Part shown: piece by piece, positions 1 through 64,000 of the stretch | Numbering within the stretch: the stretch's first letter is position 1 | How the letters are laid out: each line of letters begins with the position of its first letter | Source of the DNA: Ruminococcaceae bacterium YAD3003 | GTDB lineage: Bacteria; Bacillota; Clostridia; Saccharofermentanales; Saccharofermentanaceae | Direction: 5' to 3' | NCBI GenBank assembly: GCA_900107185.1 | Contig: FNPA01000002.1 | Coordinates: forward strand, 1-64,000 | Length of the DNA: 64,000 bases | The notes under the pieces: generated by a model | Told to the model about the DNA's origin: nothing | Seen by the model: the letters and a program-made list of their open reading frames with translations, nothing else | The model's database searches: none | Translations under genes and position numbers: made by a program

Positions 1-1995
1 ACAAACACTTATACGCCGAACCAGAATGTAACTCCTGCTCCTACAGGTGCAATAACTGTTTCTAAGTCTGTTGATGATCCGAATGGGCTTGCTCCTCAGA
101 CTGAATACAAGTTCACTGTAAGCTGCAGCAAGGGATATGTTCAGGATGAGACCAGCGGTACTTGTGATTCTGATCCGTACGAGTTTACTGTATCAGCTGG
201 TGGCAGTGTTGATATCTCTGGTCTTGAATTAGGTTACATCTACACAGTAGAAGAAGTAGCAGTTACAGGAACAGGATTTATCTGCACTGCAACATATACA
301 GATTCAAAAGAAGTTACTCTTGATTTGAATAACAAGACTGGTTCTGTAGCTATCAAGAATACCTATACATCTACAAATTTCAACAACACACCTGGAACAT
401 TATCCGTTGCAAAGACAGTAACAGGAAGTACTTCCAGCAGCATGGCTAACTATGAATACAAGTTTACTGTAAGCTGCAGCCAGGGATATGTTCAGGATGA
501 GACTAGCGGTACCATTGGCGCTGATCCTCACGAGTTTACATTAAAAGATGGAGAGAGCATCGATATTTCTAATTTGCCTGATGGCGAATACTATGTAGAA
601 GAAGTAAGTGTTCCTGCAGCTCCTGCTGATTATTCATGGGCACCTGTTACTTACACTACTTCGCAGACTGTAACTATCGACACTCAGAATAATATAAATT
701 CTGGGTCAGTCATTATCGTAAATAAGTGCGAGTATTCTGCGCCTACTCCGGCACCTACAAAGGGATCAATAACGATTACAAAGGATATTGTTTCCGGAGC
801 ACCATCTGAAGCATATGACAAGACATACGCATTTACGGTTTCAGGAAATGGCCAGTCTTATACTGTTAACATCGACTTTACTGCAACTGATTCTGCAACG
901 CTGTCAGACCTCACTCCGGGAACGTACACAATTACAGAGGATAAGTCTGCTGCGGCGATCAGTACTTACAGACTTGATGTAACTAACGACGGTGCGAGTG
1001 TTTCTGTTGATGCAGGCAATGACACACCTGTAACGATTACAAATGAGTATACAAAGCAGAATCAGACACCTCAGCCTACAAGCGGTCATATTGTATTCAC
1101 TAAGACATTTGGTGGCGATGTAACTGAACAGGAAGCACAGGGTTGCGGTTTGTATTTCGTAATTACTGATACCAACGGAATGTTCCTGAAATTAGATGGA
1201 ACACTTACAAATGTTGAGACAAGAATCACACTGGCAGATCTTGCTCATCCTTCCGAGAAGGTTTGGGGAACAACAATTGATAATGTTCCGTTCGGTGTTT
1301 ACACAGTTACAGAACACAATGAGGCTATCTATGTGGGTGGCGGCAGTGTGCCCTATACTTTCGAGAAGACTTCTGTAATTACGGATACAACGACAGTTTC
1401 TGCTTCTTCAACAGAAGGCAAACTCGTTCTTACCAACGAGTACACACATCCCGGATTTGATGTAACGATCTCAAAGCAGGATATTGCAGGCAAGGAGATT
1501 GCACAGGCGCAGCTCAGATTCAAGAGCCTTGATAACCACGATCTGTCCGGTGTTGTTGTTACTCAGAATGGTGTACCTGTTAATTACACACTGTCAGAGA
1601 ATAATACGGCAATCACATTCATCACTATTGACGGTGCGCCTTCGATCATCCAGGGCCTCTTTGCAGGTAAGTATGAGCTTGAAGAGACGGTTACACCTGA
1701 AGCATATCTGACAGCTGAAAAGATAGTATTCATTCTGAATGTTGACGGTACGGTAACAGACGGTAATGGTAAGGTTTCTGTTTACGGTTCACCTATCGTA
1801 ATGATCGACAAGGCAGACCCTACATATCAGACAGGCGGAAATAACACATCCGTTATTTCTGCTAACCGTTCTCCTATTCCTTCAACAGGTGAGGGTATTA
1901 GCTACTATGCTTGCGCAGGTGTCCTGATTCTCGGCATGTGCACAGCTGGTTTTGTCGGATTTGGCGTTTACCGTAAAAAGAAAAAGGAATTCTGA
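1..1995 (+). CDS. Cell-wall anchored repeat protein, 5' end outside window
   Basis: The reading frame is open from base 1, so this is the C-terminal 664 residues of a larger surface protein. It is built of beta-rich Ig-like modules of the SpaA/Cna-B type: each has a Thr/Val-rich strand pattern, a phrase like EYKFTVSCS, and ends near a short TNEYT or KNTYT strand. Two neighbouring modules are almost identical (around bases 103-230 and 454-600). Short Pro/Thr linkers (PTPAPT, TPQPT) join modules. The C-terminus has a sortase-type signal: IPSTG at codons 626-630, a hydrophobic segment, then RKKKKEF. The family is known to form stalks or adhesins on Gram-positive walls; the ligand cannot be told. 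A terminator follows directly. Confidence 0.88.
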   Translation, partial: TNTYTPNQNVTPAPTGAITVSKSVDDPNGLAPQTEYKFTVSCSKGYVQDETSGTCDSDPYEFTVSAGGSVDISGLELGYIYTVEEVAVTGTGFICTATYTDSKEVTLDLNNKTGSVAIKNTYTSTNFNNTPGTLSVAKTVTGSTSSSMANYEYKFTVSCSQGYVQDETSGTIGADPHEFTLKDGESIDISNLPDGEYYVEEVSVPAAPADYSWAPVTYTTSQTVTIDTQNNINSGSVIIVNKCEYSAPTPAPTKGSITITKDIVSGAPSEAYDKTYAFTVSGNGQSYTVNIDFTATDSATLSDLTPGTYTITEDKSAAAISTYRLDVTNDGASVSVDAGNDTPVTITNEYTKQNQTPQPTSGHIVFTKTFGGDVTEQEAQGCGLYFVITDTNGMFLKLDGTLTNVETRITLADLAHPSEKVWGTTIDNVPFGVYTVTEHNEAIYVGGGSVPYTFEKTSVITDTTTVSASSTEGKLVLTNEYTHPGFDVTISKQDIAGKEIAQAQLRFKSLDNHDLSGVVVTQNGVPVNYTLSENNTAITFITIDGAPSIIQGLFAGKYELEETVTPEAYLTAEKIVFILNVDGTVTDGNGKVSVYGSPIVMIDKADPTYQTGGNNTSVISANRSPIPSTGEGISYYACAGVLILGMCTAGFVGFGVYRKKKKEF

Positions 1996-2027
1996 TACTG
2001 GCCAGATTAACTGAATCAACTAAATTG

Positions 2028-2060
2028 CAGCTTCCCGGTTCCGGGGAGCTGTATTTATTT
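2028..2060 (+). terminator. Rho-independent terminator of the surface protein gene
   Basis: A GC-rich hairpin (CAGCTTCCC pairing with GGGGAGCTG) begins 32 bases after the stop codon and is followed by a T-rich stretch. It separates the surface protein gene from the ZIP transporter. Confidence 0.75.
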
Positions 2061-2073
2061 GTGCATTATGCAA

Positions 2074-2104
2074 GTTAGTCAAGACTAACACTGTGCAATA
2101 TAAT
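2074..2104 (+). promoter_or_regulatory. ZIP promoter with dyad operator
   Basis: A perfect -10 box TATAAT lies at 2099-2104. A perfect 7-bp dyad, GTTAGTC-AA-GACTAAC (2074-2089), covers the -35 position. A repressor bound here would block the promoter of the metal transporter that starts at 2126. The dyad resembles in style the sites of DtxR/MntR-like metalloregulators, but no regulator gene is nearby and the assignment is inference. Confidence 0.5.
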
Positions 2105-2125
2105 GGAATTGTTGGAGGTGAGAAC

Positions 2126-2905
2126 ATGAATATCAGGATCGTCATTGGGTTATTAATACCTTTCGCGGGCACATCACTTGGTGCTGCGATGGTTTTCCTT
2201 CTCAAGAATTCTGTCTCACAGAAATTGCAGCGTATTCTTACAGGGTTTGCAGCAGGCGTAATGGTTGCCGCATCCTTCTGGAGCCTTTTACAGCCCGCTC
2301 TCGAGAGCTCTGAGAGCATGGGCAAGTTATCCTTTATTCCTGCTGCTGTCGGTTTTCTTGTCGGTATAGGCTTCCTTTTGCTTCTTGATGTGATAACTCC
2401 ACACATGCATATGAACCAGGAGGGAGAAGGTCCAAAATCAAGTCTTAAGAGAACTACGAAGCTTATTCTCGCCGTAACGCTCCACAATATTCCTGAAGGA
2501 ATGGCTGTTGGTGTTGTATACGCAAATATAATTGCCGGAAACAGCCTTGTAAGTATGGCAGGAGCGCTTGCGCTGGCAATCGGTATAGCAATCCAGAACT
2601 TCCCTGAAGGAGCGATCGTATCGATGCCGTTAAGAGCTGAGGGCATGTCAAAGGCCAAGACCTTCTGGTACGGCGTTCTGTCCGGAGCAGTTGAACCCGT
2701 GGCTGCGATAATCACGATATTCGCGTTCAGCCTCGTTACGTCGCTTCTTCCTTACATGTTGGCCTTTGCGGCAGGCGCCATGATCTATGTAGTTGTTGAG
2801 GAACTCATTCCCGAAATGAGTGAAGGGGAGCATTCCAATGCTGGAACGATTGCGTTCGCATTAGGATTTGTGCTTATGATGGTATTGGATGTTGCGCTAG
2901 GATAA
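2126..2905 (+). CDS. ZIP-family divalent metal transporter
   Basis: A 259-residue integral membrane protein of the ZIP family, which brings zinc or related divalent metals into the cytoplasm. About eight hydrophobic segments are visible. The metal-binding signatures are in the expected helices: HNIPEG at residues 120-125 (TM4) and QNFPEGA at 157-163 (TM5). A short His-containing loop (HMHM) lies between TM3 and TM4. The start at 2126 is chosen because GGAGGTGAG precedes it at good spacing; an ATG 33 bases upstream lies before that ribosome site and too close to the -10 box. Single-gene unit, probably metal-regulated through the dyad operator. Confidence 0.9.
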   Translation: MNIRIVIGLLIPFAGTSLGAAMVFLLKNSVSQKLQRILTGFAAGVMVAASFWSLLQPALESSESMGKLSFIPAAVGFLVGIGFLLLLDVITPHMHMNQEGEGPKSSLKRTTKLILAVTLHNIPEGMAVGVVYANIIAGNSLVSMAGALALAIGIAIQNFPEGAIVSMPLRAEGMSKAKTFWYGVLSGAVEPVAAIITIFAFSLVTSLLPYMLAFAAGAMIYVVVEELIPEMSEGEHSNAGTIAFALGFVLMMVLDVALG

Positions 2906-2965
2906 TTTTGCTTGATTAATAGGACAACAATTACCATACAGATATAACTCTATTTTGTGTAGCGA

Positions 2966-2988
2966 TATACTGTTTTCGGGTGTTATCC
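2966..2988 (+). promoter_or_regulatory. Promoter and 5' pairing arm of the small toxin mRNA
   Basis: TATACT at 2966-2971 is a good -10 box; no convincing -35 is seen. The predicted transcript start, about 2978, falls exactly at a sequence (2979-2988) that is the reverse complement of 3182-3191 behind the small ORF. A second pair, 2999-3010 with 3167-3178, extends the match. The mRNA ends could therefore pair with each other, as in known type I toxin mRNAs. Confidence 0.5.
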
Positions 2989-3005
2989 GCTGACAAAAGA
3001 CGGTT

Positions 3006-3034
3006 ACCTCCATCCCTCTTAGGAGAGAGGAGGT
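3006..3034 (+). promoter_or_regulatory. RBS-sequestering hairpin of small toxin mRNA
   Basis: ACCTCC (3006-3011) is complementary to GGAGGT (3029-3034), which is the Shine-Dalgarno site of the small ORF at 3042. An inner stem CTCT/AGAG with loop TAGG strengthens it. The same ACCTC bases also belong to the 5' arm that can pair with 3167-3178, so the two foldings compete. Confidence 0.55.
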
Positions 3035-3041
3035 GGTGCCA

Positions 3042-3125
3042 ATGAGAGACTATGAAATTCTTATTGTGGTTTTCACAGTATTAGCAATAGTGGTCAGTCT
3101 AATCGTTGAGTACATAAAAAAATAG
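3042..3125 (+). CDS. Small hydrophobic peptide, candidate type I toxin
   Basis: This ORF encodes 27 residues, below usual gene-calling limits. It starts with a short polar head (MRDYE), continues with an unbroken hydrophobic stretch at residues 6-22 (ILIVVFTVLAIVVSLIV), and ends with EYIKK. A strong ribosome site GAGGAGGT lies 8 bases before the ATG. The layout, one membrane helix plus charged ends, matches the holin-like toxins of Firmicutes type I systems (TxpA/BsrG style). An antisense RNA is predicted on the opposite strand over its 3' end. Function is inferred from architecture; the exact family cannot be confirmed without a search. Confidence 0.68.
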   Translation: MRDYEILIVVFTVLAIVVSLIVEYIKK

Positions 3126-3194
3126 CCGTCCTCTACCAAAGTCACGGCTATTATTAGACATAAACTGAGGTAACCGTCTGTGGATAACACCTCT
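3116..3194 (-). ncRNA. Candidate antitoxin antisense RNA
   Basis: On the minus strand a promoter is visible: TTGAAA (plus 3223-3228), 16-base spacer, perfect TATAAT (plus 3201-3206). Transcription would start near 3194. It would end at a 9-bp hairpin (3121-3129 with 3144-3152, 14-base loop) followed by a run of T on the minus strand (3116-3120). The RNA of about 79 nt is fully complementary to the last codons and 3' untranslated part of the small toxin mRNA, including the arm that pairs with its 5' end. This is the arrangement of the txpA/RatA type. Confidence 0.62.
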
Positions 3195-3200
3195 AAGTTC

Positions 3201-3228
3201 ATTATACAGTAAGGTATATTGATTTCAA
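3201..3228 (-). promoter_or_regulatory. Promoter of antisense RNA
   Basis: Minus-strand TTGAAA, 16-base spacer and consensus TATAAT. It is the strongest promoter signal in the toxin region, as expected if the antisense RNA is made in excess. Confidence 0.65.
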
Positions 3229-3250
3229 GTGAGTTAAAAGGACATCTGGA

Positions 3251-3282
3251 AATATAAAAGGTTGCCTCTATTTGAGACAACC
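3251..3282 (-). terminator. Terminator downstream of tRNA-Leu
   Basis: On the minus strand a 9-bp stem (3274-3282 with 3260-3268) with a 5-base loop is followed by TTTTATATT. It lies 8 bases beyond the CCA end of the tRNA. Confidence 0.75.
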
Positions 3283-3290
3283 TCTTGATT

Positions 3291-3375
3291 TGGTGCGGCC
3301 GACGAGACTTGAACTCGTATGGAATTACCCACACGCCCCTCAAACGTGCGCGTCTGCCAGTTCCGCCACGGCCGC
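3291..3375 (-). tRNA. tRNA-Leu (anticodon GAG)
   Basis: The minus strand folds as a class II tRNA: acceptor GCGGCCG pairs with CGGCCGC, D-arm GGCGGAACTGGCAGACGC, anticodon stem CACGT/GCGTG with loop TTGAGGG giving GAG, a long variable arm, T-arm with GTTCAAGTC, and an encoded CCA end. It reads CUC/CUU leucine codons. Confidence 0.93.
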
Positions 3376-3460
3376 ATTTATAACCGCTTTTGAGCAAGCC
3401 TTGTCATTATAAAGTTTGATGTTTTTGGTGTCAAGTGCCAAAAGCAAATTATTTCGAGCT

Positions 3461-4306
3461 TTATTCCTGAGGTTTTCTCCGCTCGTAATAAAACATGAAC
3501 TGCTGCATTATTCCTGCGGTTTCAGGATAAGGCGTACAGTCGAAATGTCCGTTATAGTATTTGTCTTCTATTCTCTGGATCCATACATCAACCGGGAATC
3601 TGCCTGTTCTGGCAAAAGCGAAGAGCATAACACAGTTGGCAACCTTTGTTCCGACACCGAACATGGACATGAGAGTCTTGTAGAGATCCTCATCGGACAG
3701 TTTAGAAAGTGATTCAGGATCCAGTTTACCGCTGTTAAAGTCTTCTGCTGCTCTGGAGATATAAGGAGCACGATATCCGACACCTGTATTCTCGAGTTCT
3801 GCGAACGGCAGTTTATTGAGTTCAGCAGGTGTAGGGAAGGCGTAATACTCTTTCTCTAAAGGTTTAACAAAAGGTTCTTCGAGCTTAGGCGCAGGGATCT
3901 TCTTACCGCAGAGCTTCGAGATCCGCTCTACAGAAGTGGTAATAGAAGGTATGGATCTCCTTTGCGAGATGATATAACTGATTACCGTCTCGAAAATATC
4001 CTGCTTCAAGATCCTGATTCCTTCACCAAATTTGGCAGCAGCCAGGAGATACTCGTCATTCTTATCGATGGACTTAACGATCTTCTTATAATCACGGCCT
4101 AGATCCAGATATGGAGTCCATATTTCTATAAACTCTTTCTCTGTGCAGGTGAAAGCAAAGGTGTCGTTGCCTGTTTTTGCAATCTGGAGATACTTTCCGA
4201 AGGCAACGAGCTCGATGTGAGAATCATCTATAACCTTGATCCTGAAGGCCTGGCCTGAATCGGCTGTTTTCGCGAGGTCAAAAAAGGGAATATTAACGGT
4301 TACCAT
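3461..4306 (-). CDS. 8-oxoguanine DNA glycosylase/AP lyase
   Basis: A 281-residue OGG1-type base-excision repair enzyme that removes 8-oxoguanine paired with C and nicks the abasic site. The N-terminal part is an OGG_N-like beta domain. The helix-hairpin-helix-GPD domain covers roughly residues 105-270; within it GVGTKVANC carries the expected catalytic lysine K221, and PVDVW carries the conserved aspartate D240. The length fits the short bacterial/clostridial group. The ATG overlaps the end of the upstream RNA methyltransferase gene by 14 bases, so the two are co-transcribed. Confidence 0.9.
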   Translation of the reverse strand: MVTVNIPFFDLAKTADSGQAFRIKVIDDSHIELVAFGKYLQIAKTGNDTFAFTCTEKEFIEIWTPYLDLGRDYKKIVKSIDKNDEYLLAAAKFGEGIRILKQDIFETVISYIISQRRSIPSITTSVERISKLCGKKIPAPKLEEPFVKPLEKEYYAFPTPAELNKLPFAELENTGVGYRAPYISRAAEDFNSGKLDPESLSKLSDEDLYKTLMSMFGVGTKVANCVMLFAFARTGRFPVDVWIQRIEDKYYNGHFDCTPYPETAGIMQQFMFYYERRKPQE

Positions 4307-5519
4307 TATTCTTGTCGCCCAATTTGAAATAATTGCTTAATGTGCAGACGATGGCGCCGTTATAGAGCTTTACACGTTTGTCAGCCTTATGTCCCGTTGC
4401 TTCCTCGAAAGCATTCTCAGGAGTAATAACGGACAATCTTAAGCCCTTTTTACAGAATCCGTCCTTCGTAAGGTAATTGCGGTCAATGAGTTTATATATC
4501 TTTGCTGCTTCCTCAGGGGTCATGAGACGTCCGCCGTAAGGAGGATTCGTGATTACGAGCTGTCTTGGAAGGTTTGTGAGCTTTTCGAGATAATCAGTGG
4601 TCATCTTATTTGCATCACATATCCTGAATTTGACGTGACCTGCTACGCCTGCAGCTTCAGCATTGCGCTTTGCAGATTCAATGGCCTGCGGATCTATATC
4701 AGAACCGAAGAAATAACAATCGTCCATTGGCTCTGTATCTTCATTATCGAGTGCCTCTTCCAGAGCTCTCTTATAAGGACCTTTACCGATGTAGGGGAGG
4801 TCTTCGTAAGCGAAGTGTCTGTCTCTGCCGGGGGCAATGCCGCAGGCAGTTCTCGCAGCCTCGATTACAATTGTTCCTGAACCGCAGAACGGGTCAACGA
4901 GAGCCTCATTTCCATAAGGGCGGTATTTAGCGTATGTGAGCATTCCTGACGCCAGAGTCTCTCTTATAGGAGCCTCGTGCGTAAGCGGTCTGTAGCCGCG
5001 CTTGTGAAGGCCTGCACCCGTTGTATCGATCATGAAGCGGCATACATCATTGACGATGCCGAACTGAATCTTAACAGTACCTAATTCTTCATTCTCACTG
5101 ATCACTGTGTCAGCGCCCAATCCTCTCGAAAGTGCCAAGCTCTCGGCTATAGCCTTCTTAGACAGTTTCTGAAGGGCGGGAATACCGTACAATTTGGATT
5201 TTCTGGAAAAACCGTTAACAATAAATGCCCAGTTGGGCGGAATATAATCAGACCACTTGATAGAACGGCAGCCTTCGAAGAATGCATTGAAGTTTGTGTC
5301 AGGGTCATCTGAACTTCCGCAGTCAAATTCACCAACCTCGATAAATATGCGTTCAGCATGCTTGATCCACATGTTTGCACGCGCAACATCGTTGTAATCT
5401 CCTTCGAGAGTTACAACTCCATCATTGACGGTTATAAGTTCTTTGGCATAGCCTCTGTCCAAGAGGTCGCCTTTTGTAGGGGATTCGAGCCCGAACAGTG
5501 TAGTTATTACTATTTTCAT
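4293..5519 (-). CDS. THUMP-domain SAM-dependent RNA methyltransferase (RlmL/YpsC type)
   Basis: A 408-residue class I methyltransferase of the RlmL/YpsC group that makes m2G in 23S rRNA. The N-terminal 60-160 residues form a ferredoxin-like plus THUMP RNA-binding part; the catalytic domain has DPFCGSGT (209-216) for SAM binding and NPPYGG (325-330), the amino-methyltransferase motif. The start at 5519 gives the usual MKI..TTLFGLE N-terminus; the frame is open 20 codons further upstream. No Shine-Dalgarno site is visible before it; an extended -10 box ends 7 bases upstream. Forms an operon with the OGG gene. The exact modified base is inferred from the family. Confidence 0.85.
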   Translation of the reverse strand: MKIVITTLFGLESPTKGDLLDRGYAKELITVNDGVVTLEGDYNDVARANMWIKHAERIFIEVGEFDCGSSDDPDTNFNAFFEGCRSIKWSDYIPPNWAFIVNGFSRKSKLYGIPALQKLSKKAIAESLALSRGLGADTVISENEELGTVKIQFGIVNDVCRFMIDTTGAGLHKRGYRPLTHEAPIRETLASGMLTYAKYRPYGNEALVDPFCGSGTIVIEAARTACGIAPGRDRHFAYEDLPYIGKGPYKRALEEALDNEDTEPMDDCYFFGSDIDPQAIESAKRNAEAAGVAGHVKFRICDANKMTTDYLEKLTNLPRQLVITNPPYGGRLMTPEEAAKIYKLIDRNYLTKDGFCKKGLRLSVITPENAFEEATGHKADKRVKLYNGAIVCTLSNYFKLGDKNNGNR

Positions 5520-5526
5520 AGAGATG

Positions 5527-5535
5527 AGTATACCA
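5527..5535 (-). promoter_or_regulatory. Extended -10 promoter, likely leaderless start
   Basis: Minus strand reads TGGTATACT, an extended -10 element, and only 7 bases separate it from the ATG at 5519. The predicted transcription start falls on or next to the start codon. Confidence 0.45.
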
Positions 5536-6016
5536 AAATTATTCTCATAATACCTGTATAGCAATAGTTGTAAAATCAACCTTTTTTATGGTTGTTTTCG
5601 AATCGTGTCAAAAAGCCTTGTCAAGTAGCAATTTCGATTTTTAAGTGTATTTCACTCGTGGACACTCTATTTCGAACAAAGGTTCAAAAAGTCTCAAAAG
5701 GCCTTAATTTATTGAGTTTTCAAAAACAGCTAACATCTTGTAATTGTTTTGTCAACAAATTGCAACAAAATGTCAAATTCAGTGTTTACAGGGGTTTCGG
5801 GTGCTTTTGAAATCAAAGTATTTGTTTTTGTAGTTATCGACAAAGTTATGCACATTATGAACATTTTTGTTCGCAAATCTCAATGCCCTTTGATTAGCAA
5901 AGTATGTCTATTGACAAATAATTATGTACGGATTACGGTTCGGTTTTCCGGTCAAATTCGTGCTATTGTCCATCGCAATAAAATAATTTTTGTTATAATC
6001 TCTTTTTAAGAATTAT
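5536..6016. other. AT-rich intergenic region between divergent operons
   Basis: No gene is supported here; the two plus-strand frames have no ribosome sites and look like random AT-rich translation. Near 5574-5600 there is a short inverted repeat (CAACC / GGTTG with a T-rich loop). TTGACA (5911-5916) with TACGGT 17 bases later, and TATAAT at 5994-5999, are the two possible promoters for proA. The 9-mer GTCAAATTC occurs at 5772 and 5951. Nothing else was recognised. Confidence 0.5.
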
Positions 6017-6031
6017 AAAGGGGAATCTTTT

Positions 6032-7312
6032 ATGTCTGAACTCCATGATATAGCAATGAATGCCCGTGAGGCTTCTTACGTCATGGCTTCTCTTAACAGT
6101 GAAGTTAAGAACAGAGCACTTGCAAACGTTGCAAAGATGCTTAAGGAGTCCAAGGATGTAATCTTTGAAGCAAACAAGATCGATCTGGAAGAAGCCAAGA
6201 AGGCTGATCTTGATGCTCCACTTATTAAGAGACTTAAGTTCAACGAAGATAAGCTTAATGATGTTGTTTCCGGAATTGAGAGCCTTATAGATCTGACAGA
6301 CCCTGTCGGAAAGGTTACTTTGAGAACAACACTGGATGACGGCCTGGAACTTACAAGAGTTACATGCCCTATTGGTGTAATCGGAGTTATTTTTGAGAGC
6401 CGTCCGGATGCTTTGGTACAGATCGCTTCTCTTTGTATTAAGAGCGGTAACGCAGTATTCCTTAAGGGCGGTTCAGAAGCCATCAATACTAACAAGGCTT
6501 TGTCCACAGTTATCAGCAAGGCCGGAGTAGAGGCAGGGCTCCCTGAAGGATGGCTCAATCTTCTGACATTGAGATCTGAGATCGCTGATATGCTCAAACT
6601 CGATGAGTATATCGATCTCATTATTCCAAGAGGTTCCAATTCTTTTGTTCAGTACATCATGCAGAACACCAATATTGCTGTTTTGGGACACGCAGACGGT
6701 GTCTGCCACACATATATAGACAAGGATTCCGATATTGCGAAGGCTCTGAAGGTAGCTCTTGATGCTAAGACACAGTATGTATCCGTATGCAACGCGACAG
6801 AGACTTTCCTCGTAAATGAGGCTCTGAAGGACAGTTTCCTTCCGAAATTTATCAAGACTCTGCAAAACAGCGGCGTTGAAGTATTCGGTGACGACTATGT
6901 AGCTGAGACATTCGGACTTAGCAAGGCAGAAGAATGGCATCACGAGTATCTTGATATGAAATGTTCAGTAAAGATCGTTAAGGATGTTGATGAGGCTATT
7001 GCGCACATCAACCACTATGGTTCAGGCCACACAGATGCGATTATTACTGAGAATAAGGAGACTGCCGAGCGTTTCATGACCATGGTTGACTCCGGCAGCG
7101 TACTGGTCAACTGCTCAACTAGATTTGCTGACGGTTTCCGTTACGGTTTTGGCGCTGAGGTCGGTATCGCCACATCAAAGATCCATGCCAGAGGACCTGT
7201 AGGTCTGGAAGGACTTGTTTCTTATAAGTACCGTTTGGTAGGAAACGGCGATATCGTCGGACCTTACTGTGACGGTTCAAAGAAGTTCAAGCATATTCAT
7301 CACGAGATTTAA
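6032..7312 (+). CDS. proA: Gamma-glutamyl phosphate reductase (proline biosynthesis)
   Basis: A 426-residue aldehyde-dehydrogenase-fold enzyme that reduces gamma-glutamyl phosphate to glutamate-5-semialdehyde with NADPH, the second step of proline synthesis. The catalytic cysteine is C253 in VSVCNATET. The family signature around GVIFESRPDA (residues 118-127) and the C-terminal GPVGLEGLVSYKY are present. Length is normal. AAAGGGG precedes the ATG. The partner kinase proB is not adjacent, which is unusual because the two are often neighbours; rpiB follows after 20 bases instead. Confidence 0.96.
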   Translation: MSELHDIAMNAREASYVMASLNSEVKNRALANVAKMLKESKDVIFEANKIDLEEAKKADLDAPLIKRLKFNEDKLNDVVSGIESLIDLTDPVGKVTLRTTLDDGLELTRVTCPIGVIGVIFESRPDALVQIASLCIKSGNAVFLKGGSEAINTNKALSTVISKAGVEAGLPEGWLNLLTLRSEIADMLKLDEYIDLIIPRGSNSFVQYIMQNTNIAVLGHADGVCHTYIDKDSDIAKALKVALDAKTQYVSVCNATETFLVNEALKDSFLPKFIKTLQNSGVEVFGDDYVAETFGLSKAEEWHHEYLDMKCSVKIVKDVDEAIAHINHYGSGHTDAIITENKETAERFMTMVDSGSVLVNCSTRFADGFRYGFGAEVGIATSKIHARGPVGLEGLVSYKYRLVGNGDIVGPYCDGSKKFKHIHHEI

Positions 7313-7332
7313 TTTAGGAAAGAGGCATATTT

Positions 7333-7785
7333 ATGAAGGTATCCATTGCATCAGATCATGCAGGTTATGATTTAAGACAAATCGTCATTAAGCACCTGGA
7401 AGAGAAGGGTTTTGAAGTTTTGGACGGCGGCGCTCCGAACGGAACTGATTCTTATTCTTACGTAGAAGCAGGCAAAAAGATTGCTGAAGATGTTTTGAGC
7501 GGCAGAGCTGACAGAGGAATTGCAATCTGCGGTACAGGTATAGGAATCTCCCTGGTCTGCAATAAGTACAAGGGAATCAGATGTGCTCTTTGCAGCAATG
7601 AATTCATGGCTAAAATGTGCAGACAGCATAACGATGCCAATATCCTTGCTTTCGGTGCAAGAGTTCTCGGCCAGGGCGTGGCACTCGAGATGGTTGATGC
7701 TTTCTTTACAGAGGAATTCCTGGGCGGAAGACATGCCGACCGCGTAAACGGTATAAGGGAAGTTGAAGACGCCAATTTCAAGTAA
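7333..7785 (+). CDS. rpiB: Ribose-5-phosphate isomerase B
   Basis: A 150-residue RpiB/LacAB-family isomerase interconverting ribose-5-phosphate and ribulose-5-phosphate in the pentose phosphate pathway. Motifs: ASDHAG at residues 6-11 (phosphate and ring-opening residues), CGTGIGIS with catalytic C66, and RQHNDANIL with H99. Complete and of normal length. It lies 20 bases after proA and upstream of the ATP synthase promoter. In this window it also fits with the pentose-use genes, although those are 40 kb away. Confidence 0.95.
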   Translation: MKVSIASDHAGYDLRQIVIKHLEEKGFEVLDGGAPNGTDSYSYVEAGKKIAEDVLSGRADRGIAICGTGIGISLVCNKYKGIRCALCSNEFMAKMCRQHNDANILAFGARVLGQGVALEMVDAFFTEEFLGGRHADRVNGIREVEDANFK

Positions 7786-7786
7786 T

Positions 7787-7815
7787 TTGAAATATACTTT
7801 TTTTTTCACTATAGA
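7787..7815 (+). promoter_or_regulatory. Promoter of the ATP synthase operon
   Basis: TTGAAA (7787-7792), exactly 17 bases, then TATAGA (7810-7815). It lies just after the rpiB stop and 43 bases before atpB, overlapping a T-rich stretch. Confidence 0.6.
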
Positions 7816-7858
7816 GGCGTAAAATGTCTAATATATTTAAACAGACAGAGGGTAACAC

Positions 7859-8728
7859 ATGATAGCGGCATTTGTTGTGGTCAGTACATGGTTTTCGGAA
7901 TTCTGGGCGGCATTTGTCGAGCAGTTTATCGAGAGACTGTTTGGGCATAAGGATATTGGAGCAGAGATAAGCGAAGCTATCATGCAGGTGCAGCTCAGCT
8001 TTGCAGCAGGTGATTATTCGATCATCATTACTGATGCCGTCATTGTTACTTGGATTGCTGTAGTTATCATGCTGATAGTCATTGCTCTTTTGCTGGGCAA
8101 ACCCTCAAAAGACCATAAGCTCACTAAGGGTCAGACTCTTCTCGTTTCTTTGACAGAACTTGTCATCAAGACTGCTATGGGTTTCGGAATGAACCGTAAG
8201 CAGGCAGAGGAAGTCGCACCGATGGTCATGACATTCGGTCTCGTTCTTATCGCTTGTAACTCAATCTCATATTTCCATCTCCCGCCTCCGGCAAAGAACG
8301 TAGCATTCCCTGTAGGATGCGCTATCGTAGCGATCATTTATGTAATCGTCATGACGTTCAAATTTATCGGAATCAAGGGATTCTGGATCTCACTTACACA
8401 GCCTGTTGCCATTATGCTTCCGTTCAGACTCCTGGACTATGTCATTAAGCCCTTGTCTCTGGCGTTAAGACTTTTCGGTAACGTATTTGCGGCATATGTA
8501 TTCATGGAGTTCTTATCAATCTCCTTACCGGTAATCGTACCGGGTATTGTAGGTCTCTGGTTCGATATTATCGACGGACTCATCCAGGCAGTAGTATTCG
8601 CATATCTGACCATGTCTTATATCGGTGAGAACCTTGAAACTTACAACGAGTACATGGAACACCCTGAAGAACACCAGAAAAAGAAGAAATCCAAGAAGAG
8701 TAAGAAATCTGAAGCTGCTGTAGCTTAA
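7859..8728 (+). CDS. atpB: F-type ATP synthase subunit a
   Basis: A 289-residue membrane stator subunit of Fo that forms the ion half-channels next to the c-ring. The essential arginine is R204 in the motif LALRLFGN. About six hydrophobic segments are visible, and residues 141-147 (LPPPAKN) lie where the family has its conserved proline-rich loop. The C-terminus is unusual: after the last helix comes a lysine-rich tail (about residues 268-285, KKKKSKKSKK) that most AtpB proteins lack. AGAGGG precedes the ATG. No atpI gene lies upstream. First gene of the operon. Confidence 0.93.
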   Translation: MIAAFVVVSTWFSEFWAAFVEQFIERLFGHKDIGAEISEAIMQVQLSFAAGDYSIIITDAVIVTWIAVVIMLIVIALLLGKPSKDHKLTKGQTLLVSLTELVIKTAMGFGMNRKQAEEVAPMVMTFGLVLIACNSISYFHLPPPAKNVAFPVGCAIVAIIYVIVMTFKFIGIKGFWISLTQPVAIMLPFRLLDYVIKPLSLALRLFGNVFAAYVFMEFLSISLPVIVPGIVGLWFDIIDGLIQAVVFAYLTMSYIGENLETYNEYMEHPEEHQKKKKSKKSKKSEAAVA

Positions 8729-8769
8729 GAAAGATATTTAAACAGATAATAATTTAGGAGGCCAACTAT

Positions 8770-9045
8770 ATGAATAACATCATTATTGCAGCATTACCTA
8801 TCATAGCTGCACTTGAGACAAAGGGAATCGCAGCATTTGCAGCAGCGATCGCTATCTCTTGTGGTGCCATCGGATCAACCGCAGCCATGGGTAAGGCAAC
8901 GAGTTCAGCTCTCGAAGCAGGCGCAAGACAGCCTGAGATCATCTCAAAGCTTCAGACTTTGCTCCTTATCGCTATCGTATTCATGGAGTCAATTGGTATT
9001 TATGCACTCGTTGTTGCTTTCCTTTTGATCTTTACAGTTCAGTAA
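8770..9045 (+). CDS. atpE: F-type ATP synthase subunit c
   Basis: A 91-residue two-helix hairpin; copies form the rotor ring of Fo. The polar loop is ARQPE (residues 52-56). The ion-carrying carboxylate is E73 in the run FMESIGIY. E followed by S resembles sodium-binding rings, where E65 and S66 act together with Q32, but the position equal to Q32 is M40 and the following T is I75. So the coupling ion cannot be read safely. Strong TTAGGAGG site upstream, typical of the high expression needed for this subunit. Confidence 0.95.
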   Translation: MNNIIIAALPIIAALETKGIAAFAAAIAISCGAIGSTAAMGKATSSALEAGARQPEIISKLQTLLLIAIVFMESIGIYALVVAFLLIFTVQ

Positions 9046-9084
9046 TTCAGGGAAGATTTACGAGAATAAAGGGAGCATAAAAGT

Positions 9085-9651
9085 ATGTTAAATATACCGA
9101 TAATGCTATTAGAGGCAGAAACGCAGTCGAATCTGTTCTCGCCGGACCAGTTTGCCGGATATGCAGTTACCGCGGTAATTACTATATTCAATGTCTTGTT
9201 GGTATTCATCGTTATCAGATGCTTTGCCTATAAGAAGATCCTGAAGTTGATTCACGACCGTCAGGAAGCTCTTGATGCTGAACTTGAGGGCGCTAAAAAG
9301 TCCAGAGAAGAAGCACAGGCCGTAGTAGATACTTCCAAGAAGACTATCGATGACGCAAAGAGAAAAGCCTCAGAGATCATGGAAGAAGCCAAGGAAAATG
9401 CTGACAGACAGAGCAAAGCTGTTATCAGTCAGGCGAATGAAGAGGCACAGCATATTATCGAGAGAGCAGAAGAAGACGCTGCAAGAATGAAGCGCAATGC
9501 TTTCGAGACGATGAAAGACGATATCACCGACCTGTCAGTCCAGATTGCAGGCCATATAATCGGTGATGCAATTTCCAAGGAAGATCTTCAGAAGTCTGCT
9601 GCAAAGCACACAGAAGAAATCCTGGAACAAGAGGTAGCTAAGAGTGAGTAA
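9085..9651 (+). CDS. atpF: F-type ATP synthase subunit b
   Basis: A 188-residue peripheral stalk subunit. One transmembrane helix at about residues 24-48 is followed by a long charged coiled coil rich in E, K and A (about 50-165). The end (ITDLSVQIAGHIIGDAISKEDLQ) is the part that binds delta/OSCP in the family. Length is slightly above the usual 160-170. The stop overlaps the start of the delta-alpha fusion gene by 8 bases. There is no separate delta gene between atpF and atpA. Confidence 0.92.
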   Translation: MLNIPIMLLEAETQSNLFSPDQFAGYAVTAVITIFNVLLVFIVIRCFAYKKILKLIHDRQEALDAELEGAKKSREEAQAVVDTSKKTIDDAKRKASEIMEEAKENADRQSKAVISQANEEAQHIIERAEEDAARMKRNAFETMKDDITDLSVQIAGHIIGDAISKEDLQKSAAKHTEEILEQEVAKSE

Positions 9652-11593
9652 TAACACCGGTGACAATTTAGACCAGAAGTCGCTGAACAAGAGCAGGCTC
9701 AAAGGCCCTTCTCTTCGTATAGAGACTGCAGGCGACATCCCGGAAGACAAACTTATCAGGGTTGCTGCCAAATTTGCCGAAGTAAATGAGATCGAAGAAT
9801 ACCGTCTGTCTATCGAGCAGCGTGACGATCTCATCGGCGGTTTTATTGTTTACTATCAGGGAAGCCGTTACGACTATTCAGTTAAGGGCCAGCTCAGCAG
9901 AATGGGATCGTTTATCAAGCGTACACGTACGATTGATTCGTCCGATTCTTCTGCGGCTCTCACTAAGGAAGATTTCCCTGTAACCAAGGTCAAGGAAGAT
10001 TTGGAGAAGGCTATTGAGCAGTTCCCTGAATCACACTTCCTGAGTATGGATAACGTAGAGCTCCTGTCACTTCGTGACGATGAGCTCGATAAGCGTGTAG
10101 AAGACGCTTTTGCTTTTACTGATTTTAAGGATGAGATCGGTAAGGTAGCTTCAATCTCCGATGGTGTTGCATCAGTTACAGGCCTTCGTAACTGCATGCT
10201 CAACGAGTTGATCTCTTTTTCTTCGGGTGCTACCGGTATTGCAATGAACCTCGAAAAGACTAAGGTCGGCGTAGTTCTCCTTACAGGTGAAGATACCGTT
10301 GTTGAGAGCATGAGCTGTAAGCGTACCATGACCACATGTTCCGTACCTGTTGGTATGGGGCTTTTGGGAAGAGTAGTAGACGCTCTGGGTCATCCTATCG
10401 ATGGCAAAGGCGTTATCAGATATGTAGAAGAGCGTCCGGTTGAATCTCCCGCTCCTACGATCATTGACAGAGCTCCCGTTGATACACCGCTGTTTACGGG
10501 TATTACGGCTATCGATGCCCTTACTCCTATCGGAAGAGGCCAGAGAGAGCTCATCATCGGTGACCGTCAGACAGGTAAGACATCCATCGCTCTTGACGCG
10601 ATCATTAACCAGAAGGATCAGGATGTCATCTGCGTCTATGTTCCTATCGGACAGAAGATGGCTAATATTGTTTCCACGGCAGGACTTTTGGAGAAGCACG
10701 GAGCTATGGGCTATACGGTCATAGTTGCCGCATCTGCTTCAGAGTCTGCTGCCATGCAGTATATTGCGCCTTTTGCTGCATGTGCTATCGCAGAGAAGTT
10801 CATGTACGACTATCACAAGGACGTGCTTATCGTATACGACGACCTCTCAAAGCATGCACAGGCATACAGAGCTATTTCATTGCTCCTTAGAAGACCTCCG
10901 GGAAGAGAAGCTTATCCGGGTGATGTTTTCTATCTGCATTCAAGACTTTTGGAGAGATCTGCAAGACTTTCCGAAGAGCTTGGAGGCGGTTCGATCACTG
11001 CGCTTCCTATCGTTGAAACACAGGGTAACGATATTTCGGCATATATTCCGACAAACGTTATCTCCATTACAGACGGTCAGATCTATCTGTCACCTGAGTT
11101 ATTCTTCTCAGGCCAGAGACCTGCTGTTAACGTTGGTTTGTCCGTATCCCGTGTAGGCGGTGCTGCACAGACTAAGGCTGTAAAGAAGGTTGCAGGCCCT
11201 CTCAGAATCTCACTGGCTCAGGCCCGTGAAATGGCTTCGTTCTCACAGTTCGGTTCAGATCTTGATGAGAATACGCAGCTCCAGATCAAGAGAGGTACAG
11301 TTCTTAACGAAGTATTGAAGCAGGAGAGATTCTCGCCTCTTACAATGGCTTCTGAGGTTATTCTTCTTTATTGTGCTACGACTGACAAGTTCAACTTCCT
11401 TGCTACGGAAGATATTAATGAGTTCTATATGGCACTTCTGGCTGATATCAAGCTCCGTCATTACAACATCTTGGAAGAACTTACTGACGGCCTTGAATTA
11501 ACGGATGAGATAAAGTCTGAGATCGATTCGGCTTACGAGGAATACAAGGAGACATTCCTGGCTAACAACAGCGAGTACACCGAGGAAGACTGA
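9644..11593 (+). CDS. atpA: ATP synthase alpha subunit with N-terminal delta (OSCP) C-terminal domain fusion
   Basis: 649 residues, about 145 longer than a normal alpha. Residues from about 145 on match alpha fully: ISDGVASVTGL, Walker A GDRQTGKT (306-313), and LLLRRPPGREAYPGDVFYLHSRLLER. The extra N-terminus (about 20-95) resembles the C-terminal domain of the delta/OSCP subunit: a helix region, then RDDLIGGF (60-67) and SVKGQLSRM (79-87), which correspond to the family's IGG-F and SVRGRLERL motifs. The N-terminal six-helix domain of delta is absent, and no atpH exists in the operon. A variable linker (about 95-140) joins the parts. Start is GTG, with GAGG nine bases upstream. Known fusions join b and delta (mycobacteria); a delta-alpha join is unusual. 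Confidence 0.9.
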   Translation: MSNNTGDNLDQKSLNKSRLKGPSLRIETAGDIPEDKLIRVAAKFAEVNEIEEYRLSIEQRDDLIGGFIVYYQGSRYDYSVKGQLSRMGSFIKRTRTIDSSDSSAALTKEDFPVTKVKEDLEKAIEQFPESHFLSMDNVELLSLRDDELDKRVEDAFAFTDFKDEIGKVASISDGVASVTGLRNCMLNELISFSSGATGIAMNLEKTKVGVVLLTGEDTVVESMSCKRTMTTCSVPVGMGLLGRVVDALGHPIDGKGVIRYVEERPVESPAPTIIDRAPVDTPLFTGITAIDALTPIGRGQRELIIGDRQTGKTSIALDAIINQKDQDVICVYVPIGQKMANIVSTAGLLEKHGAMGYTVIVAASASESAAMQYIAPFAACAIAEKFMYDYHKDVLIVYDDLSKHAQAYRAISLLLRRPPGREAYPGDVFYLHSRLLERSARLSEELGGGSITALPIVETQGNDISAYIPTNVISITDGQIYLSPELFFSGQRPAVNVGLSVSRVGGAAQTKAVKKVAGPLRISLAQAREMASFSQFGSDLDENTQLQIKRGTVLNEVLKQERFSPLTMASEVILLYCATTDKFNFLATEDINEFYMALLADIKLRHYNILEELTDGLELTDEIKSEIDSAYEEYKETFLANNSEYTEED

Positions 11594-11597
11594 TCTT

Positions 11598-13995
<2,398 letters not shown>

Positions 13996-14004
13996 TCTAT
14001 ATCT

Positions 14005-14508
14005 ATGGCAGAACACGAGTCCCACAAGATAAACCTTCTCATCATTACCCCGTATGAAGATTTCTACGAGGGAATGGTAGACAGTGTAAGAATTCCCACC
14101 AGCGACGGTGAGTTCGGTTTTATGGCTGGACACACTCCATTTGTTGCTGCATTGGAACCGGGAATCTGTACATTGACTGCCGGTAAAGAAGTAAAGCATT
14201 GTGTTTTGTCAGAAGGTTATTGTGAAATAAGCGGAATGCTCGCACTCATTGTTTGTAACTCTGCAGAGTGGCCTGAAAACTTAAGGATCAGACGTATGAT
14301 CGAAGCTTACAAACAGGCTTTGGAAGAACTTAAGACTCATAAGAACAAGGCAGGCAGACAGGTTTTCCCTGAAGACAGCATCGCGAAAGGAAAACGTGCG
14401 CTCGCAAGAATGAGTATTATCGAGAAATACGGTTCCGACCAGCAGAAGGAAAGAATCGCTTCTCTTAAGAAAAGTGAATTCCCAAACGGTGTTTTGCCGA
14501 GATTATAA
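14005..14508 (+). CDS. atpC: F-type ATP synthase epsilon subunit
   Basis: A 167-residue epsilon subunit, longer than the usual 130-140. The N-terminal beta sandwich has the family signature (IPTSDGEFGFMAGHTPFVAALEPG, in part residues 32-55). The C-terminal helices that can block rotation follow, with an insertion around residues 112-130 and a short extra tail. It begins 9 bases after atpD without a clear Shine-Dalgarno site, so translation may be coupled to atpD. Last gene of the operon; no clear terminator was found behind it. Confidence 0.9.
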   Translation: MAEHESHKINLLIITPYEDFYEGMVDSVRIPTSDGEFGFMAGHTPFVAALEPGICTLTAGKEVKHCVLSEGYCEISGMLALIVCNSAEWPENLRIRRMIEAYKQALEELKTHKNKAGRQVFPEDSIAKGKRALARMSIIEKYGSDQQKERIASLKKSEFPNGVLPRL

Positions 14509-14560
14509 ATTTTATTTGTTAACAAAAACTCAAAATCAAATAGGGATATGTTAAATCCTA

Positions 14561-14597
14561 GGTAACATTCTAACTGTATAATAAGTTAAAAGTTACC
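14561..14597 (+). promoter_or_regulatory. Promoter of aldo/keto reductase with nested inverted repeats
   Basis: TATAAT (14577-14582) lies in the centre of two nested inverted repeats: GGTAAC (14561-14566) with GTTACC (14592-14597), and AACT (14572-14575) with AGTT (14584-14587). This looks like a repressor operator over the -10 box. The -35 is weak. Confidence 0.45.
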
Positions 14598-14612
14598 AAG
14601 GGAGTGTTTTGT

Positions 14613-15794
14613 ATGCAAAAACGAAAAGGTATTTCTATTCTTGGTTACGGATGCATGAGATTTGTCTCAAAGAACGGCAGGATCGATTTTGAGAAAGCCG
14701 AGAAAGAATTCATGCGTGCATATGAACTTGGTGTCAATTATTTTGATACCGCGTACATATATCCCGGTAATGAAGAGATTGTCGGCCGCATCATTGAAAA
14801 GAACGGCATAAGAGACAAGATCAATCTTGCTACTAAACTTCCCCAGTATCTTGTTAAGAGCAGAGCAAATCTTGATAAGTATTTCGATGAAGAATTAAAA
14901 CGTTTAAGAACGGATTATATCGATTACTACCTGATGCATCACATGACTGATCATCAGCAGTGGGAAAAGCTCGAAGCAATCGGTATAAGAGATTGGATAG
15001 CAGAGAAAAAAGCAGAAGGTAAGATCCGTCATGTAGGTTTCTCTTTTCATGGAACTACCGAAGAGTTTTTAAAGATCCTGAATTCATATGACTGGGAAAT
15101 GTGCCTTGTTCAGTACAACTATGTAGACGAACATACACAGGCGGGGAAAAAAGGCGTTCATGCTGCTGCAGAAAAAGGAATTCCTGTCATGATCATGGAA
15201 CCCTTGAGAGGCGGTAAACTTGTTGATCTCCTTCCAGATAAGGCCAAGAAGCAGATTGCATCAGATCCCCATGGATGGACCCCGGCTGAATGGGCATTCA
15301 GATGGCTTTGGAACCAGGAAGATGTAACATGTGTTCTCTCCGGTATGAATTCCATTGAGATGATCGAAGAGAATTGCCGCATCGCATCAGAAGCTGAAGC
15401 TGGCGCATTCTCAGACACTGAACTCCAATTCCTCGCAGGCATCAAGCAGATAATCATCGATACTACCAAAGTAAACTGTTCCGGATGCAGATACTGTATG
15501 CCGTGTCCTAAAGGCGTTAATATTCCAGGTATCTTCTCATGCTACAATCACATGTATTCAGAGAGCAAGAGCTCAGGCCGTTTGGAATACTTCCAGACTA
15601 TTGCTTTGAGATCAGACCCTTGTGAAGCAAATCTCTGTATCAAGTGTGGGAAATGTGAGCAGCATTGTCCTCAGAATATTCCTATCAGAGAAAAGCTTGT
15701 TGAAGCTGATAAGGCTCTCAACCCTCCGTTTATCAAGATCTACAACAAAGCTGCAAAACTCGTTATGGTAGGAAAGAATAAAAAGAAGAATTGA
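14613..15794 (+). CDS. Aldo/keto reductase with C-terminal 2x[4Fe-4S] ferredoxin domain
   Basis: A 393-residue two-domain oxidoreductase. Residues 1-270 form an aldo/keto reductase barrel with the tetrad parts FDTAYIY (D, Y), ATKLP (K) and LMHHM (H). The C-terminal part has two cysteine clusters, CSGCRYCMPCP and CIKCGKCEQHCP, each fitting one 4Fe-4S centre. Such proteins are common in anaerobes and are thought to couple carbonyl reduction to ferredoxin-like electron carriers; the substrate is not known. The start at 14613 is preferred over a GTG nine bases upstream because GGGAG sits at good distance. Monocistronic, with a terminator behind it. Confidence 0.9.
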   Translation: MQKRKGISILGYGCMRFVSKNGRIDFEKAEKEFMRAYELGVNYFDTAYIYPGNEEIVGRIIEKNGIRDKINLATKLPQYLVKSRANLDKYFDEELKRLRTDYIDYYLMHHMTDHQQWEKLEAIGIRDWIAEKKAEGKIRHVGFSFHGTTEEFLKILNSYDWEMCLVQYNYVDEHTQAGKKGVHAAAEKGIPVMIMEPLRGGKLVDLLPDKAKKQIASDPHGWTPAEWAFRWLWNQEDVTCVLSGMNSIEMIEENCRIASEAEAGAFSDTELQFLAGIKQIIIDTTKVNCSGCRYCMPCPKGVNIPGIFSCYNHMYSESKSSGRLEYFQTIALRSDPCEANLCIKCGKCEQHCPQNIPIREKLVEADKALNPPFIKIYNKAAKLVMVGKNKKKN

Positions 15795-15818
15795 TATATA
15801 TACAAAAGTAAATGACAA

Positions 15819-15855
15819 GGGTCCTCCGCTAAATAGCAGTGGAGGGCCCCTTTTT
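15819..15855 (+). terminator. Strong rho-independent terminator
   Basis: A GC-rich hairpin (GGGTCCTCCGCT paired with AGCAGTGGAGGGCCC) followed by five T. It separates the aldo/keto reductase from the converging tad locus; the last bases overlap the stop codon of the FHA gene. Confidence 0.85.
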
Positions 15856-17131
15856 ATACAATGCCATTTTCAATAGTAAATCTGAATTCAATTTCTCCGA
15901 TTGTAATCTTTTGTCCTGATTTAATCTCATAATTCTTTTCTTTCTCTACGGGTGAATCTTCTATGTGTGTTTTCCCCTTATCTGTTTTTGGAATCAGATA
16001 GAATAACCCGTTATTCTTTTTTATCACTGCGTGAAGAGGTGAGACCTTTGGATCGTCGATAACAATATCTGACAGAAAGCAGTCCGATCCTATAAAGGTT
16101 TCATCTAAGTAAACCGAGTAGCAGTGTTGAATATCTTTTACATCTGTCAGCAATGTCAGTTTCCCTGATACGAGTGGCTTATATGTATTGCTTTTCGTGT
16201 TCGAAATATCCGCGAGTTTTTCTTCTTCCGGCACTGCGGTATCAGAAAACAGAATCGAGCTTCTCTGTTTAGACTGTTCCAAAGTTTTCTCCTTCTGTAT
16301 CTTTTCTTCAGCTTTCTTTTTGTTTTTGAAAATGCTGAAAAGAATAAACAGAGTTAAGAGAAAAGACAGTATGCTCGATAAGGTCAGATCAGCAAAAAGA
16401 AATATGAGTGATAACAATGAAGAGACAGAAGCGAGAAGGAGTTCTTTTTCTGTTTTAGATAGATTACTAATGAACTTTAGAGCGTGATCTTTATTCTCGT
16501 TGTTATCCGTAACCTTATTTGAAATTGCTACGGCAGGACTGTCAATTCCCTGTATTGTTTTTACGAGGTTTACAAACATCTTCTCATTGTTTTCTTTTAC
16601 GCTGAATACAAGAGCGTTTTTCTCATCGTCAGAAATTATGCCCTTGAAAAAATCACAACTTAAGAATTTCTCCAGCCTTGATGCTCCTAAAGATGCAAGA
16701 GTAATCTCATCAGGATTGCTCTTAACAGGAAGACAACAGAGTTTAATTGAAATGCCTTCAGGATCTGTAAATACCATATCTGGTTCCAGTTCTATAGTAG
16801 ATGGCGATACCAGGTTATCTAACAGCTGAATAAACGAATAAAAAAGGTCCCCTACGGTTTTTCGCCTCAGACTTAATATCCTGTTCTCCTTTTTATGTGA
16901 AGATAAATGCTTTTGCGAGGGAAACACGGAAAACTCTGCATCAGTTATCTGCACATATCCGGAGAATTCAAAACAGCACATGACACTGCTGCCGATATAC
17001 TCTGTGCTCGGATTCAAAAAGAAGTCTGATTTATTGCCGGCAATTACCTCTTCGGCATAAGTGGATAATATATCCGGATTGTCTATTTTCTCGTAAGCGA
17101 AATATCCGAAGGGACCTTTTCTTATCTGCAT
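15854..17131 (-). CDS. Membrane FHA-domain protein of the tad locus
   Basis: A 425-residue protein with three parts. The N-terminal half (about 1-200) resembles the domain of unknown function found with FHA in Gram-positive tad loci. Two close hydrophobic segments follow at about 228-265, then a charged Lys/Glu linker. The C-terminal 100 residues form an FHA fold (SDIVIDDPKVSPLHAVI, where S and H are the usual phosphothreonine-site positions, and the end GQKITIGEIEFRF). FHA domains bind phosphothreonine, so Ser/Thr kinase control of the pilus is possible. AAGGAAC precedes the ATG. Last gene of the tad cluster. Confidence 0.82.
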   Translation of the reverse strand: MQIRKGPFGYFAYEKIDNPDILSTYAEEVIAGNKSDFFLNPSTEYIGSSVMCCFEFSGYVQITDAEFSVFPSQKHLSSHKKENRILSLRRKTVGDLFYSFIQLLDNLVSPSTIELEPDMVFTDPEGISIKLCCLPVKSNPDEITLASLGASRLEKFLSCDFFKGIISDDEKNALVFSVKENNEKMFVNLVKTIQGIDSPAVAISNKVTDNNENKDHALKFISNLSKTEKELLLASVSSLLSLIFLFADLTLSSILSFLLTLFILFSIFKNKKKAEEKIQKEKTLEQSKQRSSILFSDTAVPEEEKLADISNTKSNTYKPLVSGKLTLLTDVKDIQHCYSVYLDETFIGSDCFLSDIVIDDPKVSPLHAVIKKNNGLFYLIPKTDKGKTHIEDSPVEKEKNYEIKSGQKITIGEIEFRFTIENGIV

Positions 17132-17173
17132 ACTATTGTTCCTTAAAAGTTGATTCAGAAGTCGATTAAAGGG

Positions 17174-17347
17174 TTAGAATGCTTCCTCGATTTTGCTGTC
17201 ATCGAAACAGAAATCCATAACTTTCTGTCCGTATTCAGACAGGCCTGTTCTGAAGACCAGAGCCAGAGCAACGAGTACAGCGATGATTATTACTATCTCA
17301 ACAGTACCCATGCCTTTTTTGTTATACCGTTTCTTGATCGTTTTCAT
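17174..17347 (-). CDS. Flp/type IVb-like small pilin
   Basis: A 57-residue ORF with an excellent ribosome site (AAGGAGG, 7-8 bases before ATG). It has a short basic leader MKTIKKRYNKKG, then MGTVE and a hydrophobic helix IVIIIAVLVALALVF. Cleavage after G12 would give a mature pilin with glutamate at position 5, the classic requirement for type IV pilin assembly. The tail is polar. Position between tadBC and the FHA gene fits the Flp1-like pilin of Gram-positive tad systems. It is the only pilin candidate seen; TadE/F minor pilins and the TadV peptidase are not in the window. Confidence 0.82.
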   Translation of the reverse strand: MKTIKKRYNKKGMGTVEIVIIIAVLVALALVFRTGLSEYGQKVMDFCFDDSKIEEAF

Positions 17348-17359
17348 AGATTTCCTCCT

Positions 17360-18925
17360 TTATATGCCGAGAGAGATAATTGCGGGTGTCATTGCGACCA
17401 TCAGTACACTTATGAAATCAAGTGTCATCGGGATGATCATTCCGAGTGCTTCACGTTCCTGTCTTTTACGGGCTGCATTTCTGCATAACCCCCAACAGGA
17501 CTGGGCCTGAAGATTAAGCATATTCAATACTTCTGCTGTACCTAATCTTCCATATCTTGCTATGAGTAAGAGTGCTGCCTGAGCCTCCGGTATCTGTATT
17601 CTTAAAGAGAATTTCTCAACCGCGTCTGAAGCGGAAATACCGCTTAAGATCATTGCTCTCAGATTCTTTATTTCCAGAGACAGACTCTTATTCTCGCCAA
17701 ACGCTTTGGAACAGATTGTTATTGCTTTGGGAAGCTGCATTCCTGATTCCAATAGTGTTGACATGAGACATAAGAATAATGGTATGTCGCTCATGAGTTC
17801 TTCTCTTTTGCGTTCAACATCAGTTCTGATTTCGCAACTGCCTAAAATTACTATTGCTATAGCAAAGAAACATGAATACAACGGATTCTTTCCCAGTAAC
17901 AGCAGAATTACAGTAAACAGCAGAAGTGAAACCGAACCTGTTACCAGCTGTTTTTTCAGATACTGTTCGTAAGACAGATCAGGGTTTACTGACAGCTCAT
18001 TAAACAGTTCGTGTCTGACAGTAATGAAACTGGCAGGGAAGATCTTCTTTGCGAGTTTAGTAAGCGGCGTAGAGTTAATTTTGTTTCCTGATAGAGCTGC
18101 AGATGCCAGTTCTGATTTATAGGCTTTGCGGCCCTGCTCATGAGACATAAATCGCAACAACATTGCACACGCAATCGTACATATACCAAAAGCAGCTGCA
18201 AGAAGGAGCGAGCCAGTTCTGGTGTTTCTTGCCATATCAAGATACTCGCTGCTCATATAGTTAAGTGCGAAAGTTACTCCAAAAGGCATAGCGCAGAGTA
18301 TCGCTGCTTCTGCATTCTTCCCGGCATTAGATGCTGCAATTTCGCCTTGTACTGCATTAAGCTCTGACAGCATCTGACAAGAGCTCCTGAGTATGGATAA
18401 ACTGTTATTTCCGATTTCGCCTGAAATAGCAAGTGCATGAAATACAGGCACCGTTTCAGGGAAAGCAATCTGCTGTGCAAATATGTTAAGTGAATCTTCA
18501 AGACTTACATGTAGTTTCAGATTGTTCTCGAGATTTATAAGCGGCTTTAACATCATTGATCTCTTACCGAATGTTTTCTCGATAATCGGTCTGACAAGAA
18601 GCAATGATTTTTCAATTGAATAACCGCTCGATACACTTGTACAGAGCACCTGAAGAAGAACGAGAAGCTGTGTTCTCATATGTCTGTAATTATTCGAATA
18701 GATTTTCTTCATTGCTTCTTTCCACGGCAAAATACTTAATGCGATTGCCAGGATGAGTCTTATAGATTCAGATCTGATGAACATGCCTGATGCAAAATAA
18801 ACTGCAGCAGCAAAAAAAGGATAGATCCAAATAGTTTTGATAAGGAAAACAGGGAAGGAGTGACTCTTCTTATGCGCGGTATTCCATTGCTCTTTTGATA
18901 TCTTCAGTGCTTGCGATACGTTCAA
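17360..18925 (-). CDS. Fused TadB-TadC pilus platform protein
   Basis: 521 residues with two T2SSF (GspF-like) domains in one chain. The first has helices at about 25-65 and a cytoplasmic helical bundle (about 75-180, phrase SGYSIEKSLL); the second spans about 365-521 with LLESGMQLPKAITIC and ends in two hydrophobic segments. In most tad loci these are two proteins, TadB and TadC. I chose the TTG at 18925 because AAAGGAGG sits 8 bases upstream; the frame is open for 34 more codons inside tadA. Its stop lies at the ribosome site of the pilin gene. It anchors the TadA motor in the membrane. Confidence 0.8.
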   Translation of the reverse strand: MNVSQALKISKEQWNTAHKKSHSFPVFLIKTIWIYPFFAAAVYFASGMFIRSESIRLILAIALSILPWKEAMKKIYSNNYRHMRTQLLVLLQVLCTSVSSGYSIEKSLLLVRPIIEKTFGKRSMMLKPLINLENNLKLHVSLEDSLNIFAQQIAFPETVPVFHALAISGEIGNNSLSILRSSCQMLSELNAVQGEIAASNAGKNAEAAILCAMPFGVTFALNYMSSEYLDMARNTRTGSLLLAAAFGICTIACAMLLRFMSHEQGRKAYKSELASAALSGNKINSTPLTKLAKKIFPASFITVRHELFNELSVNPDLSYEQYLKKQLVTGSVSLLLFTVILLLLGKNPLYSCFFAIAIVILGSCEIRTDVERKREELMSDIPLFLCLMSTLLESGMQLPKAITICSKAFGENKSLSLEIKNLRAMILSGISASDAVEKFSLRIQIPEAQAALLLIARYGRLGTAEVLNMLNLQAQSCWGLCRNAARKRQEREALGMIIPMTLDFISVLMVAMTPAIISLGI

Positions 18926-20066
18926 GTTCTTCTCCTCCTTTATTCCTGTATAGTGTCTTGAGCCTGTATTCATGGTTCTCTGGTGGCATGACCTCACAGA
19001 TCTCATCGATATATCTTTTGCCTTCACGGCTTCTCATAATGTGAAGGACTATATTTATTCCCATAGATGCCTGTGAGACTATCGCATCGTATGGAAGGCT
19101 CGAACCCGACATGATCATTGCGGTAAGTCTTTCCATCATCTCGATGCATGAATTGCTGTGACCGGTGCTCATCGAACCTGGGTGTCCACTGGTGAGACAG
19201 GAAAGAAGATCAGCGCTCTCCTTGCCTCTGACCTCTCCGACAATAATCCTGTCAGGACGCATTCTTAACGATGCTCTGATCATCATTCCGATGTTTACTT
19301 CACCTGTTCCGTCAGGGCCGGGAAGCCTTGCTTCCAGCTTTACTAAATTGTCTATTCCTTTCAGGTTCAATTCGGCTGAATCTTCTATCGTTACGATTCT
19401 TTCATCCTTTGGGATGAAACCGCTCAGGCAGTTTAACAGTGTAGTCTTGCCACTTCCTGTACCGCCGCATATAAAAACAGTTCTCTTGTTCCTTACACAC
19501 TCAGCTAAAAACCTTGCTGCTTCTTCGCTGATAAATCCCTGCCTGATGAGGGAAACGATATCTTGTTTGATGCCTGTAAACTTTCTTATGGTTACTGTTG
19601 TTTCTCTTGATATCGGCGGCAGTACGGCATTTGCTCTGGAACCGTCAGGAAGTCTTAGATCTGCAATCGGATTAGCTTCGTTAAGAGGTCTGTTCTGGTT
19701 AGCAAAAAAACATGATATACATGTCTTTAAAGATTCTTCATCTCTAAACTGCAGATCGGATTTATACAGCTTTCCTCCGCGTTCGTAAAAGATCTTGTAT
19801 GGTCCGTTGACCATTATTTCTGTTATTGTCGGATCTTCCATCAGAGGCTCAATTACATCCAGACGCCTCAATGAATTAAATACTGACTGCGCCATCTCGC
19901 GTTTTTCTTCCAGATTCATTCTGAAAGAAGTGTTCTCGGAAATTACATCAGAGATTATCTGTCTGAGTTTCTCGTCAGAAGGGTCAGATTCACCTGAAAT
20001 AGTATTAAGAACACAATACGTGAGATGTTCCTTGATATCGGTTGTGTCTGTTCGGACCTTACTCAT
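18870..20066 (-). CDS. TadA/CpaF-type pilus assembly ATPase
   Basis: A 398-residue secretion ATPase of the CpaF/VirB11 family that powers pilus extension. Walker A GGTGSGKT is at 201-208; the Asp box region reads RIVTIEDSAEL; Walker B and the His box follow (RPDRIIVGEVRGKES and TGHSNS). The N-terminal domain has VIEPLMEDPTITEIMVNGP, typical for CpaF. It overlaps the upstream TadZ-like gene by 4 bases (ATGA) and the downstream tadBC by 56 bases, so all are translationally coupled. Confidence 0.93.
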   Translation of the reverse strand: MSKVRTDTTDIKEHLTYCVLNTISGESDPSDEKLRQIISDVISENTSFRMNLEEKREMAQSVFNSLRRLDVIEPLMEDPTITEIMVNGPYKIFYERGGKLYKSDLQFRDEESLKTCISCFFANQNRPLNEANPIADLRLPDGSRANAVLPPISRETTVTIRKFTGIKQDIVSLIRQGFISEEAARFLAECVRNKRTVFICGGTGSGKTTLLNCLSGFIPKDERIVTIEDSAELNLKGIDNLVKLEARLPGPDGTGEVNIGMMIRASLRMRPDRIIVGEVRGKESADLLSCLTSGHPGSMSTGHSNSCIEMMERLTAMIMSGSSLPYDAIVSQASMGINIVLHIMRSREGKRYIDEICEVMPPENHEYRLKTLYRNKGGEELERIASTEDIKRAMEYRA

Positions 20067-20956
20067 ACGACAAGTCTCCCGGGAGAGAGGAACTCGTCAT
20101 TAATATCTTCGGCATAACAGATGGAGAGTCTTTCTTTGCCCAGAGTTTTTGTCAGGAGATAAGTTAGATCTCTGGCGCCTATTTCTTCACCTGTATCTAC
20201 TGATGGCAGTAAGATCAATACTTTGTCGCATTCGCAAAGAAGATTAGGGAGATCTTTTGTTTTGAATCCCTCTAATACTGAAACCACATTTACGAACTTC
20301 GTATTAGTGTGTGCGAGACTGGCAGCGTGGTGCATCAGTGTAACGGAACGTTCTGTTCCTGCATCGTAAACATCATCGTAATCTTTTGTTGTTCCAGGGG
20401 TGAGGAATCCTGTCTCATCCATATTGCAGTATTTAAGGATTTCATCCGGCATAAATTTTTTGGATCTGCATGCCTCCAAAAGTGAAGTCATATTGCATCC
20501 TGAATTGTTTTTGTAGGGAGCTCTAAGCTTACTCGTCAGATCCAGTCTGATATTAAATTCAGAATCAGACAGATCAGTTGAGAGACTTTTAAGGAAGTTT
20601 TCTCTTACATCGATATAGACGAACGGAAGAACAGCATAGAAAGATCCTGTTACAGATCTGCTTATTACCGAAGGAACTTCTTCAGAACTCAGTAATCTGA
20701 TGAGTCTTGAGCAGTCAACAATCCTGCTGTCTTCCGTAAGCCTAATGGGTGAGGATGAACCGTATGGAACGTCTTCAATGCTGATATCAGAAGGGTCATA
20801 TATAACCCTGGTCGATGTGCTGAATCGGTCCTCATATTCCGTATCGTCAAAGAAGGGATTGACGATGTATGCCTCAGGGAAAAAGCATATGAGTCTCTTT
20901 TTAAGAAGTGAGTATATGTAATGGTCCTTTTCATATATCTTAATCGTGAAAGCCAT
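20063..20956 (-). CDS. TadZ-like tad locus protein, no visible P-loop
   Basis: A 297-residue protein starting MAFTIKIYEKDHYIYSLL with a strong ribosome site (AAAGGGGG). The frame is open further upstream but without initiation signals. Position before tadA and an alternating beta/alpha pattern (for example FVNVVSVLEGF and CDKVLILLPSV) suggest a TadZ/CpaE-like MinD-fold protein that places the pilus machine at a cell site. I see no intact Walker A (KGGxGKT), so it would be a degenerate, non-ATPase version. The family call is inference from context. Confidence 0.55.
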   Translation of the reverse strand: MAFTIKIYEKDHYIYSLLKKRLICFFPEAYIVNPFFDDTEYEDRFSTSTRVIYDPSDISIEDVPYGSSSPIRLTEDSRIVDCSRLIRLLSSEEVPSVISRSVTGSFYAVLPFVYIDVRENFLKSLSTDLSDSEFNIRLDLTSKLRAPYKNNSGCNMTSLLEACRSKKFMPDEILKYCNMDETGFLTPGTTKDYDDVYDAGTERSVTLMHHAASLAHTNTKFVNVVSVLEGFKTKDLPNLLCECDKVLILLPSVDTGEEIGARDLTYLLTKTLGKERLSICYAEDINDEFLSPGRLVV

Positions 20957-21170
20957 GATTGATTCCCCCTTTGCATCGGATTGGTTCTTAAGGCGGATTG
21001 TAAGGGGTGATGAGGGCAGAATAAAGCGACAAAACACGACAAAACCTTGCATTGAAAAGTTGGGAAAAACAGGTTTTCGGAGGGTAATAAAATAATTAAA
21101 ATTATTAACGTCTTTGCAAATGGCGGGATAATCCCGAAGATATTTCGCAAATAAACTCGAAAATGTGCGA

Positions 21171-21199
21171 TTGACAAAGGCAGTACGTATAAGTAAAAT
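21171..21199 (+). promoter_or_regulatory. metK leader promoter
   Basis: TTGACA (21171-21176), a 17-base spacer, TAAAAT (21194-21199). The predicted start near 21206 is about 20 bases before the riboswitch aptamer. Confidence 0.75.
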
Positions 21200-21228
21200 C
21201 GTGGCGTAACAAATTTTTAAGTTCATTG

Positions 21229-21325
21229 CTTATCAAGAGAGACTCTAGGGACCGGCCCGTTAAGAGTCCGGCAACCGCGGAAAGCAGCGGTGCCAATTCC
21301 GGCAGGGAAACCTGAAAGATGAGGA
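21229..21325 (+). ncRNA. SAM-I (S-box) riboswitch
   Basis: All parts of the S-box aptamer are in order: CTTATCAAGAGAG, GGGACCGGCCC, CCGGCAACC, a variable hairpin, GGTGCCAATTCC, and GGAAACCTGAAAGATGAG. P1 forms between CTTATC (21229-21234) and GATGAG (21319-21324). It senses S-adenosylmethionine and controls metK just downstream through a transcription terminator. Confidence 0.95.
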
Positions 21326-21345
21326 ACGTTTATATCGAGCGTCGG

Positions 21346-21373
21346 CCTTCTCCTTTCGGGGGAAGGTTTTTTC
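21346..21373 (+). terminator. Riboswitch-controlled terminator
   Basis: CCTTCTCC pairs with GGGGGAAGG around a TTTC loop, followed by six T. It lies between the S-box and metK and should form when SAM is bound. Confidence 0.88.
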
Positions 21374-21405
21374 TTTACCAATGCATTGAACGGAAAGGAA
21401 AAGAA

Positions 21406-22596
21406 ATGAGAAACAAAAAAGGAAATTGGCTGTTTACTTCTGAATCAGTTACAGAGGGTCATCCCGACAAGATCTGCGATCAAATCTCAGACAGCGTTCT
21501 TGACGCTATCCTGGAGCAGGACCCCACGGCACGTGTTGCATGTGAGACATGCACTACAACAGGCATGGTACTCGTTATGGGCGAGATCTCAACATCTGCT
21601 TATGTTGATATTCCTTCCATCGTAAGAAATACGGTTAAGGAAATCGGCTATAACTCAAGCGAGATGGGTTTTGACAGCCATTCTTGCGCTGTGCTTACAT
21701 CTATCGACGAGCAGTCTCCTGATATCGCTATGGGTGTCAACGAGTCTTACGAGGCGCGTCACGGCGGCGAGAAGGAGCTCGATACAGGTGCAGGTGACCA
21801 GGGTATGATGTTCGGTTATGCCAATGACGATACTCCTGAGCTTATGCCTATGCCTATCGCACTTGCACATAAGCTTACTATCCGTCTTACAGAAGTACGT
21901 AAGAACGGTGCAGACTTCTTAAGACCTGACGGCAAGTCACAGGTTACTGTTGAATACGAGAACGACAAGGTTAAGAGAATCGATGCTGTCGTTATTTCCA
22001 CACAGCACAGCGCTGACGTAACTCTTGAGTTCCTTGAAGAGTACATTAAGGAAAACGTTATCAAGGCTGTTATTCCTGCTGACCTCATGGATGAGAACAC
22101 AAAGATCTATATCAATCCTACAGGCAGATTTGTAGTAGGCGGACCTCAGGGTGACTCTGGTCTTACCGGAAGAAAGATCATCGTTGATACATACGGCGGA
22201 TTCGCTCGTCACGGCGGCGGATGCTTCTCAGGTAAGGACCCGACGAAGGTTGACCGTTCAGCATGCTACATGATGCGTTATGTAGCAAAGAACATCGTCG
22301 CTGCCGGCCTTGCCAGAGAGTGCGAGGTTCAGGTAGCTTACGCGATCGGTGTTGCAAAGCCGGTATCCGTAATGGTTGATACATTCGGTTCAGGTAAGAT
22401 AGACGATGCGAAGCTTACAGAGATCGTAAACAAGGCTTTTGATCTGAGACCTGCTGCAATTATCAGAGATCTCGATCTCAGAAGACCTATCTATGCTAAG
22501 ACAGCAAGCTATGGTCATTTCGGAAGAACTGACGTAGAACTCCCTTGGGAGAAGACTGATAAGGTCGAAGAACTCAAGAAGCTTGCAGGAATCTGA
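21406..22596 (+). CDS. metK: S-adenosylmethionine synthetase
   Basis: A 396-residue MetK that makes SAM from methionine and ATP. The start at 21406 gives [23 protein letters not shown]; the first 29 codons of the longer frame lie inside the terminator and are not coding. Motifs: TEGHPDK near residues 15-21 (catalytic His and Asp), GAGDQG (ATP site), [15 protein letters not shown] (P-loop and active-site lysine) and the C-terminal GHFGRTD. Normal length. Expression is under the S-box riboswitch, so the product represses its own gene through SAM. Confidence 0.96.
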
Positions 22597-22627
22597 TAAA
22601 TCAGATAAACGGACAATAATAGTCTCA

Positions 22628-22670
22628 AAGCCCCGGTTAAAGTCTCAACTTTGGCCGGGCTTATTGTTTT
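22628..22670 (+). terminator. metK terminator
   Basis: A long hairpin (AAGCCC-GG-TTAAAG with CTTTGG-CC-GGGCTT) is followed by TTATTGTTTT. Confidence 0.8.
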
Positions 22671-22721
22671 AGAACTGCATGTTTGTTAGCATTTTGAAAA
22701 GTAATCAGAAGAAGAGCGTAC

Positions 22722-25067
22722 ATGAGTAAGGAATCCGAAGACAACAAGACTCTGACTCTGACTGTTGATGATATCGGCAGTGAGATTGAAGATGCGAAGG
22801 TTACCTGTGTTAAGGTGTTCTGCCCGAGAAGGGAGAATAATTTTGTATCTTTCCTCTGTGACGGAAGATTTACCGTTGCAGGCAAATCCAAAGTCGATAT
22901 TGTAGAAGGCGGATCTTACATCATCTCAGGTAAAGTTACTGAGTGGAACAACAGACCACAGGTAACGATAAAGAAGATCAGTGTTGACGAGCAGGCAGGT
23001 GATTCGCCTCTGATTGCTGCTTTTCTTGCAGATAACATAAGCGGACTCGGTAAGACCACGGCTACAGCCCTGGCTGATAAGTATGGCACGGATGTTCTCA
23101 AGGTTTTAACTGAAACACCTGAGATGGCTTCTACTGATATTTCTGGTTTATCCCTGGCCAGAACGTTAGAGATATGCGACACAATAGTGGAAGACTTTGA
23201 TTTCTTTTCTCAAGGACTCGAAGCTAAACTGATGGGTTTTTCGCAGGGCCAGATAAAGATTCTTAGAAACACCGGAAGACTCAACTGCGAGAGCATTAAG
23301 CAGAGTCCGTTCTCTCTTATGGGTCACGGTATAGCAGGCTTTGAACTGCTCGACAGGATCGCATTGGGTGAAGGTGTTTCTCCTATTTCAGCAGAGAGAA
23401 TTGCGGCTGCTATTTATCAGGCTTGTATGTATCTTCACGAGGATACAAAATCAACCGCGCTTATTCCTCAGGATGTAAGACGTAAGGCTCTGGAATATGT
23501 GAATATTCATGAGGGCAAGATTACTTCAGAGCAGTTCTCTGCAATATTTCCTGAAGCTGCAAAGCTCGCAACTGATGATAAGAAGATTGCTGTTTATAAA
23601 TTCGATTCCGGTAAGTGTGCAGCATGTAATGCGGAAGATCCTGATGCCAGATTTGCATCCATGAGTTATTTCGCATCTGAGCTTGCAATCGAGAGACGCA
23701 TTAATGAGATGCTTAAGACCAAGACTAATCCGCCTCCGAGAGATGAGAGTGACAGGATAATCAAGGAAGTTGCATCAGATCTCGGCATCATCCCTGATGA
23801 ATCCCAACTCGATGCTCTTTATCTATGCATGTACAGTCCCATGAGTGTGATCACAGGCGGCCCCGGAACCGGGAAGACAACGATAATGGGTATCCTGGGC
23901 GAATACTTCAAAAGAAATAAGATTAGTTGTGTTTATACGGCTCCTACAGGCAGAGCGGCTAAGAAACTCTCTGAAGCGTGCGGAAGTGAAGCATCTACTA
24001 TTCACAGACTCTTAGGTGTCAGAAAGACTATCGATACGGATGACGAAGAAAACCTTCCTTTGGACAGGGCAGGACAATATAACAGTCTTCTCTTTGTCCA
24101 TGGTAAAGAGAATCCGATTCAATGCCGTGTAATTGTTGTGGATGAGATGAGTATGGTCGATACGATCATGTTCAGACATCTTCTTGATGCTACAGCTAAA
24201 GGAACATCAGTAATTCTAATAGGTGACCCTGACCAGCTGCCTTCTGTCGGATGCGGAGATATTTTAAGAGACCTTCTGTCATGCAATTCAATTCCGAAGG
24301 TTAGGCTTGATGCTCTCCACAGACAATCTGATGACGGAACGATTGCTTCCAATGCAGGTCTTATCCTCGATGGCAAAGAGCCTAATTGCGTTGATGCCGA
24401 CTTTGAACTGATTACATGTAAGAGTGAAGACGAAGCGCAGGAGACTATCGCCAGGATCGTTTTAGAGCATAAAGATGAAGATATGATCTGTCTTACACCT
24501 ACCAAGAATGAGAATGTAGCTTTGGGTACGGTACAGCTTAATAAGATGCTTCAGGCTCTTGAGGTTAAGGATGATCTTAAGACAATGAAGAGGGGACAGA
24601 TTACACTTCATGTCGGTGATAAGGTCATGCAGAATAAAAACGATTATTCGACTGAATGGATCGACCCTGCAACAGGTGAAGTTTTGCAGGGAATTTTTAA
24701 CGGTGAACTCGGTGTTGTAAGTGATATTGACCCGTTGAAGAGTACGGTGACTATTACTTTCGATGAGGGTAAGACTGCTGAATATAAAGGAAAGCTGTTA
24801 GATAACATAGAACTCGCATATGCAGTTACGGTCCATAAATCACAGGGTTGTGAGTTTGACAGGGTAATAATCGCATTAGGTAAGATGAATGCGCTGCTGT
24901 ATAAACGCAGCCTTCTCTATACGGCAGTAACCAGAGGCAGGATGAACGTTACTATCGTCGAATGTGAAGGAACTCTCGCAAAGTTCCTTAAGGCTCCCAA
25001 AGGCGATGAAAGAAGAACCTGCTTAAACGATCTGCTTAAGACGATAGACTACCGCAGGAATAAATAA
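22722..25067 (+). CDS. recD2: RecD2-type ATP-dependent DNA helicase
   Basis: A 781-residue SF1B 5'-3' helicase of the RecD2 (RecD-like, AddAB-independent) group. The N-terminal region has an OB-like part and helix-hairpin-helix motifs (about residues 95-175, NISGLGKTTATALADKYG and following). The motor has Walker A GGPGTGKT (379-386), Walker B VVDEMSMVD, motif III GDPDQLPSVG and motif VI-like TVHKSQGCEFD. It likely acts in DNA repair or replication fork processing. It shares one base with the next gene, comF, so the pair is an operon; no strong Shine-Dalgarno site precedes its own ATG. Confidence 0.92.
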   Translation: MSKESEDNKTLTLTVDDIGSEIEDAKVTCVKVFCPRRENNFVSFLCDGRFTVAGKSKVDIVEGGSYIISGKVTEWNNRPQVTIKKISVDEQAGDSPLIAAFLADNISGLGKTTATALADKYGTDVLKVLTETPEMASTDISGLSLARTLEICDTIVEDFDFFSQGLEAKLMGFSQGQIKILRNTGRLNCESIKQSPFSLMGHGIAGFELLDRIALGEGVSPISAERIAAAIYQACMYLHEDTKSTALIPQDVRRKALEYVNIHEGKITSEQFSAIFPEAAKLATDDKKIAVYKFDSGKCAACNAEDPDARFASMSYFASELAIERRINEMLKTKTNPPPRDESDRIIKEVASDLGIIPDESQLDALYLCMYSPMSVITGGPGTGKTTIMGILGEYFKRNKISCVYTAPTGRAAKKLSEACGSEASTIHRLLGVRKTIDTDDEENLPLDRAGQYNSLLFVHGKENPIQCRVIVVDEMSMVDTIMFRHLLDATAKGTSVILIGDPDQLPSVGCGDILRDLLSCNSIPKVRLDALHRQSDDGTIASNAGLILDGKEPNCVDADFELITCKSEDEAQETIARIVLEHKDEDMICLTPTKNENVALGTVQLNKMLQALEVKDDLKTMKRGQITLHVGDKVMQNKNDYSTEWIDPATGEVLQGIFNGELGVVSDIDPLKSTVTITFDEGKTAEYKGKLLDNIELAYAVTVHKSQGCEFDRVIIALGKMNALLYKRSLLYTAVTRGRMNVTIVECEGTLAKFLKAPKGDERRTCLNDLLKTIDYRRNK

Positions 25068-25876
25068 TGGGAGCATTTTGTACAGAAAATGCCTGTTTGA
25101 GTTTTCCGGAAACGATAAGAGAATTATTTAAGGGAGCTGTTGATCTTATCATTCCTTACAGATGTGCCATTTGTGGAAGCGTTTCCGATACAGAAAACAG
25201 GTTTAAAGATTATGGCAAACTCTACTATCAGATTTACGGAACAGGAACTGATCTTCACATATGCGGAAAATGCCTGTCTTCTCTAAACAGTCTTGATGAA
25301 GATGACAGGTGGCTCTTATGTTTGTCTAATCCTATTGAAGGAGACCCTTATCCCGGATTGGCACTATATATGCAGTTTCCTTATAAAGGAATAGTTGAAC
25401 GAATTGTTCCGAGGATCAAGTTCGGTAAGAGAATTGAGCTAGCACGTTTCTTTGGATGTCTGTTGGGCTCCAGTCTTCTTATGGATGAAATAACGGCAGA
25501 TCTTGTTGTCCCGATACCACTCTCGAAAGAACGATATGAAGAACGTGGATTTAACCAGGCAGGCGAGATAGCGTATCCGATAGCAAGAATGAATTCCATT
25601 CCGTTTGCGGAGAATTGCCTGGTAAGAACGAGAAACACGAAAAGACAGGCGAAGATCAGGAATTCAGATGAGAGATCCATGAATGTTTCCGGTGCTTTCC
25701 GGGTGAGTGAAGAGTGGGATGTAACAGGGCTTACAATACTTCTAGTTGATGATGTTGCAACATCAGGTTCTACACTTCATGAAGCGGCATTGGCACTATA
25801 CAGAGCAGGTGCTCTGAAGGTCTTATGTGTTGCGTTTGCCGGAAACAGATCTGTCAGGAATGCAGAACCATTTTAA
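25067..25876 (+). CDS. comF: ComF-family phosphoribosyltransferase-like protein
   Basis: A 269-residue protein with an N-terminal zinc-finger-like part (CAIC near residue 28 and CGKC near 65) and a C-terminal phosphoribosyltransferase fold with the PRPP loop ILLVDDVATSGST. In competent bacteria ComF is needed for single-stranded DNA uptake, and it interacts with helicases and DprA. Overlap with recD2 (stop and start share one base) supports a DNA-processing role. comEA is also present in this window (52902), so DNA uptake may be possible. Confidence 0.85.
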   Translation: MGAFCTENACLSFPETIRELFKGAVDLIIPYRCAICGSVSDTENRFKDYGKLYYQIYGTGTDLHICGKCLSSLNSLDEDDRWLLCLSNPIEGDPYPGLALYMQFPYKGIVERIVPRIKFGKRIELARFFGCLLGSSLLMDEITADLVVPIPLSKERYEERGFNQAGEIAYPIARMNSIPFAENCLVRTRNTKRQAKIRNSDERSMNVSGAFRVSEEWDVTGLTILLVDDVATSGSTLHEAALALYRAGALKVLCVAFAGNRSVRNAEPF

Positions 25877-25992
25877 ATACTCATTTTGCACAAATTTATA
25901 AAACATAGTCTTGTTATTCAGACGAACGGATGATTCATACCAGGATTGTATAATCTAATTGGGATAATAAGAATATAAGCGGGGACTTATCT

Positions 25993-28383
25993 ATGAGGAA
26001 AATAAGACCTTTGGCTATGGCTATGTCCATAGTTATGTTAATGACTGTTTTTGTATCTTCATGTTCATCTGCAAAGAAGACACGCAAAGTGGTAAAAGAG
26101 GATGATCCGTGGTACAAAACAACAAAGTTTGAACTGTCTACAGATCTCGGCCAAAACGATTATCTGGGAACAACTACTGCATTATGTTCCAGCGATAACA
26201 ACTTGTTTTACATGTATAACTTTTCTTATGACAGAGGCGGATCGTATAGGACAGTTTTGGATACCTTTGATTTTGAGGGTAACAGGGTCAGCCGCAGCGA
26301 TGTTATTTGCCCTGATGAATATCGTATAGTTAAAATTTATTCATTCAAAGCTGATAACGACGGCAAGAAGTTGAATTCAGTTCTACATCTGCGTTCCGGA
26401 AATGATTTCGATGTTTATTTTGCTGATATTGATACACAAACCGGAGCCGTATCCAATATCAGGAAACTGATCAATGGTGTTGCTGAGATGGTATTGAAAC
26501 CTAAAGCCAGTCTTATGGTTATTTCCAATACCGGAGACTATACTGTCGCAGTGTTTGATATTGGTTTCAATGGCGGCTTTAATATCGAATATCAGGCATT
26601 GCTGTTCAAGAATAATGAGTTTATCGCAGAACTTGATATTTCTTCATTGAACCTCAGATACTTCTTCGGTGGAACTCCATTAGACGAGAAAGCTAATTCG
26701 ATTTATTTGGCAGGCCTTGAGAATTCTGATGTTGTCAGCATGGAATTTGATCTGGAAACCGGAGCACTTAAGAATAAGAGTTCGTTTAGTGATTTAAGTG
26801 ATAACGATGTAAATCTTGCTGAATATTTTGAAACGGATAATGGTGAATTATGCAAGCTGGATTCGTTCGGAAATATCATCAGGATCGATATGAATACGAT
26901 GACTCCTGAAACTGTTATCGATGGCAGTTCGTATAATCCGTATTTTTATCCGTTGTCCACCGAAGAGAAATCCGTCGGTTCCGGAGTGGTCAGCCTTACC
27001 GAAGATCGGGCGATATTGTATGAGTCAGAATCTGTGTTATATGGCTCTGATGATAACAAATACAGAGAATACATTATTGTGCTCACTAAGGAGGATAAGA
27101 ATCCTAATGCGGGCAAAGAGATAATTGAACTTGCTTTGCCTCAGAATACAGGAGTCTCTGATTATCTGGCAAAGTCCGTATATGAATTCAACAGGACAGA
27201 TAATGAGTACATAATCAGAGTGTGGAGTAAGTATAATTCCGGATACAACATGGGTGTCCTCTTTGCAAATGCGAACGAAGATGACCAGAAGGTTTTTGAG
27301 ATGATCCAGGACCTTAAAGGTGATGAAGCCCCTGACCTCGTTGTCGGCATACAGAAGAATTATGCGATGCGTGATGATGTGTTTATGGATTTGACCGGAT
27401 TCCTTGACCCTGAGGTAATGGCGAAGCAATACGGTAATATCATCGAAGCAGGAAAGCTCAACGATAAATTGTATTTCCTTCCTGTAACCATTGAGATTGA
27501 AGGTCTGGTTACAAAAAAGGACCTGCTAAGAGACGGTGCTGTCGGAATTACTTTCGAAGAGTATGACAAACTGATAGAAGAAGATATGAACGGATTCTCG
27601 CCTTACGATTATCCGCTCTCAGAATACTATAACAGGAATTCATTTATTCTTTCCTGCATTGACACTAAGAGTGCGATTGAGGGAGAGAGGATCGAATTTG
27701 GAACGGATCAGTTCCGTGCCACGATCGAATATGCAGAAGATAAGTTCACATATGAAGATGCGGAAAGCATACCGTTGGAAGTAATCTACGACTCTAACAG
27801 AAACAGAGGCGTAAGCTATTACTCGAGAATCAACGATTATCTCGATTTTGTGCACGCCTGTTATAACGACAAGGACCAGTTTACGATTATCGGAACTCCT
27901 TCTGTAGATGCATCAGGACCCAGATTTAAAGCGCTTGAGACAATATCTGTGTCGGCTGCAACCGATGTAAAGGATGGCTGCAGGAAGTTTATAAATTACC
28001 TGTTCGCGGGAACAGCGTTCGAATCTGATGAATGCGAATTCTGGCAGATTGTTACCAATAAGGAAATCATGGAGAAGAACATGGCAACGCTGACCAAGAA
28101 TAGTAACAAGGCGTATGAACACCTCTTATATCAGAAAAACGCAGGCCTGATAATGCAGACAGGCGCTGCTGAGAAAGCTAACGGCGATAAGATGGCGACT
28201 GATGAAATGTGTGAGAGTTTCCGGAATAGCATGGCATCTGTTTCAACTTACTATTACGAGGACAGGGTAATAGTACAGTTCATTAATGAAGAACTCGCAC
28301 CATACTACGCAGGTGACAGGACCCTTGATGATGCAATAAAGATCTTAAATGACAGGGTAACCAAATACGTCAATGAGATGTAA
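25993..28383 (+). CDS. Large lipoprotein with extracellular solute-binding domain
   Basis: 796 residues. The N-terminus is a lipoprotein signal with lipobox VSSCS (cysteine near residue 24). Residues about 45-370 are a beta-rich region with repeated strand-turn patterns, possibly a propeller. From about 375 on the protein looks like an ABC-type carbohydrate-binding protein (IIELALPQNTGVSDYLAKSV, then DLVVGIQ, MDLTGFLDPE, LPVTIEIEGLVTKKDLL). No permease or ATPase is adjacent. TATAAT is at 25949-25954. It could capture a sugar or polymer for a distant transporter or serve as a sensor; the function is not known. Confidence 0.7.
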   Translation: MRKIRPLAMAMSIVMLMTVFVSSCSSAKKTRKVVKEDDPWYKTTKFELSTDLGQNDYLGTTTALCSSDNNLFYMYNFSYDRGGSYRTVLDTFDFEGNRVSRSDVICPDEYRIVKIYSFKADNDGKKLNSVLHLRSGNDFDVYFADIDTQTGAVSNIRKLINGVAEMVLKPKASLMVISNTGDYTVAVFDIGFNGGFNIEYQALLFKNNEFIAELDISSLNLRYFFGGTPLDEKANSIYLAGLENSDVVSMEFDLETGALKNKSSFSDLSDNDVNLAEYFETDNGELCKLDSFGNIIRIDMNTMTPETVIDGSSYNPYFYPLSTEEKSVGSGVVSLTEDRAILYESESVLYGSDDNKYREYIIVLTKEDKNPNAGKEIIELALPQNTGVSDYLAKSVYEFNRTDNEYIIRVWSKYNSGYNMGVLFANANEDDQKVFEMIQDLKGDEAPDLVVGIQKNYAMRDDVFMDLTGFLDPEVMAKQYGNIIEAGKLNDKLYFLPVTIEIEGLVTKKDLLRDGAVGITFEEYDKLIEEDMNGFSPYDYPLSEYYNRNSFILSCIDTKSAIEGERIEFGTDQFRATIEYAEDKFTYEDAESIPLEVIYDSNRNRGVSYYSRINDYLDFVHACYNDKDQFTIIGTPSVDASGPRFKALETISVSAATDVKDGCRKFINYLFAGTAFESDECEFWQIVTNKEIMEKNMATLTKNSNKAYEHLLYQKNAGLIMQTGAAEKANGDKMATDEMCESFRNSMASVSTYYYEDRVIVQFINEELAPYYAGDRTLDDAIKILNDRVTKYVNEM

Positions 28384-28387
28384 GATC

Positions 28388-29419
28388 TCAGACGATATGG
28401 GCAGCTCTTAATATCGCAGCGGCAGCAATGTAAAGAATATCGATAATTGCTGCAGCGATTACCAATGTGGACCAAACCTTCTTAACGCTGAACTTCCTGT
28501 TTTTGCGGAGTTCGTCGTGCAAAGGTGTTGTGATGCTCTTAAACAGAATAATCTTCTTTTTGGTAAGTCTTCCGACAGTGATCTTCAGAATAGAGATTCC
28601 GCCGTCACAGAGGAAGGGGAGACCGATGATGAAATAAAGGAAAGGTACACGGCAGTAGATCGCAAAGAAAGCAATAAAGAATCCGAGTGATCTGGAACCT
28701 GCATCGCCCATCAGCATCTTAGACGGATTGAAGTTAAAGATGAGATAAGCAAGGAGTGCAGGAACAAATGCCGCTGTCAAAAGGACTGCATTGTTATCTA
28801 CAACTGTTCCTGCGATAGATGCAATCGCGAAAGTAGTAACCACTGACAGGATGGAAAGTGAACCTGACAGACCGTCGATACCGTCGGTAGCATTTGTCGC
28901 ATTGATCGAAACGATGAAAAGGATTACTGCAAGAATATAGAAAACAACAGGATGGATATCAAAATAAGCTCCTGTAATGCCTAAATAAACACGTGTTCCG
29001 AAGAAGTGAACGCAGATGAAAGCACCGATGAGGGATACAACAACGTCCAAAGCACCCTTGATGTACTCGTTCCACGCATTCTTTGACCTGTCATCGAGCC
29101 AGCCTGTAACCATTTCTGCGAGAACGGCGATAAGACCGAACCCCAGACCTGCTACTGCATTTCCGCTCTCAAAGAGGCCTTTGTCAGAAGTGACGGGATT
29201 AATAACAAAGCAGATTACTGCTGAAACAATAAGGAAAACCAGAGAGAAATAGAATCCTACCCCGGTAGGTTTGCCGATATTAACCTCAGAGCCCTGGGCG
29301 AATTTACGTCCGCGATCGTGCCCCAAAATGATCTTCTCGCCCGGAAGGAACTTGAGAAGAAGGAGTGTAATGGCAAATGATGCAACGCATCCTACAGCCA
29401 TTTTTATGATTAAATCCAT
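28388..29419 (-). CDS. MraY/WecA-family phospho-sugar transferase, divergent MraY
   Basis: A 343-residue polytopic membrane enzyme with about 10 hydrophobic segments. Members transfer a phospho-N-acetyl sugar from a UDP-sugar to undecaprenyl phosphate. Family motifs: LDD (108-110), [12 protein letters not shown] (about 173-184) and [10 protein letters not shown] (237-246). The MraY-specific HHH-E motif near the C-terminus is altered: here PLHDELRKN, with H301 followed by D and E. It could be the true MraY of this lineage or a paralog for another wall polymer. It is alone, not in a dcw cluster. Converges on the lipoprotein gene with 4 bases between stops. Confidence 0.75.
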
Positions 29420-29579
29420 CAGATTCCGCCTCGCTCTTAAGGTTTTTATAGTCGAAAAGCATTATACCGCACTAATATATATAAGAAAAATGGCAAAACA
29501 ATCAATAAATGCCCTTGATTTACTCGTAGTAGTTGGCCAAATGTGTTAACATATTCTCTTGTTATAAGGAGATTTAGTT

Positions 29580-31328
29580 ATGGATTACAAAGATTTAATT
29601 GCTTCAAATTTGTCCGAATGTACAGGTCTTGATAAGGATCAGATCTCAGGTCTTATCGAGATTCCGCCGAAGCTCGAGATGGGTGATTTCGCTTTCCCTT
29701 GCTTTGTTCTTGCTAAAACACTGCACAAGGCTCCGCCCATGATCGCTAATGAGCTCAAGGAAAATCCTGAGCTGGTTAAGGGTTTTGACGGCGCTGTTAC
29801 TGTTGATTGTGCAGGCCCATACATCAATTTCAAGATCGATAAGGGCATTTTGGCTAAGACTGTCGTATCTGAGATCGTCTCAGAAGGCGACCAGTACGGC
29901 AACAGAAACATCGGTGAAGGTAAGAATGTAATCATTGAGTTCTCATCTCCTAATATTGCTAAGCCTTTCCATGTAGGACATGCTTTCACGACAATTCTTG
30001 GTAATTCACTTTCAAATATCTATACAAGACTTGGTTATAACGTAATCAGATTTAACCACCTGGGTGACTACGGCACACAGTTCGGTAAGCTCATTACTGC
30101 TTACAGACTCTGGGGTGACGAGAAGGCCATGCAGGAAAACCCTATCGATGAGCTCACGAGAATCTATGTTAAGTTCCACGATGAGTGCAAGGTAAGCCCT
30201 GAGGCTGAAAAGGAGCTCGAAGATTCTGCAAGAGATAACTTCAGGAAGCTCGAAGAGGGCGAGGAAGAGGAAGTTGCTCTTTGGAAGCGTTTCAGAGACT
30301 TAAGCCTTGAGGTTTTCGAGAAGACATATAAGAGAATGGGCATCAAGTTCGATAACTATAACGGTGAGTCTTTCTATTCATCAAGGATTCCCGCTGTTGT
30401 TGAAATGCTCGAGAGTAAGGGACTTTTGGAAGAGAGCGAAGGCGCTAAGGTCGTTAAGCTCGATGATGAAGGACTGCCTCCGTGCCTCGTAGTAAAGAGC
30501 GATGGTACTACCATTTATGCTTCAAGAGATCTGGCAGCAGTTCTCTACAGACATGAGGAATTCAATTTCTACAAGAACATCTACGTTGTAGGACTTCCCC
30601 AGCAGCTTCACTTTAAGCAGGTTTTCGCAGTGCTCAAGAAGGCAGGTTATGACTTTGCAGATGACTGCGTACATGTAGGCTTCGGTCTTTTGAAGTTCAA
30701 GGACAATACAGCATTCTCAACACGTGCCGGAAATATCATCAAGCTCGATGATTTCCTTGATAAGACAACAGAGAAGACAGCTGAGATCATCAGAAAGAAC
30801 AGCGAGCTCCGCGGCGGTGATATGACCGACGAGCAGATTGCTGAAGTGTCTGAGGTCGTAGGTCTCGGCGCTGTTACTTACACATATCTCAAGGCAGGAA
30901 GAGAGAAGGATATCTTCTTTGATTGGGACGACATGCTGGATTTTGAAGGTGATACTGCACCTTACCTCATCTACACATATGCAAGGATCAAGTCAATTTT
31001 GAGAAAGGCTGACGAAACAGGTGTTGCCGGCGGTTCTATCGATTCTGCTGCAAAGCTTACAGCTGAAGATGAATATGCTGTTATCAGAAGCCTTGCTGAT
31101 TTCAAGGATGCGGTTGTTAAGGCTGCTGAGAGCTATGAGCCTTTCATGATCTCACGTCAGATCGCGCTCATCGCAAGAAACTTCAACCGTTTCTACAACA
31201 ACTCAAGGATTTTGAATGTTGATGATGATGAAGTTAGAACTGCACGTCTCAAGCTCTGCGAGGCTGTTGCATTCTGCCTTAAGTCAGGACTCGATATGCT
31301 CGGAATCGGCGTAGTCGAGAAGATGTAA
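29580..31328 (+). CDS. argS: Arginyl-tRNA synthetase
   Basis: A 582-residue class I synthetase charging tRNA-Arg. The N-terminal Add-1 domain (about 1-100) is followed by the catalytic domain with HVGH (131-134) as the HIGH motif; a canonical KMSKS is absent, which is normal for many ArgS (here TRAGNIIKLDD). The C-terminal DALR anticodon-binding domain ends the protein. AAGGAG precedes the ATG. It starts a run of six plus-strand genes. Confidence 0.95.
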   Translation: MDYKDLIASNLSECTGLDKDQISGLIEIPPKLEMGDFAFPCFVLAKTLHKAPPMIANELKENPELVKGFDGAVTVDCAGPYINFKIDKGILAKTVVSEIVSEGDQYGNRNIGEGKNVIIEFSSPNIAKPFHVGHAFTTILGNSLSNIYTRLGYNVIRFNHLGDYGTQFGKLITAYRLWGDEKAMQENPIDELTRIYVKFHDECKVSPEAEKELEDSARDNFRKLEEGEEEEVALWKRFRDLSLEVFEKTYKRMGIKFDNYNGESFYSSRIPAVVEMLESKGLLEESEGAKVVKLDDEGLPPCLVVKSDGTTIYASRDLAAVLYRHEEFNFYKNIYVVGLPQQLHFKQVFAVLKKAGYDFADDCVHVGFGLLKFKDNTAFSTRAGNIIKLDDFLDKTTEKTAEIIRKNSELRGGDMTDEQIAEVSEVVGLGAVTYTYLKAGREKDIFFDWDDMLDFEGDTAPYLIYTYARIKSILRKADETGVAGGSIDSAAKLTAEDEYAVIRSLADFKDAVVKAAESYEPFMISRQIALIARNFNRFYNNSRILNVDDDEVRTARLKLCEAVAFCLKSGLDMLGIGVVEKM

Positions 31329-31346
31329 GGATTAGAAAGGTCATTT

Positions 31347-33065
31347 ATGGATAATGCAGCAAACGCGAACAGTTCGGTACCGGATTTTACAGATCTGAAA
31401 TATCAGAGACCGGATCTTGATAAGTTCACGGAAACGGTTCAGAACGTACGACTCAGACTCATGACCGCGAAGACTATCGAAGCGGCTGATGAGGCATTGG
31501 GTGAGTATGAGATTGCGATAAGCTCTTTTGATACGCAGTATGCGATGTGCCAGATCCTGCATGACCTTGATACTTCTGATGAGTTCTATAACACTGAGAT
31601 GGAATTTTTCGATGAAGCTTCTGCCAGGGTTCAGGAGCTCTCATCTGCCGTTTTATCAGGACTCTTAACATGTCCGTGTGCAGACCTGCTCAAGGCCAAA
31701 TATGGAGAGATGATCTTCCGCAAGGCTAAGAACCAGAAAGAGATTATCTCCAGCGAAGTTATCGATGATCTTACTGAAGAATCCAGATTAGAAAATGATT
31801 ATTCGCAAAAACAGTCAGAAGCGGAGATTTCCTTTAAGAATAAGAATCTTAACCTGAGCCTTATCCAGCCATATCTCGAATCCACGGACAGAAATGTAAG
31901 AAGAGAAGCATGTATTGCTCTCGATAAGTACTACATGTCCAGAAAAGATGATTACGACCAGATCTACGATGATCTCGTAAAGGTAAGGACTGAGGCTGCG
32001 CAGAAGCTCGGATGTGAGAATTTCACAGAACTCGGTTATAAGCGCATGGAGCGTTACGATTACAACAGGGAAGATGTTGCCGCATTCAGAGAGAACATTA
32101 AAAAATACATTGTTCCTCTTACGGTTCAGATCAGAAAGCTCCAGAAGGAAAGACTCGGTGTCGATGAACTGATGTTCCACGATCTGCCCTGTCTTTTCAA
32201 GGAAGGTAACCCTACGCCTGTAATCAACAAGTCTACATACAAGGATGCTGCAGGTAAGTTCTTCAGAAATATTCTCGGTGTTACACCGAGTTTCTTCGAT
32301 GTCTTATCTGAACACGGTTATACAGACCTCCTGTCCCGTCCTCTTAAGTCTACGGGCGGTTACTGCATGTATCTTGAAGATTACTGCATTCCTTTTATCT
32401 TCATGAACGGCAACGGCACATTTGATGACGTTGCGACAGTCGTTCACGAAGGCGGTCACGCATATGCTGCATTGGCCGGTGCTGAATCTTCTCCTTTTGT
32501 TGAGTGTCTGTCACCGACGTTGGAGACATGCGAGATCCACTCCACTTCAATGGAGTACATGTCTTATCCGTTTATGGATATCTTCTATGGTAAGAAGGCT
32601 GAGCAGTACTGCGAGCTCCACATGACCGAAGGTCTGTTATTCCTTCCTTATGGTTGTATGGTCGATGAGTTCCAGCATATTGTTTACGATAATCCGAACA
32701 TGACTCCCGAGCAGCGTCACGAGATCTGGAGAATGCTCGAGCAGACATACCAGCCCTATATCAATTACGATGAGAAGGATACTCCTTTCCATGCAATGGG
32801 CGGCGCCTGGATGAAGAAGGATCACATTTTTACAACACCGTTCTACTATATCGACTATTGTCTCTCACAGATTTGTGCTCTTGAACTGTGGGAAGAATCC
32901 AGAGTTGATATGAAGGATGCAATCGAGAAATACAATACTCTTTGCCAGTTGGGCGGAAGCGATACGTTCCTCAAGCTTATTAAGAAGGCCGGAATCGAAT
33001 CACCGTTTAAGGTTGACGTAATGAAGAGCCTGGCGTTCAAGTGCGCTGATTTCCTTAACTTGTGA
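31347..33065 (+). CDS. M3 family oligoendopeptidase (PepF-like)
   Basis: A 572-residue cytoplasmic zinc metallopeptidase. The zinc site is HEGGH (367-371) in VVHEGGHAYAAL, with a distal glutamate in TCEIHSTSMEY. The C-terminal part has FHAMGGAW and YIDYCLSQICALELW, typical of the M3B group that cleaves short peptides. Helical N-terminal domain. It starts 18 bases after argS with AGAAAGG upstream. Confidence 0.9.
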   Translation: MDNAANANSSVPDFTDLKYQRPDLDKFTETVQNVRLRLMTAKTIEAADEALGEYEIAISSFDTQYAMCQILHDLDTSDEFYNTEMEFFDEASARVQELSSAVLSGLLTCPCADLLKAKYGEMIFRKAKNQKEIISSEVIDDLTEESRLENDYSQKQSEAEISFKNKNLNLSLIQPYLESTDRNVRREACIALDKYYMSRKDDYDQIYDDLVKVRTEAAQKLGCENFTELGYKRMERYDYNREDVAAFRENIKKYIVPLTVQIRKLQKERLGVDELMFHDLPCLFKEGNPTPVINKSTYKDAAGKFFRNILGVTPSFFDVLSEHGYTDLLSRPLKSTGGYCMYLEDYCIPFIFMNGNGTFDDVATVVHEGGHAYAALAGAESSPFVECLSPTLETCEIHSTSMEYMSYPFMDIFYGKKAEQYCELHMTEGLLFLPYGCMVDEFQHIVYDNPNMTPEQRHEIWRMLEQTYQPYINYDEKDTPFHAMGGAWMKKDHIFTTPFYYIDYCLSQICALELWEESRVDMKDAIEKYNTLCQLGGSDTFLKLIKKAGIESPFKVDVMKSLAFKCADFLNL

Positions 33066-33069
33066 GGAC

Positions 33070-34500
33070 ATGATGCAGCTTCCCGAATCCTTTGTTTCTG
33101 AGATGAATGATTTCTTCTCGCGACACGATGTGCCGCAGGAAGGGTTCTATGAGAGTTTCGACAAAGAACCTTTGAAGGGCATACGTTTTTCACGCTCGAA
33201 AATCATCAGCCGCGATCAGGAGACTTCTTTCCTGTCAGACATGAATGAGGCGATCAAACCCGTTTCCTGGTGTAACGGCGGATACTATGTAAATAATGAA
33301 CCCGGCGGAAAAGATCCTCTCTATCACGCTGGTGTTTACTATCCTCAGGAGCCATCTGCGATGCTGCCTGCCCAGGTAATGGCGGCAAAGCCGGGCGAGA
33401 TCGTTTTGGATCTTTGTGCGGCTCCCGGCGGTAAAGCATGCAGATTAGGCGAAGACATGCACGGTGAAGGAATCCTCGTTGCCAACGAGATCAGTTTCGA
33501 GAGATCCAAAGCATTGCTTAGAAATATTGAGCGTTCAGGTATCGAAGGACTCGTAATCCTTAATGAGACACCTGAAAACATTGCTGACAGACTTCCTCTG
33601 TTTTTCGACAAGATCCTTATAGACGCGCCCTGTTCAGGTGAGGGAATGTTCAGGCGTGACAAGAATGCCTGCAAGAGCTATATGAATTATGGCCCGAAGG
33701 TTTGTGTTCCTTTGCAGGAGTCGATCCTGGAAGCAGCCGACAAGTGCCTCAAAGAAGGCGGCTCCATCGTATATTCCACATGTACTTTCTGCGTTGATGA
33801 AGACGAGAACCAGATAAAGAGATTCATTGAGCGTCATCCCGGATATCACGTAAAGGCTCATCCTGAAATAGAGGGTGTTACTCATGCGGGTGAAGGTTCG
33901 ATCCTGCCGGGATCAATGAGAATCTGGCCCCATATGTCTGAAGGCGACGGACACTTCTGTGTTCACATCGTAAAGGGTGAGGAGAAGGACCTTAAATCCG
34001 CAGAAGATTACCTGATTAAGGACGTTATCGGTACTAAAGATAAGAATGCAGAAGCTGCTCTCGCAGTGCTCGATGAAGTGCTGTCAGAAAAGGGAAGAGC
34101 TGATCTTCTTACAGGCAGATTTGTAAGTCACGGAACGGGCCTGTTTAAGATGACTTTTGCTGAGAATCTTTTCAAGGGACTAAAGGTCGTTAAGACAGGA
34201 CTTTATGTCGGCGATATCAAGCCTCTTAAATCGGGAAAGAAAGTTTTCGAGCCGTCTAACAGTATTGCATTGGCACTCCCGAAAGATGCTATAAAAGAAG
34301 ACTCATATCTGGGCCTCGGAAGAGACGATGACAGGCTAACTAAATATTTGAGAGGTGAGACTATCTCGGTAACACATGAAGACGGTCTCAAATCCTCAGG
34401 AACGATATTGGTCGGTATCGGGGATTTCCCTCTGGGATTTGCCAAGATAAACGGCCAGACCGCTAAAAATATGTATCCCAAGGCATGGAGGCTTATATGA
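33070..34500 (+). CDS. RsmF/NSUN-type rRNA cytosine-C5 methyltransferase
   Basis: A 476-residue RNA m5C methyltransferase. SAM motif: VLDLCAAPGGKACRL; catalytic cysteines lie in DAPCSGEGMFRRD and YSTCTF. A C-terminal PUA-like domain (about 290-476, phrases YVGDIKP and PLGFAKINGQTAKNMYPKAWR) matches RsmF/YebU-type enzymes that modify 16S rRNA. The start is 4 bases after the peptidase stop; two in-frame ATGs are adjacent. It overlaps the following gene by 4 bases. Confidence 0.9.
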   Translation: MMQLPESFVSEMNDFFSRHDVPQEGFYESFDKEPLKGIRFSRSKIISRDQETSFLSDMNEAIKPVSWCNGGYYVNNEPGGKDPLYHAGVYYPQEPSAMLPAQVMAAKPGEIVLDLCAAPGGKACRLGEDMHGEGILVANEISFERSKALLRNIERSGIEGLVILNETPENIADRLPLFFDKILIDAPCSGEGMFRRDKNACKSYMNYGPKVCVPLQESILEAADKCLKEGGSIVYSTCTFCVDEDENQIKRFIERHPGYHVKAHPEIEGVTHAGEGSILPGSMRIWPHMSEGDGHFCVHIVKGEEKDLKSAEDYLIKDVIGTKDKNAEAALAVLDEVLSEKGRADLLTGRFVSHGTGLFKMTFAENLFKGLKVVKTGLYVGDIKPLKSGKKVFEPSNSIALALPKDAIKEDSYLGLGRDDDRLTKYLRGETISVTHEDGLKSSGTILVGIGDFPLGFAKINGQTAKNMYPKAWRLI

Positions 34501-35102
34501 CAAAAGAATTCAAACTCATTCTTGCAACTTCAAATAAGGACAAGGCAAGAGAGATCGCGGAGATATTAAGTGATACACCCTTCGTCGTTACGACAATGAA
34601 GGAAGAAGGATACGATCCTGATATCGTAGAAGACGGCAAGACATTCGAAGAGAATGCACTCATTAAGGCGAGAACTGTTCACGCTCTTGCTGAAGGCGCT
34701 TATGTAATGGCTGATGATTCGGGTCTTTGCATTGATGCATTAGATGGCGCGCCCGGAATCTATTCAGCAAGATTCTGCGGTGAGAATTCTACATATCCCG
34801 AGAAGTTCGCGAAGATCTTCGAGATGCTTAAGGATGTGCCTGAAGAGAAGAGAACCGCAAAGTTTGTATGCAGTATCGCCGTTGTAAGACCTGACGGCTC
34901 TGAATTTACAGTAAGGGGCGAGATCTGTGGTGTTCTCCATGAAAAGCCCATGGGTGATGGCGGATTTGGTTACGATCCTATTTTCTATGTGCCTGAATTC
35001 GGCATGACAACTGCCCAGATGACCAAAGAGCAGAAGAATTCCATCAGTCACAGAGGCAAGGCCTCAAGGGCTATGGCTGAGAAACTCAAGGCTGATCTGT
35101 AA
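34497..35102 (+). CDS. rdgB: dITP/XTP pyrophosphatase (RdgB/HAM1)
   Basis: A 201-residue nucleotide-sanitising enzyme that hydrolyses non-canonical purine triphosphates (ITP, XTP). Motifs: LATSNKDKAREI (residues 8-19), EENALIKA, ADDSGLCIDALDGAPGIYSARF, and the C-terminal FGYDPIF plus SHRGKA. The ATG at 34497 is chosen because GGAGG sits 5 bases upstream and it forms an ATGA overlap with the stop of the previous gene; an upstream ATG adds only four codons. Confidence 0.93.
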   Translation: MTKEFKLILATSNKDKAREIAEILSDTPFVVTTMKEEGYDPDIVEDGKTFEENALIKARTVHALAEGAYVMADDSGLCIDALDGAPGIYSARFCGENSTYPEKFAKIFEMLKDVPEEKRTAKFVCSIAVVRPDGSEFTVRGEICGVLHEKPMGDGGFGYDPIFYVPEFGMTTAQMTKEQKNSISHRGKASRAMAEKLKADL

Positions 35103-35290
35103 TTATTGTTTTGGCCTGAAATGCGGCTATAAACGTGTTTTGGCGATAAGTCTTTTATATAATTAATAGGAACACGCTATATTTTATTGAAAATAGCTTT
35201 TAATCGTGTTAATATTGTCGGGCGCGTACAAATGTCCGTGTGGGAAGCACACTGCGACCTCGCAAATTCGAAAAGAAAGGACAAAATAAT

Positions 35291-35737
35291 ATGCCCCAGG
35301 AAAACCCTGAATATTTTCTTGTCGATAAGAGAGTTTTGCCCGAAGTTTTCATTAAGGTAATGGAAGTTAAGCAGCGCCTTAATACAGGCGAGTCTGCTTC
35401 TGTTAATGAGGCTGTTAAGAAGACAGGTTTGTCCAGAAGTGCCTACTATAAGTACAAGGATTCCGTTCTGCCGTTCTATGAGGCGGCTAGAGGCAAGAAG
35501 GTTACACTCCTTCTGTCTGTTGAGAACTTCCAGGGAATCTTATCGGAGATCATCCGAACTATCGCGGAATCACGTGCTAATATTCTGACTATTAATCAGA
35601 ATATCCCGATCAACGGTCTGGCAGATATTTCTATCTCAATTGAGACAGTATCCATGTACGGAACTGTTGACGACATTATTAATGATATCTCTAAGCTCGC
35701 CGGTGTACGTAAGTGCATGGTTCTGAGCAGGGAATAA
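35291..35737 (+). CDS. ACT-domain regulator, PheB/UPF0735 type
   Basis: A 148-residue protein. The N-terminal half contains a helix-turn-helix-like stretch (VNEAVKKTGLSRSAYYKYKDSV, residues about 38-59). The C-terminal 70 residues form an ACT amino-acid-binding domain (VTLLLSVENFQGILSEIIRTIAE). It stands 15 bases before hom, and this pairing with homoserine dehydrogenase is common in Firmicutes. A role as amino-acid-sensing regulator of the threonine/methionine branch is inferred. The first-frame extension to 35240 has no initiation signal. Upstream, TATAAT lies at 35158-35163. Confidence 0.85.
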   Translation: MPQENPEYFLVDKRVLPEVFIKVMEVKQRLNTGESASVNEAVKKTGLSRSAYYKYKDSVLPFYEAARGKKVTLLLSVENFQGILSEIIRTIAESRANILTINQNIPINGLADISISIETVSMYGTVDDIINDISKLAGVRKCMVLSRE

Positions 35738-35752
35738 GGAAAGGAAAGCAAA

Positions 35753-36931
35753 ATGGCTATCAACATCGCAATTTTAGGATTCGGTACGGTCGGCTCAGGT
35801 GTAGCTGAGACGCTCGACGTTAACAAGGACGTAATCGCAAAGCGTATCGGACAGGAGATCAATGTAAAATACATCCTTGATATCAGGGATTTCCCGGACA
35901 GCAGATTCGCCGGTCTCGTAACACATAATGCTGACGAAGTATTTACGAGCGACATCAAGATCGCAGTAGAGACGATCGGCGGCGCAAGAATCGCATATGA
36001 GTACACAAAGAGAGCGCTGTCTTCGGGTATCAGCGTTGTAACGTCTAATAAGGAACTCGTATCAACACACGGTCCTGAGCTCCTCGAGATCGCTGCTGCA
36101 AATAACTGCTGCTACTATTTCGAGGCTGCAGTAGGCGGTGGTATTCCGATCATCAGACCTCTGTACAAGTGTCTTGCAGCTAACAAGATCACAAAGATCG
36201 CAGGTATCGTTAACGGAACAACGAACTATATCCTCTCACAGATGAAGGATGAGGGTATCGATTTCGATACAGCATTGAAGCAGGCTCAGGCAAACGGTTT
36301 TGCAGAAGCTAATCCTTCTGCAGATATCGAAGGCATTGATGCACAGCGTAAGATCTCCATCCTCTCAACGATTGCAAATGACGGTGATTATATTGCGCCT
36401 GAGTCAATTTCTGCAGAAGGTATTTCCGCAGTAACGACAGATGATATGGCATTTGCTGATTCGATCGGTTGCGCAATCAAGCTTATCGCTCTTTACGAAG
36501 CAGGTGAGAAGCCTGTTGTATATGTAGCACCTGCACTGGTTGATAAGAGCAATCTTCTCTTCAACGTAAACGGTGTATTTAATGCGATCATGGTTGATGG
36601 TAACAGTTTGGGCCAGGCTATGTTCTATGGTCAGGGCGCCGGCACACTTCCTACGGCTTCTGCTGTATGCGGCGATGTATTGGAAGTAGCTGCTACAAAC
36701 GGTAAGCCCGCTGAATCAAGAGCCTGGAGCAAAGAGAGTGTTGATATCACACCTTATGATGAGATCAAGGCAGATATCGTTATCAGAGCTGATTCTTCAA
36801 AAGCTGTAACAGGTTATGAGAACCAGGCGCTCTCTGATGAGGCAATCCTCGTTAAGGGTATTGCTCATAAGGATATCGCTTCACTCGTAAACAGCCTCGG
36901 CGCTAAGTTCTGGATGCACTATCTTAAGTAA
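35753..36931 (+). CDS. hom: Homoserine dehydrogenase
   Basis: A 392-residue NAD(P)-dependent enzyme reducing aspartate semialdehyde to homoserine, the branch point to threonine and methionine. Nucleotide-binding motif ILGFGTVGSGVAE (residues 5-17), catalytic region GIVNGTTNYILSQM and the substrate part EANPSADIEGIDAQRK are clear. It is about 40 residues shorter than forms with a complete C-terminal ACT domain; the end looks like a reduced version, and the separate ACT protein upstream could supply regulation. Confidence 0.94.
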   Translation: MAINIAILGFGTVGSGVAETLDVNKDVIAKRIGQEINVKYILDIRDFPDSRFAGLVTHNADEVFTSDIKIAVETIGGARIAYEYTKRALSSGISVVTSNKELVSTHGPELLEIAAANNCCYYFEAAVGGGIPIIRPLYKCLAANKITKIAGIVNGTTNYILSQMKDEGIDFDTALKQAQANGFAEANPSADIEGIDAQRKISILSTIANDGDYIAPESISAEGISAVTTDDMAFADSIGCAIKLIALYEAGEKPVVYVAPALVDKSNLLFNVNGVFNAIMVDGNSLGQAMFYGQGAGTLPTASAVCGDVLEVAATNGKPAESRAWSKESVDITPYDEIKADIVIRADSSKAVTGYENQALSDEAILVKGIAHKDIASLVNSLGAKFWMHYLK

Positions 36932-36960
36932 TCCGGTTTTACCCGGACAATCGAAAGTAT

Positions 36961-38574
36961 ATGGATAACATCAAGGTTTTTATTTGCGAAGACGAAAGCA
37001 TCGTGCGTGAAGGATTGCGCGATATGATCCCGTGGGAAAAGTACGGGTTCGAGTTTGTCGGGGATGCACCTGATGGTGAGATGGCGCTCCCCATGATCCG
37101 CAAATTAAAGCCTGATGTTCTTATCACGGATATCACTATGCCTTTTATGGACGGTCTCTCACTTTGTAAGATCGTAATGGGTGAGCTCCCGAATATTAAG
37201 ATAATCATCATCAGCGGTTACAGTGATTTCGAATATGCCAGACAGTCTATCCAGTTAGGCGTTGAGCAGTATCTGTTAAAGCCTGTAACCAAAGCTGACA
37301 TGATCAAGGCTCTTGAAGGTATCAAGCAGAAGATTTCAGAAGAATCCGAGCAGCAGAATTACATAAGCAAATACGAGCAGGAGTTTAAGAAGTTCGAGAG
37401 ATTCTCACACCGTGCTTTCTTCGAGCGGCTCGTTGAAGGCTCTCTGTCTGTTCAGGAAATATACGAGCAGGCGAGTGAACTTCATTTGAATCTCTCAGCC
37501 AACGGTTATAACTTCGTTATCTTTACCATCCGTGATGCAAACCAGTCCGGCTATGCTGATGACGCTGCGAACGTTATGGAGAGCCTGTTTAATCACTTTA
37601 TGCAGTATCCGGATTACATTCTTTTCAGATGTAATCTCTTATCTTATGCAGTGCTCATTAAGGGCGATTCTGAGAATCTCGCACAGCTCGAAGACAAGTG
37701 TGTTGATGTTATCAGACAGCATTGTGAAGAAGCTGATTCAGATCTCGAGTGGTATGCGGCTGTAGGTGTTCCTACTAACAGATTAAGCGGACTGTCACAG
37801 TGCTATGCAGATGCGAACAGAGCGTTTGCATACAGACACTTATTCCCGGATAAGCATATCTTTACATCCGAAGTTTTTAAGACAGAACAGTATGCACCGA
37901 GCCCTAAGGATCTGGATTCCATCGATGCTGCTAAATTAGATCCTATGATCATCAGAAACTTCGTAAGGACCGGTACGGTAGCAGAAGTCGAATCATTTGC
38001 TGATGAATACATTACGAGTCTTGAGGTAATGGAGAATACATTCTTATTCAGATACTATCTTCTCCTTACCATCAGAGTTAATGTCGAGCTCGCATTAAGA
38101 GAAGCAGGCGTCGAAGAAATGGACATTGATTTCTCAATGCCTTCTGCCGAGATGAAAATCGATATTGATGAGATCAGACAAAGATTCGTAAGCATACTCA
38201 ACGCTGCGATTACTATCCGTGATGCGGAAGCAATGAAGAGGAGCAGCGACATTATCGACAGTGCACTGCGTTATATTGACAGCCACTATACTGACGAAGA
38301 TATCTCTCTTGATTCTGTTGCTATCGCAAGCAATATCAGTGCTAACTATCTGTCTGCTCTGTTCAGCCAGAAGGTCGGTCTGTCATTTGTTGAGTACGTT
38401 ACTAAGAAGCGTATGGAGAGAGCTAGACAGCTCCTTAGAAAAACTGACAAGAGATCCGGTGAGATCGCGAGCGAAGTAGGTTATAAGGATCCGAGATATT
38501 TCTCGTTCGTTTTTAAGAAGAAGCACGGCTGCACACCGAGTCAGTATCGTAACGGAGAGACCGAGGAAGAATGA
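36961..38574 (+). CDS. AraC-type response regulator (YesN-like)
   Basis: A 537-residue two-component response regulator. The receiver domain (1-120) has the acidic pocket EDE (10-12), phospho-acceptor D57 in LITDITMP, and K near 106 in LLKPVTK. A middle region of unknown fold follows, and the C-terminal 100 residues form two AraC helix-turn-helix motifs (SLDSVAIASNISANYLSALF and GEIASEVGYKDPRYFSFVFKK, each partly shown). It overlaps the kinase gene by 4 bases. It probably activates the sugar transport genes downstream. Confidence 0.92.
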   Translation: MDNIKVFICEDESIVREGLRDMIPWEKYGFEFVGDAPDGEMALPMIRKLKPDVLITDITMPFMDGLSLCKIVMGELPNIKIIIISGYSDFEYARQSIQLGVEQYLLKPVTKADMIKALEGIKQKISEESEQQNYISKYEQEFKKFERFSHRAFFERLVEGSLSVQEIYEQASELHLNLSANGYNFVIFTIRDANQSGYADDAANVMESLFNHFMQYPDYILFRCNLLSYAVLIKGDSENLAQLEDKCVDVIRQHCEEADSDLEWYAAVGVPTNRLSGLSQCYADANRAFAYRHLFPDKHIFTSEVFKTEQYAPSPKDLDSIDAAKLDPMIIRNFVRTGTVAEVESFADEYITSLEVMENTFLFRYYLLLTIRVNVELALREAGVEEMDIDFSMPSAEMKIDIDEIRQRFVSILNAAITIRDAEAMKRSSDIIDSALRYIDSHYTDEDISLDSVAIASNISANYLSALFSQKVGLSFVEYVTKKRMERARQLLRKTDKRSGEIASEVGYKDPRYFSFVFKKKHGCTPSQYRNGETEEE

Positions 38575-40007
38575 CGAAGCTTAAAGAGCTATTCAGGTCA
38601 GATTCTATCAGGGGCAAAATGTCCCGTCTGCTTATGCAGATGTTTATTCCGATCATTTTCATTTTCACGATCATTATCGCAATGGTGCTTACGCGTAATC
38701 TTATGTTTGCGTCTGTTAACGGCAACATCGCTGATGCTTCCGGATTCAACCAGAGGTTCAAAGAAGAAGTCGATCTCAACATGTATCTTTACGTTACCGG
38801 CATCAACGAAGACTGTCCGTGGGATGATGTAAATTCGGCCAGGGAACTGGCTGAGAGCCTTCTCGAGAGAACCAATAACGATGACAGCCGTAAGGCCATG
38901 AAAAACGTTCTCATCCTTTGCGATAACCTGAACCAGTACATGAAGGATATCGAACAAACAGAGCAGTACGATGAGCGTATGAAGCTGCTCGAGATCAATA
39001 TCTACGGCATCACACAGCTCATCGAAGATAACTTCTATTCTTATCTTTATCACGAAGCCGGAGAACTCGCGAGCATTCAGAAACAGTTAGATAACTGGCT
39101 CATAGCAGAGATTGCTTTCGTTATTCTCGTAATCGTTATAGTTATTCCTATCGTTCTTAAACGTGCCTTCCGTCTGAGCAGAAATATCACAGATCCTATC
39201 GTTCAGATGAACAGCCGTGTTGAGGCGATCGGTGATGGTGACTTAAGTGCGCATACTCCAGTAAAAACAGATGACAGAAATCTGGCATTGCTCTCGATGG
39301 GTATCGAAGACATGGCTGAGAGATTAAGTAAGCAGATCGAACTTAACCGTCAGGAACAGATTCACTTAAGAGAGACGGAGCTCTCATTGATCCAGGCACA
39401 GATCAATCCGCACTTCCTGTATAACACTCTTGATGCCATTGTATGGCTCATAGAAATCGGTAAGAACGATCAGGCAGAGCAGATGGTAACCAGTCTCTCT
39501 TCGTATTTCCGTTCGTTCTTAAGTGACGGTAAGGAGATCGTTACTATCGCAGAAGAAACCAATCACATCAGAAGTTATCTCGAGATCCAGCAGGTCCGTT
39601 ATAGAGACATTATGGAATACGAGATCAGTGTCGATTCTGAAATCGAAGAATATAAACTTCCGAAACTTACTTTGCAGCCTCTGGTCGAGAATGCTATTTA
39701 TCACGGACTTAAGCCTAAGCGCGGTAAGGGTAAGATCACTGTTACCGGAAAAACTGACGGAGATAAGATTATGCTCAAGGTTCAGGATACCGGTGCGGGA
39801 ATGGATGAGGAAGAACTCATAAATCTTAAGACGAAGATCCAAAATGAAGATACTACAAGCTTTGGTCTTGTTGCAGCTTATAAACGTCTGAAACTTCTCT
39901 ACGGTGAAGAGTTCCGCTTTGATATTGTAAGTAAAAAAGACAGCGGCACATCAATCAAGATCAGTATTCCCAGAAAGGCGAAAATTGAAAATGAAACGAT
40001 TCTTTAG
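38571..40007 (+). CDS. Sensor histidine kinase (YesM-like)
   Basis: A 478-residue membrane kinase. Two hydrophobic segments, about residues 19-43 and 172-197, bracket an extracellular helical domain of about 130 residues. A HAMP domain follows. The kinase part is of the His_kinase/LytS-YesM type: INPHFLYNTLDAIVW carries the phosphorylated histidine, and the ATPase part has VENAIYHGLKPK and GAGMDEEE. Typical members sense carbohydrates, sometimes through a binding protein. Overlaps response regulator and sugar-binding lipoprotein on either side. Confidence 0.92.
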   Translation: MTKLKELFRSDSIRGKMSRLLMQMFIPIIFIFTIIIAMVLTRNLMFASVNGNIADASGFNQRFKEEVDLNMYLYVTGINEDCPWDDVNSARELAESLLERTNNDDSRKAMKNVLILCDNLNQYMKDIEQTEQYDERMKLLEINIYGITQLIEDNFYSYLYHEAGELASIQKQLDNWLIAEIAFVILVIVIVIPIVLKRAFRLSRNITDPIVQMNSRVEAIGDGDLSAHTPVKTDDRNLALLSMGIEDMAERLSKQIELNRQEQIHLRETELSLIQAQINPHFLYNTLDAIVWLIEIGKNDQAEQMVTSLSSYFRSFLSDGKEIVTIAEETNHIRSYLEIQQVRYRDIMEYEISVDSEIEEYKLPKLTLQPLVENAIYHGLKPKRGKGKITVTGKTDGDKIMLKVQDTGAGMDEEELINLKTKIQNEDTTSFGLVAAYKRLKLLYGEEFRFDIVSKKDSGTSIKISIPRKAKIENETIL

Positions 40008-40977
40008 TCTTATATTGTGTCTGGCATTGGCAATTAATATCGCAGGATGTTCTTCTAAACCGGAGAAGACTGACGATAAGGATCTCTATGTTATCGGCTT
40101 TTCACAGGTCGGTGCGGAATCTGACTGGAGAATTGCAAATACAAAATCAATGACTGAAACCTTCACGGAAGAAAAGGGTTACGAACTCCGCATGGAAAAT
40201 GCGAGACAGATGCAGGATAACCAGTTTGCAGCTGTACGTACCTTTATCCTCGAAGGCGTTGACTGCATCATTATCGCGCCTACGGTTGAAGACGGATGGG
40301 AGACAGTCCTTAAAGAAGTCCAGGATGCAGGTATTCCCGTAATCATCATGGACAGATCTGTTTCTGTTGACGATAAGGATCTCTATCTTACTAATATCGG
40401 TTCTGACTTTTTGGAACAGGGAAATATGGCTGTTTCATGGCTCGAGAAAGAGACTGCAGATAAGCCTGCAAATGAGAGCGTAAGAATTCTTCACCTTCAG
40501 GGAACATACGGTGCAACAGCCCAGCTCCTCCGTACAAAGGCTCTGGAAGTCGCGGTTGCCAAACATAGTGACTGGGAATTTGCTGCCCAGCTTTATGGAG
40601 ACTTTACGGAAGCAAAAGCTTATGAAGTCGTTACTGATTATCTCAAGACTGACAGGAATATCGATGTTATCTACAGCGAGAACGACAACATGACATACGG
40701 CGCTATGCGTGCTCTTGATGATGCCGGAATCACATACGGAGAGAACGGTCAGGTAAAGATAATATCTTTCGATGCCACAAAGAGGGCTCTCCAGTATTGT
40801 CTGGACGGACAGATAAATCTTTGCGTTGAATGTAATCCTTTGCACGGACCAAAGGTCGAAGACCTTATCACTAAATACAGAAACGGCGAGACGATTCCGA
40901 AGCACGTTTATGTTGAAGAGACTGCGTTTACGAGTGCTGATCTTACGCAGGAATTTGTAGATTCGAGAGAGTACTGA
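39991..40977 (+). CDS. Sugar-binding lipoprotein coupled to the two-component system
   Basis: A 328-residue periplasmic-binding-fold lipoprotein: signal with lipobox NIAGCS, then a type I binding fold of the ribose/galactofuranose (YtfQ-like) family (DLYVIGFSQVGAESDW; VIIMDRSV; DVIYSENDNMTYGAMRAL; IISFDATKRALQYC). The start at 39991 is an ATG with AAAGG upstream; it overlaps the kinase gene by 17 bases. It has no own permease next to it. Since it is translationally coupled to the kinase, it probably presents the sugar to the sensor. It is a paralog of the binding protein at 42569. Confidence 0.82.
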   Translation: MKRFFSLILCLALAINIAGCSSKPEKTDDKDLYVIGFSQVGAESDWRIANTKSMTETFTEEKGYELRMENARQMQDNQFAAVRTFILEGVDCIIIAPTVEDGWETVLKEVQDAGIPVIIMDRSVSVDDKDLYLTNIGSDFLEQGNMAVSWLEKETADKPANESVRILHLQGTYGATAQLLRTKALEVAVAKHSDWEFAAQLYGDFTEAKAYEVVTDYLKTDRNIDVIYSENDNMTYGAMRALDDAGITYGENGQVKIISFDATKRALQYCLDGQINLCVECNPLHGPKVEDLITKYRNGETIPKHVYVEETAFTSADLTQEFVDSREY

Positions 40978-41025
40978 TTCTTAATTTGAAGGCATTTTAC
41001 CAACTGACAGTCGGAGTTATTTCGA

Positions 41026-42087
41026 TCAGCCGCTGCTTCTAATATACAGTATCCAACGTACCGGATCAGGTTTATACGCTCTGTGTTCTGCAGCGGCGAG
41101 TACTGCGTCTGCTGCACGTGATGCGAGTTCTTTCTCGTTGTGGCCTAACGAAGTGATTCCGGCTGAACCGGAAGACAGATAACTGTTCTCAAAGCTTACG
41201 ATTGCGAGACGTCCCGGTACTGCAATTCCTTTTTGTTCCAACAGTTTTATAAGACGGTATGCGATCTCATCGTTGTGACAGATTACCGCAGTGCAGTCAG
41301 GGGACAGTGATGCAACAAATCTTTGCAGCATCTCATCGTTTCCCTTGATGAGGTTTGTTCTGTCTCTTGCAGTAAAGAAGAATGAATTATTCTCATCGAA
41401 AGCAATTCCGTATTCATCTAATGCCTTGATATAACCCTTGTATCTCTCGAGTCCTCTTGTGTCATCAACACGGAAGATGCAGGCCGTTTTACTGTGCCCT
41501 TTATCCTTGAGGTGTGAAACAAGTTTTTCCGCGCCTTTGTTATCGTCTTCTCTTATGCATAACGCGTTCTCAGGTCTGCTGTAAGAAGAATAGAGATAGA
41601 TTACAGGTATGCCTTTTGCATCGATCTGTTCAATGAGTTCTATGTTCGGATTCGGAATGATGTTTGCGATGGGTTCAATGATCACCGCAGAAGGTGACAT
41701 GGACAAAACATTTTCCAGTGCTTCCTTTTCTTTTGAGAAAGAGAAGTTTGTCCCATAGCAGACCAGATCATATTTCTCAGTCTTCAATGCAGCTTTTAAC
41801 TGTGAAATGAATTCAGGATTAATGTATTCGAATTTGTCACCCGTGATAAATACAACGGTGCTCTTGAGTTTGGCTGAATTATCCGCGAGATAAGATCCGC
41901 TGCCGCGCTTTTTAACAATAAGACCTTTATCTTCCAATACCTTAAGAGATGCTCTTATGGTCTGTCTGCTGCAGTCGTATTTCTGACAGAGTAATTCTTC
42001 TGTGGGCAGTTTGGTTTTACCGTCAGAACGCATGTGTCTGAGGTCTGCTTCGATCTTATATGCAATCCTGAGATATTTGTCTGCCAT
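41026..42087 (-). CDS. AraR-like GntR/LacI-hybrid repressor
   Basis: A 353-residue regulator with a GntR-type winged helix at the N-terminus (residues about 4-70, LPTEELLCQKYDCSRQTIRA) and a LacI/ribose-binding-protein fold as effector domain (about 75-353). This hybrid layout is that of AraR, the L-arabinose repressor of Bacillus. It faces the binding-protein gene of the ABC transporter and probably represses that operon when no sugar is present. A perfect palindrome near its own promoter could be its operator. Effector identity is inferred from the araD and kinase genes nearby. Confidence 0.82.
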   Translation of the reverse strand: MADKYLRIAYKIEADLRHMRSDGKTKLPTEELLCQKYDCSRQTIRASLKVLEDKGLIVKKRGSGSYLADNSAKLKSTVVFITGDKFEYINPEFISQLKAALKTEKYDLVCYGTNFSFSKEKEALENVLSMSPSAVIIEPIANIIPNPNIELIEQIDAKGIPVIYLYSSYSRPENALCIREDDNKGAEKLVSHLKDKGHSKTACIFRVDDTRGLERYKGYIKALDEYGIAFDENNSFFFTARDRTNLIKGNDEMLQRFVASLSPDCTAVICHNDEIAYRLIKLLEQKGIAVPGRLAIVSFENSYLSSGSAGITSLGHNEKELASRAADAVLAAAEHRAYKPDPVRWILYIRSSG

Positions 42088-42109
42088 ATAAGGTACCCGT
42101 CAATTAAAA

Positions 42110-42150
42110 GTGGTGATTACTCTTAATAAGAGTATAAAAATTAACGGGTC
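42110..42150 (-). promoter_or_regulatory. Operator-promoter region of the AraR-like gene
   Basis: On the minus strand TATACT overlaps a palindrome, ACTCTT-AAT-AAGAGT (plus 42119-42133). A wider inverted repeat, CCCGTcAATT (42097-42106) and AATTaACGGG (42139-42148), encloses it. This would suit autorepression. No strong -35 and no strong Shine-Dalgarno site were seen. Confidence 0.4.
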
Positions 42151-42216
42151 ATGGTGTGAGGAACATCATAATCTATTAATGCAAAAATCTTATGAATATT
42201 GATTTCCGAATTTTCG

Positions 42217-42245
42217 AAGGCGACTATTTTATCGCCTTTTTTCTG
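42217..42245 (+). terminator. Rho-independent terminator inside the 480-base leader
   Basis: AAGGCGA (42217-42223), loop CTATTTTA, TCGCCTT (42232-42238), then a T-run. It reads on the plus strand and lies over 320 bases before the next gene, so it ends some transcript from within the intergenic region. Confidence 0.7.
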
Positions 42246-42568
42246 GCTGTTGATATTTTTTCGTACTAAGGAATTTTTAATGTGACAAATTGACGTTGAT
42301 TTTTCCGTCTTTCCTGACGCCTGATTAGAAAATATCCAACAAGCTAACACAAAATTTCTAACAAAACCGAACTGGCATTTGTTATCTGCGCGAAAGTTGT
42401 ACGGTCCAGTCTTCGAAAAAACAAAGTTGTATTTAGTCAGATTGACCATTCGAAAAAACCTATATGAGATTCGTGGAACGGCCCGCCCGGGAGTGGTTAA
42501 GTGTAGGCATGAAGCACAGGATAGGCCTGTGACCCAAGAAATTCATTATGAGAAATGAGGTAAGAAAC
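42246..42568. other. Non-coding leader before sugar-binding protein gene
   Basis: No ORF with start signals is supported. Seen: TTGTACG at 42398-42404, like a half-site of Bacillus AraR boxes; the 11-mer TTCGAAAAAAC twice (about 42413 and 42449); TTGACC at 42442-42447 as a possible -35; and a small hairpin CACAGG-CCTGTG near 42517. The promoter of the binding-protein gene must lie here but cannot be fixed. Confidence 0.4.
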
Positions 42569-43597
42569 ATGAAAAAGTTCATGAAGGCTATGATGGCTGG
42601 TGCTCTTACAGTTGCAATGACAATGGGCGCAGCAGCATGCGGCACAACAACACCTACAGCAGCTCCTACAGAGGGACCTACAGAAGGACCTGCTACAGAA
42701 GCTCCTACAGAGGGTCCTGCAGCTGGTGACGAACTCATCAAGGTTGGTATCATCAATAACGATCCTAATGAGTCAGGTTATCGTACAGCTAACGACAGAG
42801 ACATGAAGGCTACATTCACAGAAGAGAATGGCTATGAAGCTTCTTTCTACTACAGCCTTAAGAACGAAGATCAGATCGCAGCAGCTCAGAAGTTCATCCA
42901 GGACGAAGTAGATTATCTCTTGATCTCAGCAGCTGGTACATCAGGTTGGGACGGAGTTCTTGAGCAGGCTCAGAAGGCTGGCATCAAGGTTATCCTCTTC
43001 GACAGAACAATCGACGCAGACGAGAGCCTCTATGAAGCTTCAATCGTTTCAGACATGGCTAAGGAAGGTCAGCAGGCAGTTGATTGGCTCGCTTCACAGA
43101 ACCTTTCTGAATACAAGATCGTTCACATCCAGGGCGTTATGGGTTCTTCAGCTCAGATCGGCCGTTCAGGCGCTCTCGACGATAAGGTAGCTAAAGAGGC
43201 TAACTGGAGCATCGTTGCTCAGCAGACAGCTGACTGGTCAGAAGAAACAGCTCAGCAGATCGTTCAGTCCGTTATCGACTCTGGCGAAACATTCAACGTA
43301 ATCTATGCAGAGAACGACAACATGGCTAAGGGCGCTGTTGCTGCTCTTGACAAGGCTAACATCTCTCACGGTGTAGGCAAGGACGTTATCGTTATCGGTT
43401 TCGACTGCAACACATGGGCTCTCCAGGAACTCCTCGCTGGTAACTGGAACTATGATGGTCAGTGCAATCCTTTCCAGGCTGCTTACATTGATGACATCAT
43501 CAAGAACGGCGCTACACAGAAGGTAGTCATCATGGACGAGAAGGGCTTTGATGCTACAACAATTACACAGGAAGACGTTGACAACTACGGAATCTGA
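42569..43597 (+). CDS. Sugar ABC transporter substrate-binding lipoprotein
   Basis: A 342-residue binding protein. The signal ends in lipobox GAAAC, followed by a flexible Pro/Thr/Glu linker of about 30 residues (repeats of PTEGP and APTEGP) and a type I periplasmic-binding fold of the ribose/galactofuranose family (KVGIINNDPNESGYRT; IKVILFDRTID; NVIYAENDNMAKGAVAAL; VIVIGFDCNTWAL). Codon choice is strikingly uniform (GCT, CTC, AAG, GTT), typical of a highly expressed gene. A strong hairpin terminator separates it from the ATPase gene, which would give excess binding protein over membrane parts. TGAGGT precedes the ATG at 42569. Confidence 0.92.
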   Translation: MKKFMKAMMAGALTVAMTMGAAACGTTTPTAAPTEGPTEGPATEAPTEGPAAGDELIKVGIINNDPNESGYRTANDRDMKATFTEENGYEASFYYSLKNEDQIAAAQKFIQDEVDYLLISAAGTSGWDGVLEQAQKAGIKVILFDRTIDADESLYEASIVSDMAKEGQQAVDWLASQNLSEYKIVHIQGVMGSSAQIGRSGALDDKVAKEANWSIVAQQTADWSEETAQQIVQSVIDSGETFNVIYAENDNMAKGAVAALDKANISHGVGKDVIVIGFDCNTWALQELLAGNWNYDGQCNPFQAAYIDDIIKNGATQKVVIMDEKGFDATTITQEDVDNYGI

Positions 43598-43659
43598 TAT
43601 TTGGTCCCCACCCGAATTAGCACTTTACCAAACCAAATATAAGATTTAACGACATTTGA

Positions 43660-43697
43660 TGTGCGATGCGATGACTCATCGCATCGCACATTCTTTT
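43660..43697 (+). terminator. Intercistronic hairpin/terminator
   Basis: A perfect 14-bp stem (43660-43673 with 43677-43690), loop ACT, then TTCTTTT. It likely stops most transcripts after the binding-protein gene or protects its mRNA 3' end. Confidence 0.85.
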
Positions 43698-43746
43698 CGG
43701 GAACATCCGGAAACAAGAAACAGGAAACAATTGTTAGGAGGAGATT

Positions 43747-45255
43747 ATGATTGAAGGCGCAGTTTTGGAGATGCGCGGGATATGTAAGTATTTCCCGGGC
43801 GTGCGCGCTCTTGAGAAGGTAGATTTCACTTTAAGAGAAGGGGAAATCCATGCTCTGATGGGCGAGAACGGTGCAGGTAAATCAACACTCATTAAGGTGT
43901 TGACTGGCGTATATCCAATGGATGGCGGCGAAGTAATGCTGTCAGACCACTTTGTACATATCAGATCACCACAGGATGCACAGAACGTAGGTATTGCAAC
44001 GGTATATCAGGAGATCACACTTTGTCCCAATCTTACTGTTGCAGAGAATATGTATATTGGCCGTACAAAAGGAGTTCTTACGGATTGGCGTATGATGAAT
44101 TCTTCTGCCGGCAGACTCCTCGAAGAATTAGGTATCCCTGTTTCACCAAAAGAACAGCTCGGTAACTGCTCCATCGCAGTTCAGCAGATGGTAGCAATTG
44201 CAAGAGCAGTTGATATGGATTGTAAGGTTCTTATTTTAGACGAACCTACATCTTCGCTGGATGAGCAGGAAGTTCAGAAACTGTTCAACCTTATGCGCGA
44301 CCTTAAGAAGAAGGGCGTAGGAATTATCTTCGTAACTCACTTCCTCGAGCAGGTATATGAAGTATGCGACCGCATTACCGTTTTGCGTGACGGTAAACTC
44401 GTTGGCGAATACGTCATTGAAGATCTGCCGAGAGTTCAGCTCGTTTCCAAGATGCTCGGTAAGGATTTCGATGATATGGCCGACATCAAGACGGAAGGCG
44501 ATGCGGATAGAATCGACCTTAGTGAATTGCCAGTATACCAGGCAAATAACCTTACCGGAACGACCGGAATAAAGCCGTTTGATTTTGAAATCCATGCAGG
44601 TGAAGTAAACGGCTTTACCGGTCTTCTGGGTTCCGGAAGATCCGAGAGTGTACGTGCAATTTTTGGTGCTGACAGAGTTGTTGGCGGAACCGTAAAGATG
44701 CACGGTAAGACCGTAAAGATCAGAAAGCCTTTGGATGCGATGAAGCACGGTATCAGCTATCTGCCTGAAGACCGTAAGCTCGATGGTATCGTTGGTGATC
44801 TCTCAGTTAGAGATAACATCATCCTTGCCCTCCAGGTAATGAAGGGATTCTTCAGGCCTTTCTCCCGTGCACAGGCTGAGAGATTTGCTGATTACTACAT
44901 AAAGCTTTTGAATATTAAAACAGCTTCTCAGGATACTCCTATAAAATCACTTTCGGGCGGTAACCAGCAGAAGGTTATTCTCGCAAGATGGCTTCTTGCA
45001 GATCCTGTTTATCTTATCCTCGACGAACCTACAAGAGGTATCGACGTAGGAACCAAAGTTGAGATCCAGAAACTCGTTTTAAAGCTCGCTGCGGAAGGAA
45101 AGAGTGTAACGTTTATCTCTTCAGAAATCGATGAGATGATCCGCACATGTTCTCGTCTTATCGTCATGCGTGACGGCAAGGTTGTAGGCGAGCTCAAGGG
45201 CGATGATCTCAATCAAAATAAGATCATGGCAACAATTGCCGGAGGTGAATCATAA
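43747..45255 (+). CDS. Sugar ABC transporter ATPase (RbsA/MglA type, two domains)
   Basis: A 502-residue protein with two fused nucleotide-binding domains. The first has Walker A GENGAGKST and Walker B VLILDEPTSSLD. The second has the usual degenerate P-loop (GLLGSGRSES), an intact signature LSGGNQQKV and LILDEPTRGIDVGTK. Such double ATPases power import of monosaccharides. TTAGGAGGAG precedes the ATG; the stop shares one base with the following permease start. Confidence 0.95.
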   Translation: MIEGAVLEMRGICKYFPGVRALEKVDFTLREGEIHALMGENGAGKSTLIKVLTGVYPMDGGEVMLSDHFVHIRSPQDAQNVGIATVYQEITLCPNLTVAENMYIGRTKGVLTDWRMMNSSAGRLLEELGIPVSPKEQLGNCSIAVQQMVAIARAVDMDCKVLILDEPTSSLDEQEVQKLFNLMRDLKKKGVGIIFVTHFLEQVYEVCDRITVLRDGKLVGEYVIEDLPRVQLVSKMLGKDFDDMADIKTEGDADRIDLSELPVYQANNLTGTTGIKPFDFEIHAGEVNGFTGLLGSGRSESVRAIFGADRVVGGTVKMHGKTVKIRKPLDAMKHGISYLPEDRKLDGIVGDLSVRDNIILALQVMKGFFRPFSRAQAERFADYYIKLLNIKTASQDTPIKSLSGGNQQKVILARWLLADPVYLILDEPTRGIDVGTKVEIQKLVLKLAAEGKSVTFISSEIDEMIRTCSRLIVMRDGKVVGELKGDDLNQNKIMATIAGGES

Positions 45256-46400
45256 TGTCAACTAACGAAAAAGCGATAAGCTCCAGCAATTCTGTCAAAA
45301 GCTTCTTTGCAAAAATAGTTCGCAACCAGCTGTTCATTCCGATTGCAGCGCTTTTACTGCTTATCATCTTTAACTTTGCAGCAGATATCATTCTTCATGC
45401 GGATACATCATTTTTCAAGATCGTTCTTGAACCGAGCAGCACAGGCAACATGGTTCTTTCAGGAAACCTCATTACCATTATCGATAATGCATCAGAGCTG
45501 GCACTTCTTGCCATCGGTATGACGCTCGTAACATCCGCATCAGGCGGTCAGGATATTTCCGTAGGCGCGACTATTGCAATTGCAGGTTCTACGATATTAA
45601 GAATAGTTAAGGGCTATTCTCCTGATATATCAGGCGCGAAATTCGCAGCAGTTATCATCGGTGCGTTCCTCTTATCTGTTATCGTATCTGCTTTGTTCGG
45701 TGCATTTAACGGTGCTCTTGTCGCATACTTCAAAATCCAGCCGATGGTTGCAACATTGATCTTGTTTACTGCAGGCCGTTCGATTGCCGCATGGATCAAT
45801 AACAACGATAATATTTCCATCAACGATACAAGATTCGGTTATTTCGGAAACTTTATCCCCGGAATTCCCGTTCCGACACCGGTATTCATTACGATTATCT
45901 GCATAATAGTAATAGCTCTTGTTTTGAAGTTTACTAACCTCAGACTCTATTCACAGGCAGTTGGTATCAACGCATCATCTTCAAGACTTAACGGTATCAA
46001 CCCTAAGACAATTAAGCTTTTGTCATTTATTATCCTCGGCATTTGCGTAGCCGTATGCGGCTTGATCAAGGTGTCACGAACATCTTCCATTACATACGCT
46101 GTTATCGCCAATAACATCGAAATGGATGCGATCCTTGCAGTCGCATTGGGAGGTAATAACTTAGGCGGCGGTAAGTTCAATATGACCGCATCTGTTCTGG
46201 GTGCTTATGTTATCCAGTTCCTTACAACCACATTGTTCAGAATGAAGGTAAGTTCAAGTGCGATCTCCGCATATAAGGCTATTGTAGTTATCCTTCTCAT
46301 CATCATGTCATCTCCTTTCATCCGCAAGTGGCTTGCTGACAGGAAGAACAGGAGACTCGCAGCCAAGGCCGGTTCTAACGTAAGAAAGGAGGTTGCTTGA
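45255..46400 (+). CDS. Sugar ABC transporter permease (RbsC/YtfT-like)
   Basis: A 381-residue permease of the BPD_transp_2 family with about nine hydrophobic segments. The family signature is seen in GGQDISVGATIAIAG and, near the C-terminus, ILAVALGGNNLGGGKFNMTASVLGA. It forms a heterodimer with the next permease. GGAGGTGA precedes the start, which overlaps the ATPase stop by one base. Confidence 0.93.
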   Translation: MSTNEKAISSSNSVKSFFAKIVRNQLFIPIAALLLLIIFNFAADIILHADTSFFKIVLEPSSTGNMVLSGNLITIIDNASELALLAIGMTLVTSASGGQDISVGATIAIAGSTILRIVKGYSPDISGAKFAAVIIGAFLLSVIVSALFGAFNGALVAYFKIQPMVATLILFTAGRSIAAWINNNDNISINDTRFGYFGNFIPGIPVPTPVFITIICIIVIALVLKFTNLRLYSQAVGINASSSRLNGINPKTIKLLSFIILGICVAVCGLIKVSRTSSITYAVIANNIEMDAILAVALGGNNLGGGKFNMTASVLGAYVIQFLTTTLFRMKVSSSAISAYKAIVVILLIIMSSPFIRKWLADRKNRRLAAKAGSNVRKEVA

Positions 46401-46401
46401 T

Positions 46402-47454
46402 ATGTCAATCAACACGCCCGCATTAAACGGTAAGAGCCTTAAACGCCGCTCTTCTTATACTGATACAAATCTCCTTTTGATCATCACTATCGCAGTATTT
46501 ATTGTAATGTATGTTTGTGCTGTGGTATTCCTTAAGAAGGGTTTTACCAAGCCGCAGATGTTCTTCAATATCCTTAATGAGAATGCATCACTGCTTGTTT
46601 TATCCTGTGGTATGACACTCGTAATGATCACAGGCGGAATCGATATCTCCGTAGGCCAGGTTACATCACTCGTTTGTATGGCTTGTGCCGTACACTTAGA
46701 GCAGAACGGCGGTAATGTTTTCACATCGATCCTCTTAGCTCTTGGTATCGGTCTGGCATTCGGTATCGTTCAGGGATTCCTCGTAGCTTATCTGGAATTC
46801 CAGCCGTTCATAGTCACACTGGCAGGATTGTTCTTTGCCAAAGGTCTGACGACGATCATAAGCAGCGACAGAATCAGCGTTACCAACGAAGCATTCGTTA
46901 AACTCTGCAGATATGAAGTAACTATTCCTTTCCTTGGTTCAGTAAATAAAAAAGGTATATTCATTCCTGCCTATGTAGAAATCGGTGTAGTCGTAGCACT
47001 TGTTCTCGTTGTTCTTCTTTTCTGTATGCTCAGGTGGACAAAGCTCGGACGTAATTTCTACGCTGTAGGCGGTAACAACCAGAGTGCAAACATGCTCGGT
47101 ATCAACGTTAAGCTTACAAAGTTTTTGGCTCACGTTCTCTGCGGACTTTGCGCAGGTATCGGCGGATATCTTTTCTTCCTCCATGCATGCTCAGGTTCAC
47201 CTCTGCACGCACAGGGTGCTGAAATGAACGCAATCGCTTCTTCCATTATCGGCGGAACATTGCTCTCAGGCGGTGTAGGTAATATCGCAGGTACTCTGTT
47301 CGGAGTATTGTCACTGTCAACAATCAAGATGATCGTTACTTCATTGGGATTTGACGATCCATGGTGGACAAATATCACCGTTGCATTGATGCTTTGTATC
47401 TTCCTCCTCGTTCAGAGTGTTATACTTTCACGTAAGAACAAAACAAAGAAGTAA
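46402..47454 (+). CDS. Sugar ABC transporter permease (RbsC/YjfF-like)
   Basis: A 350-residue second permease with the same signatures (TGGIDISVGQVTSL; ASSIIGGTLLSGGVGNIAGTLFG). Two different permeases next to one double ATPase is the layout of the galactofuranose (YtfQRT-YjfF) class of transporters. The ATG at 46402 is preceded by AAAGGAGG with a 9-base spacer and follows the previous stop by one base. Confidence 0.93.
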   Translation: MSINTPALNGKSLKRRSSYTDTNLLLIITIAVFIVMYVCAVVFLKKGFTKPQMFFNILNENASLLVLSCGMTLVMITGGIDISVGQVTSLVCMACAVHLEQNGGNVFTSILLALGIGLAFGIVQGFLVAYLEFQPFIVTLAGLFFAKGLTTIISSDRISVTNEAFVKLCRYEVTIPFLGSVNKKGIFIPAYVEIGVVVALVLVVLLFCMLRWTKLGRNFYAVGGNNQSANMLGINVKLTKFLAHVLCGLCAGIGGYLFFLHACSGSPLHAQGAEMNAIASSIIGGTLLSGGVGNIAGTLFGVLSLSTIKMIVTSLGFDDPWWTNITVALMLCIFLLVQSVILSRKNKTKK

Positions 47455-47475
47455 TTCTTTTAAGGAGGCTCAAAA

Positions 47476-49032
47476 GTGGATCTTAAAACAACAGCTCTCG
47501 GAATCGAATTGGGTTCCACCAGAATCAAAGCAGTACTTATCGATGAGAATCATCTGCCCATAGCATCGGGCGACTTCGAATGGGAGAACCAGTTAGTTAA
47601 CGGAATCTGGACTTATTCAGAGGAGATGATCCACCAGGGAATCCGTGAATGCTATAAGGCATTGAAATCAGATGTTGAATCGAAGTTCGGTGTTAAGCTT
47701 ACAACAGTCGGCGCCATCGGAATCTCTGCCATGATGCACGGCTATCTTCCTTTCGATAAGGACGGAAACAGACTTGCCGAGTTCAGAACCTGGCGTAATA
47801 CGATTACCGGTGAAGCAGCTGAGAAGCTTACAGACCTCTTAGGATTCAATATTCCGCAGAGATGGAGCATTGCGCATTTTTATCAGGCAATCCTCAATAA
47901 TGAGAGCCATGTTAAGGATGTAGCATTCCTTACAACTCTCGCAGGTTATATCCATTGGACTTTAACAGGTGAGAAGGTTATGGGTGTAGGCGAAGCATCA
48001 GGAATGTTCCCAATCGACAGCTCAACATGTGATTACAATGAGACGATGGTCCAGAAGTTCAACGGACTTACAGGTCTCGATTTAAGAAGCATCCTTCCTA
48101 AGGTAGTTTCTGCAGGTGAATATGCAGGTAAGCTCACAGAATCAGGCGCTAAGTTCCTTGATCCTGAGGGCGATCTCGAGCCTGGTATTCCTCTCGCACC
48201 TTGTGAAGGTGATGCCGGTACAGGAATGGTTGCTACGAATTCTGTCCGTATCAGAACAGGTAATGTCAGTGCAGGAACATCTGATTTTGCCATGATCGTA
48301 GTTGATCACGATCTTGGTGTTCACAGAGAGATCGATATGGTTACAACACCTGACGGTGCACCCGTTGCGATGGTTCACTGCAATAACTGCACATCTGATA
48401 TCAATGCATGGGTTAATCTTTTCTCCGAGTTTGCAAATCTTATGGGTGCTTCATACAGCAAGGGCGAGCTCTTTACTAAGCTCTTCCAGGTTGCGGAAGA
48501 AGGCGATGCTGACTGCGGCGGACTCCTGTCTTATAACTACTTCTCAGGTGAAGGTGTAACTGATCTTGATGAAGGCAGACCTGTTTTTGCGAGAATGCCT
48601 GACAGTTCTTTTACCATCGCAAACTTCATGAGAACACATCTTTATTCCGCTCTTGCTACTCTTAAGATCGGTATGGATATTCTCCAGAGAGAAGAGCAGG
48701 TTAAGATTGATAAGCTCCTGGGCCATGGCGGTTTCTTTAAGACTCCCGGAGTCGGCCAGAGAATGCTCAGCGCAGCAGTTAATGCGCCTGTTTCAGTTAT
48801 GAAAACAGCAGGCGAGGGCGGTCCTTACGGAATGGCACTCCTCGCATCTTACATGCTTAACCGCGCTGAAGGTGAGACATTGCCTGATTATCTTGATAAC
48901 AAGGTATTTGCTGATGCCGAGTGTTCTACTATAATGGCTGATAGCGCTGACGTTGAAGGCTTTGCAAAGTTCCTTGCGAGCTACGTAAAGGCGCTTCCTG
49001 TTGAGAAGACTGCTACGGAGGTATTCGGCTGA
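47476..49032 (+). CDS. FGGY-family sugar kinase, probable L-ribulokinase
   Basis: A 518-residue carbohydrate kinase. N-terminal phosphate loop: [14 protein letters not shown] (residues 7-20); substrate domain phrases [13 protein letters not shown] and RTWRNT; C-terminal ATP part [16 protein letters not shown] and [12 protein letters not shown]. It starts with GTG behind a perfect AAGGAGG. It overlaps araD by one base. In the L-arabinose pathway a kinase makes the L-ribulose-5-phosphate used by AraD, so ribulokinase is the best guess, although the sequence is not a classic AraB and another pentulose is possible. Confidence 0.8.
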
Positions 49033-49721
49033 TGCTTGAAGAACTTAAGAAGATAGTATGTGAGGCAAATCTGCTTTTGCCAAAGCACGGACTGGTTACA
49101 TTTACATGGGGTAATGTCAGTGGTATCGACCGTGAGAAAGGTCTCGTAGTCATTAAGCCTTCCGGTGTTGAGTACGATCACATGACGGCTGATGACATGG
49201 TTGTTGTTGATTTGGACGGCAAGGTAGTTGAAGGTAAGTGGAAGCCTTCTTCTGATACTGCTACACACGTTGTCCTTTATAAGGCTTTCCCTAATATTGG
49301 AGGCGTTGTACATACACATTCACGCTGGGCAACCAGTTTTGCACAGGCAGGAATCGCTATTCCTGCTATGGGTACAACACAGGGCGACTATTTCTACGGT
49401 GATATCCCTTGCACACGTCCCATGACTGATGAAGAGATCAAGGGCGAGTATGAGAAGGAAACAGGCAACGTTATCGTTGAGACTTTCGCAGGTTTGGATC
49501 CCGATGCAATTCCTGCTGTTAATGTTTATTCCCACGGACCGTTCTGCTGGGGTACTGATCCGATGAATGCAGTGCATAACGCAGTAGTTATGGAAGAGGT
49601 TGCATTCATGGACTACCACGCACTGATGCTCAATCCCGAACACAGGGACATGCAGCAGACGTTGCTGGATAAGCACTACCTAAGAAAACACGGAGCTAAC
49701 GCTTATTACGGACAGGGCTGA
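49032..49721 (+). CDS. araD: L-ribulose-5-phosphate 4-epimerase
   Basis: A 229-residue class II aldolase-fold, metal-dependent enzyme converting L-ribulose-5-phosphate to D-xylulose-5-phosphate. Motifs: TWGNVSGID (about residues 24-32), KPSGVEYD, the zinc-binding VHTHS, and HGPFCWG with a further histidine. Length is exact for AraD. Its stop codon is part of the terminator stem that ends the operon. The isomerase AraA is not in the window. Confidence 0.93.
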
Positions 49722-49743
49722 TGTAAATCAGCCTTTTTCTTTT
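49716..49743 (+). terminator. Terminator of the sugar operon
   Basis: GGCTGAT/ATCAGCC stem with loop GTAA, followed by TTTTTCTTTT. The araD stop codon lies in the first arm. Confidence 0.85.
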
Positions 49744-49771
49744 GGTGGTGGTTTTCGCAATGTACGAAATA

Positions 49772-49797
49772 TTCACGAAAACCGGCTTTTTCGTGAA
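49772..49797 (+). promoter_or_regulatory. Inverted repeat upstream of purD
   Basis: TTCACGAAAA (49772-49781) and TTTTCGTGAA (49788-49797) form a perfect 10-bp inverted repeat. No T-run follows, so an operator is more likely than a terminator. TAAAAT at 49850-49855 is a possible -10 for purD. Confidence 0.4.
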
Positions 49798-49890
49798 ACT
49801 TACGTGAATCGGTCCTATTCTTCTGTACAAAACAACACCCGCGTTGTGCTAAAATACATAAGTTATTTCAATCATTCGGAGGAACTGCTA

Positions 49891-51144
49891 ATGAAGGTTC
49901 TTGTTGTAGGCGGCGGCGGAAGAGAGCATGTTATTTGTTGGAAGCTCAAGCAGGATCCCAGAGTAACGGATCTCTATTGTGCTCCGGGTAACGGTGGTAT
50001 TGCTTCTATTGCTACATGCGTTGATATTAAGGCTACTGATATAGACGGTATGGTCGAATATGCGAAGAAAGAGCAGTTTGATCTCGTCTTCGTTGCACCC
50101 GACGATCCGCTCGCAATGGGTATGGTCGATAAGATGGAAGAAGCAGGCCTCAGAAGCTTCGGCCCTAAGGCTAACGCTGCGATCATCGAAGGCTCAAAGG
50201 CATTCTCTAAGCAGCTCATGAAGAAATATTCCATTCCTACTGCTAAATATGAGATCTTTACTGATGAGCAGGCAGCTCTGGCTTATCTCGAGACACAGCC
50301 GATGCCTATCGTTATCAAGTGTGACGGTTTGGCTCTCGGTAAGGGCGTTATCATTGCCCAGAACCTCGATGAGGCTAAGCAGGCAGTTAAGGACATGATG
50401 GAAGACCAGAAGTTCGGTTCTGCAGGTTCTACGATCGTTATCGAAGAGTGCATGACAGGCCCCGAGCTCACGGTTCTTGCTTTCTCTGACGGCAACACAT
50501 GTGTTCCGATGGTATCTTCAAGAGACCACAAGAGAGCATACGACCATGATGAAGGTCTTAACACAGGCGGTATGGGTGCTGTTACACCTGGCGCTGACAT
50601 GACAGACGAGCTCAAGTCCCGCATTCAGAATGAGATCATCACTCCTACAGTCGAGGCACTCAAGAAAGAGGGCAGACCGTTTAAGGGCGTAATTTATTTT
50701 GGACTCATGCTTACACCTGAGGGACCGAAGGTTGTAGAGTACAATGCGCGTTTCGGCGATCCTGAGGCACAGGCTGTATTGCCTCTCCTCGAGAACAGTC
50801 TCCTTGATATAGTTGATGCTGTTATCGACGGCAAGCTCGACCAGGTTGAGTTCAAGTGGAAGAATAAGTGCTCATGCGTTGTTGTTATGGCATCAGGCGG
50901 ATATCCTCAGAGCTATGCAAAGGGTTATGAGATCACTGGTATTGATACCTGCGGCAAGCTCGTATTCCAGGCAGGCACCGCACTTAAGGACGGTAAGCTC
51001 GTTACAAGCGGCGGACGTGTTCTCTGCGTATACGATGAGGCTGATACTCTCGATGAGGCTATCGACGGCGCATATGAAGGCGTTGCAAAGATCTCTTTCA
51101 AGGATATGCATTTCCGTCACGATATAGGAAGGACACTCGGCTGA
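49891..51144 (+). CDS. purD: Phosphoribosylamine-glycine ligase (GARS)
   Basis: A 417-residue ATP-grasp enzyme joining phosphoribosylamine and glycine in purine synthesis. Start MKVLVVGGGGREHVI is canonical, with CGGAGG upstream; the earlier open frame is not translated. Motifs: IKCDGLALGKGVIIA (ATP loop), GMGAVTPG, and VVEYNARFGDPEAQAVLPLL near the active site. It stands apart from other pur genes, upstream of nadD. Confidence 0.96.
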   Translation: MKVLVVGGGGREHVICWKLKQDPRVTDLYCAPGNGGIASIATCVDIKATDIDGMVEYAKKEQFDLVFVAPDDPLAMGMVDKMEEAGLRSFGPKANAAIIEGSKAFSKQLMKKYSIPTAKYEIFTDEQAALAYLETQPMPIVIKCDGLALGKGVIIAQNLDEAKQAVKDMMEDQKFGSAGSTIVIEECMTGPELTVLAFSDGNTCVPMVSSRDHKRAYDHDEGLNTGGMGAVTPGADMTDELKSRIQNEIITPTVEALKKEGRPFKGVIYFGLMLTPEGPKVVEYNARFGDPEAQAVLPLLENSLLDIVDAVIDGKLDQVEFKWKNKCSCVVVMASGGYPQSYAKGYEITGIDTCGKLVFQAGTALKDGKLVTSGGRVLCVYDEADTLDEAIDGAYEGVAKISFKDMHFRHDIGRTLG

Positions 51145-51147
51145 TAG

Positions 51148-52377
51148 ATGAAGATCGGCATATACGGAGGTTCATTCGATCCTGTCCACAACGGACACAT
51201 AGCAATGATCAAGTCTGCGTTGAAAAGCGGCTTTGTTGACTGTGTGATCGTCGTTCCTTCCGTGCGTAATTCTTTTAAACTTTATGCTAACAAACTCCCG
51301 CCGCCGTACCGCCTCTACATGATGAAGGAGACGGTAGAAGGTCTCGGAATTAAGAACTGCTATGTCAGTGATATTGAGTTTGTTGTAGAAGGTGTCAGTT
51401 ATACCGCTGTTATTCTCGCAAAGCTCACGTCTGATGAATACATAAGAGATTTCCTTATGGCAAATGACGTAAAGCGCAAGAAGGCCGAAGAGCACCATGA
51501 GTTTTACTGGATCATGGGTTCTGATACTCTCGGAACTTTCGAGACGTGGTTTAAACCGGGCGAGATATTGAAGTATGCTGCTTTGCTCACTGCTGTGCGT
51601 CCGGGTGATGATACAGATGTTGACAGGGCTGCTGCGTCTATAAAGAAGAATCTCGGCGGCAGAGTAGAGTTATTCAGATTGGACGGAATTGAGTGTTCAT
51701 CTTCTGAGATAACCAGAAGCGGTGATTTCTCGCAGGTTCCTGAACCTGCCAGAGAATTCATTAATAGACACGCGCTCTATACTGAGAATACTATGCTTAA
51801 CGGCATCAGCGACGAAGCGAAGAAGCAGTTTTTTGATTGCGCCACATGGATGCATAAATATCTCGGCGGCAAGAGACTGCTGCACACGCTTAATGTCGGA
51901 TATCTGTCAGCTCATCTGGCTGAACTCTACGGATGTGATAAGAATAAGGCCCTGATCGCCGGTGCTCTTCATGACTGCGCGAAAGAGCTTCCTATCGAGC
52001 AGCAACTCGAAATGGCAAAGAGATATTCAGGCGACCTTTTTACTGAAAAGAAGATCATTCATTCAGCGGCAGGTGCTACTTTCGTAAAGGAAGAACTCGG
52101 CATTGAAGACAAGGAGATCCTTGATGCCATCTGCTATCACACAACGGGCAGAGGCGGCATGACGGTTCTTGAGAAGATCGTATATCTCGCAGACAAGATC
52201 GAACCTGCCAGAAACTATATGGATCTGGGTCCCATAAGGGAAGCTGCCGAGCACGATCTCGATGAGGCTGTCCGAATGACTGCTGATGCTGTAAGAAACA
52301 AGTTTAAAAGCCAGGGTAGGGAAATGCATCCGGTTACGATTCAAATGATGAAAGAACTGGGAATGACAGACGCTTAA
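51148..52377 (+). CDS. nadD: Fusion of nicotinate-nucleotide adenylyltransferase and YqeK HD hydrolase
   Basis: 409 residues with two enzymes. Residues 1-205 are NadD, which adenylates nicotinate mononucleotide in NAD synthesis: GGSFDPVHNGH (7-17) and SSSEITRSG as the C-terminal SxSxxR-like motif. An insertion of about 30 residues (around 100-115) follows the central strand. Residues about 215-409 are YqeK, an HD-domain symmetric Ap4A hydrolase: RLLHTLNV, ALHDCAKEL, YHTTGR and ADKIEPAR. In Bacillus these are adjacent separate genes. Starts 3 bases after purD. Confidence 0.92.
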   Translation: MKIGIYGGSFDPVHNGHIAMIKSALKSGFVDCVIVVPSVRNSFKLYANKLPPPYRLYMMKETVEGLGIKNCYVSDIEFVVEGVSYTAVILAKLTSDEYIRDFLMANDVKRKKAEEHHEFYWIMGSDTLGTFETWFKPGEILKYAALLTAVRPGDDTDVDRAAASIKKNLGGRVELFRLDGIECSSSEITRSGDFSQVPEPAREFINRHALYTENTMLNGISDEAKKQFFDCATWMHKYLGGKRLLHTLNVGYLSAHLAELYGCDKNKALIAGALHDCAKELPIEQQLEMAKRYSGDLFTEKKIIHSAAGATFVKEELGIEDKEILDAICYHTTGRGGMTVLEKIVYLADKIEPARNYMDLGPIREAAEHDLDEAVRMTADAVRNKFKSQGREMHPVTIQMMKELGMTDA

Positions 52378-52449
52378 CAATAAGTTCAAAACAAGACCAA
52401 TTGTATTGTGTTACAATCAAATCAATAAAGAAAACCAAGGAGACAATTA

Positions 52450-52794
52450 ATGGACAGCAAAGAATTAGCCGCAAAGATTACTGAGATACTTGATTCCAAA
52501 AAGGGTATTGATATTGAGACGATCGATCTGACAGGAAAGACTGTATTGGCAGATTACTTCGTGCTCGCAAGCGGTAATTCAACAACACAGATCAAGTCTT
52601 TGGCTGATGAAGTTGAGTATGTGCTTAAGAAGGATTTTGATATCGTTCCTGATCATATTGAAGGCCGTTCAGGAGACAAGTGGATCCTTCTGGACTATAA
52701 GGATGTTGTCGTTCATGTAATGGGCAGAGAAGAACGCGAGAATTACAACATCGAGAAGTTCTGGGAAACAAAGCGCAGAGAAGGCGAAGAGTAA
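52450..52794 (+). CDS. rsfS: Ribosomal silencing factor
   Basis: A 114-residue RsfS/YbeB/Iojap protein, which binds uL14 and blocks joining of ribosomal subunits under starvation. Core motif: DYFVLASGNSTTQIKSLADEV, then DHIEGRSGDKWILLDYKDVVVHVM. Order nadD-yqeK-rsfS is the usual Firmicutes order. CAAGGAG precedes the ATG; a terminator follows. Confidence 0.95.
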   Translation: MDSKELAAKITEILDSKKGIDIETIDLTGKTVLADYFVLASGNSTTQIKSLADEVEYVLKKDFDIVPDHIEGRSGDKWILLDYKDVVVHVMGREERENYNIEKFWETKRREGEE

Positions 52795-52822
52795 TCTCAG
52801 GATTAACTTAAATTATTATCGG

Positions 52823-52862
52823 AACCGGCAGGGTGTTCACCTTGTCGGTTTTGTCTTTTTTG
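52823..52862 (+). terminator. Terminator after rsfS
   Basis: AACCGGCAGGGTG pairs with CACCTTGTCGGTT, then TTGTCTTTTTT. A second small hairpin, TTGTCGG/CCGACAA (52860-52879), follows at once. Confidence 0.8.
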
Positions 52863-52887
52863 TCGGGAAAAACCGACAAAGGATGGT

Positions 52888-52895
52888 GTTATGCT
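52888..52895 (+). promoter_or_regulatory. Extended -10 box of comEA, likely leaderless
   Basis: TG-T-TATGCT lies 6 bases before the ATG at 52902 (the TG begins at about 52887). Start of transcription is predicted at the start codon. Confidence 0.4.
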
Positions 52896-52901
52896 AATTC
52901 T

Positions 52902-53630
52902 ATGTTAAAGAAAAGCACAGCATCAAAACTTAAGAGTTATATATATCTGTTGGCATTCGTTCTGATAATTATCCTGAGCGCCGTCTATAAGTATGTGTTT
53001 AAGGGTAACGGCGATTTCTCCATAGAAGCATTTAAGAGCAAGAAGACAGCCCATATCACGGAAACATTAGAAACTGTGAATGATACAGAGACGGCAATGC
53101 ATTCTATGGTTTCAGAAACGACTGCGGGAACTACGGAGACTGTCGCGCTGGTTAGTGTATATATCTGTGGTGAGGTAAATTATCCTGGAATATATGAAGC
53201 GCCAAAGGGAGTTATTCTTAACGAGATAATAGAAGATGCCGGAGGGTTCACTGAATCTGCATCCGTGAACAACGTAAATCTCGTTTATCAGATTGAATAC
53301 AACATGTCTATCTATATTCCGTCGGAGGAAGAGATAGAGGAAGGCTTCAGCGGTGGCGACATCATAAGGCGCGACGGCGTATATGTCTGGGGTTCTGGAA
53401 ATAGTGATCCGTCCGGACAGGCATCAGGAACGGGAGAAGTAAAGATTGTTAATATCAATACTGCCACAGAAGATGAATTGAAAACTCTTCCCGGGATTGG
53501 TGATGTCACAGCGAAAGCAATTATCGACTACAGGAACAGTACTCCTTTCGAGACGATAGAAGACATAAAAAAAGTCACCGGAATTGGTGACTCGAAGTTC
53601 AACAGGATAAAAGACTATATCTGCGTGTGA
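52902..53630 (+). CDS. comEA: ComEA-like competence DNA-binding protein
   Basis: A 242-residue membrane-anchored protein: basic N-terminus and one hydrophobic helix (about residues 12-31), a Thr/Glu-rich spacer, an SLBB domain (about 85-155, VSVYICGEVNYPGIYEAPKG), and a C-terminal pair of helix-hairpin-helix motifs (VNINTATEDELKTLPGIGDV...). ComEA binds incoming double-stranded DNA outside the membrane during transformation. comEC is not adjacent. TGTTATGCT, an extended -10 box, ends 6 bases before the ATG and no Shine-Dalgarno site is present. Confidence 0.88.
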   Translation: MLKKSTASKLKSYIYLLAFVLIIILSAVYKYVFKGNGDFSIEAFKSKKTAHITETLETVNDTETAMHSMVSETTAGTTETVALVSVYICGEVNYPGIYEAPKGVILNEIIEDAGGFTESASVNNVNLVYQIEYNMSIYIPSEEEIEEGFSGGDIIRRDGVYVWGSGNSDPSGQASGTGEVKIVNINTATEDELKTLPGIGDVTAKAIIDYRNSTPFETIEDIKKVTGIGDSKFNRIKDYICV

Positions 53631-54632
53631 TCAGGTGTAGCCGTAAAGACCTCTGACACTTACTTCGCCGCTCTTAAGGTCCTCAATAGATCCGTCATCA
53701 AACTTAACCTTTAGAGAATAATCGTCGTTGATGGCGATGGCAGTACCGGTTCTGCCGTTACCGTTCTCGGACATGAGTTTATAAGCTGTAACTTTGCTGC
53801 CTGTCGTAATGTTTAATTCGCGATAACGGCCCAGATAGTAGTCGCTGTTATCAGGCCAGCCGTCTTTGAGTCTGTCCATTGATCTGATTATCTCAGCAGC
53901 GAGTTTTGAACGGAAAAATGTTTTGCCGTCGTTCTCGATAGACAGGGACGTTGCAACATCAGATAGTTCAGACGGGAAGTCTTCAGGCTTCTCATTTACG
54001 TTTACACCAATACCGATAATGCTTGTGTCGATGAAGCCGCTCTCACCCTCAACTGATACTTCTGTGAGAATGCCGCATATCTTTTTTCTGTTCATCAGGA
54101 GGTCATTGACCCATTTAATCTGTGTATCCAGACCGTAGGCATTCTTAATAGCATCTGCAACTGCTACGGCTGTCCAGCTCGTAAGATCAGATATCTTATC
54201 GAATCCGGATTCAGGTCTGAACAGGTAAGACAAGTAGATTCCGACACCTGAAGGAGAGACGAAGTTTCTGCCGCGTCTGCCTTTGCCACTGGACTGGTGA
54301 TCTGCAACTACAACTGTTCCGGATGGTGCGCCTTCGGCAGCAAGGCCCTTCAGGACTGTATTTGTTGAGCCTACAGTATCGAAAACATTGATATCTCCTG
54401 TTCTTCCTGTGGGCAGGAGAGCCGCAATGGAACCTTTCGAAATGATGTCAGGTGAATTCTTTAGAAGGTAACCCTTGTTGGTGGAAGACTCGATCTCGTA
54501 GCCTTCCTGGCGCAGTGTTTTTACGGCTGTATTTATGGCCGCGCGGGTAACACCTAATTTCCTGCTTATGTTCTCTCCTGAGATGTAGCCATCTTCTTTT
54601 GAGATTATTGTTAATACATCATCTTTTAGCAT
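53631..54632 (-). CDS. birA: Biotin-protein ligase with repressor domain
   Basis: A 333-residue BirA. The N-terminal helix-turn-helix (about 1-62, SGENISRKLGVTRAAINTAVK) marks the bifunctional class that also represses biotin genes. The catalytic domain has SSGKGRRGRNF (biotinyl-AMP loop), KWVNDLLMNRKKICGIL, and GIGVNVNE; a C-terminal SH3-like part ends the protein. It biotinylates carboxylase carrier proteins. Its stop codon directly abuts that of comEA on the other strand. AAGGAA precedes the ATG. Confidence 0.94.
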   Translation of the reverse strand: MLKDDVLTIISKEDGYISGENISRKLGVTRAAINTAVKTLRQEGYEIESSTNKGYLLKNSPDIISKGSIAALLPTGRTGDINVFDTVGSTNTVLKGLAAEGAPSGTVVVADHQSSGKGRRGRNFVSPSGVGIYLSYLFRPESGFDKISDLTSWTAVAVADAIKNAYGLDTQIKWVNDLLMNRKKICGILTEVSVEGESGFIDTSIIGIGVNVNEKPEDFPSELSDVATSLSIENDGKTFFRSKLAAEIIRSMDRLKDGWPDNSDYYLGRYRELNITTGSKVTAYKLMSENGNGRTGTAIAINDDYSLKVKFDDGSIEDLKSGEVSVRGLYGYT

Positions 54633-54766
54633 CTATTGTTTTCCTTAGAATAATCAATGATTTTTAGCAATTTTGTATAACTATTTAATCAAAATAATAA
54701 CACTTTGTGTTCATTTTGAGGTAAAATAACTAAGGTAAGTGCTTATTTTTGCTTTATAGGGTGACC

Positions 54767-56524
54767 ATGGGTATATATTCAGTTTCGTTAGCTGTAGTAA
54801 TGTTACTCAGCATGCTGTCTACATTTGCGCTCGTTCTTTTCTCGAGGCGCGGAGCTAAAACGCTTGAAATTCTCCTTTCGGCGTGTGTTATGGTCAGCAA
54901 TATCGGCTATTTCATGCTCTCTTGTTCCAGAACAATAGAAGAAGCCGTTTTGGCGAACTCCATTAGTTATATCGGTGGTCTGTTCTTACCATTATTAGTT
55001 GTTTATATCCTGATCGATTATTCCGGTTCCAAGGTTCCGTTCTGGTTTACCGGTTTTATGATCTTCTTTAACGTTGTAGTTTTCCTTACAACGCTTTTCA
55101 CTGACAGAGTACCTCTGTTTTATGCAGAGCTCACTTTTATTCCGGGTAATCCGTCACTGCTGATCAAGACTCCCGGTCCTATCTATTACGTTAAGTTTAT
55201 TATTCTTGCCGTAGAAGTGGCGCTGGTCGCATTCTTTACTATCCTCACATATCTGGGTAAGAGAAATGCTTCTTTCAGAACAATGATGATCTATGCAGGA
55301 TCTTTACTCGGCGCTGTTATCATCTACGCTGCAAAGGGATTGTTCAATCTCAAGTATGATCTGATGCCTTATTTCTATTTCATCGCATCCGTAATGCTTG
55401 ATTATTTGGTAACGAGAACAACGATTTATAACGTTAACTTAAGTGTTCAGGAGAAGATCGATGAGCTCAGTACATTCGGTTATCTCGTTTTCGACAGGAA
55501 GTTCAGATATGTAGGAAGTAACCCTGTATCCGAGAAGTTCTTCCCTGAAGTTGCTACAGCCAGAATCGACTCAAAGATCAATGCAAAGGATTATGCGTTG
55601 AAGGATCTTCTTAAATGGGTGGTAACAACAGCAACAGATGCTACTGCTGCCAAGAAGACAAAGGGTAAGTTCAAGAAGTCTATCGTAATCAATGACCGTA
55701 GCCCGAATGAGAGAAGATTCCTTGAGTGTGAATTGAGCTTTATCCATTTCGGTTGGGATAACCACGTAACAGGTTATCTGGTTGAGATTTTGGATGACAC
55801 TGAGCAGCACAATAAGACTGAATCATTGAGCTTCAAGAACGAGACACTGGCCAGAGAGGTTGACAGACAGGCTAAGAAGGCTAAGTCAATGCAGATGTCT
55901 ACCATCCTCGGTATGGCGGCCATGATCGAATCTCGTGATAACTCCACAGGCGGTCACATCAACAGAACATCCGCTTGCGTTGCTCTCTTTGTTGAGCATT
56001 TGAGAAAGATGTCTGACTACAACATGAGCGAGAATTATTGGGATGCCGTAATCAACGCTGCACCTCTCCACGATCTCGGTAAGATCGCAGTCGACGATAA
56101 GATCTTAAGAAAGCCTTCCGGCCTTACAGAAGATGAGTATGACGAGATGAAGAAGCATGCTTCTGCCGGTGCTGAGATCATGAGCAAGGTACTTGAGGAC
56201 GTAGACGATAAGGAATTCGTTAAGGTTGCTACCAATGTCGCTCACTATCACCACGAGAAGTATAACGGAACAGGTTATCCTGATATGTTAAGAGGCGAGA
56301 ATATCCCGTTCGAAGCAAGAATAATGGCACTGGCAGACGTTTTCGATGCCCTCGCGAGCAGACGTTATTACAAGGAGCCTATGTCTTACGACGAAGCGTT
56401 CGATATCATCAAGTCTGAGTTAGGCCACCATTTCGATCCCCATCTCGGACGAATCTTCGTAGGCCTTAAGCCTGAGATAATTGAGTTGTACGAATCGTTT
56501 AAGAATACCGATTACGCAAGATAA
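54767..56524 (+). CDS. Membrane HD-GYP cyclic di-GMP phosphodiesterase
   Basis: 585 residues. The N-terminal 220 residues carry about seven hydrophobic segments, like the 7TM sensor domain found before histidine kinases; a PAS-like region (about 235-350) and a short coiled coil follow. The HD-GYP domain is complete: HINRT (first His), LHDLGKIAV (H435, D436), HHEKYNGTGYP (H495, H496), and MALADVFDAL. It should degrade c-di-GMP in response to an external or membrane signal. The start at 54767 has AGGGTG close upstream; TTG and GTG codons further up are alternatives. Confidence 0.9.
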   Translation: MGIYSVSLAVVMLLSMLSTFALVLFSRRGAKTLEILLSACVMVSNIGYFMLSCSRTIEEAVLANSISYIGGLFLPLLVVYILIDYSGSKVPFWFTGFMIFFNVVVFLTTLFTDRVPLFYAELTFIPGNPSLLIKTPGPIYYVKFIILAVEVALVAFFTILTYLGKRNASFRTMMIYAGSLLGAVIIYAAKGLFNLKYDLMPYFYFIASVMLDYLVTRTTIYNVNLSVQEKIDELSTFGYLVFDRKFRYVGSNPVSEKFFPEVATARIDSKINAKDYALKDLLKWVVTTATDATAAKKTKGKFKKSIVINDRSPNERRFLECELSFIHFGWDNHVTGYLVEILDDTEQHNKTESLSFKNETLAREVDRQAKKAKSMQMSTILGMAAMIESRDNSTGGHINRTSACVALFVEHLRKMSDYNMSENYWDAVINAAPLHDLGKIAVDDKILRKPSGLTEDEYDEMKKHASAGAEIMSKVLEDVDDKEFVKVATNVAHYHHEKYNGTGYPDMLRGENIPFEARIMALADVFDALASRRYYKEPMSYDEAFDIIKSELGHHFDPHLGRIFVGLKPEIIELYESFKNTDYAR

Positions 56525-56534
56525 TAAGAAATTA

Positions 56535-56573
56535 AAAAGCCGCGTTCACTTCATCACCGCGGCTTTTCTTTTG
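56535..56573. terminator. Bidirectional terminator
   Basis: AAAAGCCGCG (56535-56544) and CGCGGCTTTT (56558-56567) form a 10-bp stem with A/T runs on both sides, serving the HD-GYP gene and the converging MATE gene. Confidence 0.85.
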
Positions 56574-56592
56574 ATTTGTATTAAGCATCAGT

Positions 56593-57942
56593 TTAATCGT
56601 TGATAATATTCTTGACCCATTTGTATTTCTTATAGTGTGCGAGTACTACAGGAATCTTAACTATCTCATCGAGGTTAAGAACGAAGTAAACTGCAATAAC
56701 GGGCCAATCTAAAACGAAAGCAACCAGGAAACCTACAGGTACGATAAAAGCCCACATGGTTACTGTGTCGCAGATAAAACCGAATTTAGTATCTCCGCCG
56801 GCGCCGAATAATCCGCCAATAAGAGTTGAGTTGATCGATCTGCCCAGGATGTAATAACTGCACATCAGAAGCATTATCAGCAGGTAGTGTTCAGCTGTCT
56901 CTGTGAGGTTTACGAAGTAAAGAATAACAGGCGCTGAAGCAGCTGCTACAAGACCCAGGATGATACCTGAGATAATGGTTATCTTGTAAAGTTTCTGTCC
57001 GTATTCCTTCGCTACGTCGAATCTGCCGGCTCCGAGTTCATTTCCTACTACAATTACGCTGCCGCCGGCGATAGCAAAGCAGAGACATGATACGAGGTCT
57101 TTTACGATATCCGCAATCGAATTTGCAGAAGCAGCATCGATTCCGAGTCGTCCCATGATGACGGTGATCATGGTGAAACCGAATCCCCAGCTGATCTGAT
57201 TCATCAGATAAGGGAGAGTGTACTTCGAATATCTTTTGCGGAGGTCAAGATCAACCTTGAATACATTTTTGAATCTCAGTCTGAATTTGGTGAGTTTCAA
57301 AAGATAGTAAAGACACATAACAAAACCGACAAAGTTTGCAATCGAAGTTGCGAGTGCCGCACCTGTAATGCCCATCTCAGGGGCCCCTAAAAGTCCGAAG
57401 ATAAATACGGCATTGAGAACGATATTCAATACTACGATAACAGTGCTTACGATCGTGCACTGCTTAACGAATCCTACGTTTTTAAGGAGCGTCTCGAAAA
57501 TCAACGCGAGCGTCATGAAAACATACGAGAAAGAAGCGCATCTCAAATAGGGAATTGCACCGTTTATGAGTTCAGGCTCATTGGTAAAGATACTGATTAC
57601 ACCTTGCGGTATAAACATAGAACAGCCGAAGAACACTGCCATGACGGGGAGAGATAAAACAAACATATAACCGAAGATTTTCTCAACGGATTTGGAATCG
57701 CCCTTACCCCAATACTGGGCAGCCAAAATGGATCCTCCCGAAGTTATCGAGAGGGTAAACAGTGTCAGAACGAATGGCACTTTTGATGCGAGAGAAACCG
57801 AAGTCATGGCCTCCTGTGAGAGGTTTAAGAGCATGACAGCATCTGATACCGGAACGAGCGCCCAGACAAAATTCTGGAGTGTCATAGGAAGTATCAGAGA
57901 GATCAGTTTCTTCTTAAAAGATGTATCTTTCGTATTTGGCAT
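56593..57942 (-). CDS. MATE family efflux transporter
   Basis: A 449-residue membrane protein with about 12 hydrophobic segments and two MATE repeats. Typical phrases: PMTLQNFVWALVPVSDAVML at the N-terminus, GSILAAQYWGKGD (about 74-86) and the second repeat GNELGAGRFDVAKEYG. It exports drugs or cationic metabolites by sodium or proton antiport; the substrate is unknown. No Shine-Dalgarno site; TGATAAAAT ends 6 bases before the ATG. Confidence 0.92.
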   Translation of the reverse strand: MPNTKDTSFKKKLISLILPMTLQNFVWALVPVSDAVMLLNLSQEAMTSVSLASKVPFVLTLFTLSITSGGSILAAQYWGKGDSKSVEKIFGYMFVLSLPVMAVFFGCSMFIPQGVISIFTNEPELINGAIPYLRCASFSYVFMTLALIFETLLKNVGFVKQCTIVSTVIVVLNIVLNAVFIFGLLGAPEMGITGAALATSIANFVGFVMCLYYLLKLTKFRLRFKNVFKVDLDLRKRYSKYTLPYLMNQISWGFGFTMITVIMGRLGIDAASANSIADIVKDLVSCLCFAIAGGSVIVVGNELGAGRFDVAKEYGQKLYKITIISGIILGLVAAASAPVILYFVNLTETAEHYLLIMLLMCSYYILGRSINSTLIGGLFGAGGDTKFGFICDTVTMWAFIVPVGFLVAFVLDWPVIAVYFVLNLDEIVKIPVVLAHYKKYKWVKNIIND

Positions 57943-57948
57943 GTGCGA

Positions 57949-57957
57949 ATTTTATCA
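57949..57957 (-). promoter_or_regulatory. Extended -10 promoter of MATE gene, likely leaderless
   Basis: The minus strand reads TG-A-TAAAAT, then TCGCAC, then ATG. With standard spacing, transcription starts at the A of the start codon. Confidence 0.5.
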
Positions 57958-58050
57958 CAGAAATATTAATAATAAAGGCTTTCGAATGTTTCTGTCCTAA
58001 AAGTGCGAAAAAAAGTGCGACTTATGACACATAATTTGATGCGAAAAAAT

Positions 58051-58091
58051 GTAAAAACAAAATAGGCTGCCTCATAATGAGACAGCCTATT
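58051..58091 (-). terminator. Terminator of putP
   Basis: On the minus strand AATAGGCTG (from 58091) pairs with CAGCCTATT (to 58061), with inner CTC/GAG pairs, then TTGTTTTTAC. Confidence 0.85.
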
Positions 58092-58115
58092 GAAGTTAAC
58101 TGTAAACTTTATCAA

Positions 58116-59663
58116 TCAGTCATCGATTGACTTATCTGTTGCTCTGGCGTAGATAGCTTCTACATTCTCGCCGGGAGCAGGAGTGATAATAGTAACAACT
58201 ACTGCGATGATAAGACCGAAGATGAAGCCGGGAACGATCTCATAAACGCCCGTATCTGTGATGACAGGTGTTGTGATCGTGCTGGTGAACAGAATGAGCC
58301 ATGTGATATCGGCAACGGCACCTGCGATGATTCCGGCAACAGCGCCTGCATAGTTAAAGCGCTTCCAGAACAGTGATAGGATGATGACAGGTCCGAAGGA
58401 TGCACCGAAGAGACCCCATGCATTCTCAACCATGTTCATGATATCTGCTGCCCATGACTTCTCGTTGTCGAGACCCTGACGTGCGATGAAGAAAGCTACG
58501 ACTGCAACGAGCAAGACTACGATACGGCCAACCCAGAGCATCTCTTTGTCTGTAGCCTTTTCCTTACGGATAATAGGCTTATAGATGTCGCTCGTAAATG
58601 CTGAAGAAGCAACGAGGAGCTGTGAGTCAGCAGTAGACATTGCAGCAGCGATGATAGCTGACAGCAGAATGCCTGCAAGGAAACCGGGGAAGATATCACA
58701 TACGATTTCTATGAAGATTCTCTTGCGTCCGTCAGGCAATAAGAACTCTGCAAGAGAAGTGCCGTCTGTCATGATGTAAGTTCTTCCGAGGTAAGCGATG
58801 ATGATAGCTGCGCCGAGTGTGAGGATAACCCAAACGATAGCGACTGCAGCAGACTTTCTGATCTGTGAAGGCTTGTTGATCGACATGAAGCGTACAAGGA
58901 TGTGAGGCATACCGAAATAACCGAGACCCCAGCCCAATCCTGTAACGATCTCCTGCCATGAAGCGGCAAAGGGATTTGTTCCGAATACCTGCACCTCTTC
59001 ATTGAATGCTCCATAGTTTGCGGGGTTGAAACTTCCGACTGCATCCATGACGATCGGTACTGCAAGAAGTGCAACGAGCATCATGATTCCCTGGAAGAAG
59101 TCAGTCCAGCAAACGGCCTTATAACCACCCATGAATGTGTAGATGAGGATCAACACTGCGAAAATGATCATGGCAAGGTGCTGATGATCAGCAAACCACG
59201 GCCATACAGAAGCGAAAACTGTTGTGCCGGCAACGAAAGCAGAAGCAACATAAACAGTAAAGCTGATAAGGAAGATAATAGCGCATACTACCTTCAATAC
59301 TGAGCTCTGGCTCGCAAATCTGTTTGTGAGGTACTGGGGCAGAGTGATTGAGTCATCTGCAGCCTTTGAGAAACGACGAAGCCTTGTAGCAACGAAGATC
59401 CAGTTAGCAGCTGTACCGAGAGCAAGGCCGATACCGATCCATACCTGTCCCATACCGAATGCAAAAATCGAACCGGGGAAACCCATCAGGAGCCATCCGC
59501 TCATGTCCGAAGCCTGTGCACTCATTGCGGTAACAAAAGGACCCATGTGACGGCCGCCTAAGAAATACTCTTTCTCGTTACCGCCCTTACTCTTGAAGAA
59601 GAAGTAGATTCCGATAGCAAGGACAACAACGAAATAGAGTATGAAAGCAATGATCTTGTCCAT
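58116..59663 (-). CDS. putP: Sodium/proline symporter
   Basis: A 515-residue sodium/solute symporter with about 13 hydrophobic segments. The N-terminal signature YFLGGRHMGPFVTAMSAQASDMSGWLLMGFPG (residues 33-64 in part) is that of PutP; the sodium-site helix TADSQLLVASSAF is present. It imports proline with sodium. proA elsewhere in the window shows the cell can also make proline. AAGGAG precedes the ATG. Confidence 0.93.
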   Translation of the reverse strand: MDKIIAFILYFVVVLAIGIYFFFKSKGGNEKEYFLGGRHMGPFVTAMSAQASDMSGWLLMGFPGSIFAFGMGQVWIGIGLALGTAANWIFVATRLRRFSKAADDSITLPQYLTNRFASQSSVLKVVCAIIFLISFTVYVASAFVAGTTVFASVWPWFADHQHLAMIIFAVLILIYTFMGGYKAVCWTDFFQGIMMLVALLAVPIVMDAVGSFNPANYGAFNEEVQVFGTNPFAASWQEIVTGLGWGLGYFGMPHILVRFMSINKPSQIRKSAAVAIVWVILTLGAAIIIAYLGRTYIMTDGTSLAEFLLPDGRKRIFIEIVCDIFPGFLAGILLSAIIAAAMSTADSQLLVASSAFTSDIYKPIIRKEKATDKEMLWVGRIVVLLVAVVAFFIARQGLDNEKSWAADIMNMVENAWGLFGASFGPVIILSLFWKRFNYAGAVAGIIAGAVADITWLILFTSTITTPVITDTGVYEIVPGFIFGLIIAVVVTIITPAPGENVEAIYARATDKSIDD

Positions 59664-59724
59664 AACATACTCCTTAAAATAAAATCAAAAGCATTATAAC
59701 AGAAAAATAATGTAACGCACTAAA

Positions 59725-59766
59725 GCAACCCATAATTTTCATGGGTTGCGAGTGAAATGATACAAT
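59725..59766 (+). promoter_or_regulatory. Inverted repeat and -10 box before GH43 gene
   Basis: GCAACCCAT (59725-59733) and ATGGGTTGC (59741-59749) form a perfect 9-bp repeat. TACAAT (59761-59766) is a possible -10; the repeat would cover its -35. Possible operator for the sugar hydrolase gene. Confidence 0.4.
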
Positions 59767-59803
59767 AATACAAGAGTGTTGATTATTTGCTGTCTTACGC
59801 AGA

Positions 59804-61279
59804 ATGAGTGAATTAACAAATCAGAGTAATATGGGTATTTGCTATCATTTCAATATGGATATTCCTGATCCGGATGTGATTTTCCACGACGGATACTATT
59901 ATCTGATTACCACAACGATGCACTTTTTTCCCGGTGGAGAAATACTCCGTTCTTCTGATCTGAAAAAATGGGAACACTATTCATATGTTTTCGATAAGCT
60001 CGAGAGCAGTCCTGCCCAGCGTCTTGAAGATGATGAGCATATCTACGGTAAAGGTATGTGGGCACCTGTTATAAGATTTAATGATGGCGTTTTCTATGTA
60101 GCATTTTCCTCCAATGACATGAACAAAACATATCTGTTCAGATCGGCTGATCTGAAGGGTCCGTGGAACAGAAGCGAAATTAAAGGTTTTTATCATGATC
60201 TGTCTTTGCTCTTTGATAACGGAAAAGCATATGTTGTTTACGGTAATACGGACATCCATCTCACAGAGTTAAATGAAGATCTTACGGGACCTAAGGAGGG
60301 CGGCATCGACAGAATAATAGTTGATGACAGCGGTAATCCGATGCTCGGGTTGGAAGGTTCTCATATATACAAGATTGACGGCAGGTATTATCTGTTCATG
60401 ATCCATTCCTTAAGAGACAGGTGGAGAAGGGTAGAAGCTTTATATGTTTCTGACAGCCTTGAAGGCGAGTTTACCGGAGGGGATATTTTCGATAACGATC
60501 TGGGAATCAGGGATTCAGGAATTGCCCAGGGAGGTATGGTTACCGGTCCGGTCGGCAATCATCTGATAATGTTCCAGGACAGTGGAGCAATCGGTAGACT
60601 TCCTGTAGTTGTTCCGTTTGAATTCAAAGACGGAATGCCTGTATTTGATGAGATAAACGAAGTTGAAGAAGCCGAACTTAACGGCCTTTGCGGCAGTGAT
60701 GATTTTGCTGACGGACATAAGGAATTTTGGCAGTTTAATCATGAGCCTGATATGGATCTTATTAAGTTCGATAACGGATTTCATATAACAACAGATAAGG
60801 TTTGCAGGAATATTTTCCATGCAAAGAACACACTCACACAAAAGACTTTAGGACCTAAGTGCAGCGCACAGGTAACAATAGATGCAAGTGAACTTAATGA
60901 TGGCGATTTTGCAGGTTTGTCTGCGTTCCAGGGTGATTATGCTTTCGCTGGTATTCATAAGAAAAATAACGGATTCTATGCGGTAATGATGAGTAATACC
61001 AGCAAGGGCGGAATTTGGGATTTAAGTGAAGAGGAAGGTATAATTGAATCGGAGGAATTGATTGACGGCAGCAGTCTTACCGTAAAGGTTGAATGCGATT
61101 TTACGGTTGATACTGCGACATGTTTTATTGAGACTTCTGACGGATTTAAACAGATAGGAACGGTTCATGATCTTCGTTTCAGACTAGACCATTTTACGGG
61201 ATCAAGATTCGCCCTGTCTTGTTTCTCGACAGTAAGTTCCGGCGGAACAGCGGTGTTTAACCGTTTCGTTCCGGGTTAA
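59804..61279 (+). CDS. Glycoside hydrolase family 43 (beta-xylosidase/arabinofuranosidase type)
   Basis: A 491-residue GH43 enzyme without a signal peptide, so it acts on oligosaccharides inside the cell. The five-bladed propeller (about 18-300) has the three expected acids: D22 in PDPD, D132 in FYHDLS, and E184 in LGLEGSHIY. The C-terminal 170 residues look like the beta-sandwich of the beta-xylosidase subgroup (GLSAFQGDYAFAGIHK). Substrates are probably xylo- or arabino-oligosaccharides, which fits the pentose genes at 43-50 kb. Ribosome site is weak. The next gene begins 16 bases downstream. Confidence 0.88.
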   Translation: MSELTNQSNMGICYHFNMDIPDPDVIFHDGYYYLITTTMHFFPGGEILRSSDLKKWEHYSYVFDKLESSPAQRLEDDEHIYGKGMWAPVIRFNDGVFYVAFSSNDMNKTYLFRSADLKGPWNRSEIKGFYHDLSLLFDNGKAYVVYGNTDIHLTELNEDLTGPKEGGIDRIIVDDSGNPMLGLEGSHIYKIDGRYYLFMIHSLRDRWRRVEALYVSDSLEGEFTGGDIFDNDLGIRDSGIAQGGMVTGPVGNHLIMFQDSGAIGRLPVVVPFEFKDGMPVFDEINEVEEAELNGLCGSDDFADGHKEFWQFNHEPDMDLIKFDNGFHITTDKVCRNIFHAKNTLTQKTLGPKCSAQVTIDASELNDGDFAGLSAFQGDYAFAGIHKKNNGFYAVMMSNTSKGGIWDLSEEEGIIESEELIDGSSLTVKVECDFTVDTATCFIETSDGFKQIGTVHDLRFRLDHFTGSRFALSCFSTVSSGGTAVFNRFVPG

Positions 61280-61295
61280 TTCGGAGGCAGACTAT

Positions 61296-62681
61296 ATGAG
61301 CATTAATCAGGCAGACAGATATCAGGGAACCGGTTCGGCTAAATGCCCGAATTGTGCTGCCAATATTTTCTATAATGAGAAGCTCTCAAAACTCATCTGC
61401 AGTATGTGTGGAGGCCTCTTTGATCCGTCCAGTTTAAAACCAGTTGGTAGAATCGAGAACCGTGATACAGAAGAATCGGGTGAACAGGAAGATAACAAGC
61501 AGGAATTTATTTGTGATTCATGCGGTGCTGCAGTCGTAACTGATTACAATACGGCAGCAACATTTTGTGCCTTTTGCGGATCGCCGACTCTTATTAAAAG
61601 ACGTTTGTCAAAATGCTTCAGGCCTGACGTTATTATTCCGTTTAAGGTAAGCAAGGAAGAAGCCATTGATAACTATCTGGAATGGGCCAAAACCCATAAG
61701 GGAATTCCAAAGAAGTTTGTATCTGAATCTGTATTGGAAAAGATTACGGGATACTATATTCCGTTCTGGCTTATTGATGCTGACTGTAAAGCTGAGGTTA
61801 CCGGTACAGGACAGAAATTTCATGGTCAGGATATAGAGAATTTCAAGATAGACAGAACCCTCGTATATAAAGTTACCAGAGTTCCTTTTGACGGTTGTAA
61901 GAAGATTGCCAATACGCTGATGGAAGCAATCGAGCCTTTCGATTATTCAGAACTAAAAGAATATAACGATATGTATCTGCCGGGATTTTTCGCGCAGCGT
62001 TATGACGTTTCTGCTCTTGATATGATCGATCTTATCAGGATACGTTTTGACAACTATGCTGAGGGTATTGTTCAGCGTTTTTCTGCAGGTGAGTACGATA
62101 GTTTCAAGACACTGAATACACCCGGAACCCACTCGGAAAACTATAGCCAGATATATGCCATGATGCCCGTGTGGTTTCTCAATATCGAATATGAGGGTTC
62201 CACATATGGTATTGCCGTAAATGGTCAGACGGGAAAAGCGTCAGGTTCATTGCCCATAAGTAAGAAACGGGTTCATGTTCATGCTCTTGGCCGATTGGTT
62301 AAGGATGTATTGAAATACGTAGGACTCTCACTTATCGTTCCGGCACTGGTACCGCTTTTTATCTATTCTCTGACCTCAGGAAAAGTATCAGAGACATACT
62401 ATATGACGGCATTTTTAATATGCTGGGCGGCTATATTTTTGCTGGGCCTTATATTCTTCATTCCGTTTCTTAAAAGCAAATTCTCGGATGACAGTTTCTA
62501 TGAGTCGGTAACCATTGATAAGGCTCCGAATATTGAACAGTATATTGATTTTAATACTAAGTTTAATATGGAGAAAAGAGACAGTTTTCTGTACATGTCA
62601 GGTAAATGGTATGATGACGGAACCAAGAGATTTGAACGCGGTTCTATTATCGGAAGGATACTGAATAATATCTTTAAATAA
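61296..62681 (+). CDS. Zinc-ribbon membrane protein of unknown function
   Basis: 461 residues. Two zinc-ribbon modules lie at the N-terminus: cysteines at 17, 20, 35, 38 and 73, 76, 91, 94. A beta-rich cytoplasmic region (about 100-325) has VIIPFKVSKEEAIDNYLEW and YYIPFWLIDAD. Two hydrophobic segments at about 345-365 and 372-400 follow, then a soluble tail. Such proteins are often annotated as TFIIB-type zinc-ribbon proteins in Firmicutes; no function is known to me. CGGAGG precedes the ATG; likely co-transcribed with GH43. Confidence 0.75.
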   Translation: MSINQADRYQGTGSAKCPNCAANIFYNEKLSKLICSMCGGLFDPSSLKPVGRIENRDTEESGEQEDNKQEFICDSCGAAVVTDYNTAATFCAFCGSPTLIKRRLSKCFRPDVIIPFKVSKEEAIDNYLEWAKTHKGIPKKFVSESVLEKITGYYIPFWLIDADCKAEVTGTGQKFHGQDIENFKIDRTLVYKVTRVPFDGCKKIANTLMEAIEPFDYSELKEYNDMYLPGFFAQRYDVSALDMIDLIRIRFDNYAEGIVQRFSAGEYDSFKTLNTPGTHSENYSQIYAMMPVWFLNIEYEGSTYGIAVNGQTGKASGSLPISKKRVHVHALGRLVKDVLKYVGLSLIVPALVPLFIYSLTSGKVSETYYMTAFLICWAAIFLLGLIFFIPFLKSKFSDDSFYESVTIDKAPNIEQYIDFNTKFNMEKRDSFLYMSGKWYDDGTKRFERGSIIGRILNNIFK

Positions 62682-62698
62682 TTATGTTCAACAAAAAG

Positions 62699-62734
62699 TG
62701 CGTCAAACCCAATAGCGTTTGACGCATCTTTTTA
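62699..62734. terminator. Terminator after zinc-ribbon gene
   Basis: TGCGTCAAAC (62699-62708) and GTTTGACGCA (62717-62726), loop of 8, followed by TCTTTTT; A-rich sequence before it gives a T-run for the converging LysR gene as well. Confidence 0.85.
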
Positions 62735-62760
62735 CATACTTTCGAAAACAAATACGATTA

Positions 62761-63645
62761 TTACGAATACAGGTTTCTTACATGCTCTATGAACTTCGAT
62801 GCCAGAGCGCTCGGCATCTTTTCTTTATCCCATGACAGAACATAATCAACATTAACGTTAGGTGTAATCGGTTTTACTACAACGTTTGAATCTCCTGGAA
62901 TGTTTTTAGCGACTGAAGCAGGGAAGATCGCAATACCGATGTTCTGTTCAACGAGTTTTGAAGCGTTGGAAGAGTGCGCGGTTTTTACTATGAAGTGAGG
63001 TTCTTTTCCTGTAGGAACAAACCAGCTCCTGATCTCTTCTTCTCTGGAATGTCTGGATGAAATGATAAGGTCAGTATCTGCAATATCTTTAAGTGAAACA
63101 GTCTGCTTTTTGCTCTTCGCCAGAGGGTGAGTACCCGGAATGATCGCTGCCCATGAATCACTGTATACGGTAATACCGTCTAATTGCTCAGTGTTAAGCG
63201 GAGTCATTGTGATAGCGAGCTCCAACAGTCCGGACTTCATACGGTATGTGAGATCGTCCACGGTACCGCACCAGAGGTTATATGTAATGTTAGGATATTC
63301 CTTCTTAAAACTGGATATCCATTCAGCTGCAAGAGAAGGGCCGTTACTGTCTACGTGTCCTAAATACAGCGTGCCGCTGATACCGTTCTTAACGTCAGCT
63401 ATCTCAGTCTTGGTAATATCTGCGAGAGCCAGGAGTTGCTCGCCGCGACGCTTCAATGCGAGGCCTTCAGGTGTCAGGGTAACGTGACGCTTACCTCTGA
63501 TAATTAATGTACATCCTAATTCTTCTTCGAGATCCATAAGCGCTCTGGAGAGCGGCGGCTGGGACAGGTGTAGACGCTCTGCTGCACGGGTAATATTACG
63601 TTCTTCTGCAACTGTTAAGAAATAACGTATTTGACGCAAATCCAT
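62761..63645 (-). CDS. LysR-type transcriptional regulator
   Basis: A 294-residue LTTR. The N-terminal winged helix (1-60) reads MDLRQIRYFLTVAEERNITRAAERLHLSQ (in part); a linker helix and the periplasmic-binding-like effector domain follow. It is divergent from a glutamate synthase gene, the arrangement of GltC-gltAB in Bacillus subtilis, so control of nitrogen assimilation is a reasonable inference. AGGAGG precedes the ATG. Confidence 0.9.
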   Translation of the reverse strand: MDLRQIRYFLTVAEERNITRAAERLHLSQPPLSRALMDLEEELGCTLIIRGKRHVTLTPEGLALKRRGEQLLALADITKTEIADVKNGISGTLYLGHVDSNGPSLAAEWISSFKKEYPNITYNLWCGTVDDLTYRMKSGLLELAITMTPLNTEQLDGITVYSDSWAAIIPGTHPLAKSKKQTVSLKDIADTDLIISSRHSREEEIRSWFVPTGKEPHFIVKTAHSSNASKLVEQNIGIAIFPASVAKNIPGDSNVVVKPITPNVNVDYVLSWDKEKMPSALASKFIEHVRNLYS

Positions 63646-63675
63646 ACTGTTTTCCTCCTGAAAGTTATCATACTC

Positions 63676-63845
63676 AAAAGGTATTGTTATACGCTTATGA
63701 TTTGTATTTTATTTCCTACGGCCTAAGCGATAAAATCAGTCGTGAAATCAATCAATGATATTCTAAACGCATTGAGATTGAATATCAATACCTTTTAAGA
63801 ATGGTTTAGCTTTGGTGGAGATTTAGGTGGTAATTTACCAAAGCT
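63676..63845 (+). promoter_or_regulatory. Divergent control region of LysR and gltB
   Basis: Three signals are visible. ATAC-N11-GTAT at 63689-63707 fits the LysR T-N11-A box. AAAAGGTATTG (63676-63686) is repeated inverted as CAATACCTTTT (63786-63796), a perfect 11-bp match 99 bases apart. A further inverted repeat, AGCTTTGGT (63808-63816) and ACCAAAGCT (63837-63845), lies directly before the gltB ribosome site. Confidence 0.5.
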
Positions 63846-63858
63846 TCGGGAGGAGAAT

Positions 63859-64000
63859 ATGAGACCTTACGAGAAGAAATACTTGAACGAATGCTATGAA
63901 GCAATGCAACAAGAGCATGATGCTTGCGGAATCGGTTTAGTAGTTAATATCGATGGTAAAAAAGAATATCGTACTCTTGACGACGCATTGTCCATTGTTG
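63859..64000 (+). CDS. gltB: Glutamate synthase large subunit, 3' end outside window
   Basis: The first 47 codons are in the window. The sequence MRPYEKKYLNECYEAMQQEH is followed by DACGIGLVVNIDGKKEY, the start of the class II glutaminase domain of GOGAT; C23 would be the N-terminal nucleophile after removal of a 22-residue propeptide. A strong GGGAGGAG site lies upstream. The enzyme makes two glutamates from glutamine and 2-oxoglutarate. Confidence 0.85.
   Translation, partial: MRPYEKKYLNECYEAMQQEHDACGIGLVVNIDGKKEYRTLDDALSIV

Follow-up and report, generated by a model that had tools for sequence, protein, structure and literature searches.

Analysis of a 64,000-nucleotide stretch of DNA (the window) from a relative of Saccharofermentans, a rumen-type bacterium, identified what is probably a three-component sugar-sensing system, composed of a sugar-binding lipoprotein, a histidine kinase and a response regulator controlling an importer operon. 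We propose that the lipoprotein, held on a short tether and loaded with a furanose (most likely L-arabinofuranose, as judged from gene context), docks on the kinase at its helical outer domain. Phosphorylation of the YesN-type regulator by the kinase would follow, and the regulator would activate the divergently placed importer operon (positions 42548 to 49721), probably through a conserved element preceding it. A second lipoprotein on a longer tether would feed the importer, and a GntR/LacI-type repressor would provide an additional check by internal sugar. The order and overlaps of the genes, their conservation and co-divergence, the residues of the sugar pockets and the predicted fold were established here; we infer the ligand, the docking, the phosphotransfer, the target promoter and the repressor effector.

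Gene content of the locus

The open reading frame coordinates bore out the overlaps of 4 bases (regulator/kinase) and 17 bases (kinase/lipoprotein) reported in the first-pass annotation, as well as the binding-protein paralog (42548-43597) and ABC transporter genes (43747-47454) following the trio. An AAAGG sequence is followed at a distance of 6 bases by an in-frame TTG (39985) and at 12 bases by the ATG; if the TTG were the initiation codon, the lipoprotein gene could overlap the kinase gene by 23 bases. Pfam searches assigned Response_reg and HTH_18 domains (plus GGDEF_2) to the regulator, whose receiver motif TDI is kept in all 48 loci listed out of the 49 compared below.

Coordinates and assignments of the features at the locus.
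Feature	Coordinates	Strand	Basis
YesN-type response regulator	36961..38574	+	ORF and Pfam; REC, GGDEF_2-like middle, AraC-type HTH
YesM/LytS-type histidine kinase	38571..40007	+	TM, extracytoplasmic helical domain, TM, HAMP, His_kinase, HATPase_c
Putative sensing sugar-binding lipoprotein, GafA/YtfQ-like	39991..40977	+	Peripla_BP_4; lipobox IAGC; tether 15 residues
GntR + Peripla_BP_3 repressor	41026..42087	-	PF00392 + PF13377
Conserved element, about 55 bases, upstream of importer operon	42422..42476	+	Candidate regulator site and/or promoter
Importer binding lipoprotein, GafA-like, with Y/W at the stacking positions	42548..43597	+	Likely start ATG 42569; tether 35 residues
GafB/YtfR-like ABC ATPase	43747..45255	+	YtfR 641 bits; curated cut-off 850
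GafC/YtfT-like permease	45255..46400	+	YtfT 184 bits; cut-off 535
GafD/YjfF-like permease	46393..47454	+	YjfF 260 bits; cut-off 363
FGGY carbohydrate kinase, probably L-ribulokinase step	47476..49032	+	Pfam; XylB 112 of 380 bits, no equivalog reached
AraD, L-ribulose-5-phosphate 4-epimerase	49032..49721	+	TIGR00760 411.3 bits; cut-off 389.1, passed

The transporter genes scored best against YtfR, YtfT and YjfF, below the curated NCBIfam cut-offs. The FGGY kinase gene adjoins araA in AraA-bearing relatives, and AraA is encoded within the operon in 11 of 80 loci. Against the proposal, no AraA was found in this genome either with PF02610 or with a relative's AraA protein as query, and a search for XylA was likewise negative. 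A PF02952 (fucose-isomerase-like) protein, encoded next to a xylulokinase, may be an isomerase; since it is also found in 9 of 15 AraA-bearing genomes, it is no simple replacement for AraA. The suggestion that the lipoprotein might serve a distant permease was followed up for the BPD_transp_2 family. A genome search yielded seven matches in three loci and, since each of the three (C12 and C18 included) has its own binding protein, no orphan permease of this family awaits the lipoprotein.

The AraR-type repressor of the first-pass annotation is indeed present, as a GntR + LacI-type (Peripla_BP_3) protein; we take its domain make-up to be that of AraR and use the name in this sense. No palindromic AraR operator was identified at the locus. 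When the pattern of the conserved element was used for scanning, only the known site matched without mismatch; four others had 2-3 mismatches, against three in a reversed-pattern control, and none is claimed as a further site of the regulator. Scans for sigma-70 consensus sequences upstream of the regulator and importer genes gave scores that did not exceed the means of shuffled sequences on the strand in question.

Conservation and descent of the two binding proteins

A kinase gene adjoins the lipoprotein gene in 77 of the 80 best-scoring lipoprotein relatives, and kinase, regulator and second binding protein occur together at 53 of the 60 GafB-bearing loci of this set. The order regulator-kinase-lipoprotein was found in 25 of 40 retrieved regions; in 10 of the 40, which count against the proposal, the GafA-like protein is instead encoded at the distal end of the importer operon. 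Among the 80 relatives, regulator and kinase genes overlap by 4 bases in 33 of 66 measured pairs. A strict lipobox rule placed the lipoprotein start in 50 loci, where the overlap with the kinase gene is 17 bases in 25 cases and 4 bases in 11. The recurrence of coding overlaps is more than chance; many of the loci are closely related, so that the overlaps counted are not independent events. The rule failed on the other 30 loci, and in most of the sequences listed from these a lipobox is visible by eye. Two loci from Synergistota (L149, L154) have neither a visible lipobox nor a kinase.

The putative sensor is tethered by 13-20 residues in 44 of 45 cases, the importer protein by 10-75 residues (41 importers). 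In the tree, which has a midpoint root only, most sensors fall in one clade (23 rows, support 100/99) beside several importer lineages, among them a clade of Y-type importers (21 rows, 96/76). If the GafA-type three-component sensor does read furanose, as tentatively suggested below, it may have arisen more than once, in the 23-row clade and in the groups L151/L156/L160 and L046/L047. The two binding proteins are 36% identical and belong to separate clades of this midpoint-rooted tree, so that their origin by a recent tandem duplication is not favoured.

For the comparison of distances, 104 candidate loci (80 plus 23 loci and the window) were reduced to 49 by dropping those lacking any of eight genes at 75% coverage and those with identical sensor ends. 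Lipoprotein distances correlated with those of the kinase (r 0.95) and the regulator (0.96), and with those of the importer protein at 0.67; the importer protein correlated with GafC at 0.80 and with GafD at 0.83. Given the transporter genes, the partial correlation was 0.89 between lipoprotein and kinase, a value reached in none of 2000 permutations, as against 0.29 between lipoprotein and importer protein. Importer protein and kinase gave a partial correlation of 0.45, likewise above all 2000 permutations, as joint inheritance of the block can produce. Within the Saccharofermentans-like clade alone (27 loci), the contrast of lipoprotein-kinase with lipoprotein-importer protein was 0.80 against 0.40. 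Taken together, the conserved gene neighbourhood, the co-divergence, the tether lengths and the tree favour the division of labour put forward in the first-pass annotation, with one protein for sensing and the other for import.

Kinase outer domain, sugar pocket and alternative readings

The kinase has a helical extracytoplasmic domain at about residues 45-170 (model of 266 residues, mean pLDDT 84.7). The modelled domain superposes on LytSN of the XylFII-LytSN complex with Z 13.7 (rmsd 2.1, 115 of 122 residues, TMt 0.75), a score tied by the McpS chemoreceptor (13.5), exceeded by a designed bundle (15.1) and within the range of common bundles. In the Foldseek listing LytSN ranked only 20th and 34th, with E near 1, and a sequence profile of the outer region gave no LytSN match.

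Pocket residues were mapped by alignment in 6hbd numbering. E28, R32, D105, R106, R163, N213 and D241 are identical in sensor and importer protein at all 49 loci, and because of these seven shared charged or polar residues the idea that both proteins bind the same sugar class remains plausible. At the stacking positions the aromatics show fixed differences, and identical ligands are therefore putative: E28, R32 and D105 are accompanied in every sensor by W31 and by F (38 of 49) or Y (11) at position 187, whereas all 49 importer proteins carry Y at position 31 and W at position 187. Position 24 is Q in 45 of 49 sensors and N in every importer protein.

These fixed substitutions would be expected if the sensor read a released furanose as a mark of arabinan or galactan breakdown while the importer carried another pentose or hexose, and there is a parallel in CuaD and CuaA of the cellobiose system discussed below, whose ligand ranges differ. 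We regard such a difference in sugars as unlikely, given the seven residues common to both pockets and the presence in the operon of AraD, which suits one pentose.

A still less probable reading is that the same importer uses the lipoprotein as a second substrate-binding subunit, the kinase alone sensing something else. The lipoprotein does resemble known GafA/YtfQ importer proteins more than the importer's own protein does (239.2 and 131.7 bits, both under the 510-bit cut-off of the YtfQ equivalog NF041827), and at two loci (L129, L147) a single binding protein, encoded between the kinase and GafBCD, suggests that one protein can fill both places. Against this, once kinase and regulator are controlled for, the lipoprotein's partial correlation with GafC or GafD is 0.33, compared with 0.89 with the kinase; the sensor clade is retained beside importers of several lineages, and the lipoprotein gene overlaps that of the kinase rather than any importer gene. 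A block of genes inherited together can by itself yield correlated divergence, and the repressor gene, which lies between both blocks, also shows a raised partial correlation with the lipoprotein (0.68; 0.72 within the clade). Yet the trio holds across contigs of Saccharofermentans, Oscillibacter, Lachnospiraceae and Thermoclostridium while its neighbours change, and the coding overlaps recur, making it very improbable that co-inheritance or co-transfer explains the pattern with no special functional link within the trio.

Relation to known systems

Presented as unusual in the first-pass annotation, the sensing/import design is in fact already known from XylFII-LytS-YesN, AraPST and CuaDSR. 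As in these three-component precedents, a LytS/YesM-type kinase is encoded beside a YesN-type regulator, and a kinase-linked sugar-binding protein exists besides that of the importer. What is different here is the GafA/YtfQ-like family of the sensor and the gene order. XylFII-LytS-YesN with XylFGH, from Clostridium beijerinckii (D-xylose), shares with our locus the LytS-type kinase, the YesN regulator and the separate importer binding protein, and also the dedicated sensing protein and the helical outer domain of the kinase, which are putative and predicted, respectively, here. Its genes are ordered sensor-kinase-regulator, as opposed to regulator-kinase-sensor here, and the sensor here is a GafA/YtfQ-like lipoprotein rather than XylFII-like. 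The sensor profile matched YtfQ chains at about 1e-85; neither 5xsj_X nor 6sw4 ("Arabinose binding protein") appeared in the best 60 of 100 matches (60th E 1.3e-9), within which the sensor was not closest to the XylFII or AraP subfamily. Both structures were matched by another protein of the same genome, which also contains a XylFII-like locus.

AraPST-AraEGH with AraR, from Geobacillus stearothermophilus (L-arabinose), which we presume to be the system tabulated in the source cited next, follows the same logic, repressor included; its sensor is of another binding-protein family, and here the gene order is reversed and the importer Gaf-like. The tabulated part of that source lists a sugar-binding protein, a kinase, an AraC regulator, a separate ABC binding protein and an importer, together with a GntR regulator, AraD and ribulokinase (PMC4428132, Table 6). 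CuaDSR with CuaABC, from Ruminiclostridium cellulolyticum, likewise combines a sensing lipoprotein and a two-component system with an importer having its own binding protein, but uses family 1 extracellular binding proteins and a disaccharide ligand. The charged pocket of the furanose importers GafABCD and YtfQ-YtfRT-YjfF is kept by both binding proteins here; unlike in our proposal, no sensing role is reported for them in the portions of the literature drawn upon.

These results extend the few worked-out pairs of sensing and import proteins to a widespread locus of Clostridia and to a furanose-binding GafA clade. Free arabinose is mostly pyranose. A kinase switched by a protein that reads short-lived furanose L-arabinose might thus sense ongoing arabinofuranosidase activity at the surface and not free arabinose, a suggestion we make tentatively and hold to be rather doubtful. 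If true, two-component systems would gain a new sensing chemistry in this GafA-type, furanose-reading three-component sensor. With the pocket differences fixed between sensor and importer at 49 loci, proteins suitable for testing ligands are already available. Were the sensor furanose-specific, the cell would tell "polymer being digested here" apart from "free sugar present"; this idea of how gut bacteria time pentose uptake can be put to the test.

Gene layout at the locus

ORF coordinates bore out the first-pass annotation, in which genes for a regulator, a kinase and a sugar-binding lipoprotein are joined by overlaps of 4 and 17 bases. A possible alternative start of the lipoprotein is a TTG lying 6 bases 5′ of its ATG, with which the second overlap would measure 23 bases; the spacing of an AAAGG motif is better for the TTG. 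Pfam domains of the first two proteins fit a YesM/YesN-type pair and the lipoprotein (the sensor) is a Peripla_BP_4 protein. Located 3′ of this trio are a GntR plus Peripla_BP_3 repressor, on the opposite strand, and genes for a second Peripla_BP_4 protein (the importer protein), an ABC ATPase, two permeases, an FGGY kinase and AraD. The top-scoring models for ATPase and permeases were YtfR, YtfT and YjfF. AraD alone among these proteins exceeded its curated cut-off (411 versus 389 bits); the two binding proteins scored 239 and 132 bits with the YtfQ model (cut-off 510).

A gap of 29 bases separates the regulator gene from the preceding one, presumably for a homoserine dehydrogenase, and no promoter-like site was found in the segment 36700-37000. 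The trio may be expressed by read-through from a housekeeping operon; a homoserine-dehydrogenase-like neighbour is shared by no more than 3 relatives (L055-L057, two of which recur as L087 and L128). Between repressor and importer genes, a gapped word pair repeats in 18 of 49 loci (at most 4 in three shuffles). An element model built from 11 loci matched in 22 of the 49 at E <1e-6, the training 11 included, and had a sole match in the window (E 1e-13; next 1.7), a candidate promoter, regulator site or combination of the two. The window also carries a Glyco_hydro_43 gene (102 bits; the genome has 4), a possible source of pentoses, and a SAM riboswitch (64.6 bits) directly followed by an ORF that we take to encode S-adenosylmethionine synthetase.

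Features of the window, of other contigs of its genome (C18, C24) and of relatives' loci (L129, L147)
Feature	Sequence	Position	Strand
SAM riboswitch	window	21227-21325	
Preceding gene and gap, to regulator	window	35753-36961	
YesN-type regulator	window	36961-38574	+
YesM/LytS-type kinase	window	38571-40007	+
Lipoprotein (sensor)	window	39991-40977	+
Repressor	window	41026-42087	-
Upstream element	window	42422-42476	
Importer operon, through AraD	window	42548-49721	
Importer protein	window	42548-43597	
GafB/GafC/GafD-like	window	43747-47454	
Glyco_hydro_43	window	59855-60409	
XylFII-like three-component locus (L084)	C18	2172-13186	
XylB-type kinase cluster (L083)	C24	7693-13199	
Single binding protein	L129	8911-9939	
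Single binding protein	L147	8992-9993	

Divergence of the two binding proteins

Distances were compared over 49 loci carrying all eight genes. Those of the sensor correlated with kinase (0.95) and regulator (0.96), those of the importer protein with GafC (0.80) and GafD (0.83), and those of the two binding proteins with each other at 0.67. Given the three transporter genes, partial correlations of the sensor were 0.89 with the kinase, 0.68 with the repressor and 0.29 with the importer protein; in the 27 loci near the window they were 0.80 (kinase), 0.72 (repressor), 0.69 (regulator) and 0.40 (importer protein). The value of 0.89 was reached by none of 2000 permutations. The 0.45 for importer protein and kinase also lay above all 2000, so shared history contributes to the correlations; the raised value of the repressor, which stands outside the sensor system, points the same way. 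The case for separate jobs is carried by the contrast between correlations, not by the permutation test.

All but one of the 45 placed sensor proteins have a tether of 13-20 residues (44 proteins), the exception having 41. The tether of the importer protein ranges from 10 to 75 residues (41 proteins), the longest values stemming from ORFs with an early start; among the 41 pairs it is the longer of the two in 31. The 74-protein tree places 23 sensors in a single clade (100/99), and the loci of these sensors carry importers from four lineages: the Y-type and the types of L118, of L133/L134/L148/L152 and of L166. The L151/L156/L160 sensors and those of L046/L047 lie outside this clade.

The kinase region of residues 1-266 was modeled as entirely helical (mean pLDDT 84.7, pTM 0.58, 36 sequences). 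Foldseek gave no match at E <0.001 with this model; NarQ came first and LytSN ranked 20 and 34 (E 0.7 and 1.0, target TM-scores 0.72 and 0.75). In a second-look alignment, the best match was a designed bundle (Z 15.1); LytSN from the XylFII complex (5xsj_L) came next (Z 13.7, rmsd 2.1, 115/122 residues), level with McpS (13.5). A sequence profile of the region matched HAMP domains and did not find LytSN. The predicted fold is compatible with kinship to LytSN but is no proof of it.

Candidate ligand and missing AraA

Relative to GafA structures (6hbd numbering), E28, R32, D105, R106, R163, N213 and D241 are the same in sensor and importer protein at all 49 loci. At position 31 the sensors have W (49/49) and the importer proteins Y (49/49). 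At position 187, F (38) or Y (11) in the sensors stands against an invariant W (49/49) in the importer proteins, and at position 24 the sensors carry Q (45) or E (4), the importer proteins N (49). The Phe assignment and the roles of R106, R163, N213 and D241 were mapped by presumed analogy with ribose-binding protein. PMC10191376 gives GafA pocket roles to Asp105/111, Arg38, Glu28, one Trp and one Phe, and ties GafA to L-arabinofuranose and araBAD genes. The ligand would be L-arabinofuranose; since a search of the window's genome found no AraA, AraD being present, this reading rests on context and pocket likeness.

AraA occurs in only 15 of 115 family genomes (100 are without), within the locus in 11 of the best 80 of at least 570 relatives, and in the operon of relatives L035, L036, L052, L059, L067 and L071. 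The window operon has kept AraD and the FGGY kinase despite the absence of AraA. A search of the genome for XylA found none. A fucose-isomerase-like (PF02952) protein adjoining a xylulokinase (XylB 554 bits, cut-off 380) is a candidate that may perform the isomerase step. The C24 cluster of XylB-type kinase, DUF4867 and fucose-isomerase-like protein is followed by two ORFs that by appearance resemble transketolase halves. One TAG lies inside each AraA match of G005, G006 and G007, three genomes of one genus.

Spread of the locus and known systems

The closest named contigs are from Saccharofermentans and related Oscillospiraceae metagenome assemblies, and at a threshold of E 1e-40 a relative was found in 93 of 115 genomes of the same family. 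At least 570 of at least 597 pattern stretches in genome_contigs code for a relative. Within 9 kb flanks of the best 80, outside which some genes fell, the kinase adjoins the lipoprotein in 77, and a regulator (73), second binding protein (67), repressor match (63) and GafB (60) were found; as these loci were picked by sensor similarity, the rates are valid for close relatives. Gene order in 40 fetched regions was regulator-kinase-lipoprotein (25), regulator-kinase-importer genes closed by a GafA-like protein at the distal end (10) or lipoprotein-kinase-regulator (2); no kinase showed in the other 3. At L129 and L147 only one binding protein is present, between kinase and importer (GafBCD), possibly an undivided state; in the tree these proteins group with two kinase-less Synergistota proteins (99/97). 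A different arrangement of the same parts is found at L151, L156, L157, L160 and L164, with kinase and sensor on the same strand, the regulator convergent on the other strand and the importer divergent.

Two binding proteins, for sensing and for uptake, are described for C. beijerinckii and G. stearothermophilus, as in its own Cua system, by PMC10384115. Table 6 of PMC4428132 groups two binding proteins with a kinase, an AraC regulator, an importer, a GntR regulator, AraD and ribulokinase; PMC13068155 contains comparable Parageobacillus loci. A search of the literature library brought up no paper recognised as describing a GafA/YtfQ-type protein in the role of kinase sensor. The locus shares the logic of the known pairs but its sensor is of another family and its gene order is reversed; it is thus a variation on an already known design. 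On C18, a Peripla_BP_4 protein matches XylFII (5xsj_X, E 2e-9) and 'Arabinose binding protein' (6sw4, 7e-6), and kinase, regulator, XylF-like lipoprotein, ChvE protein (469 versus 460 bits), ATPase and two permease ORFs are also encoded. Thus, the genome has a XylFII-like system besides the Gaf-type system; the C18 locus repeats the design and has three binding proteins.
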